Origin: Advenella alkanexedens
GTDB lineage: Bacteria; Pseudomonadota; Gammaproteobacteria; Burkholderiales; Burkholderiaceae_B
NCBI RefSeq assembly: GCF_019132845.1
Contig: NZ_JAHSPR010000001.1
Location: forward strand, 434,001 to 498,000
DNA length: 64,000 bases
Direction: 5' to 3'
The notes under the pieces were generated by a model. It did no database searches and was not told the DNA's origin. It saw only the letters and a program-made list of their open reading frames with translations. A program made the position numbers and the translations under genes. This document shows, one piece after another, positions 1 through 64,000 of the stretch (position 1 is its first letter; every line of letters starts with the position of its first letter).

Positions 1-1316
<1,316 letters not shown>

Positions 1317-1332
1317 GAGCTGCACTGCCACA

Positions 1333-1645
1333 GTTCCCACGCTGGAGCATGGGAACCAGCAAAGAGCGGTACTGTCCCCCCGTTCCCACGCTGGAGCATG
1401 GGAACAAGCAATGCTCTGAACCACTCGTTCCCACGCTCCCGCGTGGTAACGAGTAGCACAGAACCTGGCTGTCATTAAGCCTTGGATAAAAAAAACGCTA
1501 TCTTTCGGGATAGCGTTTTTTTATTGACTGCTGCCTGGACGTTCCCACGCGGGAGCGTGGGAACCAGAAATAACGCTATCTTTCAGGATAGCGTTTTTTT
1601 ATTGACAATTTTTGCCTGGGTGTTTCCCACGCGGGAGCATGGGAA
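1333..1645. repeat. REP cluster 1 (five copies) between gdhA and pnp
   Basis: Five copies of the REP-type palindrome (left arm GTTCCCACGC, 4-base centre, right arm GCRTGGGAAC) lie at about 1333-1356, 1382-1405, 1427-1450, 1541-1564 and 1622-1645. The third ends in GTGGTAAC, a recurrent variant. The last two form part of a 78-bp direct duplication that also contains the terminators. The whole 1317-1688 gap consists of these repeats and two terminators, and I see no gene in it. Confidence 0.9.
1491..1600. terminator. Two tandem bidirectional terminators between gdhA and pnp
   Basis: Hairpin AACGCTATC / GATAGCGTT with a 6-base loop occurs at 1494-1517 and again at 1572-1595. Each is preceded by A residues (longest before the first copy) and followed by a T7 run, so each can work on both strands. 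They would end gdhA on the plus strand and pnp on the minus strand. The two hairpins lie in a direct duplication with a 78-bp period. Confidence 0.85.
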
Positions 1646-1688
1646 CAAGCAACTCGCGTGGCAACGGGCAATAGCTCATTAAAGGTGA

Positions 1689-3842
1689 TTACTCACCATC
1701 AGCCGGGGTTTCTGTAGGCTGAACAGAGCCTTCCAGGCCTTCCAGACCACCCAGGGCCTTGGCGGACAGACGCAGACGACCACGATCATCGGCTTCAATC
1801 ACTTTAACTTTAACTTTCTGGCCAACGGCAAGCACATCGTTGATATTGGCAATGCGGTAATTGGCAATTTCAGAAATGTGCAGCAAGCCATCGCGACCCG
1901 GCAGAATCTGTACAATACCGCCAAAATCCAGCAAGCGCTGAACCGTACCGTCATACACCTGACCCACTTCGACCACAGCAGTCAATTCAGCGATACGACG
2001 CTCGGCCTCTTTGGCTTTTTCAAGATCAGCGCTGGAAATGACCACATCACCTTCATCACTGATATCAATATGGCAGCCCGTTTCTTCAGTCAGGGCACGA
2101 ATGGTCGCACCACCCTTGCCAATCACGTCACGGATTTTATCGGGATTGATTTTCATGGTCAGCATGCGAGGCGCAAAGCTGGACAGTTCGGTACGTGAAC
2201 CGGTAAGCGCTTCGTTCATTTTGCCCAGAATATGCAAGCGGCCTTCACGGGCCTGCGCCAAGGCAACCTGCATGATTTCCTTGGTAATGCCCTGGATTTT
2301 GATATCCATTTGCAAGGCGGTAATACCTTTTTCCGTACCGGCTACTTTGAAATCCATATCACCAAGGTGATCTTCATCACCCAGGATATCGGTAAGAACG
2401 GCAAACTTGCCACCGTCCTTGATCAGACCCATGGCAACACCGGCCACGTGATCTTGTACAGGCACACCTGCATCCATCATGGCCAATGAGCCACCACAAA
2501 CGGAAGCCATGGATGAAGAACCGTTGGATTCGGTAATTTCAGAAACCACGCGAATGGTGTACTGGAAGTCTTCGTGTTTAGGCAAAGTGGCAACCAGTGC
2601 ACGTTTGGCCAAGCGACCGTGACCGATTTCACGGCGTTTGGGAGAACCGAAACGGCCGGTTTCACCGGTGGCAAACGGAGGCATATTGTAATGCAACATG
2701 AAACGGTCGCGGTACTCGCCCATGACCGAGTCGATAATTTGCTCATCTTGTTTGGTACCCAATGTAGCCACCACCAGAGCCTGTGTTTCACCGCGGGTGA
2801 ACAAGGCACTGCCGTGGGTACGGGGCAAGACACCCAGACGGATACTGATTGGGCGCACGGTGCGGGTATCACGACCATCGATACGAGGTTCGCCATTCAG
2901 GATTTGACCACGAACCAGGGCTGCTTCCAGGTCAAACATGATATTTTCAACCGCAACGGTATCAGGCGCTTCTTCATTGCGCTCGGCAGCCTGATCAATT
3001 AAGGTCTGCTTGACGCTGGCATACACTTCTTTCAGTTTTTCGGAACGCTCTTGTTTCTGACGAATTTGATAAGCGGCTTTCAGACCATTGGTAGCCAATG
3101 CGGTAACTGCGGCAATAAGCGGCTCGTTCTTGGGAGCAGGTTCCCAATCCCACTCAGGCTTGCCTGCTTCCTCAACCAATTCGTGAATGGCATTGATAGC
3201 CACCTGCATTTGCTCGTGACCAAACACCACGCCACCGAGCATGATTTCTTCACTTAATTGCCGGGCTTCTGACTCAACCATCAATACGGCCGATTCGGTA
3301 CCGGCAACCACCAGATCCATCTTGGAGTCCTGGAGCTGGGAAACGGTTGGGCTTAACACGTACTGCTCATTGATATAGGCAACACGGGCCGCACCGATAG
3401 GACCATTGAACGGGATACCGGAAATAGACAAGGCAGCCGATGCACCAATCATGGCAACAATATCGGGATCAATTTCAGGATCTACGGACAGGACATGGAT
3501 GATAACCTGAACGTCATTATAGAAACCTTCAGGGAACAAGGGACGCAGTGGGCGGTCGATCAGGCGGGATGTCAGGGTTTCTTTTTCTGAGGGTTTGCCT
3601 TCACGCTTGAAGAAACCACCGGGAATGCGACCGGCTGAATAGGTTTTTTCTACATAATCAACCGTTAGGGGGAAAAAGTCCTGGCCTGCTTTAGCCTGTT
3701 TGGCTGCCACAACGGTGGCCAGCACAACGGTATCGCCCATGGATGCAACAACGGCACCCGAGGATTGACGGGCGATCTCACCCGTTTCCAGAACAACAGT
3801 ATGGGCACCATACTGAAATGACTTGGTCACTTTATTAAACAT
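1689..3842 (-). CDS. pnp: Polyribonucleotide nucleotidyltransferase (PNPase)
   Basis: A phosphorolytic 3'-5' exoribonuclease and degradosome component that acts in mRNA decay. The protein has 717 residues, the normal length. Order: first RNase PH domain (about 1-215), a helical linker, second RNase PH domain (about 310-550) with the catalytic-site region [18 protein letters not shown], then a KH domain with GKGG ([13 protein letters not shown]) and a C-terminal S1 domain ([16 protein letters not shown]). The start ATG at 3840-3842 is preceded by AAGGAA. It lies downstream of rpsO on the same strand, as in most proteobacteria, with a long hairpin in the 155-bp gap. Confidence 0.98.
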
Positions 3843-3932
3843 TTGTATTCCTTACAATAATTATTTGCCCGTTCACCACAAAAATGCACCATGATCCCAT
3901 GCATTTAAATTTGGCAAATAAACAACAATAAA

Positions 3933-3973
3933 AAAACCGTGCACAGTACCAAAATAGTACTGTGCACGGTTTT
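3933..3973 (-). terminator. rpsO-pnp intergenic hairpin / terminator
   Basis: A perfect 17-bp inverted repeat (arms AAAACCGTGCACAGTAC and GTACTGTGCACGGTTTT, 7-base loop) is followed on the minus strand by a run of T. It would end the rpsO transcript. In E. coli a comparable rpsO-pnp hairpin region is also an RNase III processing site controlling pnp; that role here is inferred from position. Confidence 0.85.
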
Positions 3974-3997
3974 ATCCTTGGGCAAAAACCCCAAAAA

Positions 3998-4267
3998 TCA
4001 CTTACGCAGACCGAGTTTTTCGATAAGAGCGCGGTAAGAATCAGGGTTACGGCCTTTCAGGTAATCGAGCATTTTGCGGCGGCGGCTAACCATGCGCAGC
4101 AAACCGCGACGTGAGTGATGGTCTTTCATGTGTGTTTTGAAGTGACCGGTCAACTCATTGATGCGTGCAGTCAACAAAGCAACCTGAACTTCAGGAGACC
4201 CTGTGTCGCCTGCCTTACGGGCAAATTCTGAAACGATTTCTGATTTTTTGATATCTGATACTGACAT
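3998..4267 (-). CDS. rpsO: 30S ribosomal protein S15
   Basis: Primary 16S rRNA-binding protein of the small subunit. I chose the ATG at 4265-4267, giving 89 residues that begin [12 protein letters not shown], because AGAGGAA sits six bases upstream and 89 residues is the usual length. A longer frame to 4306 would add 13 atypical residues. Conserved features are [33 protein letters not shown] and the basic C-terminal LGLRK. Confidence 0.98.
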
Positions 4268-4469
4268 AATAGTTCCTCTGGGACATGCGGTAACACTGAG
4301 GGGCATTACCGTGAATTACCATTAAAAATTAAATAAAATATAACAATGCCTGTGCGATAAAGGTATCATCAATACCAGTTTCATACACCTGCAAGAGCTA
4401 AGTAGAGCATTATAACTGATTCCACCAAATAATGCCCAATTTATCTTCGGCAACAAAAAGGAAATCAAA

Positions 4470-4988
4470 ATGTTTACTCTGTCACAACAAAAGTGGATTA
4501 AACCAACCCTGCTGGCCTGCTCCCTGCTGGCACTTTCGGCCTGCACCACTTATCGGGACATCCCGCCCAACAGCCCCCTTGGCCTGGTCGAAAACCAGCT
4601 GGGTTTACCCAATTACCGCTGTACCCTGCCTGATGGCCGTCAAAGACTGGTCTGGAGCCAGCAGCCTATGGGACAATACGCCTATGGTGCCAATGTCAAC
4701 CAGGATGGCCTGATAGACAAACTCCAGTCCTTGCTGACCGATGCGCATTTCAAGCGACTTAACGAAGGTCGCTGGACACCCGCTGATGTCGCCTGTGAAT
4801 TTGGCCCACCCGCTGAAATAGACCGGACTGGCCTGGGTGAAAAAAATGAAGTCGTCTGGACTTACCGCTACAAACAAAGCAATGTCTGGAATTCAGTCAT
4901 GTATGTTTATTTCGGACGCGATGGCGAGGCTGTGACCCATTACCATTCAGGCCCCGATCCCCGCTATGAGCGCTGGTTCTACGATTAA
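4470..4988 (+). CDS. SmpA/OmlA (BamE)-like lipoprotein
   Basis: 172 residues. Type II signal peptide: hydrophobic stretch LLACSLLAL followed by lipobox LSAC, with the acylated cysteine at about residue 25. After it comes a region with a BamE/OmlA flavour (GLVENQLGLPNYRC) and a second half of short beta-strands (VVWTYRYKQSNVWNSVMYVYFGRDG). It is probably an outer-membrane-anchored lipoprotein. It may be related to outer-membrane assembly or integrity, but whether it is the true BamE is unclear. The start is supported by AAAAAGGAAA. It is divergent from rpsO, and its last four bases overlap the end of pssA on the other strand. Confidence 0.75.
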   Translation: MFTLSQQKWIKPTLLACSLLALSACTTYRDIPPNSPLGLVENQLGLPNYRCTLPDGRQRLVWSQQPMGQYAYGANVNQDGLIDKLQSLLTDAHFKRLNEGRWTPADVACEFGPPAEIDRTGLGEKNEVVWTYRYKQSNVWNSVMYVYFGRDGEAVTHYHSGPDPRYERWFYD

Positions 4989-5749
4989 ACGGGCGGATCA
5001 TCGGGGTTATGACGGCTGTCGTAACGCTGGCGGATTTTACGCCAGCGCACATACCAAATGCCCCAACCTGACAAACCATAAATGACAAACAGCCCAAACA
5101 GTACAATCGGAGGATCAGCCGACACAACGGCAAAAACCAATACAACCGCCAGCATAATGGTGGCCGGTGACAGTTTTTTCTCGAGAGTCATTGACTTGCC
5201 ACTGAAAAATGGCGCATTCGACACCATGGTAATACCGGTATAAGTGGTAATTGCAAAAGCAATCCAGGCCTGGAACTCGTAGTTGGGAATTTTATTATCC
5301 ACGGAAAGCCAGACAAATCCGGCCACCAGGGCGGCTGCCGATGGGCTGGGCAAACCCTGGAAAAAACGACTGTCCACCACCGCGATATTGGTATTGAAAC
5401 GGGCCAGTCGAATAGCTGCTCCAGCCACATAAATAAAAGCGGCAATCCAGCCCCAACGGCCAATATCCTGCAGCAGGTACTCATACATCACCAAGGCGGG
5501 CGCCACCCCAAAAGAAACAATATCTGACATGGAGTCATATTGCTCGCCAAAGGACGACTGCGTATTGGTCATCCTGGCCACCCGGCCATCCATGGCATCA
5601 AGCACCATGGCGGCAAAAATGGCAATGGCCGCCACCTCAAACTGGCCATTCATGGCCTGCACAATGGCATAAAACCCGGCAAACAAATTGGCGGTGGTAA
5701 AAGCATTAGGCAGGAGGTAAACACTGCGACGGCGTTGGAGATCATTCAT
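4985..5749 (-). CDS. pssA: CDP-diacylglycerol-serine O-phosphatidyltransferase
   Basis: An inner-membrane enzyme that makes phosphatidylserine from CDP-diacylglycerol and L-serine, the step before Psd. 254 residues with several membrane helices. The CDP-alcohol phosphotransferase signature D-x2-DG-x2-AR-x8-G-x3-D-x3-D is complete (starting DAMDGRVARM and ending GEQYDSMSD). This is the multi-span type II PssA. It lies 9 bp downstream of psd on the same strand, so phosphatidylethanolamine synthesis is encoded as a two-gene operon. Confidence 0.95.
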   Translation of the reverse strand: MNDLQRRRSVYLLPNAFTTANLFAGFYAIVQAMNGQFEVAAIAIFAAMVLDAMDGRVARMTNTQSSFGEQYDSMSDIVSFGVAPALVMYEYLLQDIGRWGWIAAFIYVAGAAIRLARFNTNIAVVDSRFFQGLPSPSAAALVAGFVWLSVDNKIPNYEFQAWIAFAITTYTGITMVSNAPFFSGKSMTLEKKLSPATIMLAVVLVFAVVSADPPIVLFGLFVIYGLSGWGIWYVRWRKIRQRYDSRHNPDDPPV

Positions 5750-5758
5750 GATGTTTTA

Positions 5759-6412
5759 CTATTCAGCAGGTAAATCGGCCAGGGCCGTGCTGGTGGCACT
5801 GACTTTATCACCAATAACAACTCTTGGACGGGAGCCCAAAGGCAGATAAACGTCTACCCGGGAGCCAAAACGGATAAAACCGTAACGCTGGCCACGCTTG
5901 AGCTCATCACCCTGTTTTGCATAACATAAAATACGCTTGGCAACCAGACCGGCCACCTGCACAGCGGTAACGGTGCGTCCGTCGGGCGTTTCAAGCACCA
6001 TGGCGTTACGTTCGTTTTCCAGCGAGGCCTTATCGAGGGCGGCATTAAAAAACCTGCCTGAAAAATACTGGACTTTTTTAACCGTACCATCAACAGGAGA
6101 GCGGTTGGAATGCACATTGAAGACATTCATGAAAACACTGATTTTGATGGCATCGCGCTGCGCATAAATATCATACACCTCTTCAACCGCCACAATGCGC
6201 CCATCGGCCGGTGACAACACCAAATTGTCCCCCTCCGGAGCGACCCGCTGTGGATCACGGAAAAACTGCAAGACAAACAGGGCAATAATCCAGAACGGAA
6301 TGGAAACGGCAAAAGACCAGAGCGAAACGATCAGAGCGGCGACAATGGAAATTGCCAGAAAGGGCCAACCCTCTTTGGCAATTATGGGATGAGGGTAATG
6401 AGGTTTATTCAT
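5759..6412 (-). CDS. psd: Phosphatidylserine decarboxylase proenzyme
   Basis: Converts phosphatidylserine to phosphatidylethanolamine using a pyruvoyl group. The chosen start, ATG 6410-6412 ([15 protein letters not shown]), gives 217 residues, typical of the short PSD-A subfamily. A longer frame to 6493 adds an unlikely N-terminus. Two membrane helices follow the N-terminus (about 18-50). The catalytic region [12 protein letters not shown] is present, and self-cleavage is expected at the GS of [11 protein letters not shown], leaving a short alpha chain. Upstream on the minus strand is the terminator of the thiolase gene, so psd-pssA has its own promoter. Confidence 0.95.
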
Positions 6413-6482
6413 TCGATTTTTCAAGCAAGGCAAATAATAATAATTGCCCATTGTAATAAAAATAAATGCTTCGCGTACAAAC

Positions 6483-6519
6483 AAAAAACCCAAGCCCGTA
6501 TATAACAGGATTGGGTTTC
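6483..6519 (-). terminator. Terminator after the thiolase gene
   Basis: Inverted repeat AAACCCAA ... TTGGGTTT with a roughly 16-base middle, followed on the minus strand by T6. It separates the thiolase operon from psd-pssA. Confidence 0.75.
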
Positions 6520-6587
6520 TTGATTATTGAACCATTGTATTGACAGCCCCACTGCCCAGAAAGGAAAACAGGGCTGCCAGACAAGCA

Positions 6588-7790
6588 TTAAACGCGTTCG
6601 ATAATAACGGCAGCACCCTGGCCAACACCAATACACATGGTGCACAAGGCATAACGGCCACCAGTGCGTTGCAGCTGATACATGGCAGTGGTTACCAGGC
6701 GGGCACCTGATGCACCCAAGGGGTGACCCAGGGCAATGGCGCCACCATTGGGGTTCACGTGCTCGGCATCATCGGCCAGGCCCAGGTCACGGGTAACGGC
6801 CAATGCCTGTGCGGCAAATGCTTCGTTCAACTCGATCACATCCATTTGATCAAGCGTCAAACCTGCTTTGTCCAATACCTTGCGAATGGCAGGTGCAGGA
6901 CCAAAACCCATGATGCGTGGCGCAACACCGGCGGTTGCCATGGCAACCACACGTGCCTTGGGGGTCAGGCCGTATTTCTTGACGGCTTCATCAGAAGCCA
7001 GCAACACGGCACATGAACCGTCGTTAACACCCGAGGCGTTACCGGCAGTCACTGACCCCCCCTGACGAACCACACCTTTCAGTTTGGCCAGTGTTTCGGC
7101 TGTGGTGGCACGTGGGTGCTCATCGGTGTCAAAAATTTTAGGATCGGCTTTTTTCTGGGGAATGGAAACCGGGATGATTTCTTCCTTGAAAACACCTTCT
7201 GCAATCGCACGCGCGGCACGTTGCTGGCTGCGAAGGGCGAAAGCGTCCTGGTCTTCGCGGGAAACCTTGAAATCATCAGCGACGTTTTCAGCGGTTTCAG
7301 GCATGGAGTCAATGCCGTACTGCTCTTTCATTTTAGGATTGACAAAACGCCAGCCAATAGTGGTGTCTTCAATTTTGGCAGTCCGTGAAAAAGCGGTTTC
7401 GGCCTTACCCATGACGAATGGAGCACGTGACATGCTTTCAACACCACCGGCAATCATCAGGTCAACTTCACCGGATTTGATCGCACGGGCAGCGGTACCA
7501 ATCGCATCAAGACTGGATGCGCACAAACGGTTCAGGGTGGCACCGGGCACTTCAACCGGCAGACCGGCCAGCAAACCGGCCATACGGGCCACGTTACGGT
7601 TATCTTCACCCGCCTGGTTGGCACAACCGTAAATAATATCGTCCAGTTCGGCCCAGTTGATGGAAGGATTACGCTCTACCAGCGCCTTGATGGGCAAGGC
7701 AGCCAGGTCATCGGTACGAACGGTAGACAAACTGCCGGCGTAACGGCCGATAGGAGTACGAACGGCATCACAAATATATGCATTAGTCAT
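6588..7790 (-). CDS. pcaF: 3-oxoadipyl-CoA thiolase type acetyl-CoA acyltransferase
   Basis: Thiolytic cleavage of 3-oxoadipyl-CoA to succinyl-CoA and acetyl-CoA is the likely reaction. 400 residues. Nucleophile Cys90 in LNRLCASSLDAIG, the His of GGAIALGHPLGASG near residue 356, and Cys386 in CTMCIGVGQG complete the thiolase triad. It resembles PcaF/DcaF more than the short-chain PhaA class. The start is preceded by GGAAAG. It is the last gene of a run (bifunctional enzyme, two CoA-transferase subunits, thiolase). That context fits adipate-type dicarboxylate oxidation as well as the protocatechuate pathway, and no ring-cleavage pca genes are nearby. Confidence 0.9.
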   Translation of the reverse strand: MTNAYICDAVRTPIGRYAGSLSTVRTDDLAALPIKALVERNPSINWAELDDIIYGCANQAGEDNRNVARMAGLLAGLPVEVPGATLNRLCASSLDAIGTAARAIKSGEVDLMIAGGVESMSRAPFVMGKAETAFSRTAKIEDTTIGWRFVNPKMKEQYGIDSMPETAENVADDFKVSREDQDAFALRSQQRAARAIAEGVFKEEIIPVSIPQKKADPKIFDTDEHPRATTAETLAKLKGVVRQGGSVTAGNASGVNDGSCAVLLASDEAVKKYGLTPKARVVAMATAGVAPRIMGFGPAPAIRKVLDKAGLTLDQMDVIELNEAFAAQALAVTRDLGLADDAEHVNPNGGAIALGHPLGASGARLVTTAMYQLQRTGGRYALCTMCIGVGQGAAVIIERV

Positions 7791-7830
7791 TTTACTGCTT
7801 TCCAGAAAAAGATAAAAAAATTAAAAACGA

Positions 7831-8466
7831 TTAGAAAATGAGTTTCGCACCTGTGCGAGCCTGCAAGTCCTCATCACTGATATCCACCAGCTTTTCAATA
7901 ACCTTGACACCCTCGGGGGTAATCTCAAGCACGGCGATATCGGTATAAATACGGCTGACCACACCCAGGCCGGTAACAGGCAAGGTACATTTTTCAAGAA
8001 TTTTGGGAGAACCGTCTTTGGAGTTGTGCTCCATCAGGATATACACTTTCTTGGCACCTACGGCCAGATCCATGGCACCACCGACTGCCGGAGGCTCACC
8101 GGGACGACCCAGCGACCAGTTGGCCAGGTCACCATTGGCGGCAACCTGCATGCCACCCATGATACATAAATCAAGGTGACCGCCACGCATGATGGCGAAA
8201 GAATCCACGTGATGGAAGAAAGAGCCGCCTGTTAGCAGGGTTACCGGCTGTTTACCGGCGTTGATCAACTCAAAATCCTCTTCCCCTTCAGGCGGGGTTG
8301 GGCCCATTCCCAGAATACCGTTTTCGCTATGCAGCAACACTTCATCTTCAGGGTTAAGGTAATTGGCCACCAGGACGGGAATACCAATTCCCAGGTTTAC
8401 ATAGCTGCCAGGAGGAATATCTTTTGCCAGGCGTTCAGCCATTTGCTCGCGTGTGAACTTTTCCAT
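7831..8466 (-). CDS. pcaJ: CoA-transferase subunit B (3-oxoadipate / dicarboxylate type)
   Basis: Beta subunit of a family I CoA-transferase that moves CoA from succinyl-CoA to a carboxylic acid through a glutamyl-CoA intermediate. 211 residues from ATG 8464-8466 (MEKFTREQMAERLAKDI); the longer frame to 8505 overlaps subunit A and lacks similarity. The catalytic glutamate lies in HSENGILGMGP. It follows subunit A by 13 bp and precedes the thiolase by 40 bp. The substrate could be 3-oxoadipate (PcaIJ) or adipate and related diacids (DcaIJ); the neighbouring dehydrogenases favour the latter. Confidence 0.9.
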   Translation of the reverse strand: MEKFTREQMAERLAKDIPPGSYVNLGIGIPVLVANYLNPEDEVLLHSENGILGMGPTPPEGEEDFELINAGKQPVTLLTGGSFFHHVDSFAIMRGGHLDLCIMGGMQVAANGDLANWSLGRPGEPPAVGGAMDLAVGAKKVYILMEHNSKDGSPKILEKCTLPVTGLGVVSRIYTDIAVLEITPEGVKVIEKLVDISDEDLQARTGAKLIF

Positions 8467-8479
8467 TTTATTGTTTTCC

Positions 8480-9160
8480 TTAGCTAGAGATATGAGGATT
8501 TTCAACCTGAACCACGCGGTTCACGAAAATGCCCGGTGTAATGATATGCTCGGGATCCAGTTCACCCAGTTCAACAATTTGCTTAACCTGAACAATGGTG
8601 GTTTTGGCCGCCTGACACATGACCGGACCAAAATTGCGTGCTGCCTTGCGGTACACCAGGTTACCCCAGCGGTCACCCTTTTCAGCCAGAACGAATGCAA
8701 AATCACCATGAATGGGATACTCAAACACATAGTGCTGACCATTGATTTCGCGGGTTTCCTTGCCTTTGGCCAAATCGGTACCGTAGCTGGTACGGGTATA
8801 GAAACCACCTAAACCGGCACCGGCTGCGTGCAGACGCTCGGCAATCGTACCTTGTGGCACACACTCGAGCTCGATCTTACCGGCCTTGTATTTCTCATTG
8901 AAAACATTCGAATTGGATGACTTCGGAAATGAACAGATGATTTTGCGAACGCGATCTGCCTTAATCAGGGCTGCCAGACCGGTCTCAAAGTTACCCGCAT
9001 TGTTATTGACAACCGTCAGATCACGGGCACCCTGGTCAATAAGGGCGTGAATCAATTCGGTCGGATGACCGGCACCGCCGAAACCGCCAATCAGGACGGT
9101 AGCGCCGTCAAATACGTCCGCGACAGCTTCTTCAACGCTGCCACAAATTTTATTTATCAT
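8480..9160 (-). CDS. pcaI: CoA-transferase subunit A (3-oxoadipate / dicarboxylate type)
   Basis: Alpha subunit of the same CoA-transferase. 226 residues from ATG 9158-9160 (MINKICGSVEEAV). The CoA-binding glycine motif GGFGGAGHPTELI is near residue 23-35, and NNAGNF follows. A longer frame to 9238 adds residues not seen in the family. It is the first of three closely spaced genes (A, B, thiolase). Confidence 0.9.
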   Translation of the reverse strand: MINKICGSVEEAVADVFDGATVLIGGFGGAGHPTELIHALIDQGARDLTVVNNNAGNFETGLAALIKADRVRKIICSFPKSSNSNVFNEKYKAGKIELECVPQGTIAERLHAAGAGLGGFYTRTSYGTDLAKGKETREINGQHYVFEYPIHGDFAFVLAEKGDRWGNLVYRKAARNFGPVMCQAAKTTIVQVKQIVELGELDPEHIITPGIFVNRVVQVENPHISS

Positions 9161-9241
9161 ATCTAAAGCCTTAAGTTTACGACTAATGAAAATGTGATCA
9201 ATCAGCACAAAGGCAGCCTGATTTTTACACCGTAGCAATTA

Positions 9242-9274
9242 ATCCCGAATGGCCATTTGCGTGCCATTCGGGAT
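9242..9274. terminator. Hairpin between bifunctional beta-oxidation gene and CoA-transferase
   Basis: Inverted repeat with arms ATCCCGAATGGC and GCCATTCGGGAT around a short centre. No T run follows on the minus strand, so it may be a weak terminator, an mRNA processing or stabilising hairpin, or a protein site in the leader of the CoA-transferase operon. Confidence 0.5.
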
Positions 9275-9328
9275 ATCAGTACTGTCTTTGAGATCGTTAA
9301 TTTTAACGTATCCTGTCGTACTAATTGC

Positions 9329-11419
9329 TTATTTCAGGGGTTCGTTGGATTCTGCATGTTTTTCAAGCAACGGAGAAACCTGCCAGAACCTGGCTTCTGC
9401 TTCGGAAGCAGCGGCAAACCGCTTGATGGCCCGTACGACATTAAACAGGCCAACCTGCTGTGCATAGTGCATTGGGCCGCCACGATGAGCCGGGAAACCA
9501 TAGCCGTTCAGGTAAACAACGTCAATGTCGGAAGCACGCAGGGCAATGCCCTCTTCCAGAATCTTGGCACCTTCATTAACCAGCGCGTAAACGCAGCGGT
9601 TAACAATTTCCTGGTCACTGACCTCACGCGGTGTGATACCACGGGCTTCGCGGAATTCCCTGACAATGTTCTCAACCACTGGATCAACAATAGGCGTACG
9701 GTTACCAGCCTCATATTTGTACCAGCCCGCACCGGTTTTCTGGCCAAAGCGGCCCGCTTCACAAATGCGGTCGGCCACCACCGGCACATAGGCTTCAGGA
9801 TTGGCTTCTGCACGACGCTTGCGCACGGCCCAGCCAATATCCAGACCGGCCAGATCGGCAACACGGTATGGACCCATGGCAAAACCGAAGTTCTCAAGGG
9901 CTTTATCAATTTGTGAAGGTGATGCACCGGCCAGCATGGCGTTATCGGCCGCATCACGGTAGGCATACAGCATGCGGTTGCCAATAAAGCCATCACAAAC
10001 ACCAGAGACCACCGGTTTTTTACCGATTTTCTTGCCCAGTGCAATGGATGTGGCCAGCACATCTTTCGCGGTTTTTTCACCACGCACGATTTCCAGCAAT
10101 TTCATGACGTTGGCAGGACTGAAAAAGTGCAGTCCAATAACATCTTCGGGGCGGCTGGTAAAACCGGCAATCACGTTAAGGTCAAGGGTAGAGGTGTTGG
10201 AAGCCAGGATGGCGCCTTTTTTCATGACACGGTCCAACTCTGAAAATACGGCTTTTTTGACATCCATGTTTTCAAATACCGCTTCAATCGCCAGGTCGAC
10301 ATCGGCAAAATCATCGTAGCTAAGGGTGGTTGACAGCAATGCCATTCTTTCTTCAACCTGTTCTGCCGTAATACGACCTTTTTTCATGGTGTTTTCGTAG
10401 TTGCGGCGAATGGTGGCCACACCACGGTCCAGGGCTTCCTGTTTCTGCTCGAGCAACACCACCGGAATACCGACGTTCAGGAAGTTCATGCTGATACCGC
10501 CACCCATGGTACCGGCACCAATCACACCCACTTTTTCAACCTTGCGCAACAAGGTATCGGCGGGCACGTCAGGAATCTTGGTGGCCGCACGTTCGGCACT
10601 GAAAATATGACGCATGGCCGCAGACTCGGGAGAGCTCATGAGCTGCAGGAACAATTCACGCTCGTATTTCAGACCTTCATCGAATGACATGAAAACACTG
10701 GCTTGTACCGCATCCAGGCATTTGAGCGGAGCGATTTGGCCTTTCTTGCCATTTTCAAGCTTCTCACGGGCGGCATCAAGGATTTCACGAGCACCCTCGG
10801 GGCTGATTTCAATATCACGCACACGCTTGAGCGGCAGATTTTGTGCAACCACTTCTTTGGCAAAAGCGATGGCAGCATCAACCACGTCAGTTTCAACCAC
10901 TTTATCAAGCAAAGCGGTATCGGCCAGCGCCTTGGCCTTGATGATTTGCCCGGTGGTAATCATGTGCAAGGCTTTTTCCAGCCCGACCACACGTGGCAGG
11001 CGTTGTGTACCACCCGCGCCAGGCAACAGGCCCAGCTTCACTTCAGGAAGACCGATTTGCGCATGGGCTGCGGCCACACGGTAGTGGGCACCCAGGGCCA
11101 GCTCAAGGCCACCGCCCAGGCAAACGCCATCAATGGCGGCCACAACCGGCTTGGTGACATTTTCAAGTACTTCAATCACGACGCGCAGAATGGGTTGCTG
11201 CAAAACCTTGGGGGTGCCAAATTCGGTCACATCGGCACCACCTGAAAACGCGCGTGCGGAACCGGTAATGACAATGGCATCAACCCCACTGTCCGCTTCG
11301 GCCTGATCAACAAAAACAACCAGGCTTTTCCTGAGCGCGTAGCTCATTCCATTGACGGGAGGGTTCTGAAACGTAATTAAAGCTACACGATCTTTAATTT
11401 CATAAGTTGCGTGACTCAT
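9329..11419 (-). CDS. Bifunctional enoyl-CoA hydratase / 3-hydroxyacyl-CoA dehydrogenase
   Basis: Catalyses hydration and NAD-dependent oxidation in one polypeptide of 696 residues. N-terminal crotonase domain (1 to about 190) has both catalytic glutamates, Glu106 (LGGGLELALG) and Glu126 (GLPEVKLG). The Rossmann domain starts near 296 (VGVIGAGTMGGGIS), with catalytic His431 in HFFSPANVMK, and two C-terminal dehydrogenase domains follow. This is the 700-residue PimF/peroxisomal type rather than FadB with a separate thiolase subunit. It reads away from the PimC/PimD-like pair across a 245-bp promoter region and is upstream of the CoA-transferase and thiolase genes, so the steps form one pathway. 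Confidence 0.93.
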   Translation of the reverse strand: MSHATYEIKDRVALITFQNPPVNGMSYALRKSLVVFVDQAEADSGVDAIVITGSARAFSGGADVTEFGTPKVLQQPILRVVIEVLENVTKPVVAAIDGVCLGGGLELALGAHYRVAAAHAQIGLPEVKLGLLPGAGGTQRLPRVVGLEKALHMITTGQIIKAKALADTALLDKVVETDVVDAAIAFAKEVVAQNLPLKRVRDIEISPEGAREILDAAREKLENGKKGQIAPLKCLDAVQASVFMSFDEGLKYERELFLQLMSSPESAAMRHIFSAERAATKIPDVPADTLLRKVEKVGVIGAGTMGGGISMNFLNVGIPVVLLEQKQEALDRGVATIRRNYENTMKKGRITAEQVEERMALLSTTLSYDDFADVDLAIEAVFENMDVKKAVFSELDRVMKKGAILASNTSTLDLNVIAGFTSRPEDVIGLHFFSPANVMKLLEIVRGEKTAKDVLATSIALGKKIGKKPVVSGVCDGFIGNRMLYAYRDAADNAMLAGASPSQIDKALENFGFAMGPYRVADLAGLDIGWAVRKRRAEANPEAYVPVVADRICEAGRFGQKTGAGWYKYEAGNRTPIVDPVVENIVREFREARGITPREVSDQEIVNRCVYALVNEGAKILEEGIALRASDIDVVYLNGYGFPAHRGGPMHYAQQVGLFNVVRAIKRFAAASEAEARFWQVSPLLEKHAESNEPLK

Positions 11420-11467
11420 TCTTAATCTGGCTCCAAAGGGCTATTCAAACTACTTTGTTATTAACAA

Positions 11468-11482
11468 TTCCGCAATGCGGAA
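11468..11482. promoter_or_regulatory. Palindromic operator, best copy (IclR-type)
   Basis: TTCCGCAATGCGGAA is a perfect 7-1-7 palindrome in the divergent promoter between the bifunctional beta-oxidation gene and the acyl-CoA dehydrogenase pair. Related sites occur at 11614, 16209, 23827, 25031 and 25107. The length and symmetry suit an IclR-family operator; the binding protein is inferred. Confidence 0.65.
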
Positions 11483-11613
11483 ATAACGGATTCCAATAAT
11501 AATACACCATATTATTCACCAAATACCTTATTCTTAATGATATGCCGGTTAAAACACGACGCTTTTAATGAGGGCGAATTCAAGGTATGATAATTCCATT
11601 TTAAAGATTTTCA

Positions 11614-11628
11614 TTTTGCAATGCAGAA
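11614..11628. promoter_or_regulatory. Second copy of the palindromic operator
   Basis: TTTTGCAATGCAGAA matches the 11468 site at 12 of 15 positions and lies about 40 bp before the start of the acyl-CoA dehydrogenase gene at 11665. With the site at 11468 it brackets the divergent promoter. Confidence 0.55.
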
Positions 11629-11664
11629 TTACCTATTCTTCTTAAACTCTACAGAGATATAACC

Positions 11665-12858
11665 ATGGATATCAATTTCAATGCGGAACAGCTCGCGTTC
11701 CGGGAAGAAGTCAGGACTTTCCTGAAAAATAACGTCAGTGACAGTATCAGGGCAAAAATTTTCAACTGCGAACCGCTAGGCAAACAGGAGCGGGTGGAAT
11801 GGCAAAAAACCTTATACCGTCAGGGCTGGGGCGCACCCGCCTGGCCGGTTGAATATGGTGGCACTGGCTGGGATGCCGTGCAACGTCATATTTTTGAAGA
11901 AGAATGTGCCACTTATGGTGCACCTGAGCAGCTGTCTTTCGGGCTGAAAATGGTGGCACCGGTTATCCAGAAATATGCCTCACAGGAAATCAAGGACCGT
12001 TTCCTGCCCCGTATTATTTCAGGCGAAGACTGGTGGTGCCAGGGATATTCCGAACCCGGCGCCGGCTCGGATCTGGCCTCTTTGAAAACCACTGCCGTGC
12101 GCGATGGCGATCACTACATCGTGAATGGCCAAAAAACCTGGACCACCCTGGCCCAGCACGCCGACTGGATTTTCTGTCTGGTGCGCACCGACCCTGAAGT
12201 ACGCAAACAGGCGGGTATTTCCTTTTTGCTGATCGATATGAAAACCCCCGGCATTACCGTACGCCCCATCATTATGCTGGACGACGGACACGAAGTGAAC
12301 GAAGTATGGTTTGAAAACGTAAGAGTGCCCGTTTCCAATTTGGTGGGCGAAGAAAACCAGGGCTGGACTTACGCCAAATTCCTGCTGGGCCATGAACGTA
12401 CCAATATTGCCCGGGTTGGCCGCTCCAAGGCCGCACTGGCCCGCGTTAAGGAAATGGCCCGCAAGCAGCCTGGCAATAATGGCAAACCGCTCATTGAAGA
12501 TCCGCGTTTCCGTGACCGTCTGGCCCAGATTGAACTGGATCTGATGGCGCTGGAAATCACCAACCTGAAAGTGGTGTCGGCCGATGGCAAGCAGCACACA
12601 CCCGGCCCTGAGGCATCCATTCTTAAGGTAAAAGGCTCCGAAATTCAACAGGACATCGCTGAACTGGCCTCACTGGCCTTGGGCAATTACGCACCTGCCC
12701 ATATTATGGATTCTTCCCATGAAGATATCAGCAGCGCATTCCCGGCCGATTTTTATCATTTAACGGGCAATTCGTTCAACGTACGCAAAACAACCATTTA
12801 TGGCGGTTCAAGTGAAGTGCAAAAATCCATTATTTGCCGGATGATTCTTGGCCTGTAA
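11665..12858 (+). CDS. Acyl-CoA dehydrogenase, PimC-like large subunit
   Basis: FAD-dependent alpha,beta-dehydrogenation of an acyl-CoA. 397 residues with the usual N-terminal helical, central beta and C-terminal helical domains. The substrate loop GYSEPGAGSDLASLKT and the FAD region GQKTWTTLAQHADW are clear. At the position of the canonical catalytic glutamate (EGT in most family members) the sequence is YGGSSEVQ, so the base must lie elsewhere or in the partner. It resembles the large subunit of pimeloyl-CoA dehydrogenase. The next gene, 63 bp downstream, is the matching small subunit. The start is ATG 11665; an AGAGATAT stretch precedes it. Confidence 0.88.
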   Translation: MDINFNAEQLAFREEVRTFLKNNVSDSIRAKIFNCEPLGKQERVEWQKTLYRQGWGAPAWPVEYGGTGWDAVQRHIFEEECATYGAPEQLSFGLKMVAPVIQKYASQEIKDRFLPRIISGEDWWCQGYSEPGAGSDLASLKTTAVRDGDHYIVNGQKTWTTLAQHADWIFCLVRTDPEVRKQAGISFLLIDMKTPGITVRPIIMLDDGHEVNEVWFENVRVPVSNLVGEENQGWTYAKFLLGHERTNIARVGRSKAALARVKEMARKQPGNNGKPLIEDPRFRDRLAQIELDLMALEITNLKVVSADGKQHTPGPEASILKVKGSEIQQDIAELASLALGNYAPAHIMDSSHEDISSAFPADFYHLTGNSFNVRKTTIYGGSSEVQKSIICRMILGL

Positions 12859-12921
12859 GGCATAACGGCGATATTGAACCCACTTACCTGAACTTAGTAA
12901 ACGAATATCTGGAGCTTTTCC

Positions 12922-14070
12922 ATGGATTTTAATTTCACAGAAGAACAGCTGGCGCTGGAAGATACCATCAGCCGGTTTATTAACAAAGACTATGCTTTTG
13001 AAGCAAGAAGAAAACGGGTCGCCAGTGAAGAGGCCTATGACCGCAATGCCTGGAATACCTACGCCGAGCTGGGTATTTTGGCCCTGCCTTTTCATGAAGA
13101 CCTGGGTGGCCTGAACGGTACACCACTGGATACATATCTGGTCATGAAAGCGCTGGCTCCCGGCTTGATTTTAGAGCCTTATGTCAGCACCGTAGTGCTT
13201 TCAGGCGGTCTGATTAACGCGTTGGGTACGGCAGAGCAAAAAGAAACACTCATTGCCGGAATTGCCGACGGCTCTGTCACCTATGCCTTTGGACATTACG
13301 AACCCGACTTCCGTTTCCTGGAAAAAATGGTGTCCACCAGCGCCACAAAATCGGCCAACGGTTGGGTACTTAGCGGACAAAAAGCCATGGCCATCGACGC
13401 CCCCAGTGCCAGCCAGCTTTTGGTATCAGCCCGCACCAGTGGTGCAACCGGCGATGAGGAAGGCATTAGCGTTTTCCTGCTGGACCCTGCCACTCCCGGC
13501 GTAACACTGAAAACCTACAAAACCCACGATGGCCATTATGCCGCTGATATCGTGCTGGACAATGCCGAAGTGCCTGCCAGCGCCCTGCTTGGTGAAGAAG
13601 GCAAGGCCCTGCCCGCGATTATGGATGCAATTGCCCAAACCAACGTGGCCTTGTGCGCCGAACTGGTTGGGTTAATTAAAGCTTTGAATGATGCCACCCT
13701 TGAGTATTTAAAAACCCGCAAGCAGTTTGGCGTGGCGATTGGCACGTTCCAGGCTTTGCAACACCGCATGGCTGATATGGCGATTGCCGCCGAGCAGGCA
13801 AACTCAATGGCACTGCTGGCAGCGATCGAGATGCAGAACAAAAGCCTGCAGCACCGGATTTTCAAGGCATCAGGCGCGAAAGCTTATATTGGCAAACTGG
13901 CTCGCAAGGTTAGCCAGGAAGCGGTGCAGATGCACGGTGGCATGGGGGTTACCGATGAGCTGAATGTGGCGCATTTTTTCAAGCGTGTGAATTTGATTAA
14001 CACGATGTTTGGCGATCACGATTTCCATATGCAACGCTATAGTGATATGCTTGACGTCCCTTTGAATTAA
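12922..14070 (+). CDS. Acyl-CoA dehydrogenase, PimD-like small subunit
   Basis: 382 residues of the acyl-CoA dehydrogenase fold, more divergent than its neighbour. Recognisable parts are the N-terminal helix MDFNFTEEQLALEDTISRF, the loop FAFGHYEPDF-like region near residue 120, and the C-terminal MHGGMGVTDELNVAHFFKR. It also lacks the EGT-type catalytic glutamate and the full glycine-rich FAD tail. Adjacent divergent dehydrogenase genes of this kind (PimC/PimD; mycobacterial FadE pairs) form alpha2-beta2 heterotetramers, which is the inferred assembly here. An SD-like GGAG lies 8 bp before the ATG. Confidence 0.85.
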   Translation: MDFNFTEEQLALEDTISRFINKDYAFEARRKRVASEEAYDRNAWNTYAELGILALPFHEDLGGLNGTPLDTYLVMKALAPGLILEPYVSTVVLSGGLINALGTAEQKETLIAGIADGSVTYAFGHYEPDFRFLEKMVSTSATKSANGWVLSGQKAMAIDAPSASQLLVSARTSGATGDEEGISVFLLDPATPGVTLKTYKTHDGHYAADIVLDNAEVPASALLGEEGKALPAIMDAIAQTNVALCAELVGLIKALNDATLEYLKTRKQFGVAIGTFQALQHRMADMAIAAEQANSMALLAAIEMQNKSLQHRIFKASGAKAYIGKLARKVSQEAVQMHGGMGVTDELNVAHFFKRVNLINTMFGDHDFHMQRYSDMLDVPLN

Positions 14071-14093
14071 CTTTTTTACATACTAATAACACC

Positions 14094-14522
14094 ATGAGCA
14101 ATCACGATATTCCCAGCGGGTTCCGTTTGTTGAACAGGAACAGCCCTTTTTCAGATTTGACGGGCCCTTATTATGAGCAGGTTGATGAGAATGGCAAACA
14201 TACTGTTTTAGGTATCCGCCTGACTCACGAGCATTTGAATAAGATCGGGGTGGCCCATGGTGGCACGATGATGACGATTGCCGATAATGCTTTCGGTGAT
14301 GCGATCCTGGCCCATTACGACCATCCGGTGTCTTTTGTGACGGTGACGCTGAATAGTGAGTTTATGTCACCGGCCAAAGCCGGCGATTGGGTGGAGGCAC
14401 GGGTCAAGATTCATCGTGCCGGCAAACGGATGATTTTTGCCAGCTGTGCACTCACGGTTGAAGGCAAGAATGTGTTCAACGCCAGCGGCGTGTTTTCGCT
14501 GATTGAAAAGCGCCCAGCTTAA
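14094..14522 (+). CDS. PaaI-family hotdog thioesterase
   Basis: 142 residues. The single hotdog domain carries the PaaI/acyl-CoA thioesterase motif VAHGGTMMTIADNAFGDA, with the conserved HGG and the acidic residue of the central helix. It probably hydrolyses acyl-CoA or aryl-CoA intermediates to free CoA. It is the third gene of the dehydrogenase operon, 23 bp after the small subunit, which suggests a CoA-salvage or overflow role in the same pathway. It is followed by a long repeat region. Confidence 0.85.
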   Translation: MSNHDIPSGFRLLNRNSPFSDLTGPYYEQVDENGKHTVLGIRLTHEHLNKIGVAHGGTMMTIADNAFGDAILAHYDHPVSFVTVTLNSEFMSPAKAGDWVEARVKIHRAGKRMIFASCALTVEGKNVFNASGVFSLIEKRPA

Positions 14523-14781
14523 ACCGCTTACACCCTCGCTCCCACGCGGGAGCGAGATGTGCCCCCCTACACCTGCCCCATGGATTCTTTCCCCTCGTCC
14601 CCACGCTCCGCTCACCCCCTCGTTCCCACGCTCTGCGTGGGAATGCCTATCCCAAAACAGCATCAGCTCACTCTCCCACTCGTTCCCATGCTCCTGCGTG
14701 GGAATGCATACCCAAAAATAGCACCAACCCACTCCTGCCCGGAAATGCATAAAACCAAACTACTGGCAAACAACGTGCGCC

Positions 14782-14847
14782 AAGTACACCCCCCACTTTG
14801 CTCCGACGCCGCTTCGCGCCGAAGTCGCTGCAGTGGGGGGTGTACTT
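14782..14847. repeat. Covarying-arm hairpin element, copy 1
   Basis: Perfect 16-bp arms (AAGTACACCCCCCACT / AGTGGGGGGTGTACTT) enclose a 34-nt core in reverse orientation to copies 2 and 3. Read on the minus strand the core begins GCAGCGACTTCGG, has GCGAAGC in the middle, and ends CGTCGGAGCAA. It differs from the other two cores by one base. Confidence 0.85.
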
Positions 14848-15016
14848 GTCACACTTGCGTTAATTCAGAATTCAGAAGGAAGTTCACCTCAAACTGCGCT
14901 GCACATTCTGCAATGCTGAAGGAGCTCCCACGCAGAGCATGGGAACTGGATCAGGCTTCTGCCACCGCTGAAAAAACCAACCTGTGAACCAGCCTTCTTG
15001 AAACTGACAAAGCGGG

Positions 15017-15082
15017 GATTCACCTTGCAGGTGCAGCGACTTCGGCGCGCAGCGGCGTCGGAGCAAACCTGCAAGGTGAATC
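15017..15082. repeat. Covarying-arm hairpin element, copy 2
   Basis: Perfect 16-bp arms (GATTCACCTTGCAGGT / ACCTGCAAGGTGAATC), unrelated in sequence to those of copy 1, enclose the same 34-nt core in forward orientation. The variable core base is C (GCGCAGC at the apex). It lies 147 bp from the 3' end of the IclR gene. Confidence 0.85.
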
Positions 15083-15228
15083 ACCGCGCTGTTTATTTAG
15101 AAACCTGGCGTTCCCACGCAGGAGCATGGGAACGAGAAACCGTCCAACATTTGGGGGTCACTTCACGGAGCATGGGAACGAGAGGAGTGCCGCACCTGCA
15201 TGGGGACGAGGCCCTGGCTTTAAGCCTC

Positions 15229-16056
15229 CTACACCTGCCCCATGGATTCTTTCAGCCGCTGCACAATTCCCTGCAACCGCGGACGGACTTCTTCAAGTAA
15301 AAAATCGGCAGACAAGCTAAAGGAAGGCCCACCGCAGCTAAGTGCCATGATGGGGTAATTGGGGCCCAAATTCACACCCACCGCAATCGCATTCACGTCT
15401 TTTAACCAATCACCAAAAGAGCACGTGCACCCCAGGCGCTCATAATCCCGCATTGCCTGGTTAATCCCGTCAATAATCGCCTCACTTGACTGCTCATCCA
15501 GCTCTTGCACTCGCTCTATAATCTCGTTACGCTCGGCCAGGCTTGACTCAGCCAGATACGCTCTTCCCATGGAGGACGTGGCAATCGGAATGCGGGCCCC
15601 CACATCAAGACTTAGCGTAAGCGCCGAGCGGCTGCGACAATTTTCTATATACAGCATTGAAAGCCGGTCGCGCGCGCCCAGCGTTACCATCCCCTGGGAA
15701 AAATCAGCCACCTCTTGCATCAGCGGACGCGCCAACTGGCGAATATCCAGCTTGGCCAGCATCCCCACGCCCAATGACAGGGTAGCCATACCCAAACGGT
15801 ATTTTCCACTGGTTTCATCCTGGGTTAAATAACCCAGTTTAATCAAGGTGGAGGTAAGCCGTGAAACCGTTGACTTGGGCAAACCGCAGCGCTGGGCAAT
15901 TTCCTGGTTGCTCAGCACCTTGTTGCCTGAACGGAAACACGCCAGGACTTCAAGACCGCGGGCCAGAGCAGTCACAAAATGACGGTCATCTTTATATTTT
16001 TGTATAACCGAATCAGTCAGGCTTACTGAGCTGTTGGTACGCTTGGATAGTGTCAT
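15229..16056 (-). CDS. IclR-family transcriptional regulator
   Basis: 275 residues. Winged helix-turn-helix at about 28-90 (NQEIAQRCGLPKSTVSRLTSTLIKLGYL) followed by the IclR effector-binding domain (about 100-270, including ARDRLSMLYIENCRS and VGVNLG). It resembles the regulators of PcaU/PobR type. It is divergent from the nitronate monooxygenase operon; the shared 384-bp region contains the palindrome at 16209-16223. It is a candidate regulator of all promoters that carry that palindrome (11.4-25.1 kb), which is an inference from site proximity. Confidence 0.93.
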   Translation of the reverse strand: MTLSKRTNSSVSLTDSVIQKYKDDRHFVTALARGLEVLACFRSGNKVLSNQEIAQRCGLPKSTVSRLTSTLIKLGYLTQDETSGKYRLGMATLSLGVGMLAKLDIRQLARPLMQEVADFSQGMVTLGARDRLSMLYIENCRSRSALTLSLDVGARIPIATSSMGRAYLAESSLAERNEIIERVQELDEQSSEAIIDGINQAMRDYERLGCTCSFGDWLKDVNAIAVGVNLGPNYPIMALSCGGPSFSLSADFLLEEVRPRLQGIVQRLKESMGQV

Positions 16057-16208
16057 GTTCTTTTATTTATAGTCAGCATCTTTTATGAGTTTTCATTTGG
16101 TAATAATTGGCCTTGGCATATATGGCAGGAAAGCCTGAGCCTTCCCCTGTTACCAAGGCTGATCATTTGCCATGAATGCTACCATACCGGATCAATAATG
16201 AAAATATA

Positions 16209-16223
16209 TTTTGCCATGCGGAA
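16209..16223. promoter_or_regulatory. Palindromic operator copy in the IclR / nitronate monooxygenase divergent region
   Basis: TTTTGCCATGCGGAA matches the 11468 palindrome at 12 of 15 positions. It lies about 150 bp before the regulator start and about 220 bp before the nitronate monooxygenase start. The rest of the 16057-16440 gap shows no gene. Confidence 0.5.
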
Positions 16224-16440
16224 TAAAGGGCCTTTACGCTAAAACATTTTACACCCGCCTTCAACTTCATCCCAACCGATTAAGGCATTCACCAAATCTG
16301 ATTAGCACAGGGTAGCGTTACCCGTTAAAATCAACTATTGGAATAGCGTATTGAATCAGGCCAGGTGCCTGGTGAGATAACTTTCCGGCCCAATTCCATA
16401 CCGCATAGCAAAACAACAACTTCATTCAGAGGCATATACA

Positions 16441-17406
16441 ATGGCACACCCTATCGTTGAAAAACTTCACCAGCAAATGACATTACCCGTTATTTGTTCA
16501 CCCATGTTCATCGTTTCAAGCCCCACACTGGTGATTGAGCAGTGTAAAAGCGGTGTTATTGGGTCTATGCCAGCCTTAAATGCCCGCCCTTCCGAGCTGC
16601 TTGATGACTGGCTGGCGCAAATCAGTGAAACCCTTGACGATGTGCGCAGCAAGGAACCCGGTCGCAAAGTGGCACCTTACGCCATCAACCAGATCATTCA
16701 CGCTTCCAATGACCGGCTTGATAACGACATGCAAACCTGCGCCAAACATAAGGTTCCCATGATTATTACCAGCCTGCGCGCGCCCGATGACGTGGTCAAG
16801 CACGTACACGAGTGGGGCGGTTTGGTTTTTCATGACGTAACCACCATTCGCCATGCAGAAAAAGCCCTGGAGGCCGGTGTGGACGGCCTTATCCTGGTGG
16901 CCAGTGGCGCGGGTGGCCATGCCGGCAAACTCAGTCCCTTTGCCATTTTGCCCGAAGTGCGCAAGTTCTTTGATGGCCCCATCGCCCTTTCCGGCTCCAT
17001 TACCAATGGCAGCAGCGTTCTGGCCGCCCGGGCCCTGGGTGCGGACTTTGCCTATATTGGCACACGCTTTATTGCCAGCCATGAAGCCAATGCCGATGAA
17101 CGCTACAAAAAAATGATTGTGGAATCGTCAGCCAAGGATATTTTATACACCCCGTTTTTTACCGGCATTCCCGGCAACTATCTCATCCCCAGCATCGTTG
17201 CATCAGGCCTGAATCCCGAAAGTCTGACCGAAGAAGAAAAACTGGCCACCAACTTTGGTTCTACCCGGGTCAAGCCATGGAAAGATATTTGGGGTGCAGG
17301 CCAGGGGGTCGGCAGTATTGATGCGGTTGAAAGTGCGGCCGACATCGTTAAAAACATGAAGCGGGAATATGACGCTGCCCGTCAGCGCATTATGGCAGAA
17401 CTGTAA
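16441..17406 (+). CDS. Nitronate monooxygenase / 2-nitropropane dioxygenase family
   Basis: 321 residues, a flavin (FMN) TIM-barrel enzyme. Features include VICSPMFIVSSP near the N-terminus, the glycine-rich SGAGGHAGK loop near residue 160, IALSGSITNG, and the phosphate-binding GTRFIASHEA. Members oxidise alkyl nitronates, and some act as enoyl reductases or other flavoenzymes, so the exact substrate is unknown. It is first in a three-gene operon with an enoyl-CoA isomerase-like protein and an acyl-CoA dehydrogenase. This suggests that the nitro or nitronate activity, or an alternative flavin reaction, is linked to acyl-CoA breakdown. Confidence 0.88.
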   Translation: MAHPIVEKLHQQMTLPVICSPMFIVSSPTLVIEQCKSGVIGSMPALNARPSELLDDWLAQISETLDDVRSKEPGRKVAPYAINQIIHASNDRLDNDMQTCAKHKVPMIITSLRAPDDVVKHVHEWGGLVFHDVTTIRHAEKALEAGVDGLILVASGAGGHAGKLSPFAILPEVRKFFDGPIALSGSITNGSSVLAARALGADFAYIGTRFIASHEANADERYKKMIVESSAKDILYTPFFTGIPGNYLIPSIVASGLNPESLTEEEKLATNFGSTRVKPWKDIWGAGQGVGSIDAVESAADIVKNMKREYDAARQRIMAEL

Positions 17407-17461
17407 CTTTTATGCTCATGCCCCTCACACCACTGTCACTCCTACCCCTGGCAAAGAACCC

Positions 17462-18217
17462 ATGACGCAAACTGTTTTACTTTCCGAGCACAATAAAGTG
17501 CTGACGATTACGATTAACCGCCCCGAGCGGCGCAATGCCCTGGATACGGCCACTTATGACGCGCTTACGCAGGCATTTGAATCGACCACCGGACGCAACG
17601 ACTTGCATGCGATTATTCTGCAAGGTGCCCAGCAATACTTTACCGCCGGCAATGACCTGCGTGACTTCCAAAGCAAGCCCAAAGGCGAAAGTGCGGGCCT
17701 GCGTTTTTTAAGGTCCCTGGTTAACACCGATATTCCCGTGATTGCCGCGGTGGAAGGCGCCGCGATTGGCATTGGTGTTACCATGCTAATGCATTGCGAT
17801 TTTATTATTGCCGCCAGCGACACGACTTTCCGGATTCCTTTTGTACCCTTGGGGTTATGCCCCGAAGGCGCTTCCAGTGTACTATTGGCACAGTATGTAG
17901 GCATCCGCAAAGCCAACGAGTGGCTATACCTTGGCCAGCCTTTCACTGCCCAGGAAGCCCTCGAGAGCAACTTCATCAATGAAGTTGTTGCGCCGGGCGA
18001 AACGCTGGATAAAGCAAGTAAAATTGCAAATACCATGGCCGCACAGTCTTTGTTATCATTAAAAACCACCAAGTCCCTGTTGAAAAGGACTTTAACCCCG
18101 TTAATTAACGAATCCCTTGACTGCGAACGTGAAGCCTTTGTCAAGTGCCTTATTTCTGACGAGGCACAGGCGGCATTCCAGCAGTTTTTTACTAAACCAG
18201 AGAAGTTGAAATCATGA
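17462..18217 (+). CDS. Crotonase-family protein, enoyl-CoA isomerase-like
   Basis: 251 residues from ATG 17462 (MTQTVLLSEHNKV); an in-frame extension to 17369 would overlap the upstream gene and has no family similarity. Crotonase fold with oxyanion-hole stretches QYFTAGNDLRDF and AAIGIGVTMLMHCDF. Both hydratase glutamates are missing (T107/M108 and V128 regions). Instead Glu135 in LGLCPEGASS matches the position used by delta3,delta2-enoyl-CoA isomerases. I therefore favour isomerase-like chemistry over hydration, with moderate confidence. It overlaps the next gene by ATGA. Confidence 0.8.
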   Translation: MTQTVLLSEHNKVLTITINRPERRNALDTATYDALTQAFESTTGRNDLHAIILQGAQQYFTAGNDLRDFQSKPKGESAGLRFLRSLVNTDIPVIAAVEGAAIGIGVTMLMHCDFIIAASDTTFRIPFVPLGLCPEGASSVLLAQYVGIRKANEWLYLGQPFTAQEALESNFINEVVAPGETLDKASKIANTMAAQSLLSLKTTKSLLKRTLTPLINESLDCEREAFVKCLISDEAQAAFQQFFTKPEKLKS

Positions 18218-19368
18218 TTAGAGATCAAGAAACCCAGACATTATTAGAGGACAGCCTTCGTCGCTTCATTAACGAAGTACTCGTCCCGGCCGAGGAGCAA
18301 GTCGCGGAAACTGATCAAATCCCCGCAGAAATCATTGAGCAAATGAAAGAGCTGGGCCTTTTTGGCCTGACCTTGCCCGAAGAATACGGCGGTCTGGGTT
18401 TGACGATGGAAGAAGAAGTGCGCATTGGCTTTGAGCTGGGCCAGACTTCTCCCGCTTTCCGTTCTTATATCGGTACCAACAATGGTATCGGCGGTTCGGG
18501 CATTATTATTGATGGTACGCCCGAACAAAAAGAAAAATACCTGCCCCGCATGGCTGCCGGTGAATTGATCGGCTCTTTCGCCCTGACCGAGCCCGAAGCT
18601 GGTTCTGATGCCGGCTCACTGCGTACCACAGCGGTTCGCGATGGTGATTTTTATGTATTGAACGGTACCAAACGCTTTATTACCAACGCCCCCCATGCCG
18701 GTATTTTCACGGTCATGGCACGCACCTCCACCGAGATCAAAGGTGCCGGTGGCATTTCCGCTTTTATCGTGGAAGCCAACACCCCCGGCTTGTCATTAGG
18801 CAAAATCGACAAGAAAATGGGCCAGAAAGGCGCGCACACTTGTGACGTTATTTTTGAAAACTGCCGTATTCCTGCCAGCCAGCTGATTGGTGGCGTGGAA
18901 GGCGTTGGTTTCAAAACCGCGATGAAAGTACTGGATAAGGGTCGTCTGCATATTTCGTCTATCGCAACCGGTGCCGCCAAACGGATGTTGCGTGATGCGC
19001 TGAATTATGCCAAAGAGCGCAAACAGTTTGGTCAGCCTATTGCCAACTTCCAGTTGGTGCAGGGCATGCTGGCAGACAGCAAGGCTGAAATTTATGCAGC
19101 CGAGTGCATGATTCTTGATGCGGCCCGCCGTCGTGACGCCGGTGAAAACGTCTCTGCCCTGGCTTCTTGTGCAAAGTATTTCTCTACCGAGATGTGCTGC
19201 CGCGTGGCCGACCGTGCGGTACAGATTTTTGGTGGCGCGGGTTATGTGTCCGAGTACGGCATTGAGCGTTTCTATCGTGACGTTCGTTTATTCAGATTGT
19301 ATGAAGGTACTTCACAAATCCAGCAAGTTATTATTGCCAAGGATTTGATCAGAAATGATTCCATCTGA
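18214..19368 (+). CDS. Acyl-CoA dehydrogenase (canonical, catalytic Glu present)
   Basis: 384 residues. FAD and substrate motifs FALTEPEAGSDAGSLRT and GTKRFITNAPHAG, and the second signature QIFGGAGYVSEYGIERFYRD, are followed by the catalytic glutamate in LYEGTSQIQQ. It therefore differs from the PimC/PimD-like pair. It begins within the stop of the upstream gene (ATGA overlap at 18214-18217), so the two are translationally coupled. The chain length and substrate class cannot be read from the sequence. Confidence 0.92.
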   Translation: MIRDQETQTLLEDSLRRFINEVLVPAEEQVAETDQIPAEIIEQMKELGLFGLTLPEEYGGLGLTMEEEVRIGFELGQTSPAFRSYIGTNNGIGGSGIIIDGTPEQKEKYLPRMAAGELIGSFALTEPEAGSDAGSLRTTAVRDGDFYVLNGTKRFITNAPHAGIFTVMARTSTEIKGAGGISAFIVEANTPGLSLGKIDKKMGQKGAHTCDVIFENCRIPASQLIGGVEGVGFKTAMKVLDKGRLHISSIATGAAKRMLRDALNYAKERKQFGQPIANFQLVQGMLADSKAEIYAAECMILDAARRRDAGENVSALASCAKYFSTEMCCRVADRAVQIFGGAGYVSEYGIERFYRDVRLFRLYEGTSQIQQVIIAKDLIRNDSI

Positions 19369-19475
19369 TTCTGATCGGATGTATTAACCAGTTTAGATGC
19401 ACTAACAAGTTTAGATGCACCAATCTGATTGAATGCCCTAACCTGTTTTAGATACCCTAACCTGATTAGATGTTG
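19360..19475. repeat. Degenerate short tandem repeat after the acyl-CoA dehydrogenase gene
   Basis: Between the stop codon and about 19475 an 18-19-nt unit recurs about five times with substitutions, for example CAGTTTAGATGCACTAA, CAAGTTTAGATGCACCAA, CTGATTGAATGCCCTAA and CTGTTTTAGATACCCTAA. It may be an eroded array. No coding frame is maintained. Confidence 0.6.
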
Positions 19476-19528
19476 ATGCGCAGTCTGTGACTTCATGTCC
19501 AGACTGCGTTTTTCATTCCCCGCCCATA

Positions 19529-19610
19529 AAGGGGTGGCAAGTGCAGTCCCCTGCAGCGACTTCGGCGCGTAGCGGCGTCGGAGCAAAGGATGCTGCACTT
19601 GCCACACCTT
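19529..19610. repeat. Covarying-arm hairpin element, copy 3
   Basis: Arms of 18 bp with one mismatch (AAGGGGTGGCAAGTGCAG / CTGCACTTGCCACACCTT), a 3x3 internal loop and three more pairs enclose the 34-nt core at 19553-19586. The variable base is T (GCGTAGC). It lies 160 bp after the acyl-CoA dehydrogenase stop. T4 follows, so weak terminator activity is possible. The rest of the 19369-19788 gap contains no gene. Confidence 0.85.
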
Positions 19611-19788
19611 TTGCCTAATTTAGAAAGAAATGCTTGTGCCCGTTTTCGGGTACCTAAAAACAAGGGAGCGCAACAAACCTGGATAATACCAGCCAGTCTT
19701 CAGTTTGCTGCCAATGGATTTTTAACATACAATTGAATAGCAGGAAGCCAAAATATTTTCAGATATCACGAAGAAAAATAAATCCCCA

Positions 19789-20745
19789 TCAAACAATCTG
19801 CAACAACTGGGGCCGCTTATACAGCTGCATCCTGGTAAACGCCACCATCCGCTCAAACAAATCGGGTCTTGCCAGCCGCTTCTGCCACCAGGCCAGCGCC
19901 TTGCCCGGTGATTCATTGCGCCAGGCCACATACAGCGTCTCTATCGGCTTCGGAATACTGACCTCCTTTTCAACCAACAACCGCTGGCGCACCGCTTCTT
20001 CGACATAAGGCGCTGGCAAAAAACCAAACCCCAACCCTGCCATTTGATATTCAAACTTGCTTAACAAATTGGGCACCGTAATACTGGACTGCCCCGACAA
20101 CACCCCGACCGTGCGGGCCGGCAACCTTCGGGCTGAATCCGACACCACAATGGCATGATGTGCCAGTAAATCGGCCTGCGTTAGCGGACGATCCATCTGC
20201 GCAAGTGGATGACTGGGTGACACCACAAAACTAAACGGCATCTGCCCGATCAAATGTGTGTGGTACTCGCCACTTAAAGAGATATTGTCAATCGTAACCC
20301 CAATAAAAATATCGGTTCTGCCATCCTGAAGCGACTCCCAGGTGCCAGACAGCACCTCTTCTGAAACCCGTATACCCGTTTGACTGGTTTCCTGGTGGAA
20401 AGCCTGCAAATCATCCTTCAGACAAAGTGAAGAAAACATAGTATTGACACCAATCCGCAACTCGGTTTCCCACCCACTGGCAACCCTTTTCACCCTGTTT
20501 TCAAGCTCGGCCGCAGCCTGCATCAGCACCCTTCCCTCTTTCAGCAACTCGGCACCCGCCCGGGTCAGGCTGATTTTGGGGCCGTTGCGCACAAACAATT
20601 TAACATCCAGGTTTTCTTCCAATTTCTGTACCGTATAAGAAACAGCAGAAGGGACGCGAAACAATTCCTTGGCAGCACCGGCAAATGAACCGTGCCGGTC
20701 AATTGCATCCAGCAAATTCAAAGCTTCCAGACTGATCTTGAACAT
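19789..20745 (-). CDS. LysR-family transcriptional regulator
   Basis: 318 residues. N-terminal winged HTH (residues 1-60: ALNLLDAIDRHGSFAGAAKE followed by AVSYTVQKLEENL) and a periplasmic-binding-protein-like effector domain (about 95-300). It is divergent from a pirin and a nitroreductase gene, a common arrangement in which the LysR protein controls both. Its upstream region carries a ten-copy CCGTTGA heptamer starting 40 bp before the ATG, so its expression may vary with repeat number. Confidence 0.93.
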   Translation of the reverse strand: MFKISLEALNLLDAIDRHGSFAGAAKELFRVPSAVSYTVQKLEENLDVKLFVRNGPKISLTRAGAELLKEGRVLMQAAAELENRVKRVASGWETELRIGVNTMFSSLCLKDDLQAFHQETSQTGIRVSEEVLSGTWESLQDGRTDIFIGVTIDNISLSGEYHTHLIGQMPFSFVVSPSHPLAQMDRPLTQADLLAHHAIVVSDSARRLPARTVGVLSGQSSITVPNLLSKFEYQMAGLGFGFLPAPYVEEAVRQRLLVEKEVSIPKPIETLYVAWRNESPGKALAWWQKRLARPDLFERMVAFTRMQLYKRPQLLQIV

Positions 20746-20784
20746 GAAAAACCCTTAATCCATTTCGCAACACAGGCCACCAAA

Positions 20785-20856
20785 CCGTTGACCGTTGACC
20801 GTTGACCGTTGACCGTTGACCGTTGACCGTTGACCGTTGACCGTTGACCGTTGACC
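20785..20856. repeat. Heptanucleotide simple sequence repeat (CCGTTGA)10
   Basis: Ten uninterrupted copies of CCGTTGA plus CC span 72 bp in the LysR-pirin divergent region. Perfect identity of all copies points to recent slippage. The tract ends 40 bp from the LysR start and about 155 bp from the pirin start. Confidence 0.97.
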
Positions 20857-20951
20857 AAGTCATTATATTCAAATAATTTGATGATACACCATAAAACTTT
20901 CCGTTTTTCAAACAAAAATAAATAAAGCATAATACCTACATATTGAATTTA

Positions 20952-20990
20952 AACAGTTTTTATAAAAAAATAATTTTTAAATAAACTGTT
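20952..20990 (+). promoter_or_regulatory. Inverted repeat before the pirin gene
   Basis: AACAGTTT (20952-20959) and AAACTGTT (20983-20990) form an inverted repeat with a 23-bp A/T-rich spacer, ending 21 bp before the pirin ATG. It is a plausible LysR-type operator or promoter element; function is inferred. Confidence 0.4.
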
Positions 20991-21011
20991 CTTAGATGAA
21001 AGGAATATGAC

Positions 21012-21716
21012 ATGTTATCAATTACCAGAAGTCATGAACGGGGACACGTCCAGCACGGCTGGCTGGACAGCCACCACTCATTTTCATTTGGCAGTTACTA
21101 CAACCCCAAACAAATGGGTTTTGGCCCGCTTCGCGTGATTAATGAAGACAGGGTGGAACCCGGCCAGGGCTTTGGCACCCATGGACATGAAAACATGGAA
21201 ATCATCAGCTATGTGCTGTCAGGTGCACTTGAACACAAAGACAGCATGGGCAATGGTTCTATCTTGCGTCGCGGCCAGGTTCAGCGCATGAGCGCTGGTA
21301 CCGGTGTCTTGCATAGCGAGTTCAATCCTTCCGCCTCTGAAGAGTCCCATTTTCTGCAAATCTGGCTTTATCCCAACCAGAAAGATGTTGAACCCAGCTA
21401 TGAGGAAGCCGTTTTTAACGACGAAGACAAACAGGATAAGTGGTGCCTGATCGCCTCTGGCAATGGTGAACAGGGTGCCGTGCGCATTCACCAGGATGCC
21501 AAACTCCATGCGGGTATTTTTAACGGCACCCAGGCCCCCGAATACACGCTGGCCAACGACCGCATTGCCTATATTCATGTCGTGAAAGGTGACATCACCA
21601 TTAACGGCCAGCAACTGCATACCGGCGACGCGCTCAAGCTGACGGCCGAATCACGGGTTCAGATTCAGCAAGCCAATAATGCCGAAGTCCTATTATTTGA
21701 TATGATAGCCCGCTAA
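21012..21716 (+). CDS. Pirin family protein (YhhW-like bicupin)
   Basis: 234 residues. The N-terminal cupin has the metal-binding set in GFGTHGHENMEIISYVL and GTGVLHSEFNPS, and a second cupin-like domain follows (about 140-230). E. coli YhhW, the closest well-known relative in size and motif, has quercetinase activity in vitro; the physiological substrate is unknown. It is divergent from the LysR gene and 96 bp upstream of a nitroreductase gene. Confidence 0.92.
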   Translation: MLSITRSHERGHVQHGWLDSHHSFSFGSYYNPKQMGFGPLRVINEDRVEPGQGFGTHGHENMEIISYVLSGALEHKDSMGNGSILRRGQVQRMSAGTGVLHSEFNPSASEESHFLQIWLYPNQKDVEPSYEEAVFNDEDKQDKWCLIASGNGEQGAVRIHQDAKLHAGIFNGTQAPEYTLANDRIAYIHVVKGDITINGQQLHTGDALKLTAESRVQIQQANNAEVLLFDMIAR

Positions 21717-21812
21717 ACAGCTGTCATAAAACGTTTGATTGCCATATAAGGTTCCGGATGGCAACGTAAAAATCAGCAGGAACTGAATAATTATTTTTTC
21801 GTAAGGTTAGAC

Positions 21813-22406
21813 ATGAGTTTTTTAGATAAATTGAAATCCCGTCGCAGCATCTACGCATTGGGTCGTAACGTAAACACCGACAACAGCACGATTGAATCCG
21901 TTATCAAGGAAGCCATCCGCAACTCCCCTTCCTCTTTCAACTCACAAAGCTCACGTGCCGTTATCCTGTTCAACGGCGAACACGAGGCATTCTGGCAAAT
22001 CGTTGAAGACACCCTGCGCGCGATTGTGCCCGCTGATGCTTTCGCTGCCACCGAAGCCAAAATCAACGGTTTCCGTGCCGGTCACGGTACTGTTCTGTTC
22101 TTTGAAGACCAGGACGTTGTCAAGGGCTTGCAAGAAAAGTTTGCCGCTTACGCCGACAACTTCCCGATCTGGTCAGAGCAGGCCTCTGGCATTGCCCAGC
22201 ACGCAGTATGGCTGGCCCTGGCTGACCACAACATTGGCGCATCATTGCAACACTACAACCCTATCATTGACGAACAGACAATGAGCCGCTGGAACCTGCC
22301 TGCCAGCTGGAAACTGCGCGCCCAAATGCCTTTTGGCAGCATTGAAGCCCCCGCTGCTGAAAAAACATTTATGGATGATGCAGAGCGCTTCCGCGTCTTT
22401 GCCTGA
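21813..22406 (+). CDS. Nitroreductase family protein
   Basis: 197 residues, an FMN-dependent NAD(P)H oxidoreductase of the compact subfamily (MSFLDKLKSRRSIYALGRNV; NSPSSFNSQSSRAVIL; C-terminal QMPFGSIEAPA). It is soluble and probably dimeric. The start is preceded by GTAAGG. It pairs with pirin under the LysR gene and ends in a strong hairpin terminator. Substrate unknown (nitroaromatics, quinones or enals are typical for the family). Confidence 0.9.
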   Translation: MSFLDKLKSRRSIYALGRNVNTDNSTIESVIKEAIRNSPSSFNSQSSRAVILFNGEHEAFWQIVEDTLRAIVPADAFAATEAKINGFRAGHGTVLFFEDQDVVKGLQEKFAAYADNFPIWSEQASGIAQHAVWLALADHNIGASLQHYNPIIDEQTMSRWNLPASWKLRAQMPFGSIEAPAAEKTFMDDAERFRVFA

Positions 22407-22479
22407 TTTTTGCAAGCTGTACAACCCATGCGAAGCGCTCCGCATGCGGTTGTGCAGACCGGCAAACAGCCATAACATA

Positions 22480-22507
22480 AAAAAGCCCGACCAGTGGTCG
22501 GGCTTTT
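22480..22507. terminator. Bidirectional terminator between nitroreductase and Bug gene 1
   Basis: GCCCGACCA / TGGTCGGGC stem flanked by A6 and T5, usable on both strands between the convergent genes. Confidence 0.9.
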
Positions 22508-22526
22508 TGCATGAAGCGACAATTAA

Positions 22527-23495
22527 TTACTCATTGCCCATTCTTTGGATCACGTCTTTTTCGTTCTCAAAGTTCTCAATCGCAAACTGGGTATAAGCCT
22601 TGTTATCCATATAATAAGTTCTTACACCGTAATCCTTGATGACTTTAAGGAAATCCGGATCTTCCATGGCCGCTTTCACTGCCAGGTCAAGCTTTTCAAC
22701 AATTTCCTGTGGCAAGCCTTTGGGGCCGGCAATACCCAGCGGAGAAGGAATCACCACTTCATAACCGGATTCGGTCAGGGTTGGAATATCAGCAAAGGCT
22801 TCGGGACGTTTTTCTGCTGCCACACCCAATACACGCACCTTGCCAGACTCCATGAATGGAATGATGACATTGGTGGACATGACGGCATCCAGATGGCCGC
22901 CCATCAATGCACCAATAGCCTCAGAGTCTGACTTATAAGGCACGTGAGTCACATCAACATCTGCCGCTTTGGCCAATTCCACAATCGCCACGTGGTTACC
23001 GGAATAACGACCGGGAGAGCTGATGGTCACTTCGCCGGGGTTTGCTTTAGCATGCTTGAGAAACTCGTCCAGTGTTTTATAAGGAGAATTGCCATCAACA
23101 CCCAGTGCAAAGTCATAGCTGGCAAAAGCGGCAATATAACTTAAATCCTTGATGGGGTCGTAACGGGTTGCCTGCAAGTAAGGCTGACGGAAAATACCCA
23201 CCGGTGTCAAAGCCAGTTTATAGCCATCGGGTTTGGTATTGACCATTTCATTGGCGCCCATGGAGCCGGCTGCACCGGGTTTGTTTTCAACCACAATGGT
23301 TTGACCCAGCTGTTTGGACAGACTTGCGCCCAATGCCCGTCCGATCAGGTCGGTGGTACCACCTGCCGCATAGGGAACAACCAGCGTAATGGGTTTGCTA
23401 GGGTAGTTTTCTGCGCCCTGCGCCATTGTTGTCGAGGTAAAAAAAGCAGCGCCTACAGCGGTACTTAATACAGCCAATTTAAAGAATTTTTTCAT
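22527..23495 (-). CDS. Bug-type tripartite tricarboxylate transporter substrate-binding protein 1
   Basis: 322 residues. Sec signal peptide (cleavage near residue 25-28, TTMAQGAE) followed by the Bug fold with NYPSKPITLVVPYAAGGTTDLIGRA, ENKPGAAGSMGANEMV and PDGYKLALTPVGIFRQPYLQ. It is a periplasmic binding protein for a small carboxylate. No TctA/TctB membrane genes are in the window. It closely resembles the next Bug protein on the same strand, suggesting tandem duplication. Its own upstream region holds a tnpB remnant and, beyond it, a palindromic operator. Confidence 0.93.
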   Translation of the reverse strand: MKKFFKLAVLSTAVGAAFFTSTTMAQGAENYPSKPITLVVPYAAGGTTDLIGRALGASLSKQLGQTIVVENKPGAAGSMGANEMVNTKPDGYKLALTPVGIFRQPYLQATRYDPIKDLSYIAAFASYDFALGVDGNSPYKTLDEFLKHAKANPGEVTISSPGRYSGNHVAIVELAKAADVDVTHVPYKSDSEAIGALMGGHLDAVMSTNVIIPFMESGKVRVLGVAAEKRPEAFADIPTLTESGYEVVIPSPLGIAGPKGLPQEIVEKLDLAVKAAMEDPDFLKVIKDYGVRTYYMDNKAYTQFAIENFENEKDVIQRMGNE

Positions 23496-23593
23496 AAATA
23501 AATATCTCCTGCTTCCGTGATCGGAATAATATCAGGCACAGCGCCCGGTAACCACATTGGGTATATTCTATCACCAGACGGGTTGATTTCTCT

Positions 23594-23788
23594 TGCTTGA
23601 CATCCTCGCCCTCCTAAAGGAGGGCGATTCCTGCGGCGCTAAACAAGGGCGCCCCCCTGTCCAGTCGCTTCGGCGGGTTCCTGCTTCGCTGGACGGTTTG
23701 ACTGCCCCCTTCCTCCACAGGCCAACACGGCATGCCCTGCCGCTAAGATATTGATCGCGCCGACCAGATCGGCGTTTTCGCATTCCGA
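23594..23788 (-). pseudogene. tnpB remnant with right end of an IS200/IS605-family element
   Basis: On the minus strand the frame ending at TAG (23639) reads [19 protein letters not shown], then [18 protein letters not shown] and AEATG, the standard C-terminus of TnpB around its last zinc-ribbon cysteine. A TGA lies immediately upstream, so only about 50 residues remain. Beyond the stop, a 10-bp hairpin (arms at 23606-23615 and 23618-23627) followed by GAGGATGTCAAG is the usual right end of such elements, the region from which omega-RNA is made in intact copies. No TnpA or left end is visible. Confidence 0.85.
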
Positions 23789-23826
23789 TCAGGCCGACCA
23801 ATTCGATCAATAATTATAAAATCATG

Positions 23827-23841
23827 TTTTGCATTGCGGAA
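23827..23841. promoter_or_regulatory. Palindromic operator copy upstream of the tnpB remnant
   Basis: TTTTGCATTGCGGAA matches the 11468 palindrome (reverse complement form) at 13 of 15 positions. It lies 332 bp upstream of Bug gene 1, with the transposon remnant in between. Confidence 0.5.
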
Positions 23842-23890
23842 TGATTTAACTCAAGAATTTAACGCAAAAAAGGAATCCCAACAAAAACAA

Positions 23891-23917
23891 ACCCCCTGCA
23901 CTGACGTACAGGGGGTA
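23891..23917 (-). terminator. Terminator after Bug gene 2
   Basis: ACCCCCTG / CAGGGGGT stem with a short loop, followed on the minus strand by T-rich sequence (TTTGTTTTT). Confidence 0.8.
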
Positions 23918-23946
23918 TTTCCAAGCCGGGAATTTCTTTAGAAGGA

Positions 23947-24921
23947 TCAGGAATCCTGCCTCATTCTTTCCACAATACTGCGTTCTTCCTCAAACGTTTT
24001 CTTTGCAAACTCAGTGTATTGGGCTGAATCCATATAATCAGTGCGGATGCCGTAGTCTTTCAGCACTTTAAGAACGACGGGATCATCCATGGCAATCTTT
24101 ACCGCCTTTTCCAGGATAGACACCACATTCTCAGGCAAACCTTTGGGTCCTGCCAAACCCAATGGAGAGCGAATCACCACCGGATAACCCAGTTCCTTTA
24201 AAGTGGGATACTCGGCAAAAGCTTCAGGACGTTCATTGGCAGCGGTGGCCAAAATCCTGACCTTGCCCGATTGCACAAAAGGAATCACGCTATTAGAGAC
24301 AACGGACGATTTGATATGTCCGCCCATCAGGGCGCCCACGTTTTCCGCATCTCCTTTATAAGGAATATGCGTAAATTTAGCATTCACTGCCGTCCCCAAT
24401 TCAGTCATGAGCACGTGATTACCGGTAAAGCGCCCCGGTGTACCGTAATCAATCTTACCCGGATTTTTTTGCGCATATTCGACCAGTTCTTTAACGCTTT
24501 TGATGGGAGAATCCGCTGCGACGGAAATGGTGAAATCGTATTCTGCAAACGCTGCGATATAGGTTAAGTCCTTGATAGGATCGTAACGGGTTTGCTGCAA
24601 ATAAGGCTGACGGAAAATACCCACCGGTGACAGGGCAAGACGATATCCGTCGGGCTTGGTGGTCACCATTTCATTGGCACCCATAGAACCTGCCGCCCCC
24701 GATTTGTTTTCAATAACGATGGTTTGTTTAAGCTGACGGGAAAGGCTGTCCGCCATTGCCCTGGCAATGAGGTCTGTCGTCCCGCCAGGCGCATAGGGAA
24801 CAATAATGGTAATGGGTTTGGATGGATAGTTTTCTTGCGCAAAAGCCGGTGCTCCCAGCAAAAGGCCGGCCATTATCGCGGGCAACGTTACTCTCTTAAT
24901 GCTTTGAAAACTGAACGTCAT
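23947..24921 (-). CDS. Bug-type substrate-binding protein 2
   Basis: 324 residues with a signal peptide ending near GAPAFAQ. It shares long stretches with Bug protein 1 (ENYPSKPIT, VPYA-GGTTDLI-RA, GAAGSMGANEMV, PVGIFRQPYLQ, TRYDPIKDL-YIAAFA), so it is a paralogue from tandem duplication. A periplasmic carboxylate receptor is likely; the ligand is unknown. It is divergent from Bug gene 3. Confidence 0.93.
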   Translation of the reverse strand: MTFSFQSIKRVTLPAIMAGLLLGAPAFAQENYPSKPITIIVPYAPGGTTDLIARAMADSLSRQLKQTIVIENKSGAAGSMGANEMVTTKPDGYRLALSPVGIFRQPYLQQTRYDPIKDLTYIAAFAEYDFTISVAADSPIKSVKELVEYAQKNPGKIDYGTPGRFTGNHVLMTELGTAVNAKFTHIPYKGDAENVGALMGGHIKSSVVSNSVIPFVQSGKVRILATAANERPEAFAEYPTLKELGYPVVIRSPLGLAGPKGLPENVVSILEKAVKIAMDDPVVLKVLKDYGIRTDYMDSAQYTEFAKKTFEEERSIVERMRQDS

Positions 24922-25030
24922 GTCTCACTTCCTTATTTTGTCATTTATGCCAATTAAAATGATGACCTGTCATTTCCTTCATAAAAATGGCAAGCCATCC
25001 GCAGAAACATTCCATATTTAACTAAGGAGT

Positions 25031-25045
25031 TTCCACTATGCGGTT
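25031..25045. promoter_or_regulatory. Weak copy of the palindromic operator, Bug 2 / Bug 3 divergent region
   Basis: TTCCACTATGCGGTT matches 11 of 15 positions. A second weak copy, TTCTACTATGCAGAA, lies at 25107-25121, just before the AGGAGG of Bug gene 3. Confidence 0.35.
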
Positions 25046-25143
25046 AATAATAATTGGATTTATTAGGACAATGCATCTATCATTAACCCTTAGAAATAAA
25101 ATCAAGTTCTACTATGCAGAATTAACACAGGAGGCTTTTTACA

Positions 25144-26103
25144 ATGAAAAAACTGGTATTGGCAACGTTGGCTGCGGTAAGTCCGCTCATGTTTTCACAA
25201 AGTGCCATGGCACAGGATAAATGGCCATCCAAGCCCATTACGGTGATTGTGCCCTATACCCCCGGTGGTTCCACCGATACTGTCTCACGGGTGGTTATGC
25301 AAAAACTGTCCGACCGTCTGGGACAAACCATTGTGATCGAAAACAAACCCGGCGCCAACAGCACGATTGGCACCGCACAGGTTGCCCGGGCCAAACCCGA
25401 TGGCTATACATTCGTAACGGTCTTGGCCGCTTACTCCGCGAATCCGCATTTGTATAAGCTGAATTACTCCAATGAAGATTTCACACCGGTTTCACATATT
25501 GCCGATTTGCCGCTGTTCTTGTTTACCAGCAAGAAGCTGCCGGTTAATTCACTGCAAGAGCTGGTTGAGTATGGCAAGAAAAATCCATTGAATTACGCCT
25601 CTAGCGGAATTGGTTCAAGTGCGCATTTAACAGGTGCGCATTTTGCGAAAATTGCGGGTCTTGAGATGAATCATATCCCGTATAAAGGCAGCGCCCCTAT
25701 TCTGGCTGATTTGTTAAGCGGTCAGGTTTCCATGGTATTTGACCCCATCCTGGTACCCATGCCTTATGTGAAAGAAGGCAAGCTGAATGTGCTGGGTGTA
25801 ACCTCTGCAGAAAAGTATGAAGGTGAAGAATCGGTGCCCACGCTGGATGAGTCAGGGTTCAAGGACTTCAAGATGAACTCATGGGTAGCCCTGATGGCCC
25901 CGGCCGGTACATCACCAGAGATTGTGGAACGTGTTTCAAAAGAAATTGCCGAGGTGGTGAAAGACCCGGAGGTGATTGAGAAGTTCAAGAATGCGGGTTT
26001 CGTGCCGGTTGGCAGTACACCGGCTGAATTGGGCGAGTTGATCAAACGTGATTCCGAGTTGTATGGCAACATCGTGAAGGAATCAAATATTAAGGTGCAA
26101 TAA
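25144..26103 (+). CDS. Bug-type substrate-binding protein 3
   Basis: 319 residues. Signal peptide MKKLVLATLAAVSPLMFSQ with cleavage after SAMAQ. Bug motifs: WPSKPITVIVPYTPGGSTDT, IENKPGANSTIGTAQVA and the C-terminal WVALMAPAGTSPEIVERV. It is more distant from Bug 1 and 2 than they are from each other. The start is preceded by CAGGAGG. It is transcribed divergently from Bug 2, with palindromic sites in between. No membrane partner genes are present. Confidence 0.93.
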   Translation: MKKLVLATLAAVSPLMFSQSAMAQDKWPSKPITVIVPYTPGGSTDTVSRVVMQKLSDRLGQTIVIENKPGANSTIGTAQVARAKPDGYTFVTVLAAYSANPHLYKLNYSNEDFTPVSHIADLPLFLFTSKKLPVNSLQELVEYGKKNPLNYASSGIGSSAHLTGAHFAKIAGLEMNHIPYKGSAPILADLLSGQVSMVFDPILVPMPYVKEGKLNVLGVTSAEKYEGEESVPTLDESGFKDFKMNSWVALMAPAGTSPEIVERVSKEIAEVVKDPEVIEKFKNAGFVPVGSTPAELGELIKRDSELYGNIVKESNIKVQ

Positions 26104-26132
26104 AACTTAATATTTTATTACGTGCACCACCA

Positions 26133-26238
26133 GCTCCCACGCAGGAGCATGGGAGCGAGTTAAATGCTCTGCGTGGGAACGAGTTGCATCTGAAGTTACT
26201 CGTTTACTCATACTCGTTCCCATGCTCTGCGTGGGAAC
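26133..26238. repeat. REP cluster 3
   Basis: Copies at 26133-26156 (GCTCCCACGC arm variant) and 26216-26238, with a half copy near 26166-26180, between the convergent Bug 3 and aminotransferase genes. Confidence 0.85.
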
Positions 26239-26252
26239 GCCCCCGCCCCCCG

Positions 26253-27395
26253 TCAAACCTCACACAACCTGCGGGCGCCCTCTTCCAGTGTTTCATCATC
26301 CTTGGAAAACGTTAACCGTATCACTGCCTGATCGGTCCCATCCGAATAAAAAGCAGATAATGGCAGTGTGGCCACGCCATGGTCAACAATAAGTTTCCTG
26401 ACCATATCCACATCCGACAAATCACTGAAATGCCCAAAACCGGCCAGCATGAAATAGCCGCCCTTGCTGGGTAACAGCTCAAACCGGGATGACTTCAGGC
26501 CATGCGCCAGTAAATCCCTTTTTTCCTGGTAAATGGTTGATAATGTCATGTAATGATTGGGTTGCTCCATAATCGCAGCCAGCGCATACTGCATGGGTGT
26601 ATCCGCCGGGAACATGACATATTGCTGGACCTGGCGGATTTCCCGGGTAAGAATGGCAGGTGCCACGCAATAGGCCACATGCCAGCCGCTTACCTTAAAC
26701 ACCTTGCTAAACGAAGTCACCACAATAGAACGGGCCGCCAGATCCGGATAAGCGGACATGGAACGATGCTCATCGCCATCAAAAACCAGGTGCTCATACA
26801 CTTCATCGGACAGGATAATGACTGGGCTGTCTTTCACCAAATCCCGCAACGCCTGAACATCAGCCTCAGACAATACCGAGGCCGTAGGGTTATGGGGCGA
26901 GTTGATAATAATCATGCGGGTTCTGGCATTGATCCTGGCCCTTACCTGATTCCAGTCTGGCGTAAAATGCGGTGCTTCCAGCCTGATGGCCACCGGTGTT
27001 GCCCCCTGTAAACTAATCATGGCCGCATAGCTGTCAACGGAGGGTTCAAAATAAATCACCTCATCACCCGCATGCACCACTGCCGCGATACTGGCGAACA
27101 CCGCCTCTTTGGCACTGGGCATCACCGTCACTTCCGTGTCGGGATGGTAGCTATGGGTATAAAGAAATGATATCTTGTCGGCAATTTTTTCACGCAAGAC
27201 CATTAACCCCGCCCAGGGAGCCTGCTGGCTGCCTTCGGCCTGCATCGCTTCATGGGCATTCTCAATGAGCTCCTGGGAGAATGGGAAATCGGGCGTGCCA
27301 TGCGCCAGGTTGATGGCATCATATTGCGTTAATAAATCATCAGTAACACTAAAAATACCGCTACCGCTAGAGGAAAACTTGGATTTTATCTGCAT
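26253..27395 (-). CDS. Class I/II PLP aminotransferase (YbdL / kynurenine aminotransferase-like)
   Basis: 380 residues, fold type I. The PLP-binding lysine lies in SFSKVFKVSGWHVAY. NSPHNPTAS and SDEVYEHLVFDG are conserved. The C-terminal arginine for the substrate carboxylate lies in VIRLTFSKDD. The group acts on methionine and aromatic amino acids. It is 29 bp downstream of an amino-acid binding-protein gene, so uptake and transamination of one amino acid may be coupled. Confidence 0.88.
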   Translation of the reverse strand: MQIKSKFSSSGSGIFSVTDDLLTQYDAINLAHGTPDFPFSQELIENAHEAMQAEGSQQAPWAGLMVLREKIADKISFLYTHSYHPDTEVTVMPSAKEAVFASIAAVVHAGDEVIYFEPSVDSYAAMISLQGATPVAIRLEAPHFTPDWNQVRARINARTRMIIINSPHNPTASVLSEADVQALRDLVKDSPVIILSDEVYEHLVFDGDEHRSMSAYPDLAARSIVVTSFSKVFKVSGWHVAYCVAPAILTREIRQVQQYVMFPADTPMQYALAAIMEQPNHYMTLSTIYQEKRDLLAHGLKSSRFELLPSKGGYFMLAGFGHFSDLSDVDMVRKLIVDHGVATLPLSAFYSDGTDQAVIRLTFSKDDETLEEGARRLCEV

Positions 27396-27424
27396 AATGA
27401 CATCCTGGCGTTAAAGGTGGCTGA

Positions 27425-28204
27425 TTACTTCGCCACCCAGTTGGCATTGAAATACTTTTCTGACAGTTTGCCTATAGTCCCGTCATTTTTCAACTCCTGA
27501 ATGGCGGCATCCAGGCGTTTTTTCAGATCGGTATCTTTTTTACGCAAGCCAAAAGCAATACCTTCGCCAAAAATCCCGGCATCATGCAAAATGGGCTCAA
27601 CCAGCTCATACCCTTCACCCTCAGGGCGATTCAGAAAACTGTCCAGGGCGCTGGGACTGTTTTGCACGGCACCTTGAATACGGCCATTGGCCAAATCCTG
27701 GTAAATTTGATCTTGCGAGGCATAAGAAACAATCTTCACCCCCTGTTTGCCCCAATGCTTGCGCACAAAGGCTTCCTGCGAAGAGCCCTGCAATACCCCA
27801 ATCGACAAACCCTGAAGGCTCTCAACAGTGGGCTGCAGACCAGACCCTTTTTTAACCAGCAACTGGCTGGGCACGATATATACCGGCTGGGTAAAATCAA
27901 TCACTTTCTGACGGGCCGCCGTGATATCCATGGCTGAATTGATAAAGTCAAACTTGCGTGCATTCAGGGCGGGAATCAGGCCATCAAAACTGGTTTCCAC
28001 CCATTCGCATTTGACGTTCATTTTGGCACAAACGGCCTCACCCAATTCAATATCAAAGCCCACCAGGGTGCCATCGGGCGCTTTGCTTTCGAAAGGTGGG
28101 TACAAGGCTTCCACACCGATTTCAAGAGTTTCATTGGCTTGTGCCACGCCCGTTGCAGAAGCCAGGGCCAGCATGCCCGCCATAACCAGCGTTTTTATTT
28201 TCAT
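27425..28204 (-). CDS. Amino-acid ABC transporter periplasmic binding protein
   Basis: 259 residues from ATG 28202-28204 (MKIKTLVMAGMLALASA), with signal cleavage after GVAQA. The family 3 solute-binding signature is GFDIELGEAVCAKMNVKCEWV, and ITAARQKVIDFTQPVYIVPS follows (His/Arg/Lys/Orn or polar amino-acid type). The frame extends to 28384, but that N-terminus crosses a terminator-like hairpin and is not plausible. Permease and ATPase genes are absent nearby. It is probably co-transcribed with the downstream aminotransferase. Confidence 0.9.
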   Translation of the reverse strand: MKIKTLVMAGMLALASATGVAQANETLEIGVEALYPPFESKAPDGTLVGFDIELGEAVCAKMNVKCEWVETSFDGLIPALNARKFDFINSAMDITAARQKVIDFTQPVYIVPSQLLVKKGSGLQPTVESLQGLSIGVLQGSSQEAFVRKHWGKQGVKIVSYASQDQIYQDLANGRIQGAVQNSPSALDSFLNRPEGEGYELVEPILHDAGIFGEGIAFGLRKKDTDLKKRLDAAIQELKNDGTIGKLSEKYFNANWVAK

Positions 28205-28217
28205 TGGATTTTCCTGC

Positions 28218-28244
28218 AAAAAAACCTCTGTTTTCACAGAGGTT
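28218..28244 (-). promoter_or_regulatory. Terminator-like hairpin in the leader of the amino-acid binding-protein gene
   Basis: On the minus strand AACCTCTG-TGAAAA-CAGAGGTT is followed by T5 (T7 including the stem), then GCAGGAAAATCCA and the ATG. This is an intrinsic terminator placed only 14 bp before the start codon, in the position of an attenuator. The 28245-28566 stretch upstream has no gene and no riboswitch that I recognise. Confidence 0.6.
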
Positions 28245-28493
28245 GATCGTTTTATAACCTGTGTTAATACAAGTCTGCGCCGCCTGCCAAGGCAAGCAAA
28301 CACACACCTGAAACACTCGCGAATAACAACAAGGCTACACGCAATTATTGGATTGTTCAACCGGTTTGTGGAAGGCAAGTCCATCTTGCTGCGGTGAGCT
28401 ATTTAATGCAGGTAACTGAATAATAACCGCATAAAAACTTGTTGCAGGCACTATTTTCTGCTTCATTGATCCGAAACAAAAAGTTATATATAA

Positions 28494-28521
28494 AAATATT
28501 ATATTATTTTATATAATATTT
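28494..28521. promoter_or_regulatory. Perfect A/T palindrome upstream of the disulfide reductase gene
   Basis: AAATATTATAT (28494-28504) and ATATAATATTT (28511-28521) are exact inverted repeats with a 6-base spacer, 45 bp before the ATG at 28567. It is a candidate repressor operator overlapping the promoter. Confidence 0.55.
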
Positions 28522-28566
28522 AGCTGTAAAGCATTCTGCCTCTTTCAACAGAAAGGAATATCTGCC

Positions 28567-29985
28567 ATGAACCAAAAAACCATTCAAACTGATGTCGCCA
28601 TTATTGGCGCGGGCACGGCCGGCCTTTATGCGCTTAGGGAAGTGCGTCGCGCCAATAAACAATTTGTGCTTATCGACAAAGGCCCTTTGGGCACCACCTG
28701 CGCACGGGTGGGCTGCATGCCATCAAAACTGGCCTTGCATGAAGGTGCCATACAAAAACTGCAACAAAACACTGAAAACAAAACCAACACTTTTAACGCA
28801 GACAAACTGAAAAAAACCTGGGCACAACTGCAAGAACAAAGGGATTTTTTTGCCAACCGGGCCAGCAATATGGCCATTTCAGCCGCCCAAGAGCATCTTT
28901 TAACCGGCACTGCCCGCTTTCTTGACCCAACCTCCCTGGAAGTCAGCAACAATGGCCAAACCACCCTGGTGCATGCCAAAAAAGTCATTATTGCCAACGG
29001 CTCACGCCCCGCCGTGCCTGGCTGGCTTGATCCGGTTCTGGAATATACCGTCAGTACCGATGAACTGTTTGAGCTTAAAGAACTGCCTTCCAGCATTGGC
29101 ATTTTAGGCCTGGGTGCCATCGGCATGGAAATGGGCCTGGCCCTGTCCCGTCTGGGCATCAAGGTGGTAGGGGCTGATTTGTCACCGGCCATTGCGGGCA
29201 TTGCCGACCCGCACATCAATGAACAGGCCATTGCCCGTTTCAGCCAGGAAATGGAACTGTGGCTTGGCCAGCCAACCGCGGTCAGCCTGGCTGAAAAAGG
29301 GGTGCTATTGCAATCGGGCAACCACCAGGCCAGGGTAGACCTGTTATTGGCAGCCCTGGGCCGACGCCCCAACCTGGATTCGCTGAATCTGCAGGCAGCC
29401 GGGTTCCCGCTGAATGAAAAAGGCATCCCCGCGTTTAATCCGCATACCATGCAGGTCACAGGCCTGCCCGTATTTCTGGCCGGTGACTGCACCGGCAGCA
29501 AAACCTTAATGCATGAAGCCAGCGCCGAAGGCAGTATTGCCGGTTTCAATGCCGTGCAAGACAGTCCCGTCTGCTTCAAACGCATGGTGTCAGTGGGCAT
29601 TGCCTTTTCAGACCCGGATGTTTTCAGTGTGGGTGAAACGATTGGCAACCTTACAGAACGCAACATTATTATCGGCAAGGCACAGGGCACCGGCAATGGC
29701 CGGGCCCGGGTTTTGCATGAAGAAAACAGCCTGTTGCATATTTATGCCGATGCCGAAAGCGGCACCTTACTGGGCGCTGCCGGCATGACTGCCCGTGGCG
29801 AACATTTGGCACACTTGCTGGCATGGGCCATTCAACGCAAAGAAACCGCAGCCTCATTGCTGCAAATGCCTTTTTATCATCCTGTCCTTGAGGAAATGGT
29901 CCAGTCTGCGCTGCAGGATATTGTCCGCCAAATGCCTGCGCAATCACCCTATCCCTTTGGCCTGTCTGTCTTGAATTGTCATTAA
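28567..29985 (+). CDS. Dihydrolipoamide dehydrogenase-like disulfide reductase
   Basis: 472 residues, class I pyridine-nucleotide-disulfide oxidoreductase. FAD motif AIIGAGTAGLYALRE, redox pair Cys45/Cys50 in GTTCARVGCMPSK, NAD(P) motif GILGLGAIGMEMG, second FAD motif VFLAGDCTG, and the interface His-Glu in FYHPVLEEMV. No pyruvate or oxoglutarate dehydrogenase genes are near, so it is not obviously the housekeeping E3. Instead it pairs with the SLAC1/TehA gene 17 bp downstream. The start is supported by AAAGGAA. Confidence 0.9.
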   Translation: MNQKTIQTDVAIIGAGTAGLYALREVRRANKQFVLIDKGPLGTTCARVGCMPSKLALHEGAIQKLQQNTENKTNTFNADKLKKTWAQLQEQRDFFANRASNMAISAAQEHLLTGTARFLDPTSLEVSNNGQTTLVHAKKVIIANGSRPAVPGWLDPVLEYTVSTDELFELKELPSSIGILGLGAIGMEMGLALSRLGIKVVGADLSPAIAGIADPHINEQAIARFSQEMELWLGQPTAVSLAEKGVLLQSGNHQARVDLLLAALGRRPNLDSLNLQAAGFPLNEKGIPAFNPHTMQVTGLPVFLAGDCTGSKTLMHEASAEGSIAGFNAVQDSPVCFKRMVSVGIAFSDPDVFSVGETIGNLTERNIIIGKAQGTGNGRARVLHEENSLLHIYADAESGTLLGAAGMTARGEHLAHLLAWAIQRKETAASLLQMPFYHPVLEEMVQSALQDIVRQMPAQSPYPFGLSVLNCH

Positions 29986-30002
29986 CCCGAGATATTTTAA
30001 AC

Positions 30003-30992
30003 ATGAATCACTCCATTTCCGGCACCCTTCCCGCTCAACAAAACAGTCGCCTTGCCTATTTTCCGGTTGCCCTGTTCTCTTCCGTCATGGGTATGGCCGG
30101 CTTGGCCATTGCCTGGCTGAAAGCCGCACAGGCCTTTGGTCTGCCGCTTGACCCCGGTATTGGCATCCGCTGGCTGGTCACCCTGCTGTATGCATTTCTG
30201 CTTATTGTTTACACCAGCAAGCTGTTTCGCTTTCCCGAAGAAGTGAAAAAAGAATGGTGTCACCCCGTAAAAATCAATTTCATGGCTGCCATCACCATTG
30301 GCTTGCTGCTGGTTTCCATTTCATGGCTATCGGTACCCGGCGTTTCAAAATGGATGTGGGCAGTGGCCACCCTTGGGCACTTTCTGCTTACCATTGCCGT
30401 GATTAACAGCTGGCTGAACAAAAGCCATTACCAAATCACCCATGCCAACCCGGCCTGGTTCATTCCGGTAGTGGGCAACATCCTGATCCCCATTGCCGGC
30501 GTGCACCATGCCCCGATGGACATTAGCTGGTTCTTTTTCAGTATTGGCCTGGTGTTCTGGATAGTGTTAATGACAATTGTTTTTTATCGTATCTTTTTTC
30601 ATGAACCACTACCGGCCAAATTAACGCCCACCCTGTTCATTCTGATTGCACCGCCATCAGTGGCCTTTATTTCCTACCTGGCCCTTAATAATCACCAGTT
30701 GGATGGCTTTGCCAGAGTATTGTATTTCTTTGCCCTATTCCTTACCTTGCTGTTGGCCAGCAATGCCCTGCGGTTTTTCAGGCTGCCGTTTGCCCTTTCA
30801 GCCTGGGCTTATTCTTTCCCACTGGCCGCCATTACCATTGCCACCTTTGAAATGGCCCACCTTAACCCAGGCATTTTCTACCCCATACTGGCGGGTATAT
30901 TGCTGCTGGTATTGAACGTGATTATTTTGCTGCTGGCTTACCGTACCCTGCTTGCCGTTAAAAACAGGCAAATCTGCCAGCCCGAACCCTAA
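30003..30992 (+). CDS. SLAC1/TehA-family anion channel
   Basis: 329 residues from ATG 30003. The frame opens at 29976, but the earlier start overlaps the upstream gene. About ten hydrophobic helices; typical stretches FPVALFSSVMGMAGLAIAW near the N-terminus and ANPAWFIPVVGNILIP around residue 145. The family includes the tellurite-resistance protein TehA and plant SLAC1; transported ions are anions or weak acids. Operon with the disulfide reductase suggests a redox or toxic-oxyanion link, unproven. Confidence 0.88.
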   Translation: MNHSISGTLPAQQNSRLAYFPVALFSSVMGMAGLAIAWLKAAQAFGLPLDPGIGIRWLVTLLYAFLLIVYTSKLFRFPEEVKKEWCHPVKINFMAAITIGLLLVSISWLSVPGVSKWMWAVATLGHFLLTIAVINSWLNKSHYQITHANPAWFIPVVGNILIPIAGVHHAPMDISWFFFSIGLVFWIVLMTIVFYRIFFHEPLPAKLTPTLFILIAPPSVAFISYLALNNHQLDGFARVLYFFALFLTLLLASNALRFFRLPFALSAWAYSFPLAAITIATFEMAHLNPGIFYPILAGILLLVLNVIILLLAYRTLLAVKNRQICQPEP

Positions 30993-31109
30993 GCAATGTT
31001 TCAATTAGCGGGCATTCACTCCCACGTGGGAGCGAGCACACGATCTTGACGGACTAAACGGGGATCTTTTACTCGTTCCCACGCTCCCGCGTGGTAACGC
31101 ACTTACCGC

Positions 31110-31199
31110 TTAAAACGCATAGCTGACCTTGACACTGGCGCCCACACCCTGGCGTTTGCCTGCGTAGCCATTGGCTTTCAAAGACAGTGACAGGTTATT
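31110..31199 (-). pseudogene. Autotransporter beta-barrel C-terminus remnant
   Basis: Minus-strand frame reading NNLSLSLKANGYAGKRQGV, then GASVKVSYAF and TAA. The pattern GYAGKRxG followed by alternating residues and a terminal Phe is the end of a type V autotransporter barrel. Only the last 29 codons remain, bounded by REP copies on both sides. Confidence 0.75.
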
Positions 31200-31240
31200 C
31201 GTTCCTACGCTCCCGCGTGGTAACGGAAAAGTCTACAGGC

Positions 31241-31278
31241 AAAAAAAACAGGCTCCCACGCGGGAGCGTGGGAGCCTG
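31241..31278 (-). terminator. REP-derived intrinsic terminator of ilvC
   Basis: A REP palindrome (CAGGCTCCCACGC / GCGTGGGAGCCTG, 13 bp, 4-base loop) is followed on the minus strand by TGT8. It is 85 bp after the ilvC stop. Confidence 0.75.
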
Positions 31279-31362
31279 TAGTCTATCTATTTATTCGGTC
31301 TCACGCGCTGCGTGGGAACGAGCTGGCGAGTGGCGCGAGAGTGCGCAACCCGCAAACTAAAA

Positions 31363-32379
<1,017 letters not shown>

Positions 32380-32460
32380 TTAAAGCCCCAAAATATATTT
32401 TTATAAATCAAAAAAATGGTTTGAACTGCATCAGTGGAATCATACCTGATTTCACAACAA

Positions 32461-32952
32461 TTACAGCTTCAAAATCCTTTCACCGCGCCCGATACCGGAC
32501 ACGCCTGTGCGAACGGTCTCAAGAATGGAACTGCGATCCATGGCATCAATGAATGCCTGGGTTTTTTCCTGAGTACCGGTGAGTTCTATCGTGTAGGACT
32601 TATCGGTTACATCAACGATATGTCCACGGAAGATATCCGCCATGCGTTTGACTTCTTCGCGTTCCTTGCCCACGGCACGAACCTTGATCAGCATGAGTTC
32701 ACGCTCTATGTGGGCACCTTCGGTAAGGTCCACCACCTTGACCACATCCACCAGACGGTTCAAATGCTTGGTGATTTGTTCAATCACATCGTCAGAACCG
32801 GTCGTCATGATGGTCAGGCGAGACAAGGTGGCATCTTCGGTTGGTGCTACCGTTAAGGTCTCGATATTATAGCCCCGCGCGGAAAACAGCCCCACAACCC
32901 GGGACAGTGCACCGGGTTCGTTTTCTAGCAAGATGGAAATTACGTGTTTCAT
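32461..32952 (-). CDS. ilvH: Acetolactate synthase small (regulatory) subunit
   Basis: 163 residues. N-terminal ACT domain (HVISILLENEPGALSRVVGLF) that binds valine for feedback inhibition, and the C-terminal domain of ALS small subunits (ELTGTQEKTQAFIDAM). Starts 9 bp after the stop of ilvI. Confidence 0.97.
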   Translation of the reverse strand: MKHVISILLENEPGALSRVVGLFSARGYNIETLTVAPTEDATLSRLTIMTTGSDDVIEQITKHLNRLVDVVKVVDLTEGAHIERELMLIKVRAVGKEREEVKRMADIFRGHIVDVTDKSYTIELTGTQEKTQAFIDAMDRSSILETVRTGVSGIGRGERILKL

Positions 32953-32961
32953 GTTGGCTCC

Positions 32962-34683
32962 TTACAGATCTTCTGAACCCAGCAGCATTTCGGTAAGACC
33001 CTTGCCCGCCTTGACCATAGGCCAGACGTTTTCAGCAGGATCGGTAATGAAATCAATAAAGACCAGACGATCTTTATATTTACCGTATGCTTCTTTCAGT
33101 GCAGGTTCCACATCTGCAGGTTTATCGATACGCATGCCAACATGACCGTAACTTTCCACCAGCTTGACAAAATCGGGCAGCGACTCCATATAGGATTCGG
33201 AATAACGGCCACCGTAATCAAGTTCCTGCCATTGACGCACCATGCCCAGATAACGGTTGTTAAGACATAATACTTTAGGCGTGAAATGATACTGCTTGCA
33301 GGTACCCAGTTCCTGGATGTTCATCTGAATGGAACCATCACCCGTGATAACCGCAATTTGCGCATCGGGATTGGCCATTTGCACACCCATGGCGTAAGGC
33401 AGACCCACGCCCATGGTACCCAAGCCGCCAGAATTCACCCAGCGGCGTGGCTCGTTGAAACGGTAATACTGGGCCGCCCACATTTGATGCTGGCCAACGT
33501 CTGAAGTAACAAACGCATTGCCACCGGTAACCTCCCAGAGTTTCTCAACCACAAACTGGGGCCGGATAAGCTCGTTGGAAGGCTCATACTTGAGGCACTG
33601 CCTATCTTGCCAGACCTTGATCTGTTCCCACCAAGCCTTCAGGCTTTTTTCATTCTTCTTGCGAACGTCACCCGCTTCACGCACCAGTTCGTTCAGGTCA
33701 AGCAGCACGTCTTTCACATTACCCACAATGGGGATATCTACCTTGACCCGTTTGGAAATGGAAGAAGGATCGACGTCGATATGAATGATTTTGCGGTTTA
33801 CCTGGGCAAAATGCCTGGGATTGCCAATGACCCGGTCATCGAACCGCGCGCCAATGGCAATGAGCACATCACAGTTCTGCATGGCCATATTGGCTTCATA
33901 CGTACCGTGCATGCCAGGCATGCCAAGATATTGGTCTGAGTCGGCATTAAGCGACCCCAGGCCCATTAAGGTATTGGTGCACGGCGCACCGGTTAACTGA
34001 ACCAGTTCACGCAATTCAGGCGCTGCATTGGACAGCACCACGCCACCACCCGTATAAATCATGGGACGGCTTGCATTGAGCAGCAGCTGGGCCGCTTTCT
34101 TGATTTGCCCGTGATGCCCCTTGACGACCGGTGCGTAAGAACGCATTTTCACTTCGCCCTTGGGGGGTGAGTACTTGCAGGTATCCATGGAAACGTCTTT
34201 GGGGATATCCACCAGCACCGGACCGGGACGACCTGTTTTGGCAATGTAGAAAGCCTTGCGCATGGTATCGGCAAGATCCTTGACATCGCGAACCAGGAAG
34301 TTGTGTTTGACACAGGGGCGAGTAATACCCACCGTATCGCATTCCTGGAAGGCGTCTTCACCAATGGCTTTGGTACTGACCTGGCCACTGATGATCACCA
34401 TGGGGATGGAGTCCATATACGCTGTCGCGATACCGGTAACCGCGTTGGTCAGGCCGGGACCGCTGGTAACCAGACAGACACCCACTTTTTGGGAGGTACG
34501 GGAATAGGCATCGGCCGCATGAACGGCAGCCTGTTCGTGACGAACCAGGATATGCTGAAAATCTTTTTGTTTATAGATTGCGTCGTAGATGTAGAGCACC
34601 GCGCCACCTGGATAACCGAAAATGTGTTGAACACCTTCTTCGGCAAGGCAACGCACGACGATATCGGCGCCATTGAGTTCCAT
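32962..34683 (-). CDS. ilvI: Acetolactate synthase large (catalytic) subunit
   Basis: ThDP/FAD enzyme that condenses two pyruvates, or pyruvate and 2-oxobutyrate. 573 residues from ATG 34681-34683 (MELNGADIVVRCL), which has AAAGGAAA upstream. A frame to 34725 adds 14 residues and lacks such a site. The ThDP-activating glutamate lies in HEQAAVHAADAY and the ThDP/Mg motif is GDGSIQMN. First gene of the ilvIHC operon. A 17-codon open frame sits 86 nt upstream. Confidence 0.97.
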   Translation of the reverse strand: MELNGADIVVRCLAEEGVQHIFGYPGGAVLYIYDAIYKQKDFQHILVRHEQAAVHAADAYSRTSQKVGVCLVTSGPGLTNAVTGIATAYMDSIPMVIISGQVSTKAIGEDAFQECDTVGITRPCVKHNFLVRDVKDLADTMRKAFYIAKTGRPGPVLVDIPKDVSMDTCKYSPPKGEVKMRSYAPVVKGHHGQIKKAAQLLLNASRPMIYTGGGVVLSNAAPELRELVQLTGAPCTNTLMGLGSLNADSDQYLGMPGMHGTYEANMAMQNCDVLIAIGARFDDRVIGNPRHFAQVNRKIIHIDVDPSSISKRVKVDIPIVGNVKDVLLDLNELVREAGDVRKKNEKSLKAWWEQIKVWQDRQCLKYEPSNELIRPQFVVEKLWEVTGGNAFVTSDVGQHQMWAAQYYRFNEPRRWVNSGGLGTMGVGLPYAMGVQMANPDAQIAVITGDGSIQMNIQELGTCKQYHFTPKVLCLNNRYLGMVRQWQELDYGGRYSESYMESLPDFVKLVESYGHVGMRIDKPADVEPALKEAYGKYKDRLVFIDFITDPAENVWPMVKAGKGLTEMLLGSEDL

Positions 34684-35187
34684 GTTATTTCCTTTCATAA
34701 CCGGCTGGGTTGCATTGACTGGCACTTAAACCGCATACATGAACCACTTTTTCGTCATCGACGGCGCTTCATTTCTCACGGAGAAAATCCACCCGGGGAC
34801 GTCGAAAAACCAGCGCATGCATGATCAACCAACTTTCGCTCACGCGTTAAAAACGCAAAAAAGTTCGAAATGGATGCTTAGGCAACACACGCTTGTGGCG
34901 CGGCCAAGAGCTGTATTCTATTTACTTTGGGGCGCAAAAAAATCATGCGGATAGCATGATAACTATGCAAACCACTTATTTTGCTTAAGGTTTTGCAAAA
35001 TAAACAAGCCCTAAATGTACCGCATTGCAGCACGGAAAGCAAACAACAATTGCAATTTTACCTAAACGGATGTGGCAAGCGGGTCACAAATTTGCAGCCC
35101 GGCCCGGGGCATTCAGGAACAATTCATATTAAGATGGTTAAATGATTAACATCCATCACTTCATCATAGACAACGAATTAGCCCCCA
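34684..35187. promoter_or_regulatory. Divergent intergenic region between ilvI and the FUSC gene
   Basis: No gene of normal size is seen in these 504 bp. They hold a 17-codon minus-strand frame MHALVFRRPRVDFLREK (34769-34822), an inverted repeat ATCATGC/GCATGAT (about 34942-34960), and TTATTTTGC/GCAAAATAA (34976-34984 and 34995-35003), which could be operators for the divergent promoters. The peptide is not rich in Ile/Val/Leu, so classical attenuation is not evident. Confidence 0.4.
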
Positions 35188-37512
35188 ATGGATTTACGCG
35201 CTGAAAACATTACCAAATTTCTTTACAGTCCCAGTCTTTTCTATGCCGTGCGCAAGGCAATTGGCGTCCTGTTGCCAGTTATCATCTTCCTGGGGGTTTT
35301 CCAGAAATACAATGAGGGCATGGCGTTTGCGGCCGGTGCTCTTTGCATTGCGCTAATCGATCAGCCCGGTGGCACCAAAAAATCCCGCTTCAATGAAATG
35401 CTGGCCGGACTCATCATGGGCAACCTGGCCGCCTTGATTACCGGCCTGATCAACCCATACCCGCCACTGGTGCTTATTGTCATTTGCGCCCAGGTGTTTT
35501 TCTTTTCCATGTTGTCAGTGTATGGGGTCAGGGGTGGCTTCATCGGCTTTAGCTGCATGCTCATCATGATGCTGACACTCAGCACCCCGCTGACCTCCGA
35601 ACAGGCCCTGAGTCATATCCAATACACCCTCCTGGGTAGTGTCAGCTATTTCCTGTTCAGCATTATCAGCAGCTATATTTTCCGTTTTCGTGAAGAGCGG
35701 CAAACCCTGGCAGATGCCCTGTATGCCACGGCCGACTACATGAAGGCCCGTGCCGACCTGTACGACACGGCCAAAGATCTGGATGACTGCTATCGGCAGC
35801 TCACGCCCAAAATGGTATCCATGACCAACCGTCACCAAACCGCCCGCGACGTCGTGCTCAGGAACCTGCCCGAGGGCAAGTATCGCCATGACCGGCAGCG
35901 CATTATTTTGTGGAATATTTTCATTGACATGATTGCCCTGCTGGACACCCTGGTGGCCACCCAAACCGACTATGTCCGGCTTCGCGAACGCTTCAGGGAC
36001 CACGACATTCTGCTCTTCATGCGCGACACCCTGTTCAAACAAAGCCGCACCCTGAACCGCACGGCTCTTAGCCTGTCCCGTAACCGACCGGTTGATTACC
36101 GCAACAGTGTCAAGGCGGAATTGCGGGCCATTGAGTTTGAAATCGAACAGTTGCGCAACAACGGCCTGCAAAAAGAAGACCCGGAAACCTATGCACTGGC
36201 GGTGCAAATTTTGCGACGCATGCGTAATGCCAACCGTTTCATCAACCGTATTGCCGACAACCTGCGTGAAAACACCCAAATCGAGCCTTTGAATACGCTT
36301 CGTCGCGACCATTCGCTGATCCAGTTTCAAACCAGCCAGGAAATCCGCCTGGATAAACTCCGTCGCAACCTCAACATGGAATCAGCCATTTTCCGTTATG
36401 CCCTGCGCGTCACGCTGGCGGTTTTCCTGGTACTGCTGACCATTAACCTGGCCCCGCTACTGTATTCAGATTCAGCCACCATACGGGCCCTGACCAACCA
36501 TAGTTACTGGATCGTGATCACGATTCTGATTATTATGCGCCCCGGTTTTGCCTTAACCCGCCAACGCACCGAAAAACGGTTAACCGGTACCATTCTGGGC
36601 TGTGCCATTACCCTGCTGCTGTTTTTGCTCACCGACAATGCCGCGATATTGTTTATTATCATGCTACTGGCCATGGTTTTAGGTAACGCTTTTGTCGCCA
36701 CCAACTACCGCCTGGGCTCTACCTACATTACCATTTACGTGCTAATCGGTTTTTATTTCCTGACGCCCAGCGTGCTGTTTATTATTGGCGAACGGGCACT
36801 GGATACCGCCCTTGCCTGCCTGATCGCCTTTGGCTGCAGTTTTGTCTTCCCCTGGTGGGAAAAGCAGCAAATCCTGAAACTGGCCCGCAAAACCATTCAG
36901 GCCAATCACGATTACCTGCAAAACGCCATGCTGTATGCACAATCCAGCCAACAACAGGGGAACCGGGAAAAAGATCCGTCCCCGGCTGATAATATTTTCT
37001 TTTTCAGCACCCAGCTGGCCCGAAAAAACCTGCATAATGCCTACAGCGAATTTGCCGACAGTGTGTCACGCATGCTGAATGAGCCCAAATCCAAACAAAT
37101 TCACATTCGGCCACTTAACAAGCTGCTGGTGCAAAACGATACTGTTGGCAGTGAAATCAATTCACTGATTCCTTACCTGGCCAGCCTGCCCGAAACACCC
37201 CCTAAAATGCAGCAATCGCTGGATTATATTGAAGCCATGCTGGATGAAAACCGTACCGAAGTACCCGATCCGCCCAGCCAGATTGAAACCGACGGTGAAT
37301 ATAGCAACCTGGCCTTCCCGCTAAAACAAATGCAAAAAGCGGTGGAAAACATCCGCAAACAGGCCGTGGAACTGGGTTTGATGCCGGCGATTGAAAAAAG
37401 CCAAAACAAGGAAGCAGATTCACCCGTCCCCACGCAAGAGCATGGGGACAAGCCGGGCATTTCCCTTACCACGCAGGAGCATGGGAACGAGGCCGTGAAG
37501 CAGACGCTCTAG
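35188..37512 (+). CDS. FUSC-family (YccS/AaeB-like) membrane protein with REP-encoded tail
   Basis: 774 residues. Two blocks of membrane helices (about 20-165 and 400-550) with soluble segments after each, the FUSC / aromatic-acid-exporter fold (YGVRGGFIGFSCMLIMML; SYWIVITILIIMRPGFALTRQR; VFPWWEKQ). It probably exports aromatic acids or related anions. The ordinary sequence ends around GLMPAIEKSQNKEA. The remaining 25 or so residues (with PVPTQEHGDK and TTQEHGNEA) are translated from two REP palindromes, and the stop touches a third. Some relatives should therefore end about 25 residues earlier. Confidence 0.88.
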   Translation: MDLRAENITKFLYSPSLFYAVRKAIGVLLPVIIFLGVFQKYNEGMAFAAGALCIALIDQPGGTKKSRFNEMLAGLIMGNLAALITGLINPYPPLVLIVICAQVFFFSMLSVYGVRGGFIGFSCMLIMMLTLSTPLTSEQALSHIQYTLLGSVSYFLFSIISSYIFRFREERQTLADALYATADYMKARADLYDTAKDLDDCYRQLTPKMVSMTNRHQTARDVVLRNLPEGKYRHDRQRIILWNIFIDMIALLDTLVATQTDYVRLRERFRDHDILLFMRDTLFKQSRTLNRTALSLSRNRPVDYRNSVKAELRAIEFEIEQLRNNGLQKEDPETYALAVQILRRMRNANRFINRIADNLRENTQIEPLNTLRRDHSLIQFQTSQEIRLDKLRRNLNMESAIFRYALRVTLAVFLVLLTINLAPLLYSDSATIRALTNHSYWIVITILIIMRPGFALTRQRTEKRLTGTILGCAITLLLFLLTDNAAILFIIMLLAMVLGNAFVATNYRLGSTYITIYVLIGFYFLTPSVLFIIGERALDTALACLIAFGCSFVFPWWEKQQILKLARKTIQANHDYLQNAMLYAQSSQQQGNREKDPSPADNIFFFSTQLARKNLHNAYSEFADSVSRMLNEPKSKQIHIRPLNKLLVQNDTVGSEINSLIPYLASLPETPPKMQQSLDYIEAMLDENRTEVPDPPSQIETDGEYSNLAFPLKQMQKAVENIRKQAVELGLMPAIEKSQNKEADSPVPTQEHGDKPGISLTTQEHGNEAVKQTL

Positions 37513-37535
37513 CTCCCATGCTCCTGCGTGGGAGC
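37426..37535. repeat. REP cluster 5, two copies inside the FUSC reading frame
   Basis: Copies at 37426-37449 and 37466-37488 are in frame within the FUSC gene, and a third at 37512-37535 begins on its stop codon. Confidence 0.9.
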
Positions 37536-37548
37536 GCACCGCGCCGAC

Positions 37549-38784
37549 TCAGGCAAACTCAGCCGCCTCTACCTTCAGTGCCGACGGCCAGAAATACCAC
37601 AAGGCCGCCAGCAACTGCAGGCCCAGCATAATTCCCCAGGCCGTGATATGTGCCTGGGCCGGATAAACCCCATCTTGCTGCGGCCAAACATCCAGAATAT
37701 AGCCAATCCCCATTTGCATGGCAAAAATGCACACAAAATACACCATATTAAAAGCCGTAGTCACACGCCCCATCACCTGTTGCGGAAACACCTCCAGCAT
37801 CACGGAATAAGCCAGAATATTACAGGAGGCAGAAATCCCGTAAGCACTCCATAACAGCGCATGCGGTATTGGCCACTGCATGATTATCCCCAGCTGAATA
37901 AACAGGAAAGTCAACAGTCCCAAGCCAGCAAAGCGGAACACATTCAAACCAAGACGCTCCAGTTTACGGGCCAGCAAACCGCTTACCAATGTGCCGGCTA
38001 CCAGCGATATACCCAACAGGGAAACCAAGCGGTCCGCCTGTTCGGGCAACATCCCCTGTGCCTGAATCATATAGGGCCGTACCCATAATGACTGGGCAGC
38101 ATAAAAAGCACCACCGCAAACCGAAGGTAAAGAAACCAATTGCCAGAATACCCGATGGGAAAGAATACGTTTGGTCCCTTCCAACTGCTTGCTAAAAGAC
38201 ATTTTGGGGCTGGCCTGCTGCGCCTTGGGTTCTATCACACCAAACCAGATTAGGGCAACAACCAGCACGGTACACCCTGCCATACCAATACTAATAGTTT
38301 GCCATGAATAAAGCTGAAGCAAGGAAGCCAGGGGCGTACCCACGACCACACCGCCCATACCACCCAGTGCGACCATCATGCCATTAAGCATGGGCAGGCG
38401 GGAGACGGGAAAACTTTTTGCCAGTGCCATAAACGCCGCACCCAAACACACCGCCACCCCAATCCCAATTAAAAACCGGCCCACAATCAGGCCCATCATG
38501 CCGCTGGACATACCGTAAATCACCGTCCCCAAAGCGGCCACCAACAACAGGCAGGCTTCGGTTTTACGGGCACCGTAAGTATCCAGCGCCAGGCCCGCCG
38601 GCAACTGGGCCAGGGCAAAACTGGCAAAATAAACACTGGTTAACAAACCCAGATCGCCGGCCGACAACCCCAACTCGGCCGTCAAAAAAGGGGCAAACCC
38701 AATGTTTAAGCCCCTATATATATACGACAGAAAATACCCTGTCGCAAAAATCAAAAAAATGCGCAATCCTGTTTTTGCATTCAT
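37549..38784 (-). CDS. MFS transporter
   Basis: 411 residues with 12 predicted helices. The loop 2-3 signature is degenerate (LALDTYGARKTEAC) and FLIGIGVAVCLGAAFMAL lies in helix 4. A nitrate/nitrite- or cyanate-porter-like MFS subgroup is possible; the substrate cannot be told. Its start overlaps the stop of yaaA (ATGA), so the two are co-translated. It converges on the FUSC gene. Confidence 0.85.
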   Translation of the reverse strand: MNAKTGLRIFLIFATGYFLSYIYRGLNIGFAPFLTAELGLSAGDLGLLTSVYFASFALAQLPAGLALDTYGARKTEACLLLVAALGTVIYGMSSGMMGLIVGRFLIGIGVAVCLGAAFMALAKSFPVSRLPMLNGMMVALGGMGGVVVGTPLASLLQLYSWQTISIGMAGCTVLVVALIWFGVIEPKAQQASPKMSFSKQLEGTKRILSHRVFWQLVSLPSVCGGAFYAAQSLWVRPYMIQAQGMLPEQADRLVSLLGISLVAGTLVSGLLARKLERLGLNVFRFAGLGLLTFLFIQLGIIMQWPIPHALLWSAYGISASCNILAYSVMLEVFPQQVMGRVTTAFNMVYFVCIFAMQMGIGYILDVWPQQDGVYPAQAHITAWGIMLGLQLLAALWYFWPSALKVEAAEFA

Positions 38785-39551
38785 GGTTTCCTTCTGAAAA
38801 CAAGCTTGTCCGGGCTGGATACCTCGGGGTCAAACCTGTAATCCTCCTTGTCAAATAACGTCAGGTCTTCGGGGGTTTGTGCTTTTGTTTCTATGGCAAA
38901 ACGCGCCATCAGCCCTCGTGCCCGCTTGGCATTGAAGCTGATGATTTTGTAAACGCCATTTTTATAATCCTGGAATACGCACTGTACCACACGTGCATCC
39001 AATACTTTAAGGTCAACCGATTTGAAATACTCTTCAGAAGCCAGGTTAATCACCACCCTGGAATCCCGCTTTTGCAAACGTGCATTGAGGTAGGCCGCAA
39101 TCTGGCTGCCCCAGAACGCATACAGGTTTTTTCCCTTGGCATTTTCCAGCCGGGTGCCCATTTCAAGGCGGTAAGGCTGCATTAAATCCAGCGGACGCAA
39201 CACCCCGTACAGCCCGCTTAAAATGGCAATATGTTCCTGGGCCCAATCCACCTGGCTTTCATTCAGGGTTTGCGCATCAAGCCCTTCGTATACATCGCCA
39301 TTAAAGGCAAACAGGGCCTGGCGTGAATTATGCTGATCGAAGGTTGTTGTCCAGGCAGCATAACGGTTTACGTTCAGCTCGGACAAGGCCGGGCTTAAAC
39401 TCATTAAGGCTGAAATTTCTTCGGCCGACTTGGTTTTAAGAATGTTAATAAGTTCGGCGGCCTGCGGAACAAAAAAGGGCTGGGTATGTTTTTGAATAGC
39501 CAGCGGTGTGTCGTAATCCAGTTTTTTGGCGGGAGATAAAACAAATAACAT
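38781..39551 (-). CDS. yaaA: Peroxide stress protein YaaA (UPF0246)
   Basis: 256 residues, full length. Starts MLFVLSPAKKLDYDTP, the family's N-terminal signature, with GLYGVLRPLDLMQPYRLEMG in the middle and the basic segment FNAKRARGLMARF near the end. In E. coli YaaA lowers intracellular free iron under H2O2 stress. Coupled to the MFS gene by a 4-bp overlap. Confidence 0.95.
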   Translation of the reverse strand: MLFVLSPAKKLDYDTPLAIQKHTQPFFVPQAAELINILKTKSAEEISALMSLSPALSELNVNRYAAWTTTFDQHNSRQALFAFNGDVYEGLDAQTLNESQVDWAQEHIAILSGLYGVLRPLDLMQPYRLEMGTRLENAKGKNLYAFWGSQIAAYLNARLQKRDSRVVINLASEEYFKSVDLKVLDARVVQCVFQDYKNGVYKIISFNAKRARGLMARFAIETKAQTPEDLTLFDKEDYRFDPEVSSPDKLVFRRKP

Positions 39552-39665
39552 AAATTCAATCTACTTTTGTGAAAAATGCCACCCGGCAGGTTTTGCACCC
39601 GGGCCGGCCATTAAATTTGAACACGGAAAAATACCTGACAATGTCTTTATATTTAAACCAAACAT

Positions 39666-39699
39666 AAGGCCTTGTCCAATTGAAAATAGACAAGGCCTT
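39666..39699. terminator. Hairpin between serS and yaaA
   Basis: Arms AAGGCCTTGTC and GACAAGGCCTT with a 12-base loop. No T run follows, so it may be a Rho-type or processing hairpin or an operator before yaaA. Confidence 0.5.
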
Positions 39700-39770
39700 G
39701 ATATGCAAAACTTATTCCGCTCTTACATGCCTTTTCAGCATCAACTTTAACCAAGGATATTACAGTCCCA

Positions 39771-39935
39771 TTCCCACGCGGAGCATTTTACGTTCCCGTT
39801 CCCACGTGGAGTCTTCCCGTTCCCACGCAGGAGCATGGGAACGAGCAGGGGCAGGATTTTCCCGTTCCCACGCGGGAGCATGGGAACGAGGGCAGCAACA
39901 TTACGTTTCTCGTCCCCACGCTCCTGCGTGGGGAC
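39771..39935. repeat. REP cluster 6 downstream of serS
   Basis: Full copies at 39819-39842, 39864-39887 and 39912-39935 and half copies at about 39771 and 39799, ending 6 bp from the serS stop. Confidence 0.9.
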
Positions 39936-39941
39936 GCACAT

Positions 39942-41309
<1,368 letters not shown>

Positions 41310-41440
41310 TCAAGTATGTTGGGGTTCCCGGCAGAAAGCCGGAAAACTTTGCATCACGCCTGATTGCTGCGTGAGCAGTAAGGACTAACATTATAAACGG
41401 CATTCTGCCTGCCCGCAGGCGTTCCCGTGAAGAAGAAAAA

Positions 41441-41550
41441 TTCCCCTCTGTAAAGGGGTGGAAGTGCAATACCAAACTGTTCGCATTACCGTGACTCAGA
41501 ATTCCCCTCTGTGGAGGGGTGGCAGGCGAAGCCTGACGGGGTGGTTAACG
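41441..41550. repeat. CCACCCCG/GGGGTGG repeat, copies upstream of serS
   Basis: A partial copy (TTCCCCTCTGTAAAGGGGTGG, 41441-41461) and a full one (41501-41550: TTCCCCTCTGTGGAGGGG, then TGGCAGGCGAAGCCTGACGG, then GGTGGTTAACG). A REP copy follows at 41577-41600. Nothing else is seen in 41289-41613. Confidence 0.8.
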
Positions 41551-41576
41551 AATACCTCTAAATGCAGACTACAGGC

Positions 41577-41600
41577 GTTACCACGCGGGAGCGTGGGAAC
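41577..41600. repeat. REP copy after rarA
   Basis: Single copy with GTTACCACGC / GCGTGGGAAC arms, 14 bp after the end of rarA. Confidence 0.85.
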
Positions 41601-41613
41601 GAGTGGTTGGTCG

Positions 41614-42954
41614 TCACTTCTTCCGCGCCTCGTCATCCAGCCCCTTCAAAAACGCCATTTTTTCAGCGATTTTACTTTCCAGTCCCCTGGGCACGGGCCG
41701 GTACCAGCCGGGTTTGCGCATACCTTCGGGGAAGTAGTTTTCGCCAGCGGCATAGCCATGCGGTTCGTCGTGAGCGTAGCGGTAAGCGTGGCCATGACCC
41801 AGTTCTTTCATTAATTTAGTCGGTGCATTGCGCAAATGAGGCGGCACTTCGCGGCTTTTGTCCTGCCTTACAAACGCACGGGCCTGGTTGTAGGCCATAT
41901 AACCGGCGTTGCTTTTGGCTGCCACCGCCAGGTAAATAACCGCCTGCGCCAAAGCCAGTTCCCCTTCGGGCGAACCCAGCCGCTCGTAGGTACTGGCTGC
42001 GTCATTGGCAATCTGCATGGCACGCGGGTCGGCCAGGCCGATGTCTTCCCAGGCCATGCGCACAATGCGGCGCGACAAGTATTTGGCATCGGCACCGCCA
42101 TCGAGCATGCGGGTAAACCAATACAGGGCGGCATCGGGATCGGAACCACGGACCGATTTATGCAAGGCGGAAATCTGATCGTAGAAGGCATCGCCCCCCT
42201 TGTCGAAACGGCGCAGGTTTTGTGACAGGGCCACTTCCAGCCAGGCACTGTCCACCCGATCGCGGCCCGAAGCAATGGCCGAATCCAGCACCACCTCTAC
42301 CGCATTAATCAGGCGACGGGCATCACCATCGGCCCAGGCAGCCAGCTGCGTGCGAGCCTCTTCATCCATATTCACCGGATGCTCGGGACGGTCGCTGTTC
42401 ACCAGTTCCACCGCCCGGTTCACCAGTTCCAGCAATTCTTCCTGCCCCAACGATTGAAGCACATACACCCGCGCCCGGGACAGCAGGGCCGAATTCATTT
42501 CAAAAGAAGGGTTCTCGGTGGTGGCGCCAATAAAGGTAAACAGGCCGCTTTCGACATACGGCAAAAAGGCGTCTTGCTGGGCCTTGTTAAAACGATGGAC
42601 TTCGTCGACAAACAAAATGGTTTTGCGGCCCTGGCCCTGCGCCACCTGCGCAGCGGTAACAGCCTCACGAATATCTTTCACTCCACCCAACACGGCGGAA
42701 ATGGCAATAAACCGGGCATCAAAGCCATCGGTCATGAGTCGCGCCAGCGTGGTTTTACCCACCCCCGGCGGCCCCCAGAAAATCATGGAATGCGGCCGGC
42801 CAGACTCAAAAGCCACCCGCAAAGGCTTGCCCGGTGCCAGCAAATGCGACTGCCCCACCACCTGATCCAGCGTTCGCGGACGCAAACGCTCGGCCAGCGG
42901 CGCTGAACTTAATGCCTGGGATTGAAATAAATCATTGTCATTCATTGAATTCAC
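41614..42954 (-). CDS. rarA: Replication-associated recombination protein A (MgsA/RarA AAA+ ATPase)
   Basis: 446 residues. Walker A GPPGVGKTTLARLM, Walker B ILFVDEVHRFN, sensor 1 GATTENPSF, and the C-terminal tetramerisation region typical of RarA/WRNIP1 (QARAFVRQDKSREVPPHLRN). It acts at stalled replication forks. It lies between lolA and serS, a common order in proteobacteria. The start could also be the Met at 42945. Confidence 0.95.
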   Translation of the reverse strand: MNSMNDNDLFQSQALSSAPLAERLRPRTLDQVVGQSHLLAPGKPLRVAFESGRPHSMIFWGPPGVGKTTLARLMTDGFDARFIAISAVLGGVKDIREAVTAAQVAQGQGRKTILFVDEVHRFNKAQQDAFLPYVESGLFTFIGATTENPSFEMNSALLSRARVYVLQSLGQEELLELVNRAVELVNSDRPEHPVNMDEEARTQLAAWADGDARRLINAVEVVLDSAIASGRDRVDSAWLEVALSQNLRRFDKGGDAFYDQISALHKSVRGSDPDAALYWFTRMLDGGADAKYLSRRIVRMAWEDIGLADPRAMQIANDAASTYERLGSPEGELALAQAVIYLAVAAKSNAGYMAYNQARAFVRQDKSREVPPHLRNAPTKLMKELGHGHAYRYAHDEPHGYAAGENYFPEGMRKPGWYRPVPRGLESKIAEKMAFLKGLDDEARKK

Positions 42955-43007
42955 AATACTGTATTTACATACAGCCTATCATAAAGGAGATTCACACCTA
43001 CTTAAAC

Positions 43008-43036
43008 AAAAAAAAGGGTCCAAAGACCCTTTTTTA
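43008..43036 (-). terminator. Terminator after lolA
   Basis: AAAAAAGGGTC / GACCCTTTTTT stem with a 4-base loop (CAAA), and a T-rich tail on the minus strand. Confidence 0.88.
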
Positions 43037-43058
43037 TACCAGATTACCGTCCATGGAA

Positions 43059-43778
43059 TTACATTCTAACCGTGTCCACCCCGGCCGGTGCCTTGAACTG
43101 GAACTGGCTGGCCGGAATTTTGGCATTGGCCTTGAAATTGCGCATCTTGATACTGGTGGTTTGTCCGAAAGAATCCAGAATCACCAACTCGGCGGGCAAG
43201 TTGTTGGCAAACGCAATATCCACATGCGACAAACCGGCATCAGGCACTTTGGGAATAGCACGCAACCACACCAGACCACTTTGCGCCGGCAACACGGTTA
43301 CGTTAAAGCTTTCATCCAGCGAACCCGAGCCAAACAAAATAGCAGCCGGTGAAGCGCCCACTGCCTGGTTGACCGGACGCTGCGTCACCTGCATTAAATC
43401 GGGATCATACTGATATACGGTTTTGCCGTCAGAAATTACCTGTTGCTCGTAAGGCGTGGCGACATTCCAGTAGAACTTGCCTGGCCGCTCGAAACCGAAT
43501 GAACCCGTTTGGGCAGCCGAACCCGTGGTTTGCTGGGCAAACTGGCCACTGGCCGATTTCACATTACGCACAAAATCTTTCAATTGCTGGCTGGCATCGG
43601 CCTTCACCGTATTGTTAACCGCTGGAATTTCCTCAAACTTCAAATTCCGCAAATCGGTATTCAGACTGGCATCGGGCAGCTGAAAAGAAGGTGATACCGT
43701 AATGGATTGCGCCTGAACACCCCAGCCGGTAACGGCCAAAGTCAGGGAAATGGTGGCAAGCAACGCTTTTTTCTTCAT
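43059..43778 (-). CDS. lolA: Outer-membrane lipoprotein carrier protein LolA
   Basis: Periplasmic chaperone that takes lipoproteins from LolCDE to LolB. 239 residues with a Sec signal peptide (cleavage after GVQAQ). The LolA core includes SGQFAQQT, GSFGFERPGKFYWNVATPYEQQVISDG and VYQYDPDLMQVTQRPV. A 35-residue segment after the signal peptide is longer than in E. coli. It follows ftsK on the same strand. Confidence 0.93.
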   Translation of the reverse strand: MKKKALLATISLTLAVTGWGVQAQSITVSPSFQLPDASLNTDLRNLKFEEIPAVNNTVKADASQQLKDFVRNVKSASGQFAQQTTGSAAQTGSFGFERPGKFYWNVATPYEQQVISDGKTVYQYDPDLMQVTQRPVNQAVGASPAAILFGSGSLDESFNVTVLPAQSGLVWLRAIPKVPDAGLSHVDIAFANNLPAELVILDSFGQTTSIKMRNFKANAKIPASQFQFKAPAGVDTVRM

Positions 43779-43882
43779 TCAATATTCTCCGGAAAACCCC
43801 GCCACTATTGGCAGTGCAACCTAGATGTGTTTTTGTCAATTCCCGCGGAGGCGGGATTTACTGGGTGGGGTTGAATGCTTTA

Positions 43883-43950
43883 CACAACCACCCCGCCTGG
43901 CTTTGCCTGCCCCCCCACAGGAGGGGTGGCGCAAAGCGCCGGAGTGGTTT
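43883..43950. repeat. CCACCCCG/GGGGTGG repeat, inverted pair between ftsK and lolA
   Basis: AACCACCCCGCCTGGCTTTG and CACAGGAGGGGTGGCGCAAA, continuing GCGCCGGAGTGGTTT, face each other. This is a large imperfect inverted repeat. Confidence 0.7.
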
Positions 43951-44034
43951 CACGCAACCTACGCCCTGTTTTTAACAGAATTATCCCCACCACACTGTTA
44001 CATAAGCGTAAATACAATTACGGCCTTGAAATAA

Positions 44035-46413
44035 TCACCCCTCGTCCTGCCCCGCCGGCACCAGAATTTCCCGGTTGCCGTTGGACTGCATGGCAGACAC
44101 CACACCTGCCTGCTCCATTTGTTCCAGCAGACGGGCGGCGCGATTGTAGCCAATGCGCAGGTGACGCTGCACCGAAGAAATGGAAGCCCGACGGTTTTTC
44201 AGCACAATCGCCACGGCCTGGTCATATAGGGGATCTGATTCAGGGTCGGCAAAACCGGTCACGCTCCCCAGGCCATCACCGGTTTCACCGGGTGCACCAC
44301 CCTCCAGAATACCGTCAATATAATCGGCTTCGCCCTGCTCTTTCAGGCACTCGACCACGCGATGCACCTCGTCATCGGCCACAAAAGCGCCATGCACCCG
44401 ACGCGGCAGGCCGGTGCCCGGTGGCAGGAACAGCATATCGCCCTGACCCAGCAGGGTTTCCGCACCCATCTGGTCCAAAATGGTGCGTGAATCAATTTTG
44501 GAAGACACCTGAAAGGCAATACGGGTGGGAATATTAGCCTTGATCAAGCCGGTAATCACATCCACACTGGGCCGCTGGGTTGCCAGCACCAGATGAATGC
44601 CCGAGGCCCGGGCTTTTTGCGCCAGACGGGCAATCAGCTCTTCAATTTTCTTGCCCACCACCATCATCAAATCGGCCAGCTCGTCGATAACCACCACAAT
44701 AAAGGGTAGCGTGGTTAACGGCTCGGGCGCTTCGGGCGTCAAGGAAAACGGGTTCGGAATGGTTTCACCTTTTTTGGCGGCTTCGCGAATTTTGGCGTTA
44801 TAACCACCCAAATTACGCACACCCATTTTACTCATCAGCTTGTAGCGCTTCTCCATTTCACCCACACACCAATTCAAGGCGTTGGCGGCCTGGCGCATAT
44901 CGGTCACCACCGGTGCCAGCAAATGCGGAATACCCTCGTAAATGCTCATTTCCAGCATTTTCGGGTCAATCAGAATAAGGCGAACCTGCGAGGCATCGGC
45001 CTTGTACAGCAAAGACAGAATCATGGCATTAATACCCACCGACTTGCCCGAACCGGTCGTACCGGCCACCAGCAAGTGGGGCATTTTGGCCAGGTCGGCC
45101 ACCACCGGATTACCCGCAATATCCTTACCCAGCACCATGGTTAGGGCTGAAGGGTTGTCGTGATAGGTTTTGGAGCCAATAATCTCAGACAGGCGCACCA
45201 TTTGACGGCGCGGATTGGGCAACTCAAGCCCCATCAAATTCTTGCCGGGAATGGTTTCCACCACCCGAATGCTAATTAAGCTAAGCGCCCGGGCCAGGTC
45301 TTTGGACAGGTTAACAATCTGACTGCCCTTAACCCCCGTTGCGGGTTCTATTTCATAGCGGGTAATCACCGGCCCGGCCTGGGCGGCCACCACCGTCACC
45401 TCCACCCCAAAATCACGCAATTTCTTTTCAATAAGGCGGGACGTATATTCAATGGTTTCCGGAGAAACGGTTTCTACGTTGTCCTGGGCCGGATCAAGCA
45501 AATCCAGGGCCGGCAACGTGCCTTCGGACTCCTGGCGCACGACCGGTGACAAGGCTGGCTGCTTTTCCTGTTTTTCCTGCCTGTCTTTAATCACCCGTTC
45601 CGCCTTCGGAATACTGGTAATGGCCGGCTCTATTCGCACCGGTTGCTCATGAGTCAGTTTGACTTTTTGTTCAACCAGATGTTCCTGGCGCACCGCTTTG
45701 GCGGCCTCACCAGCCTTGCGGTCTTTGCGGGCACTGAAAAATTCGCCAATACCGCCAAAAATACGCTGAATGGCAAAACCGATTTTTTCCGCCACCGCCA
45801 GCCATGAAAAACCAAAAAAGAAACTGAAGCCCAAGGCCAGCAACAGAAACAATGCAATGCCCGAACCACTGGGACCAATCAACATATACAGGTTATTGGC
45901 AAAAAGCTGCCCCAATACCCCGCCCGCGCCCCCCGGGAGCTGTTCACCCAGATTCTGTAGCTGACTGGCTTCAAAACCCATTGAACCCAGAAACAGCATG
46001 ACAAAGCCAATGCCCTGCTCCCAATGCACGCGGGGTAAATCCATATCAGGATCGAGCACGATTCGGTTCATTAAGCGGCGATAGCCCACCCACATTCTTC
46101 GTATGAAACAAACCACCAGCCACCAGGCGGAAAGTCCCACCAGGTAATACAGAATATCCGAGACGTACGCCCCCACAATACCCAGCCTGTTGTGCACCTG
46201 GTGGGAAGAAGAAGTACTGACCCAGCCGGGATCGGTGGGATGCCAGGTAAACAGCGTGAACGCCAAAGCCGCGGCCAATGCCGCATACAGCACCCATTTG
46301 GCTTCACCAAACAGGGAAACCACGCGATCGGTTGCCGGGGAAGAGCCGCTTTTCTGGTTGCGTTTGTTACGACCAGCTGAGCGATTTGAAAGTGTATTAG
46401 AAGAACGTGCCAT
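44035..46413 (-). CDS. ftsK: DNA translocase FtsK
   Basis: Couples chromosome segregation to division at the septum. 792 residues. Four or five N-terminal membrane helices (about 35-215), a short linker (about 215-315), and the RecA-like motor with Walker [12 protein letters not shown] and Walker [15 protein letters not shown]. The C-terminal winged-helix gamma domain ([26 protein letters not shown]) reads KOPS-like sites and contacts XerD. The linker is short compared with E. coli. The start is 44 bp from divergent trxB. Confidence 0.97.
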
Positions 46414-46457
46414 AAGTCATATTATAATTGTGGATTACCATTATAGGATGAATATAA
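46414..46457. promoter_or_regulatory. Compact divergent promoter region ftsK/trxB
   Basis: Only 44 bp separate the two start codons, with A/T-rich TATTATAAT-like sequence. Any promoters here must overlap, or the ftsK promoter must lie inside trxB and the reverse. Confidence 0.4.
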
Positions 46458-48111
<1,654 letters not shown>

Positions 48112-48145
48112 GTGATGTGTTGTCATGCGGGAGTGAACACAAGAG

Positions 48146-48369
48146 GTTCCCACGCGGGAGCGTGGGAACCAGAAACCAGAAACTCGTTCCCATTTACTCG
48201 TTCCCATGCTCCGCGTGGGAATGCATAAACCGCGCTGAATTTGTACTCGTTCCCATGCTCCTGCGTGGGAATGCATAACAGGTTTTCGTCAACCACCCCG
48301 TCAGGCTTCGCCTGACACCCCTCCGCAGAGGGGAATTTGCGTACTCGTTCCCATGCTCCGCGTGGGAAC
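48146..48369. repeat. REP cluster 7 downstream of the Smr gene
   Basis: Copies at 48146-48169, 48200-48221, 48249-48271 and 48347-48369, mostly followed by GCATAA. A CCACCCCG-type repeat (48288-48337) sits among them. Confidence 0.9.
48288..48337. repeat. CCACCCCG/GGGGTGG repeat inside REP cluster 7
   Basis: CCACCCCGTCAGGCTTCGCC followed by TGACACCCCTCCGCAGAGG and GGAATT, the reverse orientation of the 41501-41550 copy. Confidence 0.8.
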
Positions 48370-48392
48370 GCATAAACCGTGCTGAAATTAAT

Positions 48393-48427
48393 AAGGGCGA
48401 TTAATGCTTTTGACATTAATCGCCCTT
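48393..48427. terminator. Terminator between Smr gene and trhO
   Basis: Perfect 14-bp stem AAGGGCGATTAATG / CATTAATCGCCCTT, 7-base loop, followed by TCTT on plus and ATTAATTT on minus. It can serve both convergent genes. The 48429-48600 remainder holds only a possible 10-codon frame (48468-48500, minus). Confidence 0.8.
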
Positions 48428-48600
48428 TCTTGTATTTATTTTGGAACCGCTTACTGCTTATGAGCCGTTACCAGCAAGTTGCCTGGTCTTTGCCTGGCAT
48501 TTTGTCTCCTCACCTGCATGAAGAGAATTATGCACCACTATATAACAATTAGCACTTAGGGTATGCACTAATTTATTGCTTTTTCCAACCAAAAAAACAA

Positions 48601-49626
48601 CTATTCGCTCTTTTGTTGATCAATCTCATTGGCCATTTGACGGGATTTTTCTTTTTGTGCCAGTTTTTCTTCCCGGCGCTTGCGAATTTGCTCATCCATT
48701 TTTGCACCAATATGGCCCTCGTGGCGCTGCTCAGCCAAGTCCACCTGACGCTGCCTTTCCCGAAAACGCGCGCGTTGCTCTTCAGTAATCTTATCCCAGC
48801 AATGCGGGCAGCTTTCACCTCTCACATAATGAACAGAAGCACGATCCTCCTCCGTTAAAGGATGTCGGCAGGCGCGGCACTGAACATACTGCCCCGGCAC
48901 CAACCCATGACCCACCGACACCCGCTCATCAAACACAAAGCACTCGCCTTCCCACAGGCTCTGTGGCTGGGGAATGGTTTCCAGATACTTAAGAATACCG
49001 CCCTCTAAATGATAGACCTCATCGTAGCCCAGGGATTTCATATAAGCGGTTGATTTCTCACAGCGAATGCCACCGGTACAAAACATGGCCACTTTCTTTT
49101 TCCTGTTTTTATCCAGCAAACCACCCTCCCGGGCCTGCTCTTGCACCCATTGCGGAAACTCACGGAAAGTAACCGTTTCAGGATTAACCGCCCCCTTGAA
49201 GGTGCCAATATCCACTTCGTAATCATTACGGGTATCAATCAGAACCACATCAGGATCGGAAATAAGGTCATTCCAGTCTTCAGGTTTCACATACGTACCC
49301 GCATTTTGTCCATTCACATTCGGCTGCCCCATGGTAACGATTTCTTTTTTCAGGCGCACCCGCATACGGTGAAATGGCTCGCGGTCTTCCGACCAGGATT
49401 CTTTATGCTCCAGCGTAGCCAGGCGCGGGTCATTGCGCAAATAAGCCAACACCGCATCAATCCCCTCGCGTGGGCCGGCAATCGTGCCATTAATGCCTTC
49501 CAGCGCCAGCAACAAAGTGCCCTTTACATTATGCTGCTCGCAAAAAGCCTGCAAAGGTTCACGCATTGCCTCGTAATCGGGCAATTCTACAAATTTATAT
49601 AAAGCGGCAATGGTAAAGTTGGACAT
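48601..49626 (-). CDS. trhO: tRNA U34 hydroxylase TrhO (rhodanese-domain YceA family)
   Basis: 341 residues from ATG 49624-49626 ([12 protein letters not shown]). An in-frame extension to 49791 is REP sequence and is rejected. N-terminal YceA domain, then the rhodanese domain (about 115-215) with active-site Cys183 in [11 protein letters not shown]. The C-terminal tail is charged and helical ([20 protein letters not shown]). The family makes 5-hydroxyuridine at U34 of tRNAs. Confidence 0.94.
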
Positions 49627-49688
49627 AAAGTAATCGGTAACCGATGAAAAGTAAGATATTTGAAAATGCAGTAGACAATCGCGCTTTT

Positions 49689-50082
49689 GTTCCCAAGCAG
49701 GAGCATGGAAACAAGCAATATACGGTGTTGAAAACACAGTACGCAATTTTGTCACAAATACAAAGAAAGGAATTTGCGAAGAACATAGCATCTACTTCTA
49801 CGAATTATAAAGCAAAGATTAACTTTTTCTTCTTCCCATGCTCCCGCACAGGAATGCATACCCTCATTTGCCATAACAAAATAATTTTAAGTTATGTAAA
49901 ATCTGCTAGTCTACGGATTAACAATCCTTTGTTCCCACGCGGGAGCATGGAAACAAGAGACACGAGGGGTTCCCACGCAGGAGCGAGGGAACCAGAACGA
50001 ACGAAACACAACGGGCTCCCACGCTAGAGCATGGGAACCAGAATTTGGAACCACTCTCGTTCCCACGCTCCTGCGTGGGAAC
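49689..50082. repeat. REP cluster 8 between trhO and metY
   Basis: Copies at 49689-49712, 49931-49954, 49969-49992, 50015-50038 and 50059-50082 and a half copy near 49837. Two end in ATGGAAAC, so they have lost symmetry. No gene is seen in 49627-50116. Confidence 0.88.
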
Positions 50083-50116
50083 GCATATTTTGCAATTTTT
50101 ATCCCCCGGAGGAAGC

Positions 50117-51394
50117 ATGAAGTTAGAGACACTGGCGATTCACGCCGGCTATAAACCCGAACCCACCACCAAAGCCGTGGCAGTGCCTATTTACCAAACC
50201 ACTTCCTACGCGTTTGACAACACCCGGCACGGGGCTGATTTGTTTGACCTGAAAGTGGCTGGCAACATTTACACCCGCATCATGAACCCCACCAATGCGG
50301 TACTTGAAGAGCGTGTGGCAGCCCTGGAAGGCGGGATTGCCTCACTCGTGGTGGCCTCGGGCATGGCAGCCATTACCTACGCCATTCAAACCATCGCCGG
50401 TGCCGGTGACAACATTGTTTCAGTCAGCACCCTGTATGGTGGCACCTACAACCTGTTCGCCCATTCATTCCCGCGCCAGGGCATTGAAGTGCGCATGGCA
50501 CCGCATAACGACATTGCCGCCCTTGAAGCGCTGATTGACGACAACACCAAGGCTGTCTTCTGCGAATCGATTGGCAACCCGGCCGGCAATATTATTGACA
50601 TCCAGGCCCTGGCCGATGCCGCCCACCGCCATGGCGTACCGCTGATTGTTGACAACACCGTGGCCTCGCCCGCGCTGTGCCGCCCCTTTGAACACGGTGC
50701 CGATATTGTGGTGCATTCGCTCACCAAATACATTGGCGGCCATGGCACCACCATTGCCGGTGCGATTGTAGATTCAGGCAAATTCCCCTGGGCCGAACAC
50801 AAAGAACGTTTTGCCATTCTGAATGAACCCGACCCGGCTTACCACGGCGTGGTCTACACCGACGCTTTTGGCCCCGCCGCATTTATTGGCCGCTGCCGTG
50901 TTGGCCCGCTGCGCAACACCGGCGCCGCCCTGGCCCCCCTAAGCGCTTTCCTGATTATCCAAGGCATTGAAACCCTGTCGCTGCGCATGGAGCGCCATTG
51001 TGAAAACACCCTGAAAGTGGCCCAGCACCTGCAAAACCACCCACAAGTGGCATGGGTGAAATACGCCGGGCTGTCCGACCACCCCGAACACGCGTTGGCA
51101 CAAAAATACATGGGCGGAAAACCTTCAGGCATCCTGACATTTGGCATTAAAGGCGGCAGCGAAAGCGGCGCCCGCTTCATTGACGCCCTGCAACTGATTA
51201 CCCGACTGGTTAATATTGGCGATGCCAAATCCCTGGCCTGCCACCCCGCCAGCACCACCCACCGCCAGCTGAACGAAGAAGAACTGGCCACCGCAGGGGT
51301 TAGTGCCGACATGATCAGGCTGTCTATTGGCATTGAACACATCGACGACATCATTGCCGACCTGGACCAGGCACTGGAAGCCAGCAAGGCGTAA
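50117..51394 (+). CDS. metY: O-acetylhomoserine sulfhydrylase
   Basis: PLP enzyme that makes homocysteine from O-acetylhomoserine and sulfide. 425 residues from ATG 50117 with CGGAGGA upstream; the frame to 50045 is translated REP. PLP-binding lysine in HSLTKYIGGHG, and LYGGTYNLFAHSFPRQGIEV and HPASTTHRQLNEEE near the end are typical of MetY rather than MetB/MetC. Confidence 0.95.
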   Translation: MKLETLAIHAGYKPEPTTKAVAVPIYQTTSYAFDNTRHGADLFDLKVAGNIYTRIMNPTNAVLEERVAALEGGIASLVVASGMAAITYAIQTIAGAGDNIVSVSTLYGGTYNLFAHSFPRQGIEVRMAPHNDIAALEALIDDNTKAVFCESIGNPAGNIIDIQALADAAHRHGVPLIVDNTVASPALCRPFEHGADIVVHSLTKYIGGHGTTIAGAIVDSGKFPWAEHKERFAILNEPDPAYHGVVYTDAFGPAAFIGRCRVGPLRNTGAALAPLSAFLIIQGIETLSLRMERHCENTLKVAQHLQNHPQVAWVKYAGLSDHPEHALAQKYMGGKPSGILTFGIKGGSESGARFIDALQLITRLVNIGDAKSLACHPASTTHRQLNEEELATAGVSADMIRLSIGIEHIDDIIADLDQALEASKA

Positions 51395-51423
51395 TGCCTG
51401 CGTTATCATATAGAACAGGAGTG

Positions 51424-51666
51424 GTTCCCACGCGGGAGCATGGGAACCAGAAACAACTCGTTCCCGCGCCAGAACATCCTCTGACTCGTTGCATACCAAC
51501 TGAAGCGGTTCCCACGCTGGAGCATGGGAACCAGAATGCGGGACACGACCCGTGCTCATGCAAAGCAACAACTCGTTCCAGTGCGAAACAGCGACTCATC
51601 AACTCGTTCCCACGCTCTGAACTGCCCCCCCAAAATGTCAACTCGTTCCCACGCTCTGCGTGGGAA
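51424..51666. repeat. REP cluster 9 between metY and RAYT
   Basis: Copies at 51424-51447, 51508-51531 and 51645-51666 and a half copy near 51605. The last one ends 14 bp from the RAYT stop codon. Confidence 0.9.
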
Positions 51667-51679
51667 TGCATACCACCCC

Positions 51680-52210
51680 CTACCATTCTGTACAAATATC
51701 CAACAACCCAGGCAAGCCGGCATACTGCCGGGCACTGGAATATCTCCAGTGCGTTACCTCATCTACATAACCCCTTTTAACCGGGTTTTGATGAATATAA
51801 TCAATTTTCTGGCGCATGATTTTTTCGCCCTGAATCAACTCAGGATGCACCCCTTCCTGCCAAAACTGATAACTGCGATCATTTTTATGCGCTTTTTTAT
51901 AAAACGCCAGCTGATCCAGAATTTGCCAGGCATTATGATCTGCAAGATACTTAATCAGGTTTTTGGCAGTCCATGATTTCAAACGTGCAATATCACGATC
52001 CAGTGCATTGCTTTGCAAAACAAAATGACAGTGATTTTCCAAAACAACCCACGCATAAATACTCAACCCCTCTTTGTGTAAAAAACGCAGGGAATCAAGC
52101 AGAATATTCACGGTGTCGGGGCGAGTAAAGACAGGGATCCAGTGCAATACCGTCAAGGTAACAAAATGCGGTTGTTGCGGTTCAGTTATTTTGTAGCGGC
52201 TTCTACCCAT
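51680..52210 (-). CDS. REP-associated tyrosine transposase (RAYT, Y1/HUH family)
   Basis: 176 residues. HUH motif His60-x-His62 in VVLENHCHFVLQ and the single catalytic Tyr138 in KIDYIHQNPVKRGYV, both diagnostic of RAYTs (TnpA-REP). Shape: MGRSRYKITEPQQPHFVTLT start and a C-terminal YSSARQYAGLPG. It is a single-strand DNA endonuclease that recognises REP hairpins. It is flanked by a REP copy at each end (51645-51666; degenerate 52227-52251) and by dozens of others in the window, so it is the likely source of the REP family. The reading frame looks intact. Confidence 0.95.
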   Translation of the reverse strand: MGRSRYKITEPQQPHFVTLTVLHWIPVFTRPDTVNILLDSLRFLHKEGLSIYAWVVLENHCHFVLQSNALDRDIARLKSWTAKNLIKYLADHNAWQILDQLAFYKKAHKNDRSYQFWQEGVHPELIQGEKIMRQKIDYIHQNPVKRGYVDEVTHWRYSSARQYAGLPGLLDICTEW

Positions 52211-52226
52211 TATTGAAATCCATATG

Positions 52227-52467
52227 CCACCCCACGCAGGAGCCTGGGGATGAGACTTTTAATTTCTGATCATATTTTATTTGGGTATTTGAAAGGGTCT
52301 TGTCGTGACGCTTTTATCTTATGCAATCGTCAAAAGATTCAATATTAGAATGCATACAGGCATATGCAGAACAGATGCGGTTCCCACGCAGGAGCATGGG
52401 AACCAGAAGGTGTAAAGCCTGAGTTTCCATGCAGAACAGGGGCGGTTCCCACGCGGGAGCGTGGGAA
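52227..52467. repeat. REP cluster 10 upstream of RAYT
   Basis: Degenerate copy 52227-52251, then 52380-52403 and 52444-52467. The last ends 15 bp before the DJ-1 gene end. The 52211-52481 gap has no gene; a 32-nt segment at 52300-52331 recurs at 55251-55282. Confidence 0.85.
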
Positions 52468-52481
52468 CCAGAGGCCCTCGG

Positions 52482-53060
52482 TTAAATCTTGATTTCCGCA
52501 CCCAGCGCTTTCACGAACTGGCTTAGCCACGCGGGGTGGGCGGGCCAGGCGGGGGCGGTTATCAGGTTGCCGTCGGTCACGGCGGCATCAATGGCGATTT
52601 CGGCATATTTGCCACCGGCCAGTTCCACCTCTGGCGCGCAGGCCGGGTAGGCCGAGCAGGTGCGGTCTTTTAAAATACCTGCGGCCGCCAGAATTTGCGC
52701 TCCATGGCACACCGAGGCAATCGGCTTGCCGGCCGTATTGAACTCACGCACAATATCCAGTACACGCTGGTTCAAGCGCAAATATTCGGGTCCGCGACCA
52801 CCGGGTATTAACAAACCCACATAATCATTAGTATTAACCGCCGCAAAATCATAATTCAAGGCAAAATTATGGCCCCGCTTCTCGCTGTAAGTCTGGTCAC
52901 CCTCAAAATCATGAATGGCCGTTGCCACATGGTCACCGGCTTTTTTATTGGGGCACACCGCATGTACGGTATACCCCAGCGCCAGTAAAAACTGGTACGG
53001 CACCATGGTTTCGTAATCTTCGGTGAAATCACCCGCAATCATCAAAATCGCTTTACTCAT
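52482..53060 (-). CDS. DJ-1/PfpI family protein
   Basis: 192 residues. Nucleophile elbow with Cys118-His119 in [14 protein letters not shown], and [13 protein letters not shown] before it. Members include glyoxalase III/deglycase-like and intracellular protease-like proteins; activity cannot be specified. The start is preceded by AGGAGACG. A plain soluble enzyme with no obvious operon partner. Confidence 0.92.
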
Positions 53061-53325
53061 GACACGTCTCCTAAGTTGAAAAATACCCTATTACCCTTTT
53101 GGCAATAAAGGTTTACTATTCACTATATTGTTGTTTTGTATCATTTTAATGGCAAACAGGCAGTTTGGGCTGCTGGCTGAAAAATATTGCCGTTCCTAAC
53201 TTATTCAGCAACCTTTTGCGCCAAGACGCCGGTTTCTCATGCCCTACACCAAAAATACACGGGCCTTCACAGTGACACATCCAGCTATTTCTTTCACTGC
53301 AGCACCCACCTAAAAAGGAATCATC

Positions 53326-53727
53326 ATGAAACCTCTTTACCTGCTACTAGCCATTCCCGCCCTTTTGGTATCTACCGGCAGCCAGGCCCAAATGTTCAAC
53401 CAGGAATACGAAAAGTGCAACCAAAACACGACCGTTTCGATTGTGGATTGCGTTAACAAACAGGCAAAAAAATGGGATACCCGCCTGAACAAATCCTACA
53501 AAGCCTTAATGGAACGCAGTGACGCTGCCCAGCAAGCCCCGCTGAAATCAGCCCAACGCCAATGGATTCAATACCGCGATGCCAACTGCCAATTTTACGC
53601 CTTGGGTGATGGCAGCATTAGCCAGATTAACGCGGCTGAATGCCTACGCGCCATGACCCAGGCACGTACCTGCGAAATAGAAGCCGCCAACCGCTATGAA
53701 GGAGGCCCGCAGGCCGGGTGCAAATAA
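53326..53727 (+). CDS. LprI-like (DUF1311) periplasmic protein
   Basis: 133 residues with a signal peptide cleaved after GSQAQ. The DUF1311/lysozyme-inhibitor LprI domain follows: CNQNTTVSIVDCVNKQAKKW, LNKSYKALMER, and SAQRQWIQYRDANCQFYA with conserved cysteines at 31, 42, 87, 105, 114 and 132 (approximate). Possibly a lysozyme inhibitor in the periplasm. The start has AAGGA upstream. It ends at a strong shared terminator. Confidence 0.9.
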   Translation: MKPLYLLLAIPALLVSTGSQAQMFNQEYEKCNQNTTVSIVDCVNKQAKKWDTRLNKSYKALMERSDAAQQAPLKSAQRQWIQYRDANCQFYALGDGSISQINAAECLRAMTQARTCEIEAANRYEGGPQAGCK

Positions 53728-53753
53728 ACCCAACGCCATAGGCAATGGCCCAT

Positions 53754-53783
53754 AAAAAAGGATGGCCATTACCATCCTTTTTT
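53754..53783. terminator. Bidirectional terminator between LprI-like gene and 49-aa gene
   Basis: Perfect 12-bp stem AAAAAAGGATGG / CCATCCTTTTTT with a 6-base loop, usable on both strands. Confidence 0.93.
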
Positions 53784-53811
53784 AGGCATTCAACAATTAC
53801 AAACAAAACGC

Positions 53812-53961
53812 TTAAATCTTGCAGGCATCGCCGCAGTCATTATCCGCTTCGGGCACGCTATCGTCCATTTCCTGAATGCGCTCGGCGTTTTTCTTTTCGA
53901 TTTCATCAAAATCAATGTTTTCAAACGCGGTATCAAAATCAAGATCAGTATCGTTACTCAT
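53812..53961 (-). CDS. Small acidic protein, 49 residues, unknown function
   Basis: ATG at 53959-53961 with GGAAGA eight bases upstream, ending at TAA 53812-53814, then a strong terminator. The product starts MSNDTDLDFDTAFENIDFDE, is very acidic, carries one basic helix (IEKKNAERIQEM), and ends DCGDACKI with two cysteines spaced C-x3-C. The terminator and Shine-Dalgarno make it a convincing gene despite its size. I do not recognise the family. Confidence 0.7.
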   Translation of the reverse strand: MSNDTDLDFDTAFENIDFDEIEKKNAERIQEMDDSVPEADNDCGDACKI

Positions 53962-54017
53962 GGCATGTCTTCCAGAATGGTTGGGCAATGTTTGATTTTA
54001 ACGCCAAAACCGGTTTT

Positions 54018-54097
54018 GTTCCCACGCTGGAGCATGGGAACAAGTAAGAAGACAGGCATGGGCGGGATATCTCGTTCCCACGCTCCTGCGTGGTAAC
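54018..54097. repeat. REP cluster 11
   Basis: Copies at 54018-54041 and 54074-54097, with a further single copy at 54843-54866 after higA. Confidence 0.87.
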
Positions 54098-54256
54098 GCC
54101 TATCTTTCTGCAGGAACCAGATACTAACAATAGACAAATTTACCGCTTACGACCACAGGGCGTTCGCAACTGGCATACAGTGAGTTCAAGACAACCATAC
54201 AGTTAAAAACTGCATGCCACTTCAATTGAATCTAGCAACGATACACGATACAATAT

Positions 54257-54535
54257 ATGATATTAGGATTCCGGCATAAAGGACTTGAGGCGTTCTATAA
54301 AACCAGCTCGACAAAAGGCATACAAGCCGTCCATGCAGCAAAACTAAGACGCATTCTTGGTGCAATGGACGTAGCCGAAAAGCCAGAAGACCTCAAATTG
54401 CCTTCATTTAATCTACACCCACTAAAAGGCAATTTAAAGAATTACTGGTCAATATCGGTTAATGGCAATTGGCGCGTTATTTTTCGCTTTGCCGGTATAC
54501 ATATTGAGCTGATTGACTATCTGGACTATCACTAA
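54257..54535 (+). CDS. higB: HigB toxin (RelE/ParE superfamily)
   Basis: 92 residues: FRHKGLEAFYKTSSTKGIQA at the start and FNLHPLKGNLKNYWSISVNG followed by NWRVIFRF at the end, the classical HigB (killer protein) pattern. It cleaves mRNA on the ribosome. The ATG at 54257 agrees with the family start, yet no Shine-Dalgarno is visible and a TACAAT box lies a few bases upstream, so translation may be leaderless. HigA follows after 12 bp. Toxin before antitoxin is the normal order for higBA. Confidence 0.93.
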   Translation: MILGFRHKGLEAFYKTSSTKGIQAVHAAKLRRILGAMDVAEKPEDLKLPSFNLHPLKGNLKNYWSISVNGNWRVIFRFAGIHIELIDYLDYH

Positions 54536-54547
54536 AAGAGACACAAA

Positions 54548-54835
54548 ATGATGAAAAACCCTCCGCATCCAGGCGAGTTGCTTCGTGAAGATGTCATTAT
54601 TGAACTGGGGCTGTCTGTCACTGAAACGGCAGAACGGCTTGGCATGTCGCGTGTTGCCCTGTCACGCGTGCTAAATGGTAAAGCGGGCATCAGTGCGGAT
54701 TTGGCGATCAGGCTTGAACAAGCCGGCGTCAGTACCGCCAAGGCATGGTTGGCAATGCAAACCAATTATGACCTGGCTCAGGCCCTTAAACGCCCCCAAC
54801 CTACTGTCCGCGCTTTAGTGGTCGAACATACCTGA
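54548..54835 (+). CDS. higA: HigA antitoxin (XRE-type HTH)
   Basis: 95 residues: NPPHPGELLREDVIIELGLS followed by a helix-turn-helix (VTETAERLGMSRVALSRVLNGKAGI) and SAKAWLAMQTNYDLAQA-like end. It neutralises HigB and represses the operon. Two ATG codons are adjacent at 54548 and 54551. Confidence 0.94.
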   Translation: MMKNPPHPGELLREDVIIELGLSVTETAERLGMSRVALSRVLNGKAGISADLAIRLEQAGVSTAKAWLAMQTNYDLAQALKRPQPTVRALVVEHT

Positions 54836-54880
54836 GATATGCGTTCCCATGCTCCCGCGTGGAAACGACTTTATTTAGTG

Positions 54881-55220
54881 TTACCGATGTGACGCTAATA
54901 TTTGTTTGCCCAGCGTAGTCAGGCGGTATTTTTGTGTTGGGCTACGCGGCGAATCCGGTTGGGTCATTTCAATCAAACCAAGCTCTAAAGCTGGCTGCAA
55001 ATAGGTATCCCTAAAATTAACTCTATCTTTTAACTCCAGCGCAAGCATTAACTCAGCTCGATTCATTTCAGCGTCACATATCAACAGCAGAGACTTTACT
55101 TGATGGGTTACTTGATGGGTTGATTGTTCGGTTACTTATTCGGTTACTTCTGAAATCGACCTTTTCTTTTCTAAAAAACCAGTATGTATCGGCAAACGAA
55201 TTAAATTAAAACATAAGACT
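54881..55220 (-). pseudogene. 3' remnant of a Fic- or AAA_4-type ATP-binding protein gene
   Basis: On the minus strand the C-terminal winged-helix domain RAELMLALELKDRVNFRDTY, LQPALELGLIEMTQP and SPTQKYRLTTLGKQIL is intact. It is preceded by VTEQSTHQVTHQVK, the VTEQ-type repeats found between the catalytic part and this domain in AlbA_2/AAA_4 and Fic proteins. A TAA at 55136-55138 interrupts the repeats, and upstream frame remains (SEVTE, LIRLPIHTGFLEKKRS) until a TGA near 55221. The rest of the gene is missing. It lies within REP-rich DNA. Confidence 0.72.
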
Positions 55221-55323
55221 CACAGAACACCTGACATTTTATCCTCGTTATTGTTGTGACGTTTTTGTCTTATTCTATCATCTGAATATGGGAACTAAGG
55301 GGCTATTACTTGAATCCGTATGC

Positions 55324-55414
55324 GTTTCCCACGCGGAGCATGGGAACGAGACTGAAGTTTTATCGACTTTGTACTTCAGCTTTTTTATTGATTCCCACGC
55401 GGGAGCATGGGAAC
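55324..55414. repeat. REP cluster 12, the last in the window
   Basis: Copies at about 55324-55347 and 55391-55414 and a degenerate one near 55441, between the pseudogene remnant and the CaiB gene. No REP copies follow to the end of the window. Confidence 0.85.
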
Positions 55415-55557
55415 TAGCCATCATCCAGTTTCCATACTCACCTCGTTGCCACGCTCCGTGAAGTAACTCCAAAACGTTGAATGGGTGTTCAACTTTTTGG
55501 GGGTCAGTTCAGAGCGTGGGAATGAGGAAGGTATTGCCTCGCTACCCGACGGGGTAC

Positions 55558-56751
55558 CTAATCAATAGCCTGAACCACGTTACGATCAAACAACTGTTTT
55601 GTCTCAGCCTCGGAATACCCCAGCTCTGTTAATAACTCCACGCTGTTTTGACCGATTTTTGGTGGTGCCATGCGTATGTGCAGACGCTCACCTTCCAATG
55701 TAATGGGTAAAAGAGGAACTGCTGTCTCTTTACCATTCGGAAGCGCCATGGTTTCAAGCCCACCCGTTATTTTTAAATGGATATCATCAAAAAGATCCTG
55801 TGGTTTGGAAATAGGAGCAAAAGGCAAACCATGCTTTTCAAAAACAGCCATGATCTCTTTAGCACTAAACTCGGCCAATCTCTCACGCAGTGCAGGCATC
55901 AACCAGGACCTTTGCTGAACTCGGGCATTATTGGATTTCAAGCGTTCATCAGCACGCAAATCCTTGAAACCAAAAGCATTACAAAAAAGATCCCATTGGG
56001 TATCACTGACCACACCAAGAAACACCTGTTCATCATCTTTCAAAGTAAAAACATCATAAATACCCCATGCGGAAATCCGCTCTGGCATTGGTTTTGCCGC
56101 ATTTCCAGTAACCGCATATTGCATCATATGCTGAGCCACCAAAAACACGTTATTCTCAAACAGTGCGGATTGGACTTCCATCCCTTTACCGGTATGCGTG
56201 CGTTGCATAAGCGCGGCCATGGCACCTATTGCACCAAACAGGCCTCCCATAATGTCGTTAATACTGGAGCCGGCTCTTAAAGGATCTCCTGAACGACCGG
56301 TCATATAGGCAAGCCCCCCCATCATCTGTACCACCTCATCAAGAGCCGTACGATGGGCATAGGGACCGGGCAAAAACCCCTTATGACTCACATAAATCAA
56401 ACTTTCGTTTTGACGACGTAAAGACTCATAATCCAGGCCAAGTTTTTGCATGGTTCCCGACTTGAAGTTCTCACTGACAATATCCGCCGTTGAGATCAAT
56501 TTATACGCGATCTCAATACCCTCTGGACTTTGCAAATCAAGAGCAATACTTTTTTTATTTCGATTAAAAAGTGGGAAAAAACCCGCGCCTGACCCCATTA
56601 AATGTCGGGTGCTATCACCTTTAACCGGCTCTATCTTAATGACTTCAGCCCCCAAGTCAGCCAGCACCATTCCACATGTTGGCCCCATCACCATGTGGGT
56701 AAACTCAACAACCCTAACACCTTCCAAAGGCAGTTTTTTATCTTCAGACAT
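55558..56751 (-). CDS. CaiB/BaiF family III CoA-transferase
   Basis: 397 residues, full length. N-terminal LEGVRVVEFTHMVMGPTCGM and DLGAEVIKIEPVKGD, SENFKSGTMQKLGLDYE, and catalytic Asp166 in SINDIMGGLFGAIGA. It moves CoA from a donor such as succinyl-CoA to an acid. It is the last gene of a six-gene minus-strand run, 26 bp after an HMG-CoA-lyase-like gene. A CaiB enzyme plus an HMG-CoA-lyase homologue is the pair used for citramalate in Chloroflexus, so D-citramalate or malate is a candidate substrate, by inference. Confidence 0.9.
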   Translation of the reverse strand: MSEDKKLPLEGVRVVEFTHMVMGPTCGMVLADLGAEVIKIEPVKGDSTRHLMGSGAGFFPLFNRNKKSIALDLQSPEGIEIAYKLISTADIVSENFKSGTMQKLGLDYESLRRQNESLIYVSHKGFLPGPYAHRTALDEVVQMMGGLAYMTGRSGDPLRAGSSINDIMGGLFGAIGAMAALMQRTHTGKGMEVQSALFENNVFLVAQHMMQYAVTGNAAKPMPERISAWGIYDVFTLKDDEQVFLGVVSDTQWDLFCNAFGFKDLRADERLKSNNARVQQRSWLMPALRERLAEFSAKEIMAVFEKHGLPFAPISKPQDLFDDIHLKITGGLETMALPNGKETAVPLLPITLEGERLHIRMAPPKIGQNSVELLTELGYSEAETKQLFDRNVVQAID

Positions 56752-56777
56752 TATTGCTCCTGTATTATTAATTATTG

Positions 56778-57704
56778 TTATTGAATGAACCCTTTAGGTA
56801 AACCAGCCTCAGGCGTCATTCCATAGATGGGCTCATTTGGCAAACCTTCCTGCAAAGCAACCCGTGCCTGCATTAATTTTTCATAATTGATATGGGTCTT
56901 TACATTCATCGCCTCAAACATAAACACCAGATCCTCGGTAACCACATTTCCTGAAGCCCCTGGCGCATACGGACACCCTCCCAACCCGCCCTGAGAAGAA
57001 TCAAACGTCCTGACACCCTCTTCAAAAGCAGCCAGGCAATTTGCAATCCCGAGACCTCGGGTATTATGCATATGTGCCGCACCGGCCTTCTCACCAACTT
57101 CATCAAAAAGCCTTCTAAATAACCGGCGTACCTGTTTGGGATTTGCATAGCCAGTGGTATCGGACAGCCCGATATCATCAATACCGGCCTGAGCAGCCAT
57201 GACTGAAAGACGAATAACATCGTCCTCATCCACTTTGCCCTGGAGCGTGCAACCAAAAGCGGTTGAAATACCCGCCTCTATGCTAATAGCCGGAAAATTG
57301 GCATCACGATAGGCAACAATTCGCTTTGCCTCTTCCATCATCTCCTCAGGTGTCTTGCGCACATTGGCCAGAGAATGGGCAACACTTGCAGAAATAGGCA
57401 AGGTGATTTTATGCACGCCCGCCTCAAAAGCCGTGACCGCGCCGCGTAAGTTCGGCACTAGGGCCATCACAGTCAGACCCGGATGCTGTAATGCATGCGC
57501 CACCACTTCGGCTGTATCAGCCAATTGTGGCAACAGCTTGCTGGGAACAAAAGAACCCACTTCAATTTCCCTGACTCCCGCATCATAAAGCGCCGAAATC
57601 CATTTAAGCTTGAATGCGGTTGGCATAATGGTCTTAATACTCTGCAATCCATCCCTTGGGCCTACTTCACTAATCAACACGGTATCGCCAGTATGATTTG
57701 ACAT
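56778..57704 (-). CDS. HMG-CoA lyase-like (DRE-TIM metallolyase) enzyme
   Basis: 308 residues. EVGPRDGLQ carries the DRE-TIM residues, MHNTRGLGIANCL the metal-binding His pair region, and GLGGCPYAPGASGN the signature with catalytic Cys. Hydroxymethylglutaryl-CoA lyase or citramalyl-CoA lyase are the two known options for this fold. The operon context (gentisate-type cleavage, CaiB enzyme) favours cleavage of a CoA ester of a hydroxy-acid to acetyl-CoA plus pyruvate. The second ATG and others are too far downstream to prefer. Confidence 0.88.
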   Translation of the reverse strand: MSNHTGDTVLISEVGPRDGLQSIKTIMPTAFKLKWISALYDAGVREIEVGSFVPSKLLPQLADTAEVVAHALQHPGLTVMALVPNLRGAVTAFEAGVHKITLPISASVAHSLANVRKTPEEMMEEAKRIVAYRDANFPAISIEAGISTAFGCTLQGKVDEDDVIRLSVMAAQAGIDDIGLSDTTGYANPKQVRRLFRRLFDEVGEKAGAAHMHNTRGLGIANCLAAFEEGVRTFDSSQGGLGGCPYAPGASGNVVTEDLVFMFEAMNVKTHINYEKLMQARVALQEGLPNEPIYGMTPEAGLPKGFIQ

Positions 57705-57734
57705 GAATTTCTCTTTTATCTTGATTTATTTTGA

Positions 57735-58934
57735 TTAAATTTCAGCTGTCAATACGTCGTAACGATACAGCCAGTCATACCTGTCAGCAATAGGGTTACT
57801 GCTCCACTCACGCTGCAGATAGGCCTCGGCACCCTCTTCAGTTTCCAGCTCAGCGCTGTGAAAACGTCCGGTATTGGCCGTTGCACCACGCACCATTTTG
57901 CTTGTCCGCTCAATCCTGGCGCTTTCATATTTTTCAAATGCCAATGGCAAATCATGGACATATTTATCCAGACACCTTGCCAGCACCACGCCATCTTCAA
58001 TCGACTGAACGGCCCCCTGTGCGAGGAAAGGCAAGGTCGCATGTGCGGCATCTCCAACCAATGTCACCCTTCCTTGCGTCCATTGAGGTATCGGATCACG
58101 TTGCATCAGCGCCCATTTAAACAACTGGGGTGATAAACGAATCATGGTTTGGACATCTTCATGCCAGCCTTTGAAGTCATTCAGGCATTCTTCCACCGTG
58201 CCTTGCGTGCTCCAGGATTCAACTTGCCAATCCTTGCGTTCAATGGTGCCCACAAAGTTCATAATCTCACCCCTGTGCAAGGGATAATTAACGGCATGAC
58301 CGCCTGGACCAATCCAGGTTGAACCCACCATTTTTTGCAAATGTTCTGGCAGGTTCTTCATTGGAATCACACCGCGCCACGCAACCATCCCCGAAAAATT
58401 AGGATTGGTTGGCCCCCACAATTGATTACGAATGGCCGAGCGCACCCCGTCTGCCCCAATCAGCAAGTCGCCGCTTATTTCCTGACCATTTTCAAGTTTA
58501 AGCTTGATGGAATCCTTGTCTTGGGAAAAAGAATGCACTTTACTGTCAAGATGAATGGCGTTTGGTTTTATGGCCTCGACGCCGTCAACCAGGGCTTTGA
58601 GCAAGTCGGGACGATAAACCGTTAAATAGGGATAACCGTACTTTTCAACGGCGTCATCGCCAAGATCAAAAAGCAACCATGATTTTCCGGTATTCCACAA
58701 CCGAAACTCTTTTTTTTCTGGATTACAAGAGTCTGCTTTAACGTTTTCATAAATGCCCAGCGCATCCAGGGCACGACTGCCATTAGGACTTATCTGGATC
58801 CCTGCACCCACTTCCCTGAGTTCTTTGGCCTGTTCATAAACTTCCACATCAAAGCCTTGCCTCAATAACGCCAATGCTGCCGACAAACCACCAATGCCAC
58901 CACCAGCAATAATTACTTTTATATCTTTTTTCAT
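57735..58934 (-). CDS. FAD-dependent aromatic monooxygenase (3-hydroxybenzoate 6-hydroxylase / salicylate hydroxylase group)
   Basis: 399 residues, group A flavoprotein monooxygenase. FAD motif GGGIGGLSAALALL, the GADG motif in LLIGADGVRSAIR, and the second FAD motif VTLVGDAAHATLPFLAQGA. It would hydroxylate a phenolic acid using NAD(P)H; with a gentisate-type dioxygenase in the same operon, 3-hydroxybenzoate (6-hydroxylation) or a methyl-substituted analogue is the favoured substrate, by inference. Confidence 0.88.
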   Translation of the reverse strand: MKKDIKVIIAGGGIGGLSAALALLRQGFDVEVYEQAKELREVGAGIQISPNGSRALDALGIYENVKADSCNPEKKEFRLWNTGKSWLLFDLGDDAVEKYGYPYLTVYRPDLLKALVDGVEAIKPNAIHLDSKVHSFSQDKDSIKLKLENGQEISGDLLIGADGVRSAIRNQLWGPTNPNFSGMVAWRGVIPMKNLPEHLQKMVGSTWIGPGGHAVNYPLHRGEIMNFVGTIERKDWQVESWSTQGTVEECLNDFKGWHEDVQTMIRLSPQLFKWALMQRDPIPQWTQGRVTLVGDAAHATLPFLAQGAVQSIEDGVVLARCLDKYVHDLPLAFEKYESARIERTSKMVRGATANTGRFHSAELETEEGAEAYLQREWSSNPIADRYDWLYRYDVLTAEI

Positions 58935-58961
58935 AATTTTGTCCTATGAACTGAAGTCGGT

Positions 58962-59933
58962 TTACTGCTCAAACTTTACGCCAGAGTCTTTAACGATTTT
59001 GGCCCAGGTTTTTACATCGTTATTAAAGAATTGCGTGAACTCCTCAACCGAATAGGGATTTAGCGTCGCGCCACGAGCTTCAACATACTCTTTGTAATCA
59101 GGATCATTAAACGTATCGCCAATCACTGCATTCAATTTATCCAAAATCTCTTGAGGCGTGCCTTTTTTGGCAAATAAGCCGAACCAGGTTGAAACATTAA
59201 AATTATCAAGTCCCACCTCTTTAGCGGTAGGCACATCGGGCAACATAGGCGATCTTTTTTCCCCTGTCGTCAACAACCCGATCATTTTTCCAGCCTGGAT
59301 ATACGTTGCAAGATTCGCCAGATCAATGGCGATCACCTGACACTCATTCTGAAGCACCGCCATGACAGCAGGCGCAGCACCTTTGTAGCTAATGGTTTGC
59401 ATCTTTACGCCTGTTTCCATGCCAAACAGCAGACTGGTCAGTAATGTTGACGTACCCCCCTCGGCAATATTCATTTTGCCTTCATTTTTCTTCCCATATG
59501 CGATGAATTCTTCCAGGTTTTTCGCCGGAACAGCCGGATTCATACCAATCACAAAAGGCAAAGCCATCAACTGTGCAATCGGCTGAATATCCGTATAGGG
59601 ATCATAGTCAACTTTGCGAACACTTGGATTAATCGCCATGGCAGGCGTATCCACCATTAATGTGTAGCCATCCGCAGGGGCATCCCTAAGGGCCTTCAAG
59701 GCAATCAGGCCGAAAGCACCCGTTTTGTTTTCAACCACAACCGGCTGGTTTAAACGTTTTGACAACTGATCAGCAATTTTTCGACTGGTGGTATCCACGG
59801 CACTACCCGGTTGATAAGGCACCACAATTTTGATTGGCCTTTGCGGATAAGTTTCTGCGGCATACGTTGCACTAGCGCCTAAAGCGAAAACACCTAACAC
59901 AACATTTCTTAATAGGTTTTTATATATTTTCAT
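58962..59933 (-). CDS. Bug-type substrate-binding protein 4
   Basis: 323 residues with a signal peptide cleaved near ATYAAE. Bug motifs YPQRPIKIVVPYQPGSAVDT, VENKTGAFGLIALKALRDAP and the C-terminal WFGLFAKKGTPQEILDKL. It sits inside the gentisate operon, between the monooxygenase and cupin genes, so its likely ligand is the pathway's aromatic acid. No membrane partner is present. Confidence 0.92.
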   Translation of the reverse strand: MKIYKNLLRNVVLGVFALGASATYAAETYPQRPIKIVVPYQPGSAVDTTSRKIADQLSKRLNQPVVVENKTGAFGLIALKALRDAPADGYTLMVDTPAMAINPSVRKVDYDPYTDIQPIAQLMALPFVIGMNPAVPAKNLEEFIAYGKKNEGKMNIAEGGTSTLLTSLLFGMETGVKMQTISYKGAAPAVMAVLQNECQVIAIDLANLATYIQAGKMIGLLTTGEKRSPMLPDVPTAKEVGLDNFNVSTWFGLFAKKGTPQEILDKLNAVIGDTFNDPDYKEYVEARGATLNPYSVEEFTQFFNNDVKTWAKIVKDSGVKFEQ

Positions 59934-59953
59934 GTATGTCTCCAGATCAGTAT

Positions 59954-60898
59954 TTAATTAATTTCTTCACGTAACAGATTCAAGCCGGCATAAACCGGGG
60001 CATCGGTTGCGCATACCATATAAGAAGGCTCCAACACCTCATGTTTGTAAGGCCTCCAGCCGGGCACCGCAATGACATCGCCCTTTTTCCACTCGAAAAC
60101 CTGGTCATCCACATACGTTTTTCCTGACCCTTCAAGAACGGTGAAAATCTGATTGGCGGTTGTCCGTTTCCGGGCAGAGGTAAAACCAGCTCCAAACTGC
60201 TGCACAAATAACGCAATCGACACCATCGCGGGGTTGCCCAGTTGCACTTCGCGCTCTGCCATAGGGTGACCACTTTCGCTGGCCGCCTCAAGATTTTTCA
60301 GGGTGTTTTCCCAGCGGAATGCAATCGGCGACTCTTCCGCATTCACAAACTCGCCCTCGACACGGTTGGGATGACGCTCAAAAAACATGGGCTCAAGTAA
60401 ATGCACCAGCGGAACATCTAAAATATCCACCCAATAACAATCTTCATTCCCCACATTCTCATGCGAGTGCCACATCATGCTGGGTGTCAGTAAAACATCA
60501 CCTGGGCGCATTTCAACCCGCGTACCCTCTACCGTTGTATAGCTGCCGTGACCCTCCAGGATAATCCTGAGCGCATTGGGGGTATGCCTGTGAGAAGCGG
60601 CGGTTTCGCCCGGTTTGATCATTTGATAAGCCGCAACCATGGTCCGGACGGTAGAATAAATATTGCCTTCCATGGGATTGGTCATGGTTAAGTTGCGACG
60701 CTCTGCAAACTCTGTACTCACCAAATGACCTGCCGCATCAAGAATGGGCTTCACTGAGTCGTAAGTCCACATAAAAGGATGCATGGTTTTTCTGGGCTCT
60801 GGCCATAATGATGGCGTGCGACGATGCCACCCCCCCTCTACGCTTAAGCCATCAAATGCCTCATAAAGCTTTTCTAATGTGTCTATTTGATTTTTCAT
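59954..60898 (-). CDS. Gentisate 1,2-dioxygenase-like bicupin
   Basis: 314 residues. Cupin 1 carries the Fe-binding histidines His103, His105 and His144 or 146 (ASHRHTPNALRIILEGHG; MMWHSHENVG). Cupin 2 (ANQIFTVLEGSGKTYVDDQV) lacks histidines, as in known gentisate dioxygenases. It would open the ring of gentisate or a substituted gentisate to maleylpyruvate. It is somewhat shorter than the 340-370-residue classical enzymes, so salicylate or other hydroxybenzoate cleavage is possible. Two bases separate it from the hydrolase gene. Confidence 0.87.
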   Translation of the reverse strand: MKNQIDTLEKLYEAFDGLSVEGGWHRRTPSLWPEPRKTMHPFMWTYDSVKPILDAAGHLVSTEFAERRNLTMTNPMEGNIYSTVRTMVAAYQMIKPGETAASHRHTPNALRIILEGHGSYTTVEGTRVEMRPGDVLLTPSMMWHSHENVGNEDCYWVDILDVPLVHLLEPMFFERHPNRVEGEFVNAEESPIAFRWENTLKNLEAASESGHPMAEREVQLGNPAMVSIALFVQQFGAGFTSARKRTTANQIFTVLEGSGKTYVDDQVFEWKKGDVIAVPGWRPYKHEVLEPSYMVCATDAPVYAGLNLLREEIN

Positions 60899-60900
60899 GA

Positions 60901-61791
60901 TTATTTCTGCTTGATAATATTTGGTGTGTAATCTTTTTCAAAAATAAAGGTGCGGCCACCCTCGCCTTGTATCACGGGGATATTCATCTCACCCAAGTCA
61001 TCAATGGCAATACGTATTGTGTCCCCGTCTTTGACCTGACCTACACCTGCCGGGGTACCTGTTGCAATGATATCGCCCGGATACAGGGTCATGACAGCAG
61101 ATGCCATTTCAATCATGCCCGGGATATCCAACACCAGATCCCGTGTATTGGCATGCTGGCGTAACTCACCATTGACCCACAGTTTCATTTCAAGATTACA
61201 GGGATCGCTCACCTCATCGGCGGTTGTAATCCATGGACCAACGGGACAAAAAGTATCATAGGCCTTTCGTGCTACACGCTCTTCGCGCCCCCGAACAACC
61301 ATATCCAGCAGGCATGCATAACCAAAAATATGGTCTTTCCAGTTTTCAGCAGGAATATCCTTTCCGCCCTTGCCGATAACGATACCCAACTCGCACTCGT
61401 GATGCACTTCTCTATTATTCACATTGGGAAGTACAACAGGCTCTCCGGCTCCAGACAAGGAAGAGTTGGGTTTCAAGAAAAATCCTTGATGGGTCGCCCG
61501 ATAATCAGCCTGCATTTCCTGACCGTGGTCATGGTAATTAACAGGGAAAGCAATCACTTTATTTGGCCAGGGAATTGGCGTAACCAGTTTGATGTCATCA
61601 AGACTGTATCGCGGGGCATTTTTAAGCGCCTCTTCGATAACCGGCCGGTAAGTTTCAATATTTGCGATTACTCGCAACAAGCCCATGGGCGGCCACTCTG
61701 TCGTATCCACCTCCAGGACATTGGTCAGGTCAGCCACTTCATTACCAAGAACAAGACCAACACGCCCCTCATTAAATCTAGCCAACTTCAT
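60901..61791 (-). CDS. Fumarylacetoacetate hydrolase-family enzyme (maleyl/fumarylpyruvate hydrolase)
   Basis: 296 residues. Metal ligands Glu132, Glu134 (HHECELGIVIGKGGKDI) and Asp163 (ACLLDMVVRG), with the FAH barrel motifs YHDHGQEM, YPGDIIATGTPAGVG and IEMASAVMTL. It would split maleylpyruvate or fumarylpyruvate into pyruvate and a C4 (or methyl C5) diacid. It is the first gene of the operon. No maleylpyruvate isomerase gene is in the window, so direct hydrolysis of maleylpyruvate is likely. Confidence 0.9.
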   Translation of the reverse strand: MKLARFNEGRVGLVLGNEVADLTNVLEVDTTEWPPMGLLRVIANIETYRPVIEEALKNAPRYSLDDIKLVTPIPWPNKVIAFPVNYHDHGQEMQADYRATHQGFFLKPNSSLSGAGEPVVLPNVNNREVHHECELGIVIGKGGKDIPAENWKDHIFGYACLLDMVVRGREERVARKAYDTFCPVGPWITTADEVSDPCNLEMKLWVNGELRQHANTRDLVLDIPGMIEMASAVMTLYPGDIIATGTPAGVGQVKDGDTIRIAIDDLGEMNIPVIQGEGGRTFIFEKDYTPNIIKQK

Positions 61792-61837
61792 TGCCCAACT
61801 CCTAAAAAATCAATATTTTTAATTAAATCAAAACTAG

Positions 61838-61872
61838 TTCTATCTAACAGAATCTTATTCTACCTAATAGAA
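61838..61872. promoter_or_regulatory. Two tandem palindromic operators before the gentisate operon
   Basis: TTCTATCTAACAGAA (61838-61852) and TTCTACCTAATAGAA (61858-61872), 20 bp apart and so on the same helix face. Both have TTCT/AGAA ends. They lie 47-81 bp upstream of the hydrolase start, a likely binding region for the adjacent IclR regulator. Confidence 0.65.
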
Positions 61873-61922
61873 TTTTATATTTTTTTCACCTTAAAGTCAA
61901 CAATTTAAGATTTATTTAGCCC

Positions 61923-61948
61923 AAAAAAAGCCAGACTTTTGTCTGGCA
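61923..61948 (-). terminator. Terminator after the IclR gene
   Basis: GCCAGAC-TTTT-GTCTGGC stem followed on the minus strand by T7. It lies 126 bp past the regulator's stop; the 61792-62073 gap holds this and the operators only. Confidence 0.88.
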
Positions 61949-62073
61949 ATATCTTGTTGCTTTTTCAACTTGCGGAAATCCCTGAACTTAAAAAATCCTA
62001 AAAAAGGCAAAGACCCCGCTTGCCCATAGGAACACCCCGGTTAACGGCTGAGTCACCTTTGGATGAAAATAAT

Positions 62074-62796
62074 TTATTTATTTTTTACATAACCTAGTTT
62101 TCGACTTAAAGAAAGAGCCGCTTCCAAAACATCTTCTTTAAAAGATGGCACCAACCTGCTGGAGGGCATCGTTAATGTGATTGCCCCAACCAGCTCGTTG
62201 TTGGCATTGAATACTGCGGCTGATACACCTGCCAAATCCGGGATTCTGTCTCCATCCATTACAATCACACCTTCTTGACGGATTTGATCATAAATCTCGC
62301 CCACCGCACCATTAAAGGCCTGAAGAACACGTCCTCCAGACCCTTTGTCCAGGGGCAAAATATCACCAACGCTTGTTTGATAGCTGATGGGGAGTGGCGA
62401 ATTAATACGGTGTAAACATAATCGTCCCTTGCCACTAATGACATGGTACGAAGCACTTTCTTTTGTTTTTTCCACTAATGCTTTAAGCACGGGGACAATA
62501 ACTTCAGCCTGAGAAAATGAAGCATTATAAACACCATATAATTGAGCAACCGTCTCTCCAAGTCCATACCGCCCCTCTTCTGTTCGGCGAACCAGGCCAT
62601 AATGCTCAAGAGAAGCCAGAAGCCTTAAAATGGTACTTTTGTACATGTTAGTACGATTGGCAAGCTCCATCAAAGACAAGTACTCATCATCTTTATTGAA
62701 AGAAACCAATAAGGACAATGCCCTGTCAACAGCGGCAACACCTCCTGCAGATGGATTTTTGTCAGCTATTGATAAAGTTGATGATTTTTTAGACAT
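62074..62796 (-). CDS. IclR-family transcriptional regulator, probable gentisate-operon regulator
   Basis: 240 residues. Winged HTH (SLMELANRTNMYKSTILRLLASLEHYGLV) at about 40-70 and the IclR effector domain (YHVISGKGRLCLHRINS; GSGGRVLQAF). It is upstream of the gentisate operon on the same strand. The tandem palindromes at 61838-61872 are its most likely targets. Confidence 0.93.
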   Translation of the reverse strand: MSKKSSTLSIADKNPSAGGVAAVDRALSLLVSFNKDDEYLSLMELANRTNMYKSTILRLLASLEHYGLVRRTEEGRYGLGETVAQLYGVYNASFSQAEVIVPVLKALVEKTKESASYHVISGKGRLCLHRINSPLPISYQTSVGDILPLDKGSGGRVLQAFNGAVGEIYDQIRQEGVIVMDGDRIPDLAGVSAAVFNANNELVGAITLTMPSSRLVPSFKEDVLEAALSLSRKLGYVKNK

Positions 62797-62930
62797 AAAA
62801 CCCGTTCGTAACCCAGTAAAAACTCATTTAAACCCATTCTGGTTGGCCTATCACTGAATATTGCTATCCAAATGCAATATCACCATTTTCATTAATGACT
62901 AACAACAGTGATCCACTTGACAATTTAACG

Positions 62931-63344
62931 TTATCCAGCACTTAACCTCTTTAGAGTTTCCTCAAAAAGCACCAGTTCCTGCGCAGGAACTGATTTGAAA
63001 AACTCTTTTTCCAAATTGCCCACCTCCTGTTCACAACGACGTAACAAAACGCGGCCTTCAATCGTCGTCTCAATAAGCAACACACGCTTATTACAGGGAT
63101 CTTCCCTTCGAAGAATCCAATCTTTACTCTCCAGATATTTGATGAATTCACCCATCGATTGGGCGGTAATTCTTACGAGTCGTGATAACTCAGCCGATGA
63201 TATGGGCTCGTGGTGGCTAATCAGACTTAGTATCATATACTGGCCTGCCGTGATCCCCAAGGGATTTAAAGTGCTTTCCAACTGTAGCCTGACAAGTTGT
63301 TCCAGTTGATGAATGTAAAAAAATGGTCTGCGTTTACTCGACAT
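62931..63344 (-). CDS. MarR-family transcriptional regulator
   Basis: 137 residues. Winged HTH with ITAGQYMILSLISHHEPISS, AELSRLVRITAQSMGEFIKY and the DPCNKRVLLIETTIEGR wing. It overlaps the 3' end of the upstream acyl-CoA dehydrogenase gene by 11 bp, so the two are co-transcribed. Effectors are probably phenolic acids or acyl-CoAs, unproven. Confidence 0.93.
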   Translation of the reverse strand: MSSKRRPFFYIHQLEQLVRLQLESTLNPLGITAGQYMILSLISHHEPISSAELSRLVRITAQSMGEFIKYLESKDWILRREDPCNKRVLLIETTIEGRVLLRRCEQEVGNLEKEFFKSVPAQELVLFEETLKRLSAG

Positions 63345-64000
63345 CTAATGCTTCCGGTGGCAGTTTCAAAACCGAGGGAATTCCCTGCTGGATTCGCTGG
63401 CATAATGCGTGAACCAAGGGTAACTCGTACTCAACCCAAAAACAAGCCAGTATAACTTTCCTGTTCTCAAAGGGTGTCAATTCAACAGCACTCGCTTTCT
63501 CTTGAAGCAATTGATGGACTTCAAGCCAATTCCATGCGACAACAATAATACCAAAAGCATGCAAAAGGTCATAAGCAACGGCCAAGTGTGGCAAGACGCC
63601 CGCACCTTGCTGACTTTCCTGCCTGATTTCTTCCACCGTGTTCTGCAATAAAGTAACCGCAGCAACAAAACGCCCAAGCAGACCTTGGTCGGCCTGCCCA
63701 GATACACAATATTGGCCTATAAAGGTATGGATCGTTTGAAAAAAATAATCAAACGCCCGCCAATCGTTGTCTGGCAACTTCCTGCGCAACAAATCAATGG
63801 CCTGAATACCGTTGGCACCTTCATAAATCTTTCCTATACGCGCATTCCTTACTACCTGCTCAATACCATAATCCTTGGTATAGCCGTGCCCGCCAAACAC
63901 CTGCAGACAATCACTCGCACAATCAAACCCCTTATCGGTAAAGTATGCCTTCATCACTGGGGTAAACAAATCCACCATATCCTTCAAACGCCGTCTTTCT
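63334..64000 (-). CDS. Acyl-CoA dehydrogenase C-terminal part (DmdC/AidB-like), continues past window edge
   Basis: The frame is open to base 64000 (ERRR upstream of the TTG at 63985), so the gene continues to the right. The visible 220 or so residues include DCLQVFGGHGYTKDYGIEQ and the catalytic Glu in IYEGANGIQAIDLL, followed by a C-terminal domain of about 130 residues. That extra domain and the LRRKL motif fit the roughly 590-residue subgroup (DmdC/FadE-like) rather than the 380-residue one. It overlaps marR. Confidence 0.85.
   Translation of the reverse strand, partial: ERRRLKDMVDLFTPVMKAYFTDKGFDCASDCLQVFGGHGYTKDYGIEQVVRNARIGKIYEGANGIQAIDLLRRKLPDNDWRAFDYFFQTIHTFIGQYCVSGQADQGLLGRFVAAVTLLQNTVEEIRQESQQGAGVLPHLAVAYDLLHAFGIIVVAWNWLEVHQLLQEKASAVELTPFENRKVILACFWVEYELPLVHALCQRIQQGIPSVLKLPPEALDVE

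Follow-up and report, generated by a model that had tools for sequence, protein, structure and literature searches.

Hairpins in the window

Three hairpins of Advenella alkanexedens, all within the 64,000-nucleotide stretch analysed here (the window), carry almost the same apex on stems of different sequence, raising the question of what kind of element they are and what keeps their arms paired. Two of them lie between a thioesterase gene and an IclR-type gene, and the third lies between an acyl-CoA dehydrogenase gene and a LysR-type gene.

14094-14522, + strand: 4HBT thioesterase family gene, upstream of copy 1 and convergent with the IclR-type gene
14781-14796, + strand: copy 1 left arm, 16 bp, pairing perfectly with 14833-14848
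14797-14832, + strand: copy 1 core (apical motif); orthologues in the same orientation in A. faeciporci (G002 C35) and in a MAG (G004 C143)
14833-14848, + strand: copy 1 right arm
15017-15031, - strand: copy 2 arm, low-coordinate side
15032-15067, - strand: copy 2 core
15068-15082, - strand: copy 2 arm, high-coordinate side
15229-16056, - strand: IclR-type regulator gene upstream of copy 2
18214-19368, + strand: acyl-CoA dehydrogenase gene, left of copy 3
19534-19551, - strand: copy 3 arm, interrupted pairing with 19588-19605
19552-19587, - strand: copy 3 core, inverted relative to the orthologues of A. faeciporci and A. mandrilli, in the same orientation as in the MAG
19588-19605, - strand: copy 3 arm, other side
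19789-20745, - strand: LysR-type gene, right of copy 3

An earlier note on this stretch had described a three-copy hairpin family, and this was borne out by a 32-nt core pattern that matched three times in the window and not at all in 100 shuffles. The core had been given as 34 nt with 33 identical positions; its near-invariance was upheld, but the common core proved to be 36 nt long and identical at 35 of 36 positions. Only the central triloop base varied, being T, G and A on the core strand of copies 1-3; the CGC-GNA-GCG apex in which only the N was said to vary is read on the complementary strand. Perfect or nearly perfect arms of 16, 16 and 18 bp had also been claimed. Arms running uninterrupted from the core, 16 bp long in copy 1 and 15 bp long in copy 2, were the two longest at any window position with 36 nt between the arms, other positions reaching 11 at most. 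Copy 3 pairs less well than claimed, two pairs being followed by a mismatched stretch and then approximately 13 pairs. The predicted fold of copy 1 had -39.7 kcal/mol, shuffles averaging -20.3 (z -6.6). A distinct hairpin resembling a terminator (CGCAGTCTG...CAGACTGCGTTTTT) lay between the acyl-CoA dehydrogenase gene and copy 3.

Family size and distribution

The type A core was present in 40 copies, the window's three included, in four of ten Advenella genomes, with approximately ten copies per carrier genome (nine in G002 and ten in G005). Eight further copies were assigned to type B, which has a related tip and the same design. In the six larger Advenella genomes the core was absent genome-wide, including the regions retrieved around orthologues of the window genes, and a reversed control pattern gave no matches. 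Different loci held units resembling one another in arms and outer flanks, and inverted pairs of copies within one gap were observed in the window, in G002 C23, in G004 C143 and in G477.

A scan with model R2 covered 399 Burkholderiales genomes under strict filters. A very similar tip, carried on different arms, was present in genomes of two other Burkholderiales families (G477 and G299), and these tip relatives were multi-copy yet patchy, in unrelated genera. A match in G047 was not counted as a relative, being a complete palindrome that may fit the model by its arms alone. A phage or plasmid origin was rejected, with no type A core in plasmids and phages; the G477 and G299 cores were likewise absent from plasmids, and viral contigs gave no matches to three patterns.

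Conservation of the tip and pairing of the stem

The 36-nt tip was nearly invariant across dispersed copies, with the form CGAC..CGC-TNC-GCG..GAAGTCG (GNA on the other strand), and column counts indicated conservation of the internal loops as well as the triloop. The 18-bp arms of the 40 copies fell into 12 sequence groups. Many copies with unpaired arms, or arms conserved in sequence, had been named beforehand as what would speak against a covarying design; 652 of the 720 arm positions in the 40 copies were paired. Pairing was 92.9% compared with 28-49% in slid controls, both sides had changed in 20 of 28 stem pairs and the covariation score was 0.591 against 0.138 in shuffles, all supporting the earlier description of compensated arms around a fixed apex. 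A.C mismatches were more numerous than G.U pairs on the core strand (32 and 13 cells, or 18 and 12 when counted as events), and the opposite strand folded better in 37 of 40 copies, a tilt towards the opposite strand that may argue against core-strand RNA selection as the main cause of pairing. An outer 5' block was common across arm groups in 6/13 type A representatives and 3/7 B copies (p<0.05). This block was not significant in groups d, f and others, and for one of the six significant type A representatives a far control scored equally high; a common outer block is regarded as only partly supported.

Divergence and tip inversion at orthologous sites

Orthologous copies differed at 0.049 per site in the tip, 0.23 in the arms and 0.375 in the flanks, the last figure being inflated by inserted repeats, and similar arms were kept at most orthologous sites. 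Stem changes were tallied over 11 orthologous comparisons, not independent of one another, comprising 198 pair positions. Pairing was maintained at 28 positions with both sides changed and at two with one side changed; it was lost in at least one copy at 23 positions with one side changed and at seven with both.

At three of nine orthologous sites (O4, O5 and O6), the only inversions seen, the tip was inverted relative to its flanks. Turning the core raised the alignment score by 28-37 in six O4/O5/O6 comparisons and lowered it by 28-38 in six comparisons of other groups. At O4 each tip orientation was present in two independent assemblies, although only one flank was collinear because of a rearrangement in the other. 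The side carrying the T-run was unmoved at the three sites with inverted tips. Such turned cores at three orthologous sites are the signature left by template switching from one inverted arm to the other, a process that also homogenises arms, and pairing therefore need not rest on selection alone. The earlier suggestion of selection for structure stands as far as the compensated arms are concerned, with this caveat.

No clean pre-insertion (empty) site was found at the loci searched, so mobility is here what we infer rather than observe. Both copies were missing from the thioesterase-IclR gap of G005, an absence that looks like loss since G000, G002 and G004 hold copies there, and two further loci searched for empty sites were both in rearranged regions.

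Gene context

Context could be scored for 36 of the 48 copies and not for the other 12. Convergent gaps held 25 of the 36 scored copies and divergent gaps none, compared with 36 convergent and 47 divergent among 206 background gaps from the same genome (464 kb), and in tandem-gene contexts there was a weak orientation bias of 7 to 4. When scored in a fixed window, a T-run was present on the native 3' side of 28/39 type A Advenella copies and on the opposite side of 7/39, against a background of 18.6%. The hairpins are built like intrinsic terminators, or 3'-end hairpins of the upstream genes. By eye no clear T-run was present at the G477 and G299 copies, and the G477 pair sits between the tandem genes ftsZ and lpxC, suggesting that the terminator trait may be secondary.

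Comparison with known systems

The earlier note knew of no named element with this design, and none was found in Rfam or in the literature searched. Two Rfam matches to window positions 14300-19900 had E values of 2 and 3.9, far below gathering scores, and 13 matches to L204-L206 (E up to 1) were all below gathering scores and mostly to microRNA hairpin models. Intrinsic (Rho-independent) terminators share with the Advenella hairpins a hairpin and T-run at gene 3' ends, whereas the latter are set apart by a conserved motif at the apex, by a stem of approximately 18 bp plus the tip, and by relatives seemingly without a T-run. In integron attC sites structure outweighs stem sequence, as it does here, but conservation in Advenella is at the apex; the attC boxes RYYYAAC/GTTRRRY were found at the stem base of none of 39 copies on either strand. 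Double-hairpin elements are dispersed intergenic hairpins that seem to spread. Sponge mitochondrial repetitive hairpin-forming elements are also dispersed, intergenic and apparently spreading, but their conservation is opposite to that of the Advenella hairpins, with conserved stems and variable loops (PMC2800124).

REP/BIME/REPIN sequences are small dispersed palindromes located downstream of genes, between convergent genes and often in inverted pairs (PMC3733652). The Advenella hairpins resemble these elements, with their GTAG and CGTC super-families and link to RAYT, in size class, dispersal, gene-3'-end and convergent placing and inverted pairs, but differ in their fixed tip, free stem sequence and approximately ten copies per genome. 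In the core-strand flank of 39 copies the REP tag GTAG was present once and CGTC not at all, with two and none, respectively, on the other strand. The RAYT/Y1 transposase (PF01797) was represented once in G000 and three times in G004 (two of them fragments); a transposase link was rejected, this family being missing from G002 and G005, two of the four carriers. Template switching homogenises arms and inverts spacers of yeast coding inverted repeats, with 2 to 5 bp changed by spacer inversion (PMC8604942), and inverts rRNA hairpin loops, bacteria included, mostly of 4 nt and up to 7-8 nt (PMC8794818). In Advenella it is a 36-nt conserved tip that is turned, repeatedly within one repeat family.

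Explanations for the hairpin family

We read these sequences as a dispersed, structure-defined hairpin family. The explanation we favour, to which we would give about an even chance, is that hairpins of approximately 75 nt, scattered at gene 3' ends, form a small family that is inherited vertically and now and then multiplies. The stem, approximately 18 bp long, has to pair but is almost free in sequence. Replication template switching from one inverted arm to its partner would turn the loop and copy one arm onto the other, and would account for the tip inversions and for some of the stem pairing. New copies would arise by duplication of whole units, as suggested by the recurrence of similar arms and outer flanks at different loci. 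The tip would be under purifying selection, with a putative trans-acting factor recognising the single-stranded hairpin (DNA or RNA), and the candidate recognised part comprises the GNA triloop, the CGC/GCG stem that closes it and the unpaired bases that do not vary. This reader of the tip is the weakest step of the explanation, and no partner protein was identified. Also counted against it is copy 3, where the neighbouring acyl-CoA dehydrogenase gene already carries a terminator-like hairpin of its own. A bolder formulation, which we hold only tentatively, is a new Burkholderiales class of structure-defined elements in which the tip alone is read, in either orientation, by a hypothetical hairpin-reading factor, on a stem of any sequence renewed by template switching, with the design present in at least three families.

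A purely RNA family of 3'-UTR or terminator hairpins, with the stem kept by transcript selection and the tip read by a cellular RNA-binding protein or small RNA, would account for the native-side T-run (28/39), the placing at gene 3' ends, the conserved internal loops and triloop and the compensatory changes. We consider it rather unlikely, as the core strand lacks an excess of G.U over A.C and folds less well than its opposite (37/40), the T-run keeps its side at the three sites with turned tips, and inspection by eye showed no clear T-run at the copies of other families. A REP-like miniature mobile element, its single-stranded DNA hairpin read at the tip by a hairpin-reading nuclease, HUH-type or other, and its arms needing only to pair, is suggested by the dispersal of similar-arm copies over different loci, the patchy multi-copy occurrence in unrelated genera and the four instances of inverted pairs in one gap. 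GNA triloops form stable DNA mini-hairpins, and the triloop here is of this kind. This explanation appears unlikely, however, given nine and ten copies in genomes without PF01797, most copies without a GTAG/CGTC tag at the stem base and no clean empty site found.

The earlier note had also raised the insertion of a small cassette into the loops of existing palindromes, and a 36-nt cassette would fit arms that are unrelated between groups. For the one arm type tested, the b-arm palindrome (CACCACCGG/CCGGTGGTG) with a loop of 0-30 nt was never found without the core in seven genomes, outer sequence is common to copies with different arms in part of the groups (6/13 and 3/7), and similar arms are kept at most orthologous sites, leaving this proposal very improbable. 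Ordinary terminators combined with chance or assembly error would share the terminator-like build, but the probability is negligible with the 36-nt tip kept over 40 copies in four assemblies, no matches in shuffles or to the reversed pattern, and independent assemblies in agreement on the O4 inversion.

Significance

Changes on both sides of a stem are usually accepted as proof that RNA is under selection. In this repeat family the stems stay paired and the tip is also seen to flip, making mutation and selection separable in one system. Built-in controls are provided by four genomes that carry the family and six relatives that do not, together with the orthologous sites, the decayed tips and the two types of tip. 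The family thereby provides a natural record of DNA hairpin evolution. If the conserved tip is read in a hairpin whose stem is free, this would mean an undescribed hairpin-reading factor.

Structure of the hairpins and conservation of the apical core

Re-examination of the window sequence confirmed three hairpins, each composed of a nearly invariant apical motif (the core, or type A tip) flanked by stem halves (arms) of approximately 18 bp.

14797-14832, + strand: core of hairpin copy 1
15032-15067, - strand: core of hairpin copy 2
19552-19587, - strand: core of hairpin copy 3

The fixed core of the earlier note was upheld, although its length on its own strand is 36 nt (TTTGCTCCGACGCCGCTNCGCGCCGAAGTCGCTGCA) rather than 34. 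The arms, described there as self-complementary over 16, 16 and 18 bp, pair without interruption over 16 bp in copy 1 and 15 bp in copy 2, but pairing in copy 3 is interrupted. Across 40 copies the core columns were near-invariant except for the middle base of the triloop (G in 19, T in 14 and A in 7) and one apical pair alternating between G-C and C-G. The arms sorted into 12 groups at 70% identity, and their 720 positions comprised 639 Watson-Crick, 13 G.U, 32 A.C and 36 other combinations. Among 36 distinct copies, 92.9% of cells paired under the named structure, versus 67.6% after shuffling and 28-49% in slid controls; the covariation score of 0.591 (0.138 in shuffles) and changes on both sides in 20 of 28 pairs agree with the previously proposed fixed apex in compensated arms.

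Distribution of the family

A core-pattern search of 61 genomes, allowing up to 3 mismatches, produced matches in four, all of the same genus, with 8, 9, 13 and 10 copies, and a reversed control pattern gave no match among the 61. The A. alkanexedens genome (2.99 Mb, 20 contigs) carries 8 copies and a decayed one, which is truncated; in the Alcaligenaceae MAG one decayed copy has its apex deleted and another is cut inside the core. A covariance model built from 36 distinct copies (R1) and run over 250 genomes of the family returned the same four genomes and the same 40 copies, with two additional weak matches. Both searches yielded zero copies in six Advenella genomes of 4.3-4.9 Mb. An exact-pattern scan of public genomes detected 22 stretches, all from Advenella faeciporci, Advenella mandrilli or one Alcaligenaceae MAG.

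A related type B tip, GCTCCAACCGCCCTNCGGGCAGAATCGC, was first encountered as a weak R1 match with paired arms. When 10 Advenella genomes were searched for its pattern, 8 copies were identified in the four type A carriers and none in the other six. Type B arms differ between copies and are well paired in most, and the cores of the two types align with few differences. R2, a model covering both tips, was run with strict filters over 399 genomes sampled from the order and matched A. alkanexedens and three other genomes. In one of these (G477), two inversely oriented copies lie between ftsZ and lpxC; they share one tip and differ in their arms (28/28 positions paired in one copy). A third copy, bearing another triloop base, occurs within the 400 kb of that contig examined. 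Compared by eye, the G477 tip and that of Advenella match at 27 letters, with one substitution and two single-base indels. The second (G299) has a single copy whose tip agrees, by eye, at about 30/34 positions, whilst the match in the third (G047), which forms a complete palindrome, is doubtful as a relative.

Orthologous sites and inversion of the tip

Flank comparison defined nine orthologous groups (O1-O9), the A. faeciporci member of O4 being placed separately. In 21 mutually dependent pairwise comparisons, differences numbered 37/756 in cores, 174/755 in arms and 1276/3403 in flanks, where divergence is raised by inserted repeats. In O2 and O3 the MAG copies lie at the same place and in the same orientation, but their arms are mostly different: of 18 pairs, 7 are the same and 8 changed on both sides yet still pair. 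The middle triloop base was common to all compared members in six of nine groups, a pattern that speaks against rapid swapping of tips between copies; the base differs within O4 and O8 and in the MAG member of O6, whose arms also differ.

In three groups, O4 (which includes window copy 3), O5 and O6, core orientation relative to the flanks is opposite in different species. When the core was inverted in silico, alignment scores rose by 28 to 37 in the six comparisons from these groups and fell by 28 to 38 in the six from non-inverted groups. Collinearity extends to both flanks at O5 and O6 and to one flank only at O4, whose other flank is rearranged in A. alkanexedens and the MAG; these two share one core orientation at O4, and A. 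faeciporci and A. mandrilli share the other. Because the arms differ between O4, O5 and O6, a site-specific recombinase that targets them is unlikely. Template switching between inverted-repeat arms is a known source of such inversions (PMC8604942; PMC8794818). Such switching would turn the tips and could account for part of the stem pairing, a reading consistent with two observations: G.U pairs are not in excess on the core strand (13 G.U versus 32 A.C), and one-sided changes that preserve pairing are almost absent (2/198 positions). Since template switching leaves conservation of the tip unexplained, a reader that would recognize the tip is proposed.

Other repeats in the window and carriers

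Several further features were observed.

1322-1651, 14594-15184, 26122, 31013-31320, 37415-37544, 39765-39944, 41566, 48108-48389, 49678-50087, 51386-52473, 53980-55526: second palindromic family (GTTCCCACGC..GCATGGGAAC), much more abundant, often clustered, with many copies elsewhere in the genome
41500-41557 and 48280-48337: inverted repeat pair, 58 nt, 93% complementary
20770-20860: tandem array of the heptamer ACCGTTG
1490-1528 and 1568-1606: two near-identical terminator-like hairpins spaced 78 nt apart, each with a downstream T-run

Part of the 58-nt repeat (GGAGGGGTGGCAGGC..GCCTGACGGGGTGG) also adjoins the copy 3 orthologues in A. faeciporci and A. mandrilli. The end of the IclR gene (from about 15224) contains the sequence CCTACACCTGCCCCATGGATTCTTTC, which recurs directly after the thioesterase gene (about 14563-14592), a duplication present in A. 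alkanexedens and absent from A. faeciporci. Identity between C143 of the MAG and the window falls from 91% to 76% across the neighbouring stretches 15230-17390 and 17490-20100, suggesting recombination between lineages.

Genomic context and proposed role

With a simple ORF caller, both neighbours could be scored for 36 of 48 type A and B copies (12 unscored). Convergent gene pairs flanked 25 copies and divergent pairs none; another 7 lay in tandem contexts in sense and 4 in antisense orientation. Background counts, from a 464-kb portion of the same genome, were 36 convergent, 123 tandem and 47 divergent (binomial p 9e-12 and 9e-5, orthologous copies counted separately). At least four T in a 6-nt window occurred on the native 3' side in 28/39 copies and on the opposite side in 7/39, with a background of 18.6%; four copies took their orientation from orthologues. 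Ten neighbouring proteins belonged to varied families, so no functional theme was apparent in this sample. Searches of open-licence papers found no work on such an element, in line with the earlier note, which knew of no named element with this design. The Advenella unit probably doubles as a terminator, and we take the family to be 3'-end hairpins in which the tip is under sequence constraint and the stem under pairing constraint only.
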